From the IMG/VR virus record IMGVR_UViG_3300025687_000243, positions 1-27,822 of that record: a stretch of DNA of 27,822 nucleotides. The stretch is one strand, 5' to 3'. This document shows positions 1 to 27,822 of the stretch, piece after piece. Within the stretch, counting starts at the first letter, position 1. Every line of letters begins with the position of its first letter. The stretch is from a virus. The position numbers and the translations under genes are program-made. Below the pieces are notes generated by a model. The model searched no databases and was not told the origin of the DNA. It saw only the letters and a program-made list of their open reading frames with translations.

Positions 1-6
1 CTCCTT
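1..6 (-). promoter_or_regulatory. Probable ribosome binding site of the next gene beyond the left edge
   Basis: Read on the minus strand, the last bases before the window edge are AAGGAG, a good Shine-Dalgarno sequence. It lies about 60 bases after the stop of the exonuclease gene. This suggests that the early operon continues with a gene whose start codon is just outside the window. The sequence between (7-69) holds only a weak TTCCC/GGGAA stem and no gene that I can support. Confidence 0.45.
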
Positions 7-69
7 GGATTGTCGCATTCCCATCTTGGGAACTTGGAAAGCCGGGAACCGCCCGGTCGGATCGACGGC

Positions 70-834
70 TTAGATGCCGTAGAATTCTTTGCGCAGGCTC
101 TCGCTGCCTGACCAGTAGAAACTGGACGGCTGCACCGGCACGATCGCCTTGGCTGTGTCCTTGTCGCAGTGCCGCAGGAAGGCTTCGATCCTGCCGATCT
201 GCACCTTGGCCTGCGCCAGCAGCTCGGTCGGATCACCGTCGGCCAACATGCTTGTCTTCTTCTCGCTGACGTACAGGAACCGCACGTCCATATTACCCTT
301 CGCCTTAGCATAAATAGCCCTTTGCAGCTGGTGTTCTGGCGACATGGTGCTTGGTATCCGCGAGGTCGATTTAAGATCGATCACCACCCCATGCTGCGGG
401 AACACCAGGTCGAGGTAGCCAATGACCGGGATCGACCAGCCCTCGCCCTTGGCGGTGATGCTGATCTTCTCTTGGTTGCTCTCGCCCTCTTCCACCTCTG
501 GGAACTCTGGCTTGCCAAATTCTTTCAGCTCTTCGATGGCGAGCTGCGCCATCGGCTTGATCCGGGCGCGCTCGGCGCTGGTCTTTTCGTCGCCGATCGG
601 GAACCGCTTGTCGAACTTGGCCAGCGCTCTGTCGATGCAAGCGGTCTCGCTGTCACCCATCAGGATCTGCACAACCGCATCCTCGATGCAAATCCCGCGC
701 CAGGCTGCCGCGCCCATCGGTGTGCGCAGGCCGTGCAGGTATTGCATGACCCAGACATCGGGCGCGTTGGCCCAGAGGTTAATGCTGGATGCAGACAGGT
801 GATCGATGTTGTGCTTGCTGAAACCGTCACTCAT
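70..834 (-). CDS. RecB/YqaJ-like PD-(D/E)XK exonuclease
   Basis: A 254-aa probable phage DNA exonuclease of the PD-(D/E)XK superfamily (RecB/Cas4/YqaJ type). Such enzymes chew DNA ends and usually work with a phage single-strand annealing protein. Visible motifs are an early helix with WRGICIEDAV (E51), GYLDLVF with the metal ligand D142, VVIDLKST giving D153-x-K155, and HQLQRAIYA giving the QxxxY helix (Q171, Y175). All core residues are present, so it should be active. I start it at 834, where the ATG overlaps the upstream stop by 8 bases. An ATG at 861 would add nine unconvincing residues (MKCWPTSCP). It is the last complete gene of the leftward early operon; a partner such as a RecT-like annealing protein would be expected beyond the edge. 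Membership of the superfamily is firm; the exact subfamily is not. Confidence 0.82.
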   Translation of the reverse strand: MSDGFSKHNIDHLSASSINLWANAPDVWVMQYLHGLRTPMGAAAWRGICIEDAVVQILMGDSETACIDRALAKFDKRFPIGDEKTSAERARIKPMAQLAIEELKEFGKPEFPEVEEGESNQEKISITAKGEGWSIPVIGYLDLVFPQHGVVIDLKSTSRIPSTMSPEHQLQRAIYAKAKGNMDVRFLYVSEKKTSMLADGDPTELLAQAKVQIGRIEAFLRHCDKDTAKAIVPVQPSSFYWSGSESLRKEFYGI

Positions 835-1063
835 CGGGCAGCTCGTCGGCCAGCATTTCAATCGCGTCGATCACGCACTGGATCTGCTCTTGGATCACGA
901 CATCCTGGGCGGCGTACTCAGCGGCGTCTAAAGCCTCTGGGTACGGGTCTTTCTTCACTTGGCCGAGCATGCGTATAGCCTCTCTCAGAGCGTGCTCTTG
1001 ATCTCTTCGCGCTTGCAGCAGCATTGCCAGCACGTCGTATGCGTCGTCAGAAGTTAGCTTCAT
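827..1063 (-). CDS. Unknown 78-aa helical acidic protein
   Basis: I do not recognise this protein. It is 78 aa, predicted almost entirely helical, with a heptad-like middle (AMLLQARRDQEHALREAIRM) and an acidic end (DELPDE). It has no signal peptide, membrane segment or cysteine pair. Its start overlaps the end of the upstream nuclease gene by 17 bases and its stop overlaps the start of the exonuclease gene, so it is translated between two nucleases. A role in their recombination or repair pathway is possible, but that rests on position only. Confidence 0.7.
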   Translation of the reverse strand: MKLTSDDAYDVLAMLLQARRDQEHALREAIRMLGQVKKDPYPEALDAAEYAAQDVVIQEQIQCVIDAIEMLADELPDE

Positions 1064-1430
1064 GTGCCATGATCTCCCTGGCTAGGTAACAGAAATCTTC
1101 GAATGAAATGTTGCAGCGGATGCCCTGCATCTCGACTACCACGCGGGTGGGCTGCCGATCGTAACGGTAAATGAGCGCGGGCCGCTTGTTTGTCTTGGCC
1201 GCTGCGGTTGTGACCTGCTTCCACCACTTGTCTGTGCCGCTGATCGGGCCATCGGCGTAGCGTTTCAGCTCAAGTTCAAACGGGAACGCCGGATCGTCGG
1301 GGATCAGGTCGCCATGCTCGGCCTCTTGATATTGACGCAGGTCTCGCTTGAAGCTGATGCCCAGTTCGAACAGCAGCATGTTGGCGACCTCGCGCTCAAA
1401 CTGCGCGCCCTTGGTTCTGCTGTTGGTCAT
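1047..1430 (-). CDS. Small PD-(D/E)XK endonuclease, Holliday-junction-resolvase-like
   Basis: A 127-aa protein with the layout of small phage PD-(D/E)XK endonucleases often annotated as Holliday-junction-resolvase-like. The N-terminus TKGAQFEREVANML supplies the first acidic residue (E13). HGDLIP gives the metal ligand D41, and FELELKRY gives the E54-x-K56 core. These are followed by the WWKQ helix and a strand-rich end (PALIYRYD). Its likely substrates are branched or nicked DNA intermediates in phage replication or recombination; that is inferred from the family. The start overlaps the HTH gene by ATGA. It shares one operon with a second PD-(D/E)XK nuclease, which fits a phage recombination module. 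The fold is confident; the exact substrate is not. Confidence 0.72.
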   Translation of the reverse strand: MTNSRTKGAQFEREVANMLLFELGISFKRDLRQYQEAEHGDLIPDDPAFPFELELKRYADGPISGTDKWWKQVTTAAAKTNKRPALIYRYDRQPTRVVVEMQGIRCNISFEDFCYLAREIMAHEANF

Positions 1431-1747
1431 CCGCCCAATTCCATCATGTCGTAAACGTCAACAGCGTCTGAATGTGTGTGCTGCCACCGCTTGGCGGTTG
1501 CTTTGCGAGCGCCACCTGCCCGCGCTTCGTTTACTGCGTCACGATTGAACCTGTGCGCCCAGCCCTTTCTGCGGATAGCCATCTTCGCAGTCGCCAAATT
1601 AATTCCCGCAGCCCTTGCGCACTCAACAATAGTGCAATCCCATCCGAACAAGTTTGCGATTTGCCATATACGAAACGCCGTGGCCTCACCCTGAATGCGC
1701 TTGTTGCGGCCCTGCGCGCTGCTTCCCCAAGTGTTTTCCGTTTTCAT
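1427..1747 (-). CDS. Helix-turn-helix DNA-binding protein, unknown role
   Basis: A 106-aa basic protein with a probable helix-turn-helix at about residues 36-62: a first helix around TIVECARAAG, a turn, then a recognition helix around LATAKMAIRRKGW. The ends look disordered (N-terminal SSAQGRNKR, C-terminal ARAGGARKATAKR). The shape resembles small phage proteins that bind DNA before replication or recombination, or minor regulators, but I cannot name a family. It starts one base after the stop of the small membrane protein gene and ends in an ATGA overlap with the nuclease gene. It could regulate the adjacent divergent promoters or help the nuclease load on DNA. Confidence 0.62.
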   Translation of the reverse strand: MKTENTWGSSAQGRNKRIQGEATAFRIWQIANLFGWDCTIVECARAAGINLATAKMAIRRKGWAHRFNRDAVNEARAGGARKATAKRWQHTHSDAVDVYDMMELGG

Positions 1748-1748
1748 A

Positions 1749-1907
1749 TCAAATCCCCCAGATCAGGTAGCCAAGCACGACGCCGACGAGCGTTGCCGCG
1801 CACAGCATCAGCACCAGGCTGACGCCGATCTGGATCAGGCCGCGCCACATGCGGTCATGCTGCGCATCCCACTGATCGTCCATCTGTTCCATGTCGCCGG
1901 GTTTCAT
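1749..1907 (-). CDS. Small single-pass membrane protein (52 aa)
   Basis: A 52-aa protein with an acidic, polar N-terminal half (GDMEQMDDQWDAQHDR) and one long hydrophobic segment at about residues 22-50 that includes GVVLGYLIWGI. There is no cleavage site, so it should stay in the inner membrane. The start overlaps the stop of the ribbon-helix-helix gene as ATGA, so the two are translationally coupled. A membrane protein encoded second in an early operon, before the nucleases, could alter the host envelope (for example superinfection exclusion) or act as an anti-host factor. That is inference; nothing in the sequence fixes its function. Confidence 0.65.
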   Translation of the reverse strand: MKPGDMEQMDDQWDAQHDRMWRGLIQIGVSLVLMLCAATLVGVVLGYLIWGI

Positions 1908-2065
1908 TGCTCTGCCTCCTGTTTCTTTTTGATGATCGCGCTGCGCCGCTTCATGGTGTCACGCACGATCGATGAGAAATCCTGACCCAAGGCGCGACAG
2001 ATGTCACGCCATTCGGCCTGCTCCTGCTTGGTCACGCGGACCTTCATGTAGGTGTCTTTGTTCAT
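1904..2065 (-). CDS. Ribbon-helix-helix (CopG/Arc-like) transcriptional regulator
   Basis: A 53-aa protein with the pattern of a ribbon-helix-helix repressor: one N-terminal strand with alternating residues (TYMKVRVT, 5-12), helix A (KQEQAEWRDICRALG), a short turn (QDF), then helix B (SSIVRDTMKRRSAII) and a lysine-rich tail. Proteins of this fold bind short palindromes as dimers through the strand. It is the first gene of the leftward operon. Two perfect TGTGGCCACA palindromes lie 14 and 59 bases upstream, so autoregulation and control of the opposite promoter are likely. The ATG at 2065 has no Shine-Dalgarno sequence, and the predicted transcription start falls at or next to the ATG, so the mRNA may be leaderless. 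The fold assignment is from pattern only. Confidence 0.75.
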   Translation of the reverse strand: MNKDTYMKVRVTKQEQAEWRDICRALGQDFSSIVRDTMKRRSAIIKKKQEAEQ

Positions 2066-2072
2066 GCCGGTG

Positions 2073-2101
2073 AGACTATGTGGCCACAGTGGTTAGGTCA
2101 A
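2073..2101 (-). promoter_or_regulatory. Predicted leftward promoter of the ribbon-helix-helix operon
   Basis: On the minus strand there is a TTGACC -35 box at 2101-2096 and, after a 17-base spacer, a weak -10 TAGTCT at 2078-2073. CATAGT two bases upstream is an alternative. One TGTGGCCACA palindrome fills the spacer end. The expected start point, about seven bases on, falls at 2065-2067, almost on the ATG. The weak -10 fits a promoter that is tightly controlled or needs help. Confidence 0.5.
2079..2088. promoter_or_regulatory. Operator-like palindrome, left copy
   Basis: TGTGGCCACA is a perfect 10-base palindrome. It sits against the -10 region of the leftward promoter, so a bound protein would block that promoter. 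An identical copy is centred 45 bases to the right. The ribbon-helix-helix protein encoded next door is the best candidate ligand; that link is inference. Confidence 0.62.
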
Positions 2102-2116
2102 GCATCATTTTCTATC

Positions 2117-2144
2117 TTGACCTTGTGGCCACACTGCTTATGTT
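2117..2144 (+). promoter_or_regulatory. Predicted rightward promoter of the small-gene operon
   Basis: TTGACC at 2117-2122 is a near-consensus -35 box. After a 16-base spacer, TATGTT at 2139-2144 serves as -10. The second TGTGGCCACA palindrome (2124-2133) lies entirely within the spacer. The predicted start is about 2151, leaving a 20-base leader with a good GGAGG ribosome binding site (2159-2163) before the ATG at 2172. Confidence 0.58.
2124..2133. promoter_or_regulatory. Operator-like palindrome, right copy
   Basis: This is a second perfect TGTGGCCACA palindrome, located between the -35 and -10 of the rightward promoter, a classic position for repression. It shares with the left copy the nearby TTGACC box in mirrored orientation, so the region is roughly dyad-symmetric. 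Confidence 0.62.
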
Positions 2145-2171
2145 GGGGGTGAAGAAACGGAGGACACGACA

Positions 2172-2468
2172 ATGCAAGTTAAAGTTAAAAACGTTCGTAT
2201 CTTTTTTGTGGATCGCGTTCCGCACAGCGGCTTTGGCATTATGGCGAACGATCAGGATGGCCGCGAGTATGTCCTACTCGACAGCGACGGCGATCATCGC
2301 GTCATGTCTTACGTCAAAGCCGACATGGTGGTCGATAAGATCAAGGCCGCAGGAAACATGGTGTGCCTGGAGCATTGGGACGTGCGTGCGCCTTACGGCA
2401 CTCAGGCATGGCTGATCGACGGTATGGAACAGCGCCAGATCGAAGACGAGCGTTTTGGATATTGCTGA
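2172..2468 (+). CDS. Unknown 98-aa protein, first gene of the rightward operon
   Basis: I do not recognise this protein. It is 98 aa with a strand-rich start (QVKVKNVRIFFVD), a central segment suggesting a small beta fold (REYVLLDSDGDHRV), and an acidic helix at the end (EQRQIEDERFGYC). There is no membrane segment or signal. The ATG has GGAGG eight bases upstream. As the first gene after the operator-controlled rightward promoter it should be the most strongly made product of this operon, as expected of an early host-takeover or anti-defence protein. That role is inferred from position only. Confidence 0.78.
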   Translation: MQVKVKNVRIFFVDRVPHSGFGIMANDQDGREYVLLDSDGDHRVMSYVKADMVVDKIKAAGNMVCLEHWDVRAPYGTQAWLIDGMEQRQIEDERFGYC

Positions 2469-2476
2469 TTTTAACC

Positions 2477-2492
2477 GGGGGCTTCGGCCCCC
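2477..2492 (+). other. Stable GC hairpin with UUCG tetraloop
   Basis: GGGGGC-TTCG-GCCCCC forms a perfect 6-bp stem closed by the C(UUCG)G tetraloop, one of the most stable RNA hairpins. It lies between the stop of the 98-aa gene and the ribosome binding site of the 22-aa gene. No T-run follows on either strand, so it is not a normal intrinsic terminator. It may protect or separate mRNA segments, or attenuate transcription. Confidence 0.75.
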
Positions 2493-2518
2493 ACCCACCC
2501 CCAGCAGGAGGAACGACC

Positions 2519-2587
2519 ATGAACCTACACGACATCTTCGGCGCCATCGCCATCTTCATCATCCCGCTTGCCATGCTGGCGTTGTGA
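2519..2587 (+). CDS. 22-aa hydrophobic micro-peptide
   Basis: This is a 22-codon reading frame beginning MNLHDIFGAIAIF and continuing to the end as one hydrophobic helix. A consensus AGGAGG sits seven bases before the ATG, the strongest ribosome binding site in this operon. Its stop overlaps the next gene's start as TGATG. The good translation signal and position after a stable hairpin argue that it is really made. It could be a small membrane toxin-like peptide, a membrane-targeted host inhibitor, or merely a leader that couples translation to the next gene. Confidence 0.55.
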   Translation: MNLHDIFGAIAIFIIPLAMLAL

Positions 2588-2784
2588 TGGGGGACGAGAT
2601 GGCAACACACGAACAGATCGCGAAACGGATGCGGCGCAAGATTGAGATCGTGCGCTTGGATGCAGATCGCAGCGGCGCCGTGTATTACGACATGACGGAA
2701 CTGCTGGCGCTGCTGGATATGCTGGAACGGGTCTATAAAATGGAAGTGACCGATGGCGATGCGTTACGAGACGAGACATTTTGA
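2587..2784 (+). CDS. Unknown 61- to 65-aa helical protein
   Basis: I do not recognise this protein. The frame starts at 2587 (TGATG overlap with the micro-peptide stop) or at 2599, where a G-rich stretch lies just upstream; the choice is open. The product is two helices separated by a turn: basic first (AKRMRRKIEIVRLDADRS), then hydrophobic-acidic (YDMTELLALLDMLERVYKME). It may be a small dimeric protein. Its 3' end overlaps the next gene by 26 bases in another frame. Confidence 0.65.
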   Translation: MGDEMATHEQIAKRMRRKIEIVRLDADRSGAVYYDMTELLALLDMLERVYKMEVTDGDALRDETF

Positions 2785-2920
2785 GACTGAGCGTGAGGCG
2801 CAGGAATATGCCGACCGCAAGAAAGCGTCGGGCGTCGTCGGCTATAGCGAGGTTTATGTGAGCGGGCCGTTCAATGTCTGCGGCGTCTGGGCTGTTCAAG
2901 TGAAGGAATATTTTGGATGA
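2759..2920 (+). CDS. Unknown 53-aa protein
   Basis: A 53-aa protein starting MRYETRHFETEREAQEYAD. The N-terminal strand plus helix, followed by paired strands (VVGYSEVYVSGPF, then VCGVWAVQVKEYFG), suggests a tiny alpha-beta fold. Its 5' end lies inside the preceding gene and its stop overlaps the following start as ATGA. Compact folding and coupling on both sides make it credible despite its size. The function is unknown. Confidence 0.65.
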   Translation: MRYETRHFETEREAQEYADRKKASGVVGYSEVYVSGPFNVCGVWAVQVKEYFG

Positions 2921-3129
2921 AGGCACCAAGCAATTTGAAGCTGTGGGTAGACATTGCGGAGCATGGCGACAAGGTGGTGTATCACGTCGGCACACACGCG
3001 GGCGGCGACATCTGCCGCGAAGCTTATGATCTGTATGAGGCCGGCATGATTTCTCTGGTGCGCCAGCGGAAAGACAAGACCAGCACGTTCGAATATATCG
3101 CGCAGCGCACGAAGACGAAGCGGAGATGA
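2917..3129 (+). CDS. Unknown 70-aa basic protein
   Basis: I do not recognise this 70-aa protein. An early strand segment (LKLWVDIAEHGDKVVYHV) precedes a helix (GGDICREAYDLYEAGMI), a strand rich in basic residues (SLVRQRKDKTSTFEYIAQR) and a very basic tail (TKTKRR). The tail and the basic strand suggest nucleic acid binding; this is a weak inference. It overlaps both neighbours by ATGA, as in a co-translated chain. Confidence 0.68.
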   Translation: MKAPSNLKLWVDIAEHGDKVVYHVGTHAGGDICREAYDLYEAGMISLVRQRKDKTSTFEYIAQRTKTKRR

Positions 3130-3296
3130 TGAGCAAGGTGCAGGCCGCAGGCGCAGCACTCGTCAATAGCGCCGCCTTCTGGGCGGCAGTGAGAAAGCAG
3201 ATGGAGAAAAAGAATGGCCAAATGGAAAGAGATCCCATCGCCCGAAGCCATCGTGCGGGCGGCTCTGGAACGGGCGGCGGCACACATTGCACCTGA
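3126..3296 (+). CDS. Possible 56-aa protein overlapping its downstream neighbour
   Basis: The frame opens with two ATG codons, the first in ATGA overlap with the upstream stop. It encodes a convincing helical first part (MSKVQAAGAALVNSAAFW then AAVRKQMEKKNGQMERD). Its last 83 bases overlap the next gene in another frame and give a low-complexity Gly/Thr tail ending HCT. The start fits the coupling pattern of the operon; the tail looks like by-product sequence. It fills an otherwise empty 84-base gap, but could be spurious. Confidence 0.38.
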   Translation: MMSKVQAAGAALVNSAAFWAAVRKQMEKKNGQMERDPIARSHRAGGSGTGGGTHCT

Positions 3297-3432
3297 TCCA
3301 GATCACGATAGATCCGATTGGATGGACGTAGCATGGGAGCATGACAGCCAAGCGTGGCGGATTTTCAACCTCGCATCCGACCCCGCCGTGGTGGCGGCGA
3401 TCATCAAGGCAGCAGGGGAGGATCGGGGATGA
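3214..3432 (+). CDS. Unknown 72-aa protein
   Basis: A 72-aa protein of unknown family. Its pattern is a helix (SPEAIVRAALERAAAHIA), an acidic loop rich in Asp and His (PDPDHDRSDWMDVAWEHD), then a second helix (DPAVVAAIIKAAGEDRG). A ribosome-binding-like GGAGAAAAAGA precedes the ATG. Its stop overlaps the next start as ATGA. A similar layout, two helices with an Asp/His/Trp loop, occurs in many small phage proteins of unknown function. Confidence 0.68.
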   Translation: MAKWKEIPSPEAIVRAALERAAAHIAPDPDHDRSDWMDVAWEHDSQAWRIFNLASDPAVVAAIIKAAGEDRG

Positions 3433-3671
3433 GTGAACACCGATCATTCCCAGAAGCCGCCAATGGTCTGCCACAAGCGCCGATGGAGGCTGAACTGTGG
3501 GCGGCTGGCTGCGACCTAGAGACCGCCCGCTTTGTCGCCAAGCAACTTGACCGAGAAGGCTACAGGCTCATCAAGCCACACGATCTGTGGACCGACCACA
3601 AGCATTTTGAGGGCGACCGCAAGTATGCCTTACGGCAAATCCTCAAGTGGATTTTGGGAGAAAAGACATGA
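3429..3671 (+). CDS. Unknown 80-aa protein
   Basis: An 80-aa protein starting MSEHRSFPEAANGLPQ; an upstream ATG at 3354 lies inside the previous gene and is not favoured. The central part (EAELWAAGCDLETARFVAKQLDREGYRLI) reads as two helices. It then has a strand and an aromatic-rich end (HDLWTDHKHFEG, LRQILKWILGEKT). The function is unknown. It is coupled to both neighbours by ATGA overlaps. Confidence 0.66.
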   Translation: MSEHRSFPEAANGLPQAPMEAELWAAGCDLETARFVAKQLDREGYRLIKPHDLWTDHKHFEGDRKYALRQILKWILGEKT

Positions 3672-3919
3672 GTAGCTGGCGATACCAGATCATGCAGCAC
3701 ACCGACGACAGCGGCGATCCATATCTGGCCGTGCATGAATTCTACACCCTACACGATGGCAAGGAAGGCTTTACAGAACGCCCGGTGCCGATTGAGGCCG
3801 ATAGCGTAAAAGACCTGCGCATGGCCCTGCTTGACATCCTGCGCGACCTAGAACGCCACGGCGTCAGAGACGCCAAGACCGGCGCGCCTATACAGCCCGC
3901 AAGTTCTGAAGACCACTAA
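3668..3919 (+). CDS. Unknown 83-aa protein, last gene of the rightward operon
   Basis: An 83-aa protein starting MSSWRYQIMQHTDDSG. Two strands (WRYQIMQH and LAVHEFYTLHD) are followed by TERPVPIEADSVKDL and a helix with alternating Leu (RMALLDILRDLERHG). This is the typical pattern of small phage proteins with a short beta sheet and one helix; I cannot assign a function. I start it at 3668 (ATGA overlap, GGGAG upstream) instead of 3647. Its last 32 bases overlap the end of the oppositely oriented phosphoesterase gene. Confidence 0.7.
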   Translation: MSSWRYQIMQHTDDSGDPYLAVHEFYTLHDGKEGFTERPVPIEADSVKDLRMALLDILRDLERHGVRDAKTGAPIQPASSEDH

Positions 3920-4955
3920 GGTAGGCCTCAGCCTGCCGCGCGCTGTCGAACACCTTGCCCGGCCATTCGTCTTGATCGGCCTGATCGTCGCACACGATCC
4001 AATGACAGCGCCCCTTGAACTTAGGGATCACACCGCCCCGGCTGATACGGGTCGCATACTGATCGAGCATCTTGTAGCCAGCGCTGGCCACGCCGATCAC
4101 GTTCTTCTGCCGCTCGGCCATCGTGTGGTAGATGATGCCAGAGATGTGCAGGTGGCCTTCCATGTAGACATCGGCGTCTTCGCCTTCCATCGCTTCGCGG
4201 ATCACGCCGTGATGCGGATGAAACCAAGACCGACCTTTCTGAAATTTGTGCGACAGTGCAAACCGCACCTCGCGCCCACCCTCTGGGCGCACGATGAACC
4301 TGGCCGTCCAGTAGTCGCGGATCACATTCGGGCTGGCGTCTTGCAGCCACTCGCCGAACAGCCGCTCCAGGTATGGGCCGCCGTTCATCTCTTCATGGTT
4401 GCCATCGACCCAGACATCAGGCCGCAGCAGGTTGATGTAGTGCTGCGCGCGCAGGATGGCCGCCGGCAGCGTACACTCTTGCTTGGCCCACTGCTTGGCC
4501 AGCTTGCCGGCCATCGGCCAGTTGTTGAGCAGATCCCCGCCGTGGCACATGATGGCGCCCATCTCATGCGATGCTTCGATGTCAGCCTCTAGCAGCTTCA
4601 GCGGCGTGCTGTTGTCATCGACGTGCGGGTCGGTGAAATGCGCCACGACGTAGGCGCCGGCAGGCCGATCAATGGGCGACCAGTGCGCTTTGGTGGCCAG
4701 CGTCAGCGAGCGCTCGAAGGCACCGACGTGGCTGTCCCAAGCGTCCTGCGCTGTCAGCTCGCGCCCCTCTGTGCCGTAGCCCAGCGCGGAAAGCTGGTCC
4801 GTATGCTTGACCTCTGCACGCGCATCGCCATTTCTCAGGCTGTGAGAAACGGTCGTTGGGTGTACGCCGAGTTCACGCGCAACCCCCTTGATCGTTCCAA
4901 TGCGATCGTACGCCTCTTTGTAAACGGCGTACCCCAGTCCTTTTGTTTCTGCCAT
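3888..4955 (-). CDS. Calcineurin-like metallophosphoesterase with N-terminal helix-turn-helix
   Basis: A 355-aa fusion. Residues 16-43 form a LacI-type helix-turn-helix (TIKGVARELGVHPTTVSHSL). Residues 100-300 are a calcineurin-like phosphoesterase with a complete set of metal-binding motifs: FTDPH (D109, H111), GGD (139-141), GNHE (185-188), a histidine in ALSHKF (H236) and GHLH (267-270). The enzyme should be an active two-metal phosphodiesterase or phosphatase. The DNA-binding head suggests it works on DNA or is recruited to a specific site; this is inference. It is the last gene of the late operon, overlapping the secreted-protein stop by TGATG, and its end overlaps the convergent operon. 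Phage phosphoesterases can process DNA ends or remove 2',3'-cyclic phosphates; the substrate cannot be read from sequence. Confidence 0.85.
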   Translation of the reverse strand: MAETKGLGYAVYKEAYDRIGTIKGVARELGVHPTTVSHSLRNGDARAEVKHTDQLSALGYGTEGRELTAQDAWDSHVGAFERSLTLATKAHWSPIDRPAGAYVVAHFTDPHVDDNSTPLKLLEADIEASHEMGAIMCHGGDLLNNWPMAGKLAKQWAKQECTLPAAILRAQHYINLLRPDVWVDGNHEEMNGGPYLERLFGEWLQDASPNVIRDYWTARFIVRPEGGREVRFALSHKFQKGRSWFHPHHGVIREAMEGEDADVYMEGHLHISGIIYHTMAERQKNVIGVASAGYKMLDQYATRISRGGVIPKFKGRCHWIVCDDQADQDEWPGKVFDSARQAEAYLSGLQNLRAV

Positions 4956-5251
4956 CAGAGCCTCTCTGGCTTATCCCATCCCACGCCAGACAGGATGATG
5001 CAGGCGATGCCGGTCGCATCAATAGCTAGCACAGCCCACTCATTGCTTGGCGAAATCCAGACCTCGATGGCAGTCGAGGTTCCGTTCATCAGATCGATGC
5101 GCCCCGCGCCTTCAATCCTTATACCGCTTTCTTCCATGACCCGGCGCAGTGGCTCATAAACTACACATGATCCCTGCCCGCTGACGATGCTGGGCGTGCC
5201 TGCCATGATGGCCGCCAGGGCCGAGCCGCTTATGAGCGTGCGCATGTTCAT
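4955..5251 (-). CDS. Secreted 98-aa protein of unknown function
   Basis: The N-terminus MNMRTLISGSALAAIMAG is a signal peptide: a positive charge, a hydrophobic core, then small residues before a possible cleavage near IVSG/QGSC. The mature part is about 75 aa with two or three cysteines (SCVVYEPLRRVM; ATGIACIILSG), so a disulfide in the periplasm is possible. I start at 5251, where GGTGGA lies seven bases upstream; an ATG at 5263 would add MDHD before the signal. It sits downstream of the spanin genes in the late operon, so a role in lysis or envelope modification is possible but unproven. Confidence 0.66.
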   Translation of the reverse strand: MNMRTLISGSALAAIMAGTPSIVSGQGSCVVYEPLRRVMEESGIRIEGAGRIDLMNGTSTAIEVWISPSNEWAVLAIDATGIACIILSGVGWDKPERL

Positions 5252-5252
5252 G

Positions 5253-5402
5253 TCATGATCCACCGCTGCTCTTGGGTTTTTCTTTCTTCTTTTCTTTTTC
5301 CATCTTCGCCATCGTGCCGTAGACGTAAGCGTCCTTGCGCTCGCCCTTCAGCCCCATCTCTGCGGCGCGGCGCATCAGGCTTTGTTCCATCTTCTTGGGC
5401 AT
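5253..5402 (-). CDS. Small basic protein of the DAYVYGTM type (49 aa)
   Basis: A 49-aa protein starting MPKKMEQSLMRRAAEMGLKG with the segment ERKDAYVYGTM and a Lys/Glu-rich tail (KMEKEKKKEKPKSS). Short proteins with a KGER...AYVYGTM core recur in podoviruses near lysis and virion genes; this is from memory, and no function is known. Its start overlaps the previous stop as TGATG. The pattern is a small helical domain of the kind that binds nucleic acid or a partner protein. Confidence 0.72.
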   Translation of the reverse strand: MPKKMEQSLMRRAAEMGLKGERKDAYVYGTMAKMEKEKKKEKPKSSGGS

Positions 5403-5707
5403 CAATCTTTCTCCTTGTTGCGTGCCGAGATTGCTCGCGCCTTTGCGCGCGCGTCGGCCTTGCTGCTGGCACCCCAGGCCTGCAGCGATTTCAGCAGCCG
5501 GGTCGGCTCGCCGTTCTTGCGCTCTGGTCCAGGCATGTTGCCCATGCGCGCAAGGAACGACGCGCGGCGCGGGTTGTCGCCAGACTTGACCGGCGCCTTC
5601 AGATCTGAGCCTGGGTTCTCACGCTCATACGACCGACGCCCGCGTTCGTTCAGGCCGCCGCTCTCGGCCTTGCCTTCCTTGCGGGTCCAAGCCGGCGACC
5701 TAGCCAT
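5402..5707 (-). CDS. DUF6321-like basic protein
   Basis: A 101-aa basic protein resembling the DUF6321 family of podoviruses and myoviruses: an opening PAWTRKEGKAESGGLNERGR, then LKAPVKSGDNPRRASFLARM, GNMPGPE, and KNGEPTRLLKSLQAWG. The family has no established function; its members lie near small virion or lysis genes. Its start overlaps the 49-aa gene upstream by eight bases (ATGGCTAG), and its stop forms TGATG with the next gene. I assign the family from the motif string, not from a search. Confidence 0.75.
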   Translation of the reverse strand: MARSPAWTRKEGKAESGGLNERGRRSYERENPGSDLKAPVKSGDNPRRASFLARMGNMPGPERKNGEPTRLLKSLQAWGASSKADARAKARAISARNKEKD

Positions 5708-5849
5708 TCTTCTTTTCCTTGAAGCCGCCGGCCTTGCGGCGCATCAGCGAATAGGTCTTGGGATCGATCGTGCTTTCGCTCTTGGGCCGGGAGGTGCCGG
5801 CTTCCTTGCGCTTATTGATGTTGGCGTACAGCCCAGGTCTCTTGGCCAT
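5700..5849 (-). CDS. Small basic protein of the GLYANI type (49 aa)
   Basis: A 49-aa protein with MAKRPGLYANINKRKEAG at its start and a Lys/Arg-rich remainder (PKTYSLMRRKAGGFKEKK). Proteins beginning MAK-x-GLYANI with basic tails are common beside T7-like virion genes (recalled, not searched). Seventeen of its 49 residues are Lys, Arg or Glu, and it lacks cysteine. It starts ten bases after the o-spanin stop and overlaps the DUF6321-like gene. Likely a virion or assembly accessory protein, with function unknown. Confidence 0.7.
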   Translation of the reverse strand: MAKRPGLYANINKRKEAGTSRPKSESTIDPKTYSLMRRKAGGFKEKKNG

Positions 5850-5858
5850 CTGGATCTC

Positions 5859-6056
5859 CTACCGGCACAGCGCCTTTACCTGTTCGTTGTGTACCACAAT
5901 TTCCCGCAACAACGAAGGATCATGGTCGTTAAGCCATTCAACTGTAACGGGAGTATTAAAATATAGCAACGATGCTACATCGCAGTAGCTGTCAGTCGTC
6001 GTGGCGCACCCACTGACGAGCGCGGTCAACGATGTCAGGATCAGCATTGATCTCAT
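5859..6056 (-). CDS. Rz1: o-spanin (Rz1-like outer-membrane lipoprotein)
   Basis: A 65-aa lipoprotein with a short signal sequence (MRSMLILTSLTALVSGC) and lipobox LVSGC, so Cys17 would be lipidated and carried to the outer membrane. The mature part is about 48 aa with another cysteine in DSYCDV and a third near the end. The start at 6056 has AAAGGAG seven bases upstream; a longer frame to 6098 has no such signal. Its first 65 bases lie inside the i-spanin gene in another frame, the classic Rz/Rz1 arrangement. Together with the i-spanin it should fuse inner and outer membranes at lysis. It has few prolines for the class. Confidence 0.85.
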   Translation of the reverse strand: MRSMLILTSLTALVSGCATTTDSYCDVASLLYFNTPVTVEWLNDHDPSLLREIVVHNEQVKALCR

Positions 6057-6219
6057 CTTCGATCTCCTTTGCCTGCCCGATCTTGTCCAGCCTGGCACGA
6101 TCCAGTTGCCCGCGCTGCCTGTCGATCCCGCGCTGTACGCCGCTGGCGTATATGCCGAGTGCGCCCAAGACGAAGGCAGCGCCGATAAACAGGTAGAGCT
6201 GCAGGCGCGTCAGGAACAT
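5992..6219 (-). CDS. Rz: i-spanin (Rz-like)
   Basis: A 75-aa protein with an N-terminal membrane segment (residues 6-25, LQLYLFIGAAFVLGALGIYA) and a charged helical periplasmic part (RGIDRQRGQLDRARLDKIG, then AKEIEDEINADPDIVDRARQ). It should be the inner-membrane partner of the o-spanin embedded in its 3' end. I start at 6219, where the ATG overlaps the endolysin stop as TGATG; an ATG at 6240 would add MGRRGAL. It is short for an Rz protein but complete in layout. Gene order endolysin, i-spanin, o-spanin matches a standard lysis cassette. Confidence 0.83.
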   Translation of the reverse strand: MFLTRLQLYLFIGAAFVLGALGIYASGVQRGIDRQRGQLDRARLDKIGQAKEIEDEINADPDIVDRARQWVRHDD

Positions 6220-6836
6220 CAGCGCACCCCGTCTGCCCACTTGCGGATGCGCTCGCGCAAGATCCAGAGACCGAGCAAGATCACCAAGCCGGCGAAGCCA
6301 AGCGCCACCAGCTGCGCGGTGCCGTCCAGCATGGCGATCGAGCTGGCCGCAGCGCCGGCGCCAGACGCGATCTGCACAGCCGATGCCTGCACGGTGGTAG
6401 ACTGCACGACCGAGGTGCGCGGCGCCGGCGGCTCATCGCCTGTCGTCCAGTCAGTGTCGGGATAAGACGCTCGGTCCAGTTCGAAATGCGGGCCGTCCCG
6501 GAAGCTTTTCCAGTCGCCGCCCCAGTCAAGCGCAACGCCTTCTTGCTCAGCAGCCTGCTTCACTGCCGGCCCAAGCTGATCATACAGTGGCCAGTCAAAC
6601 GCCGGGCCGTTGGGGCCGATCGGCATCAGATCCACCGCATGCCCGGTGATGTGGCGGCTGTTCATCGTGCGCGATGCGCCGCTGGCCACCAGCTGCTTCT
6701 GCCGATCGACACTACGCAGCCCTTCGATCACGACGAAATCAAGCGGGCTGTCCTGCAGCGCGCGATCGATCACGCGGCGCAGATCCGGGTGAATGCCGCG
6801 CAGGCTATTCAGGCTGCGCTGAGAATACTTGCGCAT
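6219..6836 (-). CDS. M15 metallopeptidase endolysin with C-terminal membrane segment
   Basis: A 205-aa peptidoglycan peptidase of the M15 family (VanY/Ply500/L-alanyl-D-glutamate or D-Ala-D-Ala carboxypeptidase-like), which cuts peptide stems or crosslinks in the cell wall. Residues 60-69 give S-x-H-x2-G-x-A-x-D (zinc ligands H62 and D69), and D114-x-x-H117 gives the catalytic acid and the third ligand, so all key residues are present. After residue 125 there is a Pro/Ser/Thr/Ala-rich linker, then a hydrophobic segment at about 175-193 (AQLVALGFAGLVILLGLW) and a basic tail (RERIRKWADG). A C-terminal membrane anchor is unusual for an endolysin. It lies directly before the spanin genes and just after the structural protein gene. 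Confidence 0.88.
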   Translation of the reverse strand: MRKYSQRSLNSLRGIHPDLRRVIDRALQDSPLDFVVIEGLRSVDRQKQLVASGASRTMNSRHITGHAVDLMPIGPNGPAFDWPLYDQLGPAVKQAAEQEGVALDWGGDWKSFRDGPHFELDRASYPDTDWTTGDEPPAPRTSVVQSTTVQASAVQIASGAGAAASSIAMLDGTAQLVALGFAGLVILLGLWILRERIRKWADGVR

Positions 6837-7597
6837 CAGAAGATCTCCGTCTTGACGAGCAGCCCCTGAAAAGAGGTAGCCACCGCGTTGAGCTGTTGCT
6901 TGCTGCAGATCCCGCGCGTCTCAATGTCGGTGCCGGCAGGCAGCAGCAGCGGATACTCAAAGGGGAAGTGGATAAAGATATTGTTCAGCGTGACCTTGGC
7001 GCCGGTCTGGAACAGCAGCCCTGGCAGCCGATACGCCAGGCGCGCCGTGATGAAAGCGTTCGAACTATCCGAGCCGTGCGACACGGTGCCGTGATCGAAA
7101 TAGAATTCGTAGCCAGCCGGGACGGTGTAGATCCCCATCTCGCTGCGGTTGTTCCCGTTGATGATCCTGGCGTAGACCGTGGCCGGCACGCCAGCGGTGA
7201 CCGTGCCAGTGCCGAGATAGATGCTGTCTGCTACCGTGCCAGACAGCGCAGACATGCCATTGATCCGCAGGTAGCTCTTGGCTGTCGTGACCGGCGTCTG
7301 CCCGTTCAGCGTGATCAGCTCGGTCTGCTCGACGTAGCCGGCGCCCAGGCCGACGATCGACACGACAGCGTTGGTCGTCGCATTGCTTGAGCTGATCGTC
7401 ATGGTCGTGGCCGAGGCGGGATAGGCGTACACGCCGCCGTGATCCCAGATCGTCTCTTCTACGTTCTGCACATCCGGGTTGTAGCCGAACACAAAGACAG
7501 GCCGCGCGTCCACGACCTTGCCCATCGATACCCTGGTGCGAAATGGTACATCCGTGCCGCGCTGCCAGGTGTACAGCTTTTCGGTGGGCAGGCTCAC
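6836..7597 (-). CDS. Probable virion structural protein, 253 aa
   Basis: A 253-aa protein, beta-rich and low in charge, resembling the structural proteins of marine phages that carry a VSIVGLGAGYVEQTELITLNG-type strand repeat and an IYTVPAGYEFYF strand. The core (residues 60-150) alternates short strands and turns (TTMTISSSN, VVSIVGLG, TELITLNG, SYLRINGM). It starts with GTG at 7597 in GTGA overlap with the holin-like gene, with GAGG upstream. Its position between the tail-fibre and lysis genes suggests a minor capsid, tail or decoration protein. I cannot name a specific family and base this on resemblance and composition. Confidence 0.62.
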   Translation of the reverse strand: MSLPTEKLYTWQRGTDVPFRTRVSMGKVVDARPVFVFGYNPDVQNVEETIWDHGGVYAYPASATTMTISSSNATTNAVVSIVGLGAGYVEQTELITLNGQTPVTTAKSYLRINGMSALSGTVADSIYLGTGTVTAGVPATVYARIINGNNRSEMGIYTVPAGYEFYFDHGTVSHGSDSSNAFITARLAYRLPGLLFQTGAKVTLNNIFIHFPFEYPLLLPAGTDIETRGICSKQQLNAVATSFQGLLVKTEIF

Positions 7598-7866
7598 ATG
7601 CCACCTCTTGTGAAGATGAAGGCAACGCCAGCCGTGACGACGATCCAGAACACCCGCTCGGCAAAGCGCAGCATCTGGCCGTTGCTGCCGACCCTGTTCT
7701 CAATCAGCGTGATGCGGCGCCCGTGATGCGCCTGCTCTTGGTCCAGGTTGTCCATGCGCTTGAACAGTGTGATCATCCGTTCTTCCATGCGCGCGAGCGC
7801 GACGATAGCCTGCCCGACCTCATCCAGTTTCTTTTCGATGCGCTCCAGGCGGGCCTCTTCGCTCAT
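7594..7866 (-). CDS. Coiled-coil single-pass membrane protein, holin-like
   Basis: A 90-aa protein with an N-terminal heptad region (RLERIEKKLDEVGQAIVAL, RMEERMITLFKRMDNLDQ), a further coil (RITLIENRVGSN) and a C-terminal membrane segment at about 68-85 (RVFWIVVTAGVAFIFT). This is the shape of XhlA/BhlA-type holin-associated proteins. It lies three genes upstream of the spanins, and the structural protein gene between it and the endolysin does not break the cassette. It is the best holin candidate in the window, because no protein with two or three membrane passes is seen. Classical holin activity is inferred. Confidence 0.68.
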   Translation of the reverse strand: MSEEARLERIEKKLDEVGQAIVALARMEERMITLFKRMDNLDQEQAHHGRRITLIENRVGSNGQMLRFAERVFWIVVTAGVAFIFTRGGM

Positions 7867-7869
7867 CTA

Positions 7870-8046
7870 TCACTCCGGGGTATCAGCAGGCAGCGGTTCG
7901 TTGCCCTCGGCCAGCCACTCAAGATACTCGGCATAGTCGCGGTTGGCGGGGTCGAAGGGGATGAAGGCGTTGTCCGCTAGGCGCTCTACAGCATCCAACT
8001 CAATAACGGCTCCATCCGCATAGGTGGTGGCTAGTAGCTGATACAT
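7870..8046 (-). CDS. Small tail-fibre-linked protein (58 aa)
   Basis: A 58-aa acidic protein starting MYQLLATTYADGAVIELD, with the characteristic segment IPFDPANRDYAEYLEWLAEG and ending PLPADTPE. The DPANRDY-x-EYL-x-W-x-AEGN motif is common in small proteins or domains encoded next to tail fibres of many phages, often called fibre-accessory or XkdW-like. The ATG begins one base after the tail-fibre stop, so the two are translationally coupled. A chaperone or small fibre-associated role is likely from position. Confidence 0.72.
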   Translation of the reverse strand: MYQLLATTYADGAVIELDAVERLADNAFIPFDPANRDYAEYLEWLAEGNEPLPADTPE

Positions 8047-8047
8047 T

Positions 8048-10564
8048 TCACAACTCCGATGAAGCGGTTAAGGTAATGTCTAATGGAGAGTCAAATGCTC
8101 CAGTTCGCCTAAAGGCTGCTGCATCAACATCAGCGACCTGAGTTGCAATCGTCCCAGTTCCTAAATTCGTTGATGCTACAGTAGGTGCCGCTCGTTTTGT
8201 TTGCTTAAAACAATATGTAGCTTGAAAATAATCATTAGCATTGGCGGTGACTGTGTTATGATAAGCCGAGCCATAAAGCCTCCCTACCTCATAATACCTC
8301 TGACACAGCGCCAACTCCTGCCCATACGATCTATGCTCAAATGGGGTGCTTACGTCGCCTGCTTCTAGTTGGACGCCGGTGATGTCCCAAGTGGCGTTCA
8401 GGGTTTCGATGATGTTGGTCGCGCCCGTTGCGCCAAAGATGCTGGAGGTGCCTGTCCACGCTCCCGCCGCTGCTACACGGCTTGACCCCATACCTATTTG
8501 AAATCTTAAAGCCAAGCCACGACCATTGTCAGTTAGCCACGTGCCTGTGGTGTCACCTGCAATGGTAATGGTTTTGTATTCCCACGTGTTTGCCGAAGAA
8601 ATTGAGTAGGTAAACGGGTATGCTCGATCGTTGGCAGAGTTTCCCAAAGCCCCACCAAAAGTTCCGGTCAAAGAAGACCGCACCCAAAAAGACAGCGTTA
8701 CATCTTTGGCAGAGCTTTTGCCAAAATCCAAATCCGCTGCGTTAAATCCTTCTACAAACTGCTGAAGCAAATAGTTTTGCGTAGCACCAATCGACGCATC
8801 GGCTGTGGTCACAGTAATCCGCAAGGAGTTTGTAAAACCAGCGGGGGCGTCTGTGGTTTGATCTACGGTAAAAACACCGTCTGTAGCTTGCCCAGAGCCA
8901 ATCCATCTATCCACTGTGTAGATATTAGCCGTGGTGTCAATCGTCACCGCCGCCCCGGCGTTCCGCTGGTCGATGACCATCGCGCCGTTGATGATCTTGT
9001 TGCGGTTGCCAAGAGAGCCAGCGGATGGGTAATTGTTTCCGTTGACCGTCAAAGACGTTGTGGTGACCGAGGTGAAGGTCGGATTGACGTTGCTGAACGA
9101 TGCGGCCGACCAAGCTGAGCCATCGTAAACAAACATCTGATCGGTGGCTGTGTTGAAATACAGATCGCCAGCCTGCAAGGCCGAGCTGTCAGTACGGGTC
9201 GTCGGATCTGTCGCAGACGGCCCGACATACACATCGGCAAAGTTTGTCACGTCGGCCACGTTCGTCGCCACCGTCGTCACGTCCGCGCTGATGCCAGCGA
9301 CCGTGGTGACATCAGCGTCAATGGCGGCGACCGCGCTGACATCCGCGATGTTCGTGGCGACTGTGCCGATGTCAGTCGCATCGCCAGCGACTGCCGTCAC
9401 ATCCGCGCTGATGCCAGCAACCGTCGTGACGTTGGCACTAATCCCCGCGACAGTCGTCACACCGGCGCTAATCCCGGCAACCGTTGTCACATTAGCACTG
9501 ATGCCGGCCACCGTACCGATGTCGGTCGCATCGCCTGCAACAGCCGTCACGTCGGAGCTGATCCCAGCAACTGTGTTCACGTTTGAAATGTTCGACGCCA
9601 CCGTGCCGATGTCGGTCGCGTCAGCCGCCACAGCCGTCACGTCGCTGTCGATGCCGGCGACCGTGCTTACATCAGCCGCGATCGCCGCCACTGTGTTGAT
9701 GGCGGTCTGCTCGGTCGGCGACGGCGCCGTGAATTTCCAAGTCGTGTTGCCGAGGTCGTAAACCTTCAGCCGGTTGTCGGTCGTATTCCAGTACAGCGCG
9801 CCGTCGATCAGCGTGTTGCCATCGTTGTCGGTCGCCGGGTCGCTGCTCTTCGCGCCCAGGTAGCGGTCATCGAACTGGTCATACAGCGTCGTGAACGCGC
9901 TCACGTCCAGCAGCAGATCCCACTTGGCCACGTCGGTGTTGGTCGAGATCGGCAGCGAGCCGCTCGACGTGTGCGCCGTGTTGCAGAAATACAGGTTGTC
10001 GTTGCCGCCGTCCTTGACGATGTCGCGCTGGTTGTAGGCCGTCGATGCCGCCCAGTTGCCGCGATAGGTGCCAAGTTCCTGTGCAATGCTGAGATCGCCG
10101 GCGCTGTCGAAGGCAAAGATCTTGTTGGCCCGATTGGCCGCCGAGATCGTAAATTCAGAACCGGCAATCGTGTTGGTGCGCGATGCCTTGATTGTGCGGT
10201 CCAAGGTTTCTTCGTGCTGCTGCACCATAAAGGTCAGCTTGTCTAGCGCAGCTTCCAGGCTGTCAGCCGGGAACGGGTCATTCGGCACGATGTCCAGCTC
10301 TTGCACCAGATCCTGTTCGCGCAAGATCACCAGCGTTTCGCCAGTGGCAGGCGCTGTCAGCATGGTCACGTTTCCGCCGCCCGCGCTGCCGACGCCGCTC
10401 ACCGTGTAGTCCGATGTGATCGTCTTGACTGTCTCGGTGCCGTTGGCCGCGCGCACGATCACCGTCAGATCGTCTTCGTCGAAGATCTTGTAGGTGTACG
10501 GGAAGACGGTCGTGGAACCGTTGCCTGCGTAGCTAACGCGGTTTGTGCTGCTGCTGACTGTCAT
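8048..10564 (-). CDS. Tail fibre protein with T7 gp17-like N-terminus
   Basis: An 838-aa fibre (T7 gp17 is 553 aa). Residues 1-135 match the T7-type attachment domain (TVSSSTNRVSYAGNGSTTVF; LVILREQDLVQELD; AALDKLTFMVQQHEETLDR), which docks the fibre on the tail. Residues 165-285 hold segments such as NLYFCNTAHTSSGSLP typical of fibre shafts. Residues 291-440 are fifteen 10-residue repeats of the type V-T-x-V-A-G-I-S-x-x. From about 515 (SLGNRNKIINGAMVIDQRN) comes a C-terminal beta-rich receptor-binding part with a jelly-roll-like pattern. Its last 290 codons are clearly AT-richer than the rest, as if the tip was exchanged. It overlaps the 1080-aa gene by ATGA. The role in host recognition is confident; the receptor is unknown. 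Confidence 0.9.
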   Translation of the reverse strand: MTVSSSTNRVSYAGNGSTTVFPYTYKIFDEDDLTVIVRAANGTETVKTITSDYTVSGVGSAGGGNVTMLTAPATGETLVILREQDLVQELDIVPNDPFPADSLEAALDKLTFMVQQHEETLDRTIKASRTNTIAGSEFTISAANRANKIFAFDSAGDLSIAQELGTYRGNWAASTAYNQRDIVKDGGNDNLYFCNTAHTSSGSLPISTNTDVAKWDLLLDVSAFTTLYDQFDDRYLGAKSSDPATDNDGNTLIDGALYWNTTDNRLKVYDLGNTTWKFTAPSPTEQTAINTVAAIAADVSTVAGIDSDVTAVAADATDIGTVASNISNVNTVAGISSDVTAVAGDATDIGTVAGISANVTTVAGISAGVTTVAGISANVTTVAGISADVTAVAGDATDIGTVATNIADVSAVAAIDADVTTVAGISADVTTVATNVADVTNFADVYVGPSATDPTTRTDSSALQAGDLYFNTATDQMFVYDGSAWSAASFSNVNPTFTSVTTTSLTVNGNNYPSAGSLGNRNKIINGAMVIDQRNAGAAVTIDTTANIYTVDRWIGSGQATDGVFTVDQTTDAPAGFTNSLRITVTTADASIGATQNYLLQQFVEGFNAADLDFGKSSAKDVTLSFWVRSSLTGTFGGALGNSANDRAYPFTYSISSANTWEYKTITIAGDTTGTWLTDNGRGLALRFQIGMGSSRVAAAGAWTGTSSIFGATGATNIIETLNATWDITGVQLEAGDVSTPFEHRSYGQELALCQRYYEVGRLYGSAYHNTVTANANDYFQATYCFKQTKRAAPTVASTNLGTGTIATQVADVDAAAFRRTGAFDSPLDITLTASSEL
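9245..9694 (-). repeat. Fifteen 10-residue coding repeats in the tail-fibre shaft
   Basis: Codons 291-440 of the fibre follow a strict 10-residue period with unit V-T-T-V-A-G-I-S-A-D and variants (V-T-A-V-A-G-D-A-T-D, I-G-T-V-A-T-N-I-A-D). At DNA level the 30-base units have diverged, mostly at third positions, so the repeat is selected as protein. It forms an elongated shaft; unit number could vary between relatives. Confidence 0.88.
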
Positions 10565-13500
10565 CTCACGCCCTGTTCTTGGAGCCGCTGCCGATCTCGG
10601 TATGCAGTGGCGAGGTTAGCATATTCCGGCATCTGGAGCAAAATCTGAAACGCACGCTCGTAGTACCGATCCTCGATGCGGCGCAGCACCAGCGCCTTGT
10701 CCCGATCAGACATGCGCAGGTAGGTGGGCCGTGAGATCTCACGCTGCAAAGCGCTGCGGAAATCCATGTTGTTGTACTCGCGCAGTGTCACTTCGTTGCG
10801 CGCCAGGTTGGTGAGATCCGACTGCGCGCCAGCGCCGAGCCGCATGCCGTTCATGCTTTCCCGGTTGCTCAGTGGCCAGCCGCCAGCCTGCGCGGCAACC
10901 CGCATCAGCTCTTCCTGCAGCGGCGTCAACTCTTGGCCGGGAACGATGCGAATGCCGGTCGTCGAATTCCAGATCGCCAAGCCTGGGCGGTTGCTGATGC
11001 TGATGTCTTCTGCACCGATCACATTGCCGAGCGTGTCATACATCACGGCGTTGGTGTCGCGCTCATCGCGGAACATGCTGTCCTGCGCTTGGTAGCTGTC
11101 GATCGCGTCGAACAGCTGCTTTGCCGTCGCTTCCCAATCGCCGCGCGGCATGCCGACCATGCGGAAATTGGTCTCGCCGTTGGGCAGCAAGAACGTGCTG
11201 TCGCCAGCCGCAGCGCCGGCCTGCACCTCTTCCATCGTGTAATACTCAATATCGTCGCGTGGCGTGACACGGGTCGGATCTTGGATGCGGGCGATCGAGC
11301 GCTGCAGTGCGCTGATCGGACTGGGGAAGCCGACAGGCGTGGCCGCTTGCGCAGGCCCGCGCAGCAACTGCTCAATCGAGCCATACTCAAGCGCAGCCAC
11401 CACATCGCCCATGCCCTGCAGCATTGGCAGCTCTTGGTAGTAATCAACCGTCGCCATCAGCGCTGCAGCGGCGATGTTGTTGCGCTGCTCAGGATCGCGC
11501 GTCATGGTCATGCGCTGGGTAGCGTCAGCCGTGATGCCGATCACCGAGGTGAGCGGTCCATAGCCTGCGTAGCTGACGTAGGTCAGCGGGCCGTTGGGCC
11601 GACCGTAGATGTCGTAGAGCGGCAGCGGATCGCCGTCTTCGTCGGTCGGGAAACCTTCGCCCCGGAAGACCATGCTGTACGGTTGCCAGCCCGGCGGCAG
11701 CGCATCGCGCAGCTTGGGATCTGACGGCATGGCGCCGGTGATCTGGCCGCCGGCTGCGTACTCAGCCACGACAGCCATCGTCGCAGCGCCAACCGTCATG
11801 CGCCCCATCGCAAGCTGCTGGGCGCGCGGGCCGTTCTGGCCGGCCATGTCGGCCCAGGCTCTTGGGTTCAGACCCATGAACTCCGTGGTGCGCAGCACGT
11901 CGTTGGTCGGAGCGGTGGCGAATGGCAGGATGAAACGACCGAACGCGGTCTGCTGCAGTTCGTTGGCCATCTTGCCGATCGTGCCGAGATCGCTGGTCAA
12001 CGTGTCATAGCGCGCCCGGAAATCCAGATCTTCCCGCACGGCGCGCGGGTCAAGCAGCACCATGCCTGCGTCGTTGATCGCCTCCTCTGGTGTGCGCCCC
12101 ATGCGCAGCGACATCTGATACCGCCGGTTGGCCGCAACATACAGCTCGCCGCGCATTGAGATCGTCTTGAAGAATTCATCGCCAGCCAACAGCAGGCGGA
12201 ACGGGATGCGCGCACGGCGACCGAACTCATTGATGGCCTGGCCAAAGATGCCGCCGCTGGTGGAGCGGATGCCAGGCTCAAAGGTTTCGACATCCAGCTT
12301 GGTGGCCATGCTGGACGGCGTCTCAGTGCGATATGCGACAGATGCTGCGCGCATTGCGTCGCGGAAGCTGTCGATCCAACCGCGCGTCCGCAGGAAAGCG
12401 TCCTGCATGTACACCTGGTCTTCGGTCAGATAGCGCGGGTTCATGCGACCCAGCGTGCCACGCAGCGCGCTGCCGTATGCGCCGGCGATCATCTCAGCCG
12501 GTAGTTGATACAGCATGAACGACGCGGTGCCGATAAGGTTCTTGACCTGCGTTGCCGGGTTCGACAGCAAGCCGGTCAAGTATGCCTCGTGCACGGCGGC
12601 TTTGGTGCGGGCGTACCAGCCACGCTCGGACATACGATTGATGGCAGCCAGGCGTTCGTTCTCAGGCAGCGAGCTGACGGCCAGCAAGCGATCGGCCAGA
12701 GCATTCGTGCTTTCGTCCAGATTGCCTTCCTGGATCAGCCGCTGCGCTTCTGCATTCAAGCGCGCTGCGTCCAACTCACCAGACACCGGGATGCGGAACG
12801 ATTGCAGCGCGCGGGCCGCTTCTGTCTGCGCGCCTTTGAGCTGCAACTGGATGCCGCTGTGGATGGCAAGTTGCCGGCGGAAGGCGAGCCGATCGGCTGC
12901 GGTTGCCTGCCCGCTCTTGATCAGTTCTGCCAGATCTGTGAGCCGGGTGGCCGAGCGCACCAGCAGCTCGCGCGCAGCAACCATCTGCTCGGCGTTCAGC
13001 GCGCCATCGCCGATGCGACGACGCAGCAGCGTGCGGGTCATGCCGATCTCATCAGCGACCAGCCGCGCGGCTTCTTGGTTCGTCACCTCATTGGTGCGGA
13101 TGCCGCGCGTCACCGCAGCCTGCGGAGCGGCCAGCGTTTCAGCAACAGCCGTGATGGTCGCCTTTACGCTGTCGGGCGTTGTTAGGTAGTCAAAGTTGAA
13201 ATCGCCGCCATCTTTCAGGCTTATGATATTCAGCTCTTCTGCGCTCAGGCGGTCCAATACCTCGTCGGTGATGTCTTCGGGCGCCGCGCCAGTTTCAGGC
13301 CCAAAGCCACGCTGCTCTGCCGTCAAGGCGCGCTGGGCGCCAGTACGTAGATCGTCAGCCTGCTGGGTGGCTGCGGCTGCTTCTTCGTTCAAAGCTTCGG
13401 TCGCAGACTGCAGCACATCGTTGGGCGCCTGCGGTCCAGCCGGCGCAGCGAATTCTTGCGGCGTCGGCGCGCGATACTGCATCGCCTCAAAGCGCTGCAA

Positions 13501-13803
13501 ACCTTCCGGCGACAAAACATCGGGCGCAGCTTCAGCCGCAGCGCCGCGCAGCGACAGCGTACCAGGCTGTTCGACGATCCCAGCTTCCTGCGGCGTCGGA
13601 GGGCGCACAGGCTGGCCGCTGGGGCGGCTTTCCTGCACGCTGCGGGACAACCTACTCAGCAGCTCACGCATGCCCTCAGCGGCTGGCCCAGCGACCCGCA
13701 CAGCCTCTTCAGGCGCACGCGCAAACTCAGTCGGCGCGCCTTGGGCTGCCAAGGCTGCGCGCTGGGTCTGTTCGTCTGCAAGAGCCGTGGGATCGATTGC
13801 CAT
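10561..13803 (-). CDS. Large internal virion (ejection) protein, 1080 aa
   Basis: This is the largest protein in the window. Residues 1-190 are Ala/Gln/Pro-rich and look disordered. Residues 240-400 are helical. From about 400 there are segments seen in very large phage polyvalent/ejection proteins: YLTGLLSNPATQVKNLIG (409-426), IPFRLLLAGDEFFKTISMRG (533-552) and FGRFILPFATAPTNDVLR (621-638). These suggest membrane-interacting helices; the C-terminal third holds a Gly/Pro-rich linker and an end with YLRMSDRDKALVLRRIEDRY. By size and order it takes the place of T7 gp16, the ejection protein, but no lytic transglycosylase motif is visible. It follows the 933-aa protein as TAATG and precedes the tail fibre. 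Function is inferred from position. Confidence 0.75.
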   Translation of the reverse strand: MAIDPTALADEQTQRAALAAQGAPTEFARAPEEAVRVAGPAAEGMRELLSRLSRSVQESRPSGQPVRPPTPQEAGIVEQPGTLSLRGAAAEAAPDVLSPEGLQRFEAMQYRAPTPQEFAAPAGPQAPNDVLQSATEALNEEAAAATQQADDLRTGAQRALTAEQRGFGPETGAAPEDITDEVLDRLSAEELNIISLKDGGDFNFDYLTTPDSVKATITAVAETLAAPQAAVTRGIRTNEVTNQEAARLVADEIGMTRTLLRRRIGDGALNAEQMVAARELLVRSATRLTDLAELIKSGQATAADRLAFRRQLAIHSGIQLQLKGAQTEAARALQSFRIPVSGELDAARLNAEAQRLIQEGNLDESTNALADRLLAVSSLPENERLAAINRMSERGWYARTKAAVHEAYLTGLLSNPATQVKNLIGTASFMLYQLPAEMIAGAYGSALRGTLGRMNPRYLTEDQVYMQDAFLRTRGWIDSFRDAMRAASVAYRTETPSSMATKLDVETFEPGIRSTSGGIFGQAINEFGRRARIPFRLLLAGDEFFKTISMRGELYVAANRRYQMSLRMGRTPEEAINDAGMVLLDPRAVREDLDFRARYDTLTSDLGTIGKMANELQQTAFGRFILPFATAPTNDVLRTTEFMGLNPRAWADMAGQNGPRAQQLAMGRMTVGAATMAVVAEYAAGGQITGAMPSDPKLRDALPPGWQPYSMVFRGEGFPTDEDGDPLPLYDIYGRPNGPLTYVSYAGYGPLTSVIGITADATQRMTMTRDPEQRNNIAAAALMATVDYYQELPMLQGMGDVVAALEYGSIEQLLRGPAQAATPVGFPSPISALQRSIARIQDPTRVTPRDDIEYYTMEEVQAGAAAGDSTFLLPNGETNFRMVGMPRGDWEATAKQLFDAIDSYQAQDSMFRDERDTNAVMYDTLGNVIGAEDISISNRPGLAIWNSTTGIRIVPGQELTPLQEELMRVAAQAGGWPLSNRESMNGMRLGAGAQSDLTNLARNEVTLREYNNMDFRSALQREISRPTYLRMSDRDKALVLRRIEDRYYERAFQILLQMPEYANLATAYRDRQRLQEQGVR

Positions 13804-16604
13804 TATTGGCTTCCTCCAAGAGCTTGCAATTGTCTATCTTGCTCGGCCACAGCATCGCCATAGTCATTGAAGACAGGCACGTCTACAGCTCCGCCATAAT
13901 AGTCTGGATCGTAGACGAAGAATACCACATCTGGCTCGCCGTTGTTAAAATTAGAGAATGTTTCTTTGTCCCAGTTTGGAGGGGCAAATTCATCATTCCA
14001 AGGCAAACGAGCAACAGGACGGAAGCCGGCGGTCTCATAGATCTTCGGCAGATATGTGTCGAAGGCATCAAGCTTTCGACCGCCAGCAGCGACAGCAGCC
14101 TGCAGCATGGAGTAGCCGCTGCCCCTTGCGGCGTTCTGTCCTGCGAAGACAGCCACGATGTCGCCGTCTGGTTTGATCGCGAAGCCGCTGCCGTCGTCCG
14201 TTCTGAACAAGCGAGCGTCTGCAAGTTCTTCCGGCGATTTGATTTCGACTTGAGCGCCGAACCTGTGGCCGGCCATCGCGCTTGTCATATCCGCATTGTA
14301 TTGCGCGGCAGATTGTGCCGCAGGCACTTCGCGTACTGTTGGAAGGCTTAGGCCTGCCTCTTGATAACGCGCCTGTGATTGCGCGTTTGGCTCAAGAACT
14401 AGAAGCCCATCTCCTGCATCGCCTGATCCAGTTCCTCGCGTGTAAGGCCCGGCTTGTCCTGTAGGATCTCTTGGATCAACCCGCTGCGGAAATCTCCGCT
14501 CGGCGCGGACGGCGCGCTGGGTTGGGCTGACGCCCCGGAACCCTGTAAGGCTTCCCGGTTCAGCCGCAGCTTCAGTTTCATCGCCTCCGCGAACTCCTGG
14601 TCGTAGTTGTCCATATATCCTCTCCGCTTCTTCACTGAACGCGCCTGGGCGCGATTGCACGCCCAAGTCCGTCATTAGGTTCTGTTCATAGTACCACATG
14701 ATCGCTTGAATATCTTGCTCGCTCAAGCCTTGGCCTTCTAAGCGATCACGCATTGTACGCACGAAATCTTCCATGCGCCGCCGCTCTGTAGCATTTCTGG
14801 GGCCGCCTGCAACCTCTCCCATATTGTCGCGCATGTTGCCAAACAGGCGATTATAGCTTCGCGTGAACCATACGTCTTTTGTGGTCCCTTCGTAGCCATT
14901 GATGTTTAGCGAGAACCTGCCAGTCTTGTCTCCCAAAATCATCGCGCCGAGATGCATGCTGTCGGCTCCGCCGCTCAAGCCGCTAGGCGCGCCACTTAGG
15001 CCAGCTTCTTTGCGCAGTTCCGTCAATTCTCTTAGAGTGTGTGGAGATAGCCACCAATCGGCGAAACCTTCTGGCCCAAGCTTATTCAAAAGGTGGTTGA
15101 TCACGCGCATGCCTGCGGTCACACTTTGCTGCTTCAAGCCCCAACCAGCGCTTGGGATGCCTTCAGTCACAGCTCCTTTTGCGGGCGGTGTCGTCGGTAT
15201 TTGGCCAGTCCGCTTGTATTGCAACATCGCAGCGATTGCTGCGCGGGTATTGTTCGTGACCAACTGACCGATCGATGTCGGAGCCATGATGGCCGACATG
15301 ATCACGCGATCCGCTTCGCTAGTCGCCAAGCTTTCAAGGCCTGGGATCTGCGAAGCAATCTCAAAGGTTTTTCTAACATCGCTGTCATACCAACCTTGGC
15401 CAGATACAGCTTGGTCAAGCTGATACCGAACCTCGTTGGCGGCTGCATCAACCGCAAGATCAAAGTCCTGATCATTGTACGGATCAAGCTGCCTTCCATA
15501 CTGAGCCAAATGGTTTTGCTCATGGTAGGACGCGATGTCTTCAATCTTTACGCGAGGACGATCTGGATTTCTTTGCGCAGCAATATCTGTAATGGCCAGC
15601 CTGGCTTCTTCATTTCGAGCCCCATCAGCGCGCAGCGAAATAGTGCTACCAGGCGGCACGTTATCCATCCCAGTACCAGCCGCCCCCAAGCTGCGCGGCG
15701 TGCCGGCAGGCTGGAAGATCTCCATCAGCATCTCGCGGTCGCCTTGTGCGATTGCGCGGCTGGCGCCGATCGTATCAGCCAGCAGGTTCTTGGCGGCGGG
15801 CGACAGGCTTTCCGTCAACGCAATCCGGGCAGGCTCGCTGAGACCGCGCACCAGCGGCACAAGCTCTGCCACGCCGAGGGTGGTCAGCGCGCCGCCGATC
15901 AGCATGTCAACTGCGTTGCCTTGCTGGACACCTTGGTTAAAGAGGCGCGCACCTTCGTCAACAGATATTGCACCGCCAACGCCAGGCGCCATGATGTCAG
16001 CGACATCGGTTAGATAGTTCGACCAGAAACGCAGATCGTTTGGATCGTCGATGAACTGGCTCAAGCCGGTATAGGCAATGTCACGCACACGATCACGCAA
16101 GCTTGTGGCAAGCGGCACAGCCCTCGGCGCACCGACCTGTTCACCGAACTGCATCTGCTCTTCGGTCAGCGTAGCCGCCGGACCAAAGCCTGGTTCTTGC
16201 GCAGCAGCCAAGGTGCTTGCTTCTGCCGCCGCAGATCGCTGCGCCCAGTATTGCCGCACCTCTTCCTCAGTAAAGCCGGCAGACAAATAATCATCCATCG
16301 TCACGGTGCCGTCAGACAACCCCATCACCTCGCTGATCGGGCCGCGCGCATCGTTCTGGATGTCACGCTCGGCAGCCAGCACATCGGTCTCAGCCGCCTG
16401 CGCAGGCGTCACAGCGCGATCACCGATCTTGACGTAGCCACCAGCCGACAGCGGGAAATAAGCGTTCTCGCGCCCGGTGATCGGGTCTGCCTCAAACTTG
16501 AGGGCAGCGTTGCCTTCCATCGGCATGCGCGCACGGCGGACCATGTCCGCTTCCATGTAGCGCTCGATCTCCTCGTCGGTGGTCTTGGGGATCAGATCGG
16601 ACAT
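13803..16604 (-). CDS. Multi-domain internal virion protein with HEQNH motif and GNAT-like end, 933 aa
   Basis: A 933-aa mosaic. Residues 1-300 are Ala/Gln/Glu-rich helical, as in other internal virion proteins, with a hydrophobic stretch near 205-255. Residues 350-370 hold SYHEQNHLAQYG, an HExxH motif (361-365) that would suit a zinc site. Residues 400-530 (GWYDSDVRKTF, APTSIGQLVTNN, LQYKRTGQIP, SPHTLRELTEL) and 575-650 (DVWFTRSYNRLF, DIQAIMWYYEQNL) resemble modules of phage polyvalent proteins. Residues 776-900 look like a GNAT-type fold: KPDGDIVAVF, ARGSGYSMLQAAV, then LPKIYETAGFRPVAR and PDVVFFVYDP. It takes a position expected of a T7 gp15/gp16 partner and may be ejected into the host. 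Base composition shifts AT-rich from about residue 315 on. Enzyme activity is unproven. Confidence 0.72.
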   Translation of the reverse strand: MSDLIPKTTDEEIERYMEADMVRRARMPMEGNAALKFEADPITGRENAYFPLSAGGYVKIGDRAVTPAQAAETDVLAAERDIQNDARGPISEVMGLSDGTVTMDDYLSAGFTEEEVRQYWAQRSAAAEASTLAAAQEPGFGPAATLTEEQMQFGEQVGAPRAVPLATSLRDRVRDIAYTGLSQFIDDPNDLRFWSNYLTDVADIMAPGVGGAISVDEGARLFNQGVQQGNAVDMLIGGALTTLGVAELVPLVRGLSEPARIALTESLSPAAKNLLADTIGASRAIAQGDREMLMEIFQPAGTPRSLGAAGTGMDNVPPGSTISLRADGARNEEARLAITDIAAQRNPDRPRVKIEDIASYHEQNHLAQYGRQLDPYNDQDFDLAVDAAANEVRYQLDQAVSGQGWYDSDVRKTFEIASQIPGLESLATSEADRVIMSAIMAPTSIGQLVTNNTRAAIAAMLQYKRTGQIPTTPPAKGAVTEGIPSAGWGLKQQSVTAGMRVINHLLNKLGPEGFADWWLSPHTLRELTELRKEAGLSGAPSGLSGGADSMHLGAMILGDKTGRFSLNINGYEGTTKDVWFTRSYNRLFGNMRDNMGEVAGGPRNATERRRMEDFVRTMRDRLEGQGLSEQDIQAIMWYYEQNLMTDLGVQSRPGAFSEEAERIYGQLRPGVRGGDETEAAAEPGSLTGFRGVSPTQRAVRAERRFPQRVDPRDPTGQAGPYTRGTGSGDAGDGLLVLEPNAQSQARYQEAGLSLPTVREVPAAQSAAQYNADMTSAMAGHRFGAQVEIKSPEELADARLFRTDDGSGFAIKPDGDIVAVFAGQNAARGSGYSMLQAAVAAGGRKLDAFDTYLPKIYETAGFRPVARLPWNDEFAPPNWDKETFSNFNNGEPDVVFFVYDPDYYGGAVDVPVFNDYGDAVAEQDRQLQALGGSQ

Positions 16605-18355
16605 CAGCGGTTTATCCTTTGCTGGAATTCAAGCAAAACAATCCTATGACGCGCTCGGTCTTGGGCGTATGCTTGTTGACCGGCTGCATCAAGAGACTGA
16701 TACCAAGCCTCCAGATCCGCTAACGGGTCTTGGTATCCAATGCCAGGTATGTTGGTCATAAAGAAATTAATGTAGTTATCACGCTCAGAAATTTGAATTG
16801 CTCGGAAAAATTCAGCTTGGCTCTCAACCAAAGCATTCCCGAAATCAATTAGCTCAGACCTTGTCATCGGGTTGCCTTCTGCCCGACGACGTTGAGCCTC
16901 GATTTCAAGATCTGATGCAACGCTAAAGAATGCAGACTGCGCCGCTCTCGCACCAGCAATATCATTCGCCGCATCCAGTTCATTGTACCGAAACTGAAGC
17001 CTGATGCGGTTCTTCACGTCACTCAGCGCATCGTCAGCCTCGGCGCCGATCTTGTTAAGCAGGGTGGTGTAGTTTTCCGGCGTGATCGAGCTGCGTGCCG
17101 CGTTCAAGCCTACCACCGTCAGGTTGCCGGCCTCCGCGCGTGCAAACAGATCGGTGTAGACATCTTGGTTGGTTTGCGTTGCAAACGAAGACACAGCCGG
17201 CGCGGCAAACGTTGTTTCGATCTGCCGCCGTTGTTCTGGCGACAGGTAGTTCGACATATTGAAATAATCCATGAAGAACCGGCGCGCTTGATCTGAGGTG
17301 ATTTCCTGATTGGGGTCCATGTCAATTTCACGCGCGACATCAGGCGCCAAGCGCATAATTTGCGTTGTGGTGTAACGCTGCGACGGATCGGAAAAGAAAA
17401 ACATCGCACGGTAGGTGCTTTCGTTGGCTGCGGTTGCCTGCGCCTCGCGCTCAGTACGCTGCCGTTCTGCCGCCTCATACAGCCGGTTCGACCGAGCCAG
17501 CGTGTCGTATATGATCTCAAGGGCTTTATCGCGCGGTAATACGTCTAGCGTATAAAGTGTGTAGGCAGCGTCGTCATCAAGGTTAGCCTGCTCATAGGCT
17601 TGCTGCAGCGTCATGCGCCCAGCGTCTACCTCGTCCTGCAGATCCAGCGCTTCGGCCAAAGCGATGGCGCGGCCAGGATCATCGAAGACATATGCAGCCG
17701 TCGTGCGCGTGGCGACATTGACAGCCAGCTGCGCATTCATCACGCCGGTGGTTTCCGGCGTTGCCGTGCCGCTTCTGGTGGCTGCGTCTTGTTCGATGCG
17801 AATGCCCATGACTGCCATGTCATAGTCAGCAATACCTGTCGGGTTGTACGGATTAGACAAGGCGTCTTCCGCAGCCTGCATCCGCGCAGCCGCCGCAGCA
17901 TTCGCACGCGCCTGAATGCGCTCATCAATCGCACCGCGCAGCTGGAACCGTCTTGTCAGCTCGGCTTGATTGAACCGCGCGCGGAATTCATCGCGGGCCG
18001 ATCGGCTTTCAATTCGATCAGCCAGCCGCTCACGCATGTCGTTGACACTGTCCGACCAAGTGCCAGAGCCGTCAGGCTTGAACACGTTGTAGATGTCGGT
18101 GCTGTCTCTCAGCTGGCTAGCCAGCGTCATCATTTCTTCTTCGGCGGCCAGCAAGCTTTCGCTCATCTGCACCTCGACAGCCGCCTTGTGCCGCATCAGC
18201 GAATACTGCTGAACCTGTCCGACTGCTTCGGACAAGACATCGCCCTTGCGCAGCTCAGCCTGGATGAAAGGTTCTGCCCGCATCCGAGACGTGATCGGGC
18301 GGCCCGGTGCTTCGCCAGGCCGCTGCGCTCTGCTTGTGAAGACGGGTATTCTCAT
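16604..18355 (-). CDS. Internal virion protein, T7 gp15-like position, 583 aa
   Basis: A 583-aa, nearly all-helical protein rich in Ala, Arg, Gln and Asp (T7 gp15 is 747 aa). The first 60 residues include RAEPFIQAELRKGDVLSEAV, and from 85 to 180 there are long charged helices. Tetratricopeptide-like periodicity is suggested around IALAEALDLQDEVDAG and DVLPRDKALEIIYDTLA, but no defined domain is recognised. The C-terminus ends LEFQQRINR. It overlaps the gp14-like gene by ATGA and the 933-aa gene by TGATG. Its last part is unusually AT-rich (20 G+C in the 60 bases at 16741). By order it should belong to the ejectosome that carries DNA across the envelope. Confidence 0.73.
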   Translation of the reverse strand: MRIPVFTSRAQRPGEAPGRPITSRMRAEPFIQAELRKGDVLSEAVGQVQQYSLMRHKAAVEVQMSESLLAAEEEMMTLASQLRDSTDIYNVFKPDGSGTWSDSVNDMRERLADRIESRSARDEFRARFNQAELTRRFQLRGAIDERIQARANAAAAARMQAAEDALSNPYNPTGIADYDMAVMGIRIEQDAATRSGTATPETTGVMNAQLAVNVATRTTAAYVFDDPGRAIALAEALDLQDEVDAGRMTLQQAYEQANLDDDAAYTLYTLDVLPRDKALEIIYDTLARSNRLYEAAERQRTEREAQATAANESTYRAMFFFSDPSQRYTTTQIMRLAPDVAREIDMDPNQEITSDQARRFFMDYFNMSNYLSPEQRRQIETTFAAPAVSSFATQTNQDVYTDLFARAEAGNLTVVGLNAARSSITPENYTTLLNKIGAEADDALSDVKNRIRLQFRYNELDAANDIAGARAAQSAFFSVASDLEIEAQRRRAEGNPMTRSELIDFGNALVESQAEFFRAIQISERDNYINFFMTNIPGIGYQDPLADLEAWYQSLDAAGQQAYAQDRARHRIVLLEFQQRINR

Positions 18356-18876
18356 TTGAAGATCCCAAATTCATAGGCTTGTTGTGCAGCCGATCCAAAC
18401 GAACTTATCAGACTTTGCGTGCCTTGTGCGCGAAGACCTGCAGCCTGCGCGCCGCCTTCCATACGAGCCAGCTCTGCGTTCAGCCGCGATGTTTCCTGCG
18501 CGTCCGAGAGCTGCATGTTGGTGATCTCATTGCCCATCTGCGCGACCGTCATCTCATATTCGAATTCGCGGGCGTTCTCGCGCAGCACATCCAGCGGCGT
18601 ACCTTGCGACATGTCGATGCCGGCATAGCCGAAACCAGCCCGCACGCCGCCCTGCACGTCTCGCTCAAACGTACGGCGCGCGCGCTTCCCTTCGATCAAA
18701 AAATTGCGGTTGATGATCTCGCGCTGCCGCTCCAGCAGTCCGATGTCGCGCTCAATCAGCTCTGCGTTGAACTGCGCAGCCCGATCGGCAGCAGCCGCTG
18801 CGTTGCTCGCAGCACGTTTCTGGGAGAGACCCCCCAGCAATGTCGCGCCTAAGCTGATGACTGAAAAAATGGACAT
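18352..18876 (-). CDS. Internal virion protein, T7 gp14-like position, 174 aa
   Basis: A 174-aa helical Ala/Gln/Arg-rich protein (T7 gp14 is 196 aa). An N-terminal hydrophobic stretch (MSIFSVISLGATLLGGLS) is followed by a long amphipathic coil (NAAAAADRAAQFNAELIERD, then LERQREIINRNFLI) and a Gly-rich turn (GVRAGFGYAGIDMSQGTPLD). The C-terminal half is again helical (LRENAREFEYEMTVAQM). The order tail tubular B, this gene, two or more large virion proteins matches T7 genes 12-14-15-16. It could be the membrane-active component that forms the first ejection channel. It starts 14 bases after the tubular B stop. Confidence 0.74.
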   Translation of the reverse strand: MSIFSVISLGATLLGGLSQKRAASNAAAAADRAAQFNAELIERDIGLLERQREIINRNFLIEGKRARRTFERDVQGGVRAGFGYAGIDMSQGTPLDVLRENAREFEYEMTVAQMGNEITNMQLSDAQETSRLNAELARMEGGAQAAGLRAQGTQSLISSFGSAAQQAYEFGIFK

Positions 18877-18890
18877 GCGATCATTCTACA

Positions 18891-20897
18891 TCATTTGTCG
18901 AACGTGTTCATCCTTGGGAATAGGGCAAGCACGCTCATGGGCAAAGGTTGCGTTTGACGGACATACAGCCGGTCATCTTCATCATAGCCGCCAGGGAATT
19001 CGATGTCTTTATCGCCGGTGAACAGCGGCACGGCTTGGTTCATCGGCATAGAGCTGTCGCGGAAAAAGATGCGATCGTTTTCGCTGGACGAATTGCCAAC
19101 CTCGATGCCGACCGTCTCAAGTAGCCGCAGCGTGATGGCGTGGATGCGCTTGGGCTTGCCTTGGCTTGTGCCGTCGGCAGATCCTGCCTCAATCCGCATG
19201 GTCTGCATGCTGCTGGTGTAGCCATAGCCCACAGCCGCTGTGGTCGAATTGTAGGCCAGCGTGATGCCGCCATCCGTAACCTCGCGGTCAGGGTGCGTGG
19301 CGCCATTGGCCAAGACGTTCAGCGTCTCACCCTCAAGATGGTACAGGCCGCTCAGTGTGCCGGTGGCCGTGCCGGAATAGCGCAGGCCGCAGTCAACGAA
19401 AAACGCGCCGGTGGTGACGCCGCCAAAATTGAACGGGCGCATCTGCTCAACGTAGCGCTTTGTCACGCTGTTGATCGTGCGCTTCACAATCATGTACAGC
19501 TCATCCTCGCCCGTGTCGCTGGGCAGGGTTGCGATGCTTTCGACGATTGCCTGGCCGCCGTCGTACTCGCCGCCGATGATGTGCTTGTGCCAGGCCACCA
19601 CCTCCTCTTCCCGACGGTACGTCACACCCAGCAGCGTGCCATCTGCGCGGATTGCCCAGATCACGCCGTCAGGCTCTTGCTGGTAGGCAAAGCTTAACAG
19701 GCCGCCAGCAGTGATATGCTCGGCTACAATCGTGATGTCGGGCGCTTGGTAAGCCGATACGTTAATATCCCCAACATACCTAAATTCTCTAACCTTGCGG
19801 CCCCCGCGCTGCACGAACAGCGTCACGTCAGCCACCTGCACAGGGTCAATCGCAGCAGATCCATAATTCGAATACTTGCGGATCAGCGTCGTCGTCGGGG
19901 TCACAGGGCCGTCGCTGGTGGCGGTCAGCACATACTCGCCGCCCGTCGTGCCGATCGTCAGCACGCGCGTGGCCGACAGGTAGCGGATGGCGTTAACCTG
20001 GTTCGACGCGATCGTGTAGATCAGGGCGTCGTCATCCGCCGTGCCGGTGGTGAAATTCTCATAGTCGCCGTTTTTGGAAAACCACAGCGTCTGTGGATTG
20101 TTGTTGGTTGCGCCGAAAACAAGCCGCTGCTCAAAGAACGAAACGACACTGGGGTAGTCGTTGGCGCCGCTGTCCAAGTTTGGGCTGGGCGAGCCAGTGA
20201 TGGACGCGGTCGAGAACGTCCAGTTGTTGTCAGCCGTGCGCGTCAGCTTCCTGATCGCATAGGACGGATGTACGAGAAACATCGTATCGGCAGACTGCAC
20301 GAACCGCACAGCCGGCAGATCCGCCACAGCATAAGGCGATGCGATGTTGTAGATCTCGGTGGCCGTGCCGCCTGATGTGTAGGCCGTGAAATTGGTCGTG
20401 TCGATCGCGTTGCCGAACAGGTCGGTCAACGTGAACGTGTTGGTCGTAACATTCGCCACGCGATAGTTCCGACCGTTCAGCTCGGTCATCCCGACGATAG
20501 CGTCCACATAGACCTCGTCGCCGTTGCTGAACCCGTGGGAGTTCGACGTGATCACGCCGGGGCTGGCCTGCGTGATGGCCGTGATGTTCTTGTCTGTCGC
20601 GTCGATGACCTGCAGGCCGTTGCGATACACCCGCATGACCTGGTCGCCAAATTCTAGAATATAGGTATCTGTCGTTTTGAACTGGAACGGGATCAGCCGC
20701 GCGGCCTTGGAGCTGTCCTTGATCTCGCCCAGGAATTCAGTGCCAGGGCGCCGCGTGACGCCACCCTGCGGCAGCACCAGCAGGTTCGTCATATCGGCCA
20801 AACCTTCGCGATATGTATCAAGTGTGACACGCCCCTCCATCCGGGGCGACACCTCACCTGCAGTGAATGAGCTGAACGCTGGTGCCGAGCGAGCCAT
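18891..20897 (-). CDS. Tail tubular protein B (T7 gp12-like nozzle)
   Basis: A 668-aa beta-rich protein forming the distal nozzle of the short tail (T7 gp12 is 794 aa). The N-terminus is diagnostic: APAFSSFTAGEVSPRMEGRV, then LLVLPQGGVTRRPGTEFLGE and IPFQFKTTDTYILEFGDQ, as in tubular protein B homologues. Later segments have the family's beta-propeller-like pattern (VSFFEQRLVFGATNNNPQTL, then WFSKNGDYENF). It begins in TGATG overlap with tubular A and should assemble as a hexamer under it. Identification is firm from the N-terminal motif and gene order. Confidence 0.92.
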   Translation of the reverse strand: MARSAPAFSSFTAGEVSPRMEGRVTLDTYREGLADMTNLLVLPQGGVTRRPGTEFLGEIKDSSKAARLIPFQFKTTDTYILEFGDQVMRVYRNGLQVIDATDKNITAITQASPGVITSNSHGFSNGDEVYVDAIVGMTELNGRNYRVANVTTNTFTLTDLFGNAIDTTNFTAYTSGGTATEIYNIASPYAVADLPAVRFVQSADTMFLVHPSYAIRKLTRTADNNWTFSTASITGSPSPNLDSGANDYPSVVSFFEQRLVFGATNNNPQTLWFSKNGDYENFTTGTADDDALIYTIASNQVNAIRYLSATRVLTIGTTGGEYVLTATSDGPVTPTTTLIRKYSNYGSAAIDPVQVADVTLFVQRGGRKVREFRYVGDINVSAYQAPDITIVAEHITAGGLLSFAYQQEPDGVIWAIRADGTLLGVTYRREEEVVAWHKHIIGGEYDGGQAIVESIATLPSDTGEDELYMIVKRTINSVTKRYVEQMRPFNFGGVTTGAFFVDCGLRYSGTATGTLSGLYHLEGETLNVLANGATHPDREVTDGGITLAYNSTTAAVGYGYTSSMQTMRIEAGSADGTSQGKPKRIHAITLRLLETVGIEVGNSSSENDRIFFRDSSMPMNQAVPLFTGDKDIEFPGGYDEDDRLYVRQTQPLPMSVLALFPRMNTFDK

Positions 20898-21502
20898 CAG
20901 AACCTCGCTTCGATAAAGTCGCTCGCTTCCAGCTTCATCGTGCCATTCTCTGTAGCGTCAGAGAACCGCGCCTCGCGCAGCTTGCGCTCATACAGCGCAT
21001 CCGCGATCTGCACGACCGATGTCGAGCCGGTGATGGCATAGGCCGCCTCAGAGGCAAGCCGAGCGGCCAGGACCGAGATCAGGCCGGCATCATACTGCGT
21101 CGGGTCAGTGATGCGGGCGACGTACTTGATGCGCGCCGTGCCGCTATCCGTCAGCAGGTTGCGGCCTTCAATGACGAAGAAAGGCTTGTTGCCCTGGCCG
21201 ACCAGGTTTTCATACGGATAGGTCATCGCTCCGTTCTGGAATTCCAGAACGCGCAGGCAGTAGGGATCTGTCGGCAGCGCATACTGGTAGGCATAATCGA
21301 AGGTGGGCGCGACAACGCTCTGCGCCAAGGTGGCGCGGCGGATCAGGCAATTCCAAGGATGCGCGCGAAAAACGTCATCGCGGACGTTTTCATACATCTG
21401 GTTCATCACGCGAGCCGTCTTTGAATTCTCATTCAGGTCGGTGATGTTCGATGCGCCGATGATGTTGAGCGCGTTGTTTACGATGGCCACCGTGCTAGTC
21501 AC
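20897..21502 (-). CDS. Tail tubular protein A (T7 gp11-like gatekeeper)
   Basis: A 201-aa protein, close to T7 gp11 (196 aa). Helical N-terminus with VAIVNNALNIIGASNITDLN, then ENSKTARVMNQMYENVRDDV and FRAHPWNCLIRRATLAQ, all conserved features of the tubular A family, and a basic end (ERKLREARFSDA). It forms the dodecameric adaptor between portal and nozzle. It starts with GTG at 21502, supported by GGAGG eight bases upstream; the ATG further upstream (21520) runs into a stop. A strong hairpin precedes it. Confidence 0.93.
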   Translation of the reverse strand: MTSTVAIVNNALNIIGASNITDLNENSKTARVMNQMYENVRDDVFRAHPWNCLIRRATLAQSVVAPTFDYAYQYALPTDPYCLRVLEFQNGAMTYPYENLVGQGNKPFFVIEGRNLLTDSGTARIKYVARITDPTQYDAGLISVLAARLASEAAYAITGSTSVVQIADALYERKLREARFSDATENGTMKLEASDFIEARF

Positions 21503-21524
21503 GCCTCATCCTCCGCGCATGGTG

Positions 21525-21552
21525 AAGCGGGGCGCCCGTAGACGCCCCGCTT
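21525..21552 (+). terminator. Strong hairpin followed by T-run on the plus strand
   Basis: AAGCGGGGCG (21525-21534) and CGCCCCGCTT (21543-21552) form a perfect 10-bp stem with an 8-base loop. On the plus strand it is followed by TTGTCTT, so the arm's end plus this makes a TTTT run: an intrinsic terminator for rightward transcription. For the leftward operon in which it sits no U-run follows the stem, so there it may act as a weak attenuator or mRNA-stabilising structure between head and tail genes. Confidence 0.6.
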
Positions 21553-21557
21553 TTGTC

Positions 21558-22064
21558 TTAGTTGACGACGTACTCGATCTGGAACGACAGGTCGCCGGCA
21601 GCGGCAGTGGCCGCAGCAGTCGAAACCGTCATCGAGACATAGTACAGCTTCTTGGTGTCAGCAGTTGCAAGCGCATCTGCCCACACCTGCCGACCGCAGG
21701 CGTTGATGTTGCGAGCTTCAAACGCATACTCGGTGAACGCCGTGGCCGCTTGGCCGAGGGTGATCGCCGACGCATACGCATCTGCATCCGCAACGGTGCC
21801 GTCAGTGTTGTGCAAGCCAACATTGAAGGCCAGCGCCGGGGAGCCATCGCTGTCGAGATCGTCAGCCGCCAGCTTGATGCTGGTGATTGAAGCGTTCGAC
21901 GGGATCGGGGCCAGCATCACCAGATCGTTCAGATCCAGATCGCCAGTCGCCAACGCGATGGTGCCTTGGGCGATGCGCTTAACACCATGAAGCTGGTGCG
22001 CGGCATTCATCGCTTGGGGCGATGCCTCGAAGTTCGAGACCAGGGTAGAGTTCTTGGTGGTCAT
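21558..22064 (-). CDS. Probable head decoration or minor capsid protein, 168 aa
   Basis: A 168-aa acidic, Ala/Asp-rich protein coded right after the major capsid protein with its own ribosome binding site (AAGGAG). After a disordered start it has beta-type segments (AQGTIALATGDLDLNDLVML, SITSIKLAADDLDS, PALAFNVGLHN) and ends with LSFQIEYVVN. In many podoviruses the gene at this place, with an IPSNASITSI-like strand, encodes a decoration or head-fibre protein; this is recalled and not searched. It has no cysteine pair except one at NACGRQ. It is likely abundant in the virion. Confidence 0.65.
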   Translation of the reverse strand: MTTKNSTLVSNFEASPQAMNAAHQLHGVKRIAQGTIALATGDLDLNDLVMLAPIPSNASITSIKLAADDLDSDGSPALAFNVGLHNTDGTVADADAYASAITLGQAATAFTEYAFEARNINACGRQVWADALATADTKKLYYVSMTVSTAAATAAAGDLSFQIEYVVN

Positions 22065-22075
22065 CTCACTTCTCC

Positions 22076-22936
22076 TTATTCATCGCAGAGGATTTCAACG
22101 ACCTTGGCCTCTTCCATGCGTGTCGCACCGATCGACATGCAGTAGTAGACCTGGGTCGCATACGACTTATCTGCGCGCTCATCGATGCGGGCAGTCGGCT
22201 CTTTGCCAACAGCCAGCTTGATGCCGTCCATCGCCCAAGCGAAGACACGACGATCGCCGCTGCCGTCGAGGGGCAGGCGGTTGGTCGTGACAAACTTGAA
22301 GCCGACGTAGGTGTCCAGCTCGCCTTTGACCAGCGCACGAACGGTGTTGTAGTCAGCCGAGGTGACCTCGGGATCGTCCAACAGGTTCGTGATCTGCTTC
22401 GGAGAACATGCGATGTAACGCGGGATCGAGGGATCGACATCGCGGCTATCAAGGATCTCTTTGGCTTCGATCAGCTTCGCCAGCGTCAGGCCAGCAGCGC
22501 CAACGGCGATCTGGTTGTTGCTGTCGAAGGGGGTCGAGGTGGTGCCATCCTTGCCGGTGAGGGCGGTGCCCAGAGCAGCCGAGATGATCACGTCATCCAT
22601 CGCCCGGCCCATTGCAGCCGCAGCAGCGCGAGCGTAGGTCGAGGTCGGGTCAACGAGCAGACGCACCTTGTCCTGATCGTCGATCAGGTCGGCGTATTCG
22701 TAGTCCGACATCGTCACCATGCGGCGCGAGTGGGGCGTGTCAATGAGCGGGGTATCCGCATGACGGGTGGTGCGCAGGACAGCAGCAGCGCTGCCGACCT
22801 GGTCGAAGAATGCCTTTTCGCCATTCACAGTTTCCACGTCCACCGCATTGCGCAGCAGCGAACCCATCTGCTGCGAGAGCATCTGGATGTTCGAGGAAAA
22901 CTGATTGACGAATGCGGTAGTGATTTGGACCGACAT
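22076..22936 (-). CDS. Major capsid protein
   Basis: A 286-aa HK97-fold shell protein of the podovirus type (T7 gp10A is 345 aa). The start is ITTAFVNQFSSNIQMLSQQM; the segment RMVTMSDYEYADLIDDQDKV (residues 67-86) is typical of this family, followed by ARAAAAAMGRAMDDVIISAA, a long helix like the spine, and a C-terminal strand YYCMSIGATRMEEAKV. AAGGAG lies just upstream of the ATG. The 132 bases separating it from the scaffold gene hold no gene, only a weak 5-bp stem (GCTGC/GCAGC at 23000-23014). Position right after scaffold supports the call. Confidence 0.9.
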   Translation of the reverse strand: MSVQITTAFVNQFSSNIQMLSQQMGSLLRNAVDVETVNGEKAFFDQVGSAAAVLRTTRHADTPLIDTPHSRRMVTMSDYEYADLIDDQDKVRLLVDPTSTYARAAAAAMGRAMDDVIISAALGTALTGKDGTTSTPFDSNNQIAVGAAGLTLAKLIEAKEILDSRDVDPSIPRYIACSPKQITNLLDDPEVTSADYNTVRALVKGELDTYVGFKFVTTNRLPLDGSGDRRVFAWAMDGIKLAVGKEPTARIDERADKSYATQVYYCMSIGATRMEEAKVVEILCDE

Positions 22937-23068
22937 TTGTCTCTCCTTAGAGCGGGTTTACAGTTTTCGACGCCTTGGTTGTCCTAGCGGGCCGTGGCTG
23001 CTGCTTAGGGCAGCTACTCCACCGAACTGATCGGCATGCCTGGCGGGTCTCAAGGATTGTCCGCCACA

Positions 23069-23878
23069 TCACGCATAGTCACGAAGGCGCAAGACCTCGG
23101 CAACATATGTGTCATGTTCAGGGTGCAGTTTATCCCAATATGGGCTATCGCGTCTAGTCATCTCTGCGATGCGCTGGCTGGCCTCCTGCGGCGTCATGAT
23201 CAGCTCGCTGGTTTCACCCAGCAACTGGTCCTCGCCGATCTGCTCGGCCAGCTTTACAAACATCCGCACGATCTGCGGGTGATCGCCAAGCATACGGCCA
23301 TCGGATAGCTGGATCTCATCCAGAAACGATACATCGCCGAGCAACTGCGTGGCAGCATTGAGCGCCATCGTCATGCGCTGATTGAACGCCTGCCCGAAAT
23401 CCTGACGCAGCTCCTGCTCGCCTTCGTACACCGCCTTCTCGACCATCTCCGATCGAGCCGCATTTGCGCCCGTTACCGTGTCTTCCAAGAACTTGGCAAT
23501 CCGCTCGACCTGGCGATTGTTCAGGCCAGCCTCAAAGGCAGACTGCCGAAAGCCCTCAAGCTCGCTTTCAGCAAACGGAACGCCATCAAGCTTGACGCTG
23601 TATTCCTTCGGCGACTGCGGGCGGCCCAACCTAGACCACACATTCGCCCAATCTTCATCCGTCGCCGTCTTGCCAGGCAACGGGATCTTTTCAGCGCCAA
23701 TCAAACGCTGCGCATGAACAAGCGTCTTCGCCATGTCGTTGACATTGGTGAAAGACTTAATGCTTGGGTCATTCCGATATTCTTCGGAAATGGCATCAAG
23801 GAAATTTGCAGACGCCGCGACAGGCGCTGCCGTTGCGACGTTTTGAGATCCAGTTGCCTGGATTGCCTCTTCGCTCAT
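23069..23878 (-). CDS. Capsid scaffolding (assembly) protein
   Basis: A 269-aa acidic helical protein (T7 gp9 is 307 aa). A low-complexity start (ATAAPVAASANFL) precedes a conserved region: KSFTNVNDMAKTLVHAQRLI, IPLPGKTATDEDWANVWSRL, GRPQSPKEYSVKLDG. It ends with a helical tail (EVLRLRDYA). It should direct assembly of the procapsid and leave or be degraded before packaging. Located between portal/Bbp19-like genes and the capsid gene, as expected. Its start overlaps the upstream stop as ATGA. Confidence 0.87.
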   Translation of the reverse strand: MSEEAIQATGSQNVATAAPVAASANFLDAISEEYRNDPSIKSFTNVNDMAKTLVHAQRLIGAEKIPLPGKTATDEDWANVWSRLGRPQSPKEYSVKLDGVPFAESELEGFRQSAFEAGLNNRQVERIAKFLEDTVTGANAARSEMVEKAVYEGEQELRQDFGQAFNQRMTMALNAATQLLGDVSFLDEIQLSDGRMLGDHPQIVRMFVKLAEQIGEDQLLGETSELIMTPQEASQRIAEMTRRDSPYWDKLHPEHDTYVAEVLRLRDYA

Positions 23879-24096
23879 TGTCTTTCCTTCTCTTCGGACA
23901 GCATTCGGACGATCAGCAGCACTGCTGCGCGCTGTCCTTCGTTAAAGGCTGATGTGTGTGGATCGCCCGAAACAAATGTCGTCGCGTCAAACGACGATCG
24001 CTTTTTGAGATCGGCCAGAACGCGCTGGCCGTCATCTGTGTTGAAAACCCGGCGGTACGCCAGCCTCAGCTCCGCGAGCTGCTTTTGATCCATCAT
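23875..24096 (-). CDS. Bbp19-like small phage protein
   Basis: A 73-aa protein with the pattern of the Bbp19-like domain: LAYRRVFNTDDGQRVLADLK, then a Ser/Asp loop (SSFDATTF), GDPHTSAFNEGQRAAVLLI and an acidic tail. Bbp19 comes from Bordetella phage BPP-1, where relatives lie near portal and scaffold genes; its function is unknown. Its position here between portal and scaffold (ATGA overlaps on both sides) is identical. The assignment is from motif recall. Confidence 0.74.
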   Translation of the reverse strand: MMDQKQLAELRLAYRRVFNTDDGQRVLADLKKRSSFDATTFVSGDPHTSAFNEGQRAAVLLIVRMLSEEKERQ

Positions 24097-25715
24097 GCTA
24101 TGCCAGCGCCTCCCAGCGCCTGAGCGCCGCCAAGCGCCTTGACCATCGGTGCAGCGTCACCCAATGCCTGGGCCTGCATCATCTGCGTCTCAGCGTCGGC
24201 CTGCTGCTGCTGTTGCTGTTGCTGTTGCCGACGCATCCGCGCCACCTCTTCGTCCGATCGGATCACCGTCGCCGGGATGCCAGTCGTATCGACCAGGTAC
24301 TTAACCAGCTTGTCGCTGTCCAAGTAATCCATCACCGGCGCAACCTCGGCGATCTGCATCATCACCTCAAAGCCGCGCAGCATCGACTGCAGATCCGTCA
24401 GCTTCTGCGCCTTGGCCAGCGGCGACACATACTCAATCTCGATGTCGCGACCCTGCAGCTCTTCCGGCGCAGGCGGCAAGACACCGTTGCGCAGCAACAG
24501 ACCGAACACGCGCGAGATCAGCGGCTGCAGCATCTCGGACTGCAGGCGGCCCAGGACAGGCCCAAGCAGCCGCATCTTTTCCTCATTGCGCTGCAACACC
24601 TCGGTCGCCGTCATGGCCTGCCCTTGGGCCAGCAAAAGCTGGTCCACATAGAACGCCTGCCGGATCGCGTTGCGGCGCTGCTCTTCCATGTTCAGGCCGA
24701 GCGGGTTGTTGGCGCCGATGTTCAGCGGCTCCATCCGATCGCGCGTGCCGGCCCGGTAGAAATTCAGCGAGCCAGGCGTGGTCCTGATCGGCATGATGAA
24801 CCCATCATCCGGCACCATCAGCGGCGGGTCGATCTGCTTCTGCGCCGCCCGGATCGTGACCTCGGACATCTTGTTGAGCATCTTCACATCAGGCAAAGCC
24901 GTCATGGCAGGCGAGCGCCCGTACACCGACACGCTGTCCTTCACAAAGCGCGGCACCATGAACGGGAAATCATCAAAGCCGCCTTCCGATAGCAACGCCT
25001 TGCTGTCCATGTGGTAATACACCGACGCAATCCGCTTCTGCTTTGCAGCGCGCCCAGCCTTACCGGCACGGGGGTAGACCGCGTGCAGGATCGTATGCTC
25101 AGTGTACGGGCTGTTCTCGACATCCTTCAGCACAGCCGGCGGCAACGCTTCCCGCCCGAACTGCTGCTCCATCGCACGCGCCGTCATCTTGAACTTGCGG
25201 TACACCGTATCGACCATGCCGTTGGCATCTTCGGAGATCGAGATCTCGGCAATGTGCCGCGTGCCAAACCGCACGCCGTCATCCGCACTTTCAACATAGA
25301 TCGCGCCGGTTCCGAACACGACCAGATCGAAATACAGCTCATGCACTTCCTGCTGAAAATTCGAACGATGGAATGCCTGGTACATCTGATCGATACAGGT
25401 TTCCAACCATTCGTTGGCCGCGTCGTTGCCTTGCAGCTCACGCTCGCGGAACCGCATCGAAAACCAGGGCGTGCTGGGCGATGTCAGCATCCCGTGCAGC
25501 GAAGACGCCAGCAGCTCAACCGCGTGGATCGCCGTGCCGTCATAGATCAGCTCGGTGCGCTTGTCGCCCTGCGTGCGCTTCTTCACGATGTCCGCTTTGC
25601 GCGGCAGCATGTAGTCCGCCAGCTCTTGCCAATGCTTTTCCCAGTTCGAACGCGCATTGGCCAGATCGCGATACCGACGATCTAGCCGCGAAACCAGCGG
25701 ATCTACACTTGCCAT
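24093..25715 (-). CDS. Portal (head-to-tail connector) protein
   Basis: A 540-aa portal, nearly the length of T7 gp8 (536 aa). The family's segments are visible: LDRRYRDLANARSNWEKHWQ with LADYMLPRK, TAIHAVELLASSLHGMLTSP followed by WFSMRF, a central YGRSPAMTALPDVKMLNKMS, and TATEVLQRNEEKMRLLGPVL (residues near 380-400). It should form the dodecameric ring at one vertex through which DNA is packaged and ejected. The C-terminus carries a run of nine glutamines (497-505), then a Gly/Ala-rich tail. It starts as TAATG after the preceding stop. Confidence 0.94.
   Translation of the reverse strand: MASVDPLVSRLDRRYRDLANARSNWEKHWQELADYMLPRKADIVKKRTQGDKRTELIYDGTAIHAVELLASSLHGMLTSPSTPWFSMRFRERELQGNDAANEWLETCIDQMYQAFHRSNFQQEVHELYFDLVVFGTGAIYVESADDGVRFGTRHIAEISISEDANGMVDTVYRKFKMTARAMEQQFGREALPPAVLKDVENSPYTEHTILHAVYPRAGKAGRAAKQKRIASVYYHMDSKALLSEGGFDDFPFMVPRFVKDSVSVYGRSPAMTALPDVKMLNKMSEVTIRAAQKQIDPPLMVPDDGFIMPIRTTPGSLNFYRAGTRDRMEPLNIGANNPLGLNMEEQRRNAIRQAFYVDQLLLAQGQAMTATEVLQRNEEKMRLLGPVLGRLQSEMLQPLISRVFGLLLRNGVLPPAPEELQGRDIEIEYVSPLAKAQKLTDLQSMLRGFEVMMQIAEVAPVMDYLDSDKLVKYLVDTTGIPATVIRSDEEVARMRRQQQQQQQQQADAETQMMQAQALGDAAPMVKALGGAQALGGAGIA
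24201..24227 (-). repeat. Poly-glutamine codon run in the portal gene
   Basis: This 27-base run reads as nine CAA/CAG codons on the minus strand (portal residues 497-505). It lies in a disordered, Gln- and Ala-rich C-terminal tail. Triplet runs can expand or shrink by slippage, so number may differ between relatives without harming the ring. Confidence 0.9.
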
Positions 25716-25927
25716 TACATGCCCCCGTAATTGGCCATCAGGCTGCGGCGCACGCGCCCATTGTCTTTCTTCTTCGACATGTCGCCGCCTTCCATCCGGC
25801 CAGCGATCCGTTGGTTCAAACGCTCCAACGGATCAACCGTCATCGAAGCAGACATGCCCTGCGTCGGCTGTGACGCCATCGCACCCATGCGGCCAGACTG
25901 CCGCTTGTACCGATCGTTCATCATCAT
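25715..25927 (-). CDS. Unknown 70-aa basic protein before the portal
   Basis: A 70-aa, Met-, Arg- and Gly-rich protein of unknown family. It opens MMMNDRYKRQSGRMGAMAS, has a helical centre (DPLERLNQRIAGRMEGGD), and ends with KKKDNGRVRRSLMANYGG. Its composition suggests disorder and a binding role on DNA or another virion protein. It starts in ATGA overlap with the upstream stop, while its own stop overlaps the portal start as TAATG. It is probably a small virion or packaging accessory protein. Confidence 0.65.
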   Translation of the reverse strand: MMMNDRYKRQSGRMGAMASQPTQGMSASMTVDPLERLNQRIAGRMEGGDMSKKKDNGRVRRSLMANYGGM

Positions 25928-26535
25928 GCGATCAATCCCCCGCCCATCAGGCTGCGCCGGCGCCGGGTCGTGCCAGCGCCGCCAGCCAGCAGGCCGCCGG
26001 GCGACGTGGCGATCGTGGACGCCAGACCCAGCCGCCGCGCCTTGGCCGCAGCCGTCTCGCCTGCCTCGGCGATCTGCGTTTCCTGCTGCGGCGTCATCCC
26101 GGTCTCAGTCTCTGGCTCCGCAGCAGCCACAGGCGTAGGCTGCACAGGCGCAAGGGCAGGCGCGATTACAGGGGCTGGTGCCGGTGCTGGCGCCGGTGCT
26201 GGCCGATCCTCACGTTGATCAGCCGCAGGGCGCGCAGCCTCTGCAACTGCCCGGCGCTCATTGGCCTGAATATTCCGCATCACATTCGCAGGCTCAGTGC
26301 TGGTCAAGGCGCGCAGGCTGATCGGGCCGTAATCAGGCTCGCGCTCGCTTTGGCCTTCGGTAATCCCAAATCGAGGGATGTCGCGGGTGGCGACACGCTG
26401 CATCTCGCCATTTCGCTCAACCGTCATGATCGACGGGCGCGGCTCCGGGCGACCAGTAAATTCGCGGCCACCGCCGCCGCCGCCGGTCTCACCACCAAAG
26501 AAAACCTGCACAAATCCGGGTGTAAGAAATCGCAT
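25924..26535 (-). CDS. Unknown 203-aa Pro/Ala-rich protein
   Basis: A 203-aa mostly disordered protein. A short hydrophobic start (MRFLTPGFVQVFFGG) leads into six or more glycines (18-23) and a basic Pro-rich stretch. Residues 111-135 are a Pro-Ala tract. The C-terminal LGLASTIATSPGGLLAGG and RRRRSLMGGGLIA resemble the tails of other small podovirus proteins (GLASTIxTSPxGLL type; memory only). It sits between the HlyC-like and the 70-aa gene in the packaging/head block. Possibly a flexible virion linker or packaging accessory. Confidence 0.6.
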   Translation of the reverse strand: MRFLTPGFVQVFFGGETGGGGGGREFTGRPEPRPSIMTVERNGEMQRVATRDIPRFGITEGQSEREPDYGPISLRALTSTEPANVMRNIQANERRAVAEAARPAADQREDRPAPAPAPAPAPVIAPALAPVQPTPVAAAEPETETGMTPQQETQIAEAGETAAAKARRLGLASTIATSPGGLLAGGAGTTRRRRSLMGGGLIA

Positions 26536-26538
26536 CGC

Positions 26539-26946
26539 CTATCCACCTATATTCGGGAAAACCCCGTTTCTGCGACCCCGGTGGGCCAAGACATGATCGA
26601 ACCGAGAATATTGTTCTTGCCCCAAGCGGCGCATGTCCCGGCAGATCAACAATACATCATTTCGACCATATGGCGCAATCATGTCCACAACTACCAAGCA
26701 TTCGCCCGTCTCGCGCGCGAAAATCTCAGCCCCGCTGTACTGCCGCGTCTCAAACTCTTCCCGCGTCATGTAGGCCCAGCTGATGAACCCGCGCGGGAAA
26801 CCATACGCATCTCGGTACAAACGATACCGCCCGCTCTCCAACGCCGGCATCAGCCGCCAGGCGATCGTCTCACAAGGAAACGAACTGTATGGCGCCGTCT
26901 CCGTCCAGAGCTGCAGCGCACCCAGCAGATCATCCTGATCAATCAT
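26539..26946 (-). CDS. HlyC-like (RTX toxin-activating) acyltransferase homologue
   Basis: A 135-aa protein aligning by eye with HlyC, the enzyme that transfers fatty acyl groups to lysines of RTX toxins. Shared segments: LPALESGRYRLYRD-type strand (here MPALESGRYRLYRD), G-F-P-R-GFISWAYM like the P-V-AYCSWANL strand, then VVVDMIAPYG like FIDWIAPFG, which keeps the catalytic aspartate (D88). The catalytic histidine of HlyC (His23, in PLHRNWP) has no partner: this region reads TAPYSSFP, and the first His is at 118. No toxin gene is visible nearby. It sits between terminase and head genes (ATGA overlap with terminase). The fold is likely; the chemistry may be lost or altered. Confidence 0.68.
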   Translation of the reverse strand: MIDQDDLLGALQLWTETAPYSSFPCETIAWRLMPALESGRYRLYRDAYGFPRGFISWAYMTREEFETRQYSGAEIFARETGECLVVVDMIAPYGRNDVLLICRDMRRLGQEQYSRFDHVLAHRGRRNGVFPNIGG

Positions 26947-27822
26947 GTCGTGAACGGGTCATAGTCCATGACCGCCTGCACCTGGGGCGGCTTCACCCGA
27001 TCCCCCGTCTCTCTTATCCCAACCGCCAGATACCGAAACGCATCCGCAGCGTGGCTCGTCCAATCATGCACCGGCGCAGCCCGGAAAGACCGCGTGCGCT
27101 CATTGTACGCGCGATGATACTGCCTTAACGCCTCCAAGCCAACCTTTGTCTTTTCCCGGTCAAACCACAGCCGAGGGATCAACATCTGAGCCGCGTGTAT
27201 CCCATCCTCAATCGGCAGCTTCGGAATGATCCGAAAGTTCAGCCCCAGATCCCAGGCAATCTCCCGCCGGCTCTTCCCGCTGCCAAGCTCCCGCACCTCG
27301 ATGTCATGCGGCGCAAAGTGGTTCCCGTACAAATACCGGCGCTCCGTCAGGATCTTGCAGTAGTGCGGCAAACCCTCATTCCGCGCCTCATAGAAATCGA
27401 TCACATGGATCGCACGCCCAACCGTCTGCGTAAACCAGATCGCCGTGCTGTCACCCACCCCCAGATCCCAAAACGTATCGACCCGATGCGCAGGATCATA
27501 CGGCACGTTGCAGATCCGACCGGCGTTCTGCGCCTCTTCCAGCTCTTTCCCGTAAATCGCACCAGGCACGTTCGCGTTCCACGAACACTCAAATTCCTGC
27601 TGGTACTGGTCATGCGTCATCGTCTGCCGCGCAGCCCGCAATTCTTCCTCGTCCAAGATCCCGGTCTCGCTGGCCTTGTACACCGCACACAGCCAGTCAT
27701 CGTCAGCCGCCGCTTCCTCATACAGATCGAAGAACGCATTGTGCCCCTTCGGCGTGCCGACGAACACAGCCCAACCCTTCCGATCGGACAAGGCAGGCCG
27801 GATCACCTCGGGGAACACATTC
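26943..27822 (-). CDS. terL: Terminase large subunit, C-terminal part (5' end outside window)
   Basis: The last 292 or so residues of the packaging motor. The end of the ATPase is visible (VFVGTPKGHNAFFDLYEE, coupling motif) followed by the RNase-H-like nuclease: FWDLGVGDST (D118, counted from the first base-complete frame's GTG), APHD (169-172), and DWTSHAADAFRY (D259), the three usual metal-binding acids. The GTG at 27818 is an internal valine codon, not the start; the frame is open to the edge. It cuts concatemers and drives DNA into the procapsid via the portal. Its stop overlaps the HlyC-like gene by ATGA. Confidence 0.93.
   Translation of the reverse strand, partial: NVFPEVIRPALSDRKGWAVFVGTPKGHNAFFDLYEEAAADDDWLCAVYKASETGILDEEELRAARQTMTHDQYQQEFECSWNANVPGAIYGKELEEAQNAGRICNVPYDPAHRVDTFWDLGVGDSTAIWFTQTVGRAIHVIDFYEARNEGLPHYCKILTERRYLYGNHFAPHDIEVRELGSGKSRREIAWDLGLNFRIIPKLPIEDGIHAAQMLIPRLWFDREKTKVGLEALRQYHRAYNERTRSFRAAPVHDWTSHAADAFRYLAVGIRETGDRVKPPQVQAVMDYDPFTT

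Follow-up and report, generated by a model that had tools for sequence, protein, structure and literature searches.

Where two divergent viral operons carry the same perfect palindrome in each of their promoters, the question arises which protein reads these sites, and whether it is encoded by the small ribbon-helix-helix (RHH) gene that opens one of the two operons. The locus lies in an IMG/VR virus record of 27,822 bases (the window, i.e., the whole stretch of DNA that was analysed), a fragment of a T7-like podovirus in which a head-tail adaptor, the major head protein, two tail-tube proteins, internal virion proteins, a tail fibre, and an endolysin are recognisable. Two segments of the window (3668-3872 and 7625-7851) show 68% identity to the Roseobacter phages CRP-821/822/831 and CRP-823, indicating a Rhodobacteraceae host. 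The divergent region and the operons on either side contain the following features:

70 to 834, minus strand: nuclease-like protein (PHROG 1706, CRISPR/Cas-associated), end of the visible leftward operon
1047 to 1430, minus strand: RusA-like Holliday junction resolvase, leftward operon
1427 to 1747, minus strand: third gene of the leftward operon, 106 aa, putatively helix-turn-helix-like as judged by eye
1749 to 1907, minus strand: second gene of the leftward operon, small; its start overlaps the stop of the RHH gene
1904 to 2065, minus strand: small RHH-type regulator gene, 53 aa (MNKDTYMKVRVTKQEQAEWRDICRALGQDFSSIVRDTMKRR...), with weak but consistent RHH matches and model helices
2073 to 2078, minus strand: -10 box TAGTCT of the leftward (RHH) promoter, spacer of 17 bp, 7 nt before the ATG
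2079 to 2088, no strand: candidate operator TGTGGCCACA (core GTGGCCAC) of the leftward promoter, within the spacer and immediately next to the -10 box
2096 to 2101, minus strand: -35 box TTGACC of the leftward promoter; TTGAC is kept in all relatives
2117 to 2122, plus strand: -35 box TTGACC of the rightward promoter
2124 to 2133, no strand: candidate operator TGTGGCCACA of the divergent rightward promoter, in the spacer directly downstream of the -35 box
2139 to 2144, plus strand: -10 box TATGTT of the rightward promoter, spacer of 16 bp
2159 to 2163, plus strand: Shine-Dalgarno sequence GGAGG of the first rightward gene; none of comparable strength at the RHH gene
2172 to 2468, plus strand: first rightward gene (P0002), 98 aa; relatives without the RHH gene have no operators

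As the original prediction had it, two identical palindromes lie 45 bp apart, centre to centre (TGTGGCCACA at 2079-2088 and 2124-2133), one in each of two divergent promoters that both use TTGACC (plus strand 2117-2122, minus strand 2101-2096). The further claim that the palindrome is absent elsewhere in the window was borne out by the lack of any other exact copy in the 27,822 bases; one copy with a single mismatch lies at 8804, within a tail-fibre gene. The decamer as the unit of recognition stood only in part: the window does hold two exact copies, but the outer bases vary among relatives, and the conserved core is thus the 8-bp word GTGGCCAC. Of 400 windows simulated with matching dinucleotide composition, 8 contained an identical 10-bp palindrome pair within 100 bp, and the pair by itself is therefore only a ~2% event, suggestive and not conclusive; what settles the matter is its conservation in relatives.

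Regarding the promoters themselves, the rightward one (TTGACC-16-TATGTT, 2117 to 2144) scores sigma70-like, and the leftward one (TTGACC-17-TAGTCT, 2101 to 2073) has a weak -10 box that matches at 3/6 positions. The -35 boxes also make an 8-bp inverted repeat (AGGTCAAG/CTTGACCT) round a 13-bp AT-rich centre (window 2095-2123), which may merely reflect paired promoters.

Conservation of the sites with the RHH gene

Relatives of the RHH gene were found at seven viral-contig loci by protein search, one of which (L003) is near-identical to the window at this region, and in the Sulfitobacter phage phiGT1 by a search of a phage collection. All eight, the isolated phage phiGT1 included, carry two copies of GTGGCCAC within 90 bp upstream of the RHH gene; by chance, two copies within 150 bp upstream would be expected at ~5e-6 per phage. 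None of the eight kept the gene without the sites, the loss that the original prediction had singled out as speaking against it. In five contigs whose sole link to this locus is a relative of P0002, in contrast, neither the word nor the RHH gene occurs anywhere in the whole record (0/5 for each). Across the sequences compared, it is thus the RHH gene that the sites accompany, not its right-hand neighbour.

This distribution bears on the possibility that the palindromes are read by some other factor, such as a host regulator or a GGCC/TGGCCA methylase that uses them as an epigenetic switch, with the RHH gene a mere neighbour. TGGCCA and GGCC are known methylase targets, and the RHH operon of phiGT1 does encode a cytosine methylase. 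However, the sites track the RHH gene rather than the partner gene, they persist while the partner genes differ between phages, and distant phages with unrelated neighbours (see below) have nothing in common here but an RHH-like gene and the word, and we consider a different reader very improbable.

The arrangement within the promoters is conserved as well. In the window and all relatives, the operator lies between the -35 and -10 boxes of the regulator's own promoter, with the layout TTGAC-N9-operator in the window, L004, L005, L006, L035, and phiGT1 and with N0 in L007 and L038, while in the partner promoter the operator follows 3 bases after the first five of the -35 box at all tabulated loci, including phiGT1. 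With every operator thus held in conserved register to the -35 box of its promoter, a model is favoured in which each dimer would block its own promoter.

The genes on either side are far more variable. On the partner side, the place that P0002 has in the window is taken in L004, L005, and L007 by a different small gene with an ERF-like recombination gene behind it (as judged by eye), by yet another gene in L006, and by an operon with ERF, SSB, and NinB in phiGT1; the RHH operon, in turn, contains the RusA-like resolvase and the nuclease in the window and methylases in phiGT1. Retention of two operators while the flanking operons are exchanged is the pattern expected of a dual early-operon repressor. 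In L009, L011, L012, and L013, which have no RHH gene, a different small gene (HTH-like by eye) seems to lie divergently upstream of the P0002 relative, and the regulator cassette seems as if swapped.

Bacterial genomes scanned with the RHH alignment and the operator pattern gave no match, and no prophage or host version was therefore found. In tblastn searches against phages and plasmids, phiGT1 was the only significant match to the window RHH protein, and the proteins of L038, L031, L025, and L027 had no significant match.

The candidate repressor and the start of its mRNA

The claim that an RHH gene opens the leftward operon was supported: the gene is first in order and encodes 53 aa, its own RHH family match being weak and the supporting evidence in agreement with it. 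The window protein matches the PHROG 'Arc-like repressor' family (E 0.043) and RelB/DinJ (E 0.045) weakly, its Pfam and PDB sequence matches are all below the cut-offs, and the sequence search against PDB gave no match to Arc. For the relatives, the best Pfam family is the NikA-like PF21983, which is matched by 3/6 A2 members of the phage RHH set (best E 0.002), and no relative departs from K8 and R10 in the strand. An AlphaFold model places helices at 13-25 and 30-52, i.e., at the RHH helix positions, with the strand (5-11) unformed in the monomer. Its neighbours in Foldseek/VIA-align are mostly RHH antitoxins (AtaR, KacA, RelB), the RelB DBD, and ParG, all of them weak (Z 2.4-4.6); the DinJ-, RelB-, and AtaR-like matches were used as evidence for the fold only. 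Taken together, the weak family matches, the NikA-like score of the relatives, the model fold, and the distant operator-linked proteins described below make it very likely that the 53-aa protein is an RHH protein.

Since RHH antitoxins (AtaR, KacA, RelB) are the best fold matches, the protein could in principle belong to a toxin-antitoxin pair, as an antitoxin in control of its own operon. RHH antitoxins usually bear a toxin-binding tail, however, and at 53 aa the protein hardly extends past the RHH core; moreover, the RusA-like neighbour is no toxin gene, and the second operator would regulate a separate operon. An antitoxin function is accordingly extremely unlikely in our assessment.

A feature that was not part of the original prediction concerns the start of the repressor mRNA. 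In all eight phages tested, the RHH ATG directly follows the promoter, with the -10 box ending 6-7 nt before it, and transcription would for this reason be expected to start at the AUG itself. In addition, the RHH start shows weaker Shine-Dalgarno pairing than the start of the partner gene in 7/7 comparisons, although for L007 this contrast is small (-3.8 vs -4.3 kcal/mol). From the -10 spacing and the lack of a strong ribosome site, the repressor mRNA is predicted to be leaderless, which we regard as probable. One annotation is affected: the annotated start of phiGT1_49 (31703) lies upstream of the operator at 31730, with the operator and the -10 box inside the annotated CDS (L034:19953-20001 = record 31703-31751). 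If the start is placed at the conserved ATG after the -10 box (31751), the annotation of this gene probably reaches 48 nt too far at the 5' end. Leaderless regulators are already known, for example, lambda CI, tetR of Tn1721, and acuR in Rhodobacter (PMC3017554), and the present case would hence be a parallel and not the first.

The precedent of a leaderless mRNA for lambda CI (cited in PMC3017554), along with a divergent two-promoter layout that resembles immunity regions, raises the possibility of a lysogeny master repressor (CI-like) instead of a lytic shut-off device (Cro/Arc-like). This appears unlikely, as the RHH gene heads a recombination/replication-type operon behind a promoter that looks activator-free, phiGT1 as the closest cultured relative is described as lytic (PMC10386132), and no integrase was seen within the window, itself a genome fragment.

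We consider it highly probable that the RHH protein is a negatively autoregulated repressor of both early operons acting via GTGGCCAC, as in Arc and MobC. The original suggestion that one small dimer could shut both operons gains support from the eight of eight relatives with sites and from the DNA-only scans leading to the gene. In the scheme that we infer from sequence, which extends to binding, dimer stoichiometry, repression, timing, and the leaderless start, the 53-aa protein would be dimeric and would read GTGGCCAC with a two-stranded ribbon whose K8 and R10 face the DNA, one dimer occupying each palindrome. Dimers seated in both -35/-10 spacers would keep RNA polymerase off, either by a steric block or by blocking open-complex formation. 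After infection, both activator-free promoters would fire, with the repressor as the first leftward protein made; upon accumulation, it would shut its own operon (recombination/replication-type genes) as well as the opposite one, and an mRNA that starts at the AUG would hold its dose low.

Distant loci and operator spacing

The word could also be used as a probe on its own. A strict DNA-only pattern (operator pair plus two TTGAC boxes) hit six viral contigs, all of which carry the RHH gene (6/6), and a relaxed version raised this to 8/8 by adding the contig of L007 and L038. The latter, a 29.9-kb contig, had been missed by the protein search and was found via the operator pattern; at the predicted place, it encodes a 50-aa protein (MRDTFIKIRASKDERDRW...) with 31% identity to the window protein and an E of 2e-5 against the family profile. 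The bare pair alone (TGTGGCCACA-N20-50-TGTGGCCACA) selected 21 contigs, in 9 of which it lies within reading frames, while 11 of the other 12 have an RHH-like frame starting at the sites; in the twelfth (L033), the sequence begins at the sites. The pairs inside reading frames, mostly long ones with tail-fibre-like or coding repeats (L014, L016, L018, L020, L022, L023, L024, L028, and L029), were set aside. In L014, L016, L018, L022, L023, and L029, they occur 33-51 bp apart in tail-fibre-like frames of short repeats, and such in-frame pairs are a coding repeat unrelated to the operator.

One profile scoring of these distant proteins was circular, because the profile included most of them. Independent support comes from L021 and L027, which reach 39.8 and 35 bits against the Pfam NikA-like family (cut-off 27; L025 falls just under), from matches of L015 and L019 to the PHROG 'Arc-like repressor' family, and from an earlier profile, built without the distant proteins, that had already picked L021 and L025. 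The word thus accompanies NikA/Arc-like RHH genes of greater divergence as well, in unrelated phages of which some have four sites, and these distant members presumably read the same word. In four actinophage-like contigs (L019:8291-8390, L030:4068-4169, L031:9647-9747, and L032:9277-9342), three or four copies of GTGGCCAC precede a small RHH-like gene of the RKFRAP... type, and in L019, L030, and L031 a TAnnnT-like box lies 6-7 nt before the ATG. Five plasmid genes of the RHH type with kinship to L021, mainly relaxosome genes and some with K-x-R, had no GTGGCCAC within 600 bp (0/5), a count that excludes L048 (mobilisation region of a pig E. coli plasmid); the K-x-R strand alone therefore does not define the operator code.

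Operator spacings in the close family are 45 bp (three phages), 35, 34, 34, and 66 bp, i.e., 34-66 bp overall. All of them equal n x 10.5 + 2.5 to 3.5 bp, a coherence reached in about 0.1-0.3% of random-spacing trials and tighter from operator to operator than from -35 to -35, and the actinophage-like loci with three or four sites show steps of mainly 23-24 and 34-35 bp in the same phase. One variant of the phase test, run on three values, involved a non-integer spacing and was disregarded. Such phasing could mean that dimers on the separate palindromes touch, directly or via a tight bend, and cooperatively shut both promoters, which would add to the repressor reading rather than replace it. 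On the other hand, the operator distance varies by three turns, a phase of ~0.3 turn leaves the dimers off a common face, the 30 and 50 bp spacings in L021, L025, and L027 break the phase, and single-site repression alone would explain why each operator stays in register with the -35 box beside it. With so few independent lineages and these three exceptions, helical phase was rejected as proof of bridging; since the phase test was in addition devised after the data had been seen, bridging is kept as a rival reading that we find rather doubtful.

A broader proposal is put forward tentatively: GTGGCCAC might be the operator of a phage RHH clade (K-x-R ribbon) spread across unrelated phages (Rhodobacteraceae podoviruses, actinophage-like, and other contigs), with leaderless autorepressor genes, helically phased cooperative multi-site operators, and cross-repression between phages that share the word, i.e., a shared immunity code.

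Known systems and implications for marine phages

Arc, itself an RHH protein of 53 aa, has a single pseudo-symmetric operator between the -35 and -10 boxes and also affects the divergent mnt promoter. In the immI region of the Salmonella phage P22, it is encoded together with ant behind Pant and is self-repressed during lytic growth (PMC12111858). The window shares with it a small protein, very likely of RHH type, and a (here predicted) self-repressing circuit, but sequence homology goes no further than the weak match to PHROG 'Arc-like repressor', a predicted leaderless mRNA and two perfect palindromes at separate positions set the window apart, and its regulator would control recombination/replication-type operons, whereas Arc controls an antirepressor. 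A second parallel is MobC, the RHH protein of the IncU plasmid RA3 relaxosome, which is encoded first in its operon and represses its own promoter via a palindrome between -35 and -10 (PMC4175270). As in the window, the operator sits in the -35/-10 spacer of the promoter of a regulator that comes first; unlike in the window, this operator (AGCGTCTG/CCGCCGCT) is imperfect and unrelated, a single promoter is concerned, a ribosome binding site is present, and the role is in conjugation. The NikA-like family PF21983 (R64 NikA and relatives), the best Pfam family for the phage RHH set, differs in that NikA acts at the plasmid oriT and that the plasmid relatives checked are without nearby GTGGCCAC.

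Among viruses of archaea, SvtR of SIRV1 is a small RHH repressor of its own and other viral promoters (PMC5569661), but it uses imperfect inverted repeats and is thought to polymerise along DNA from upstream sites. The leaderless acuR of Rhodobacter sphaeroides, whose transcript begins at the AUG and whose operator overlaps the promoter (PMC3017554), comes from the same bacterial class as the likely phage host; in contrast to the window regulator, it is an acrylate-induced host gene of the TetR family. No report of GTGGCCAC as a phage operator was found in the open literature searched, the limited coverage of which makes this weak evidence; papers that combine the word with phage, repressor, and binding site turned out to be unrelated eukaryotic work, and the 2023 phiGT1 paper makes no mention of a promoter or repressor.

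In sum, the locus offers a candidate regulator-operator pair for a marine phage group whose early gene control appears uncharacterised. A scan of the DNA is enough to locate the short perfect word, and such blind scans led to RHH genes whose divergence puts them beyond the reach of standard searches. Should the code hold true, the early operons of many uncultured phages could be annotated directly along with their regulator, and an 8-bp word with its 53-aa protein would constitute a minimal repressor system for experiments in marine Alphaproteobacteria.
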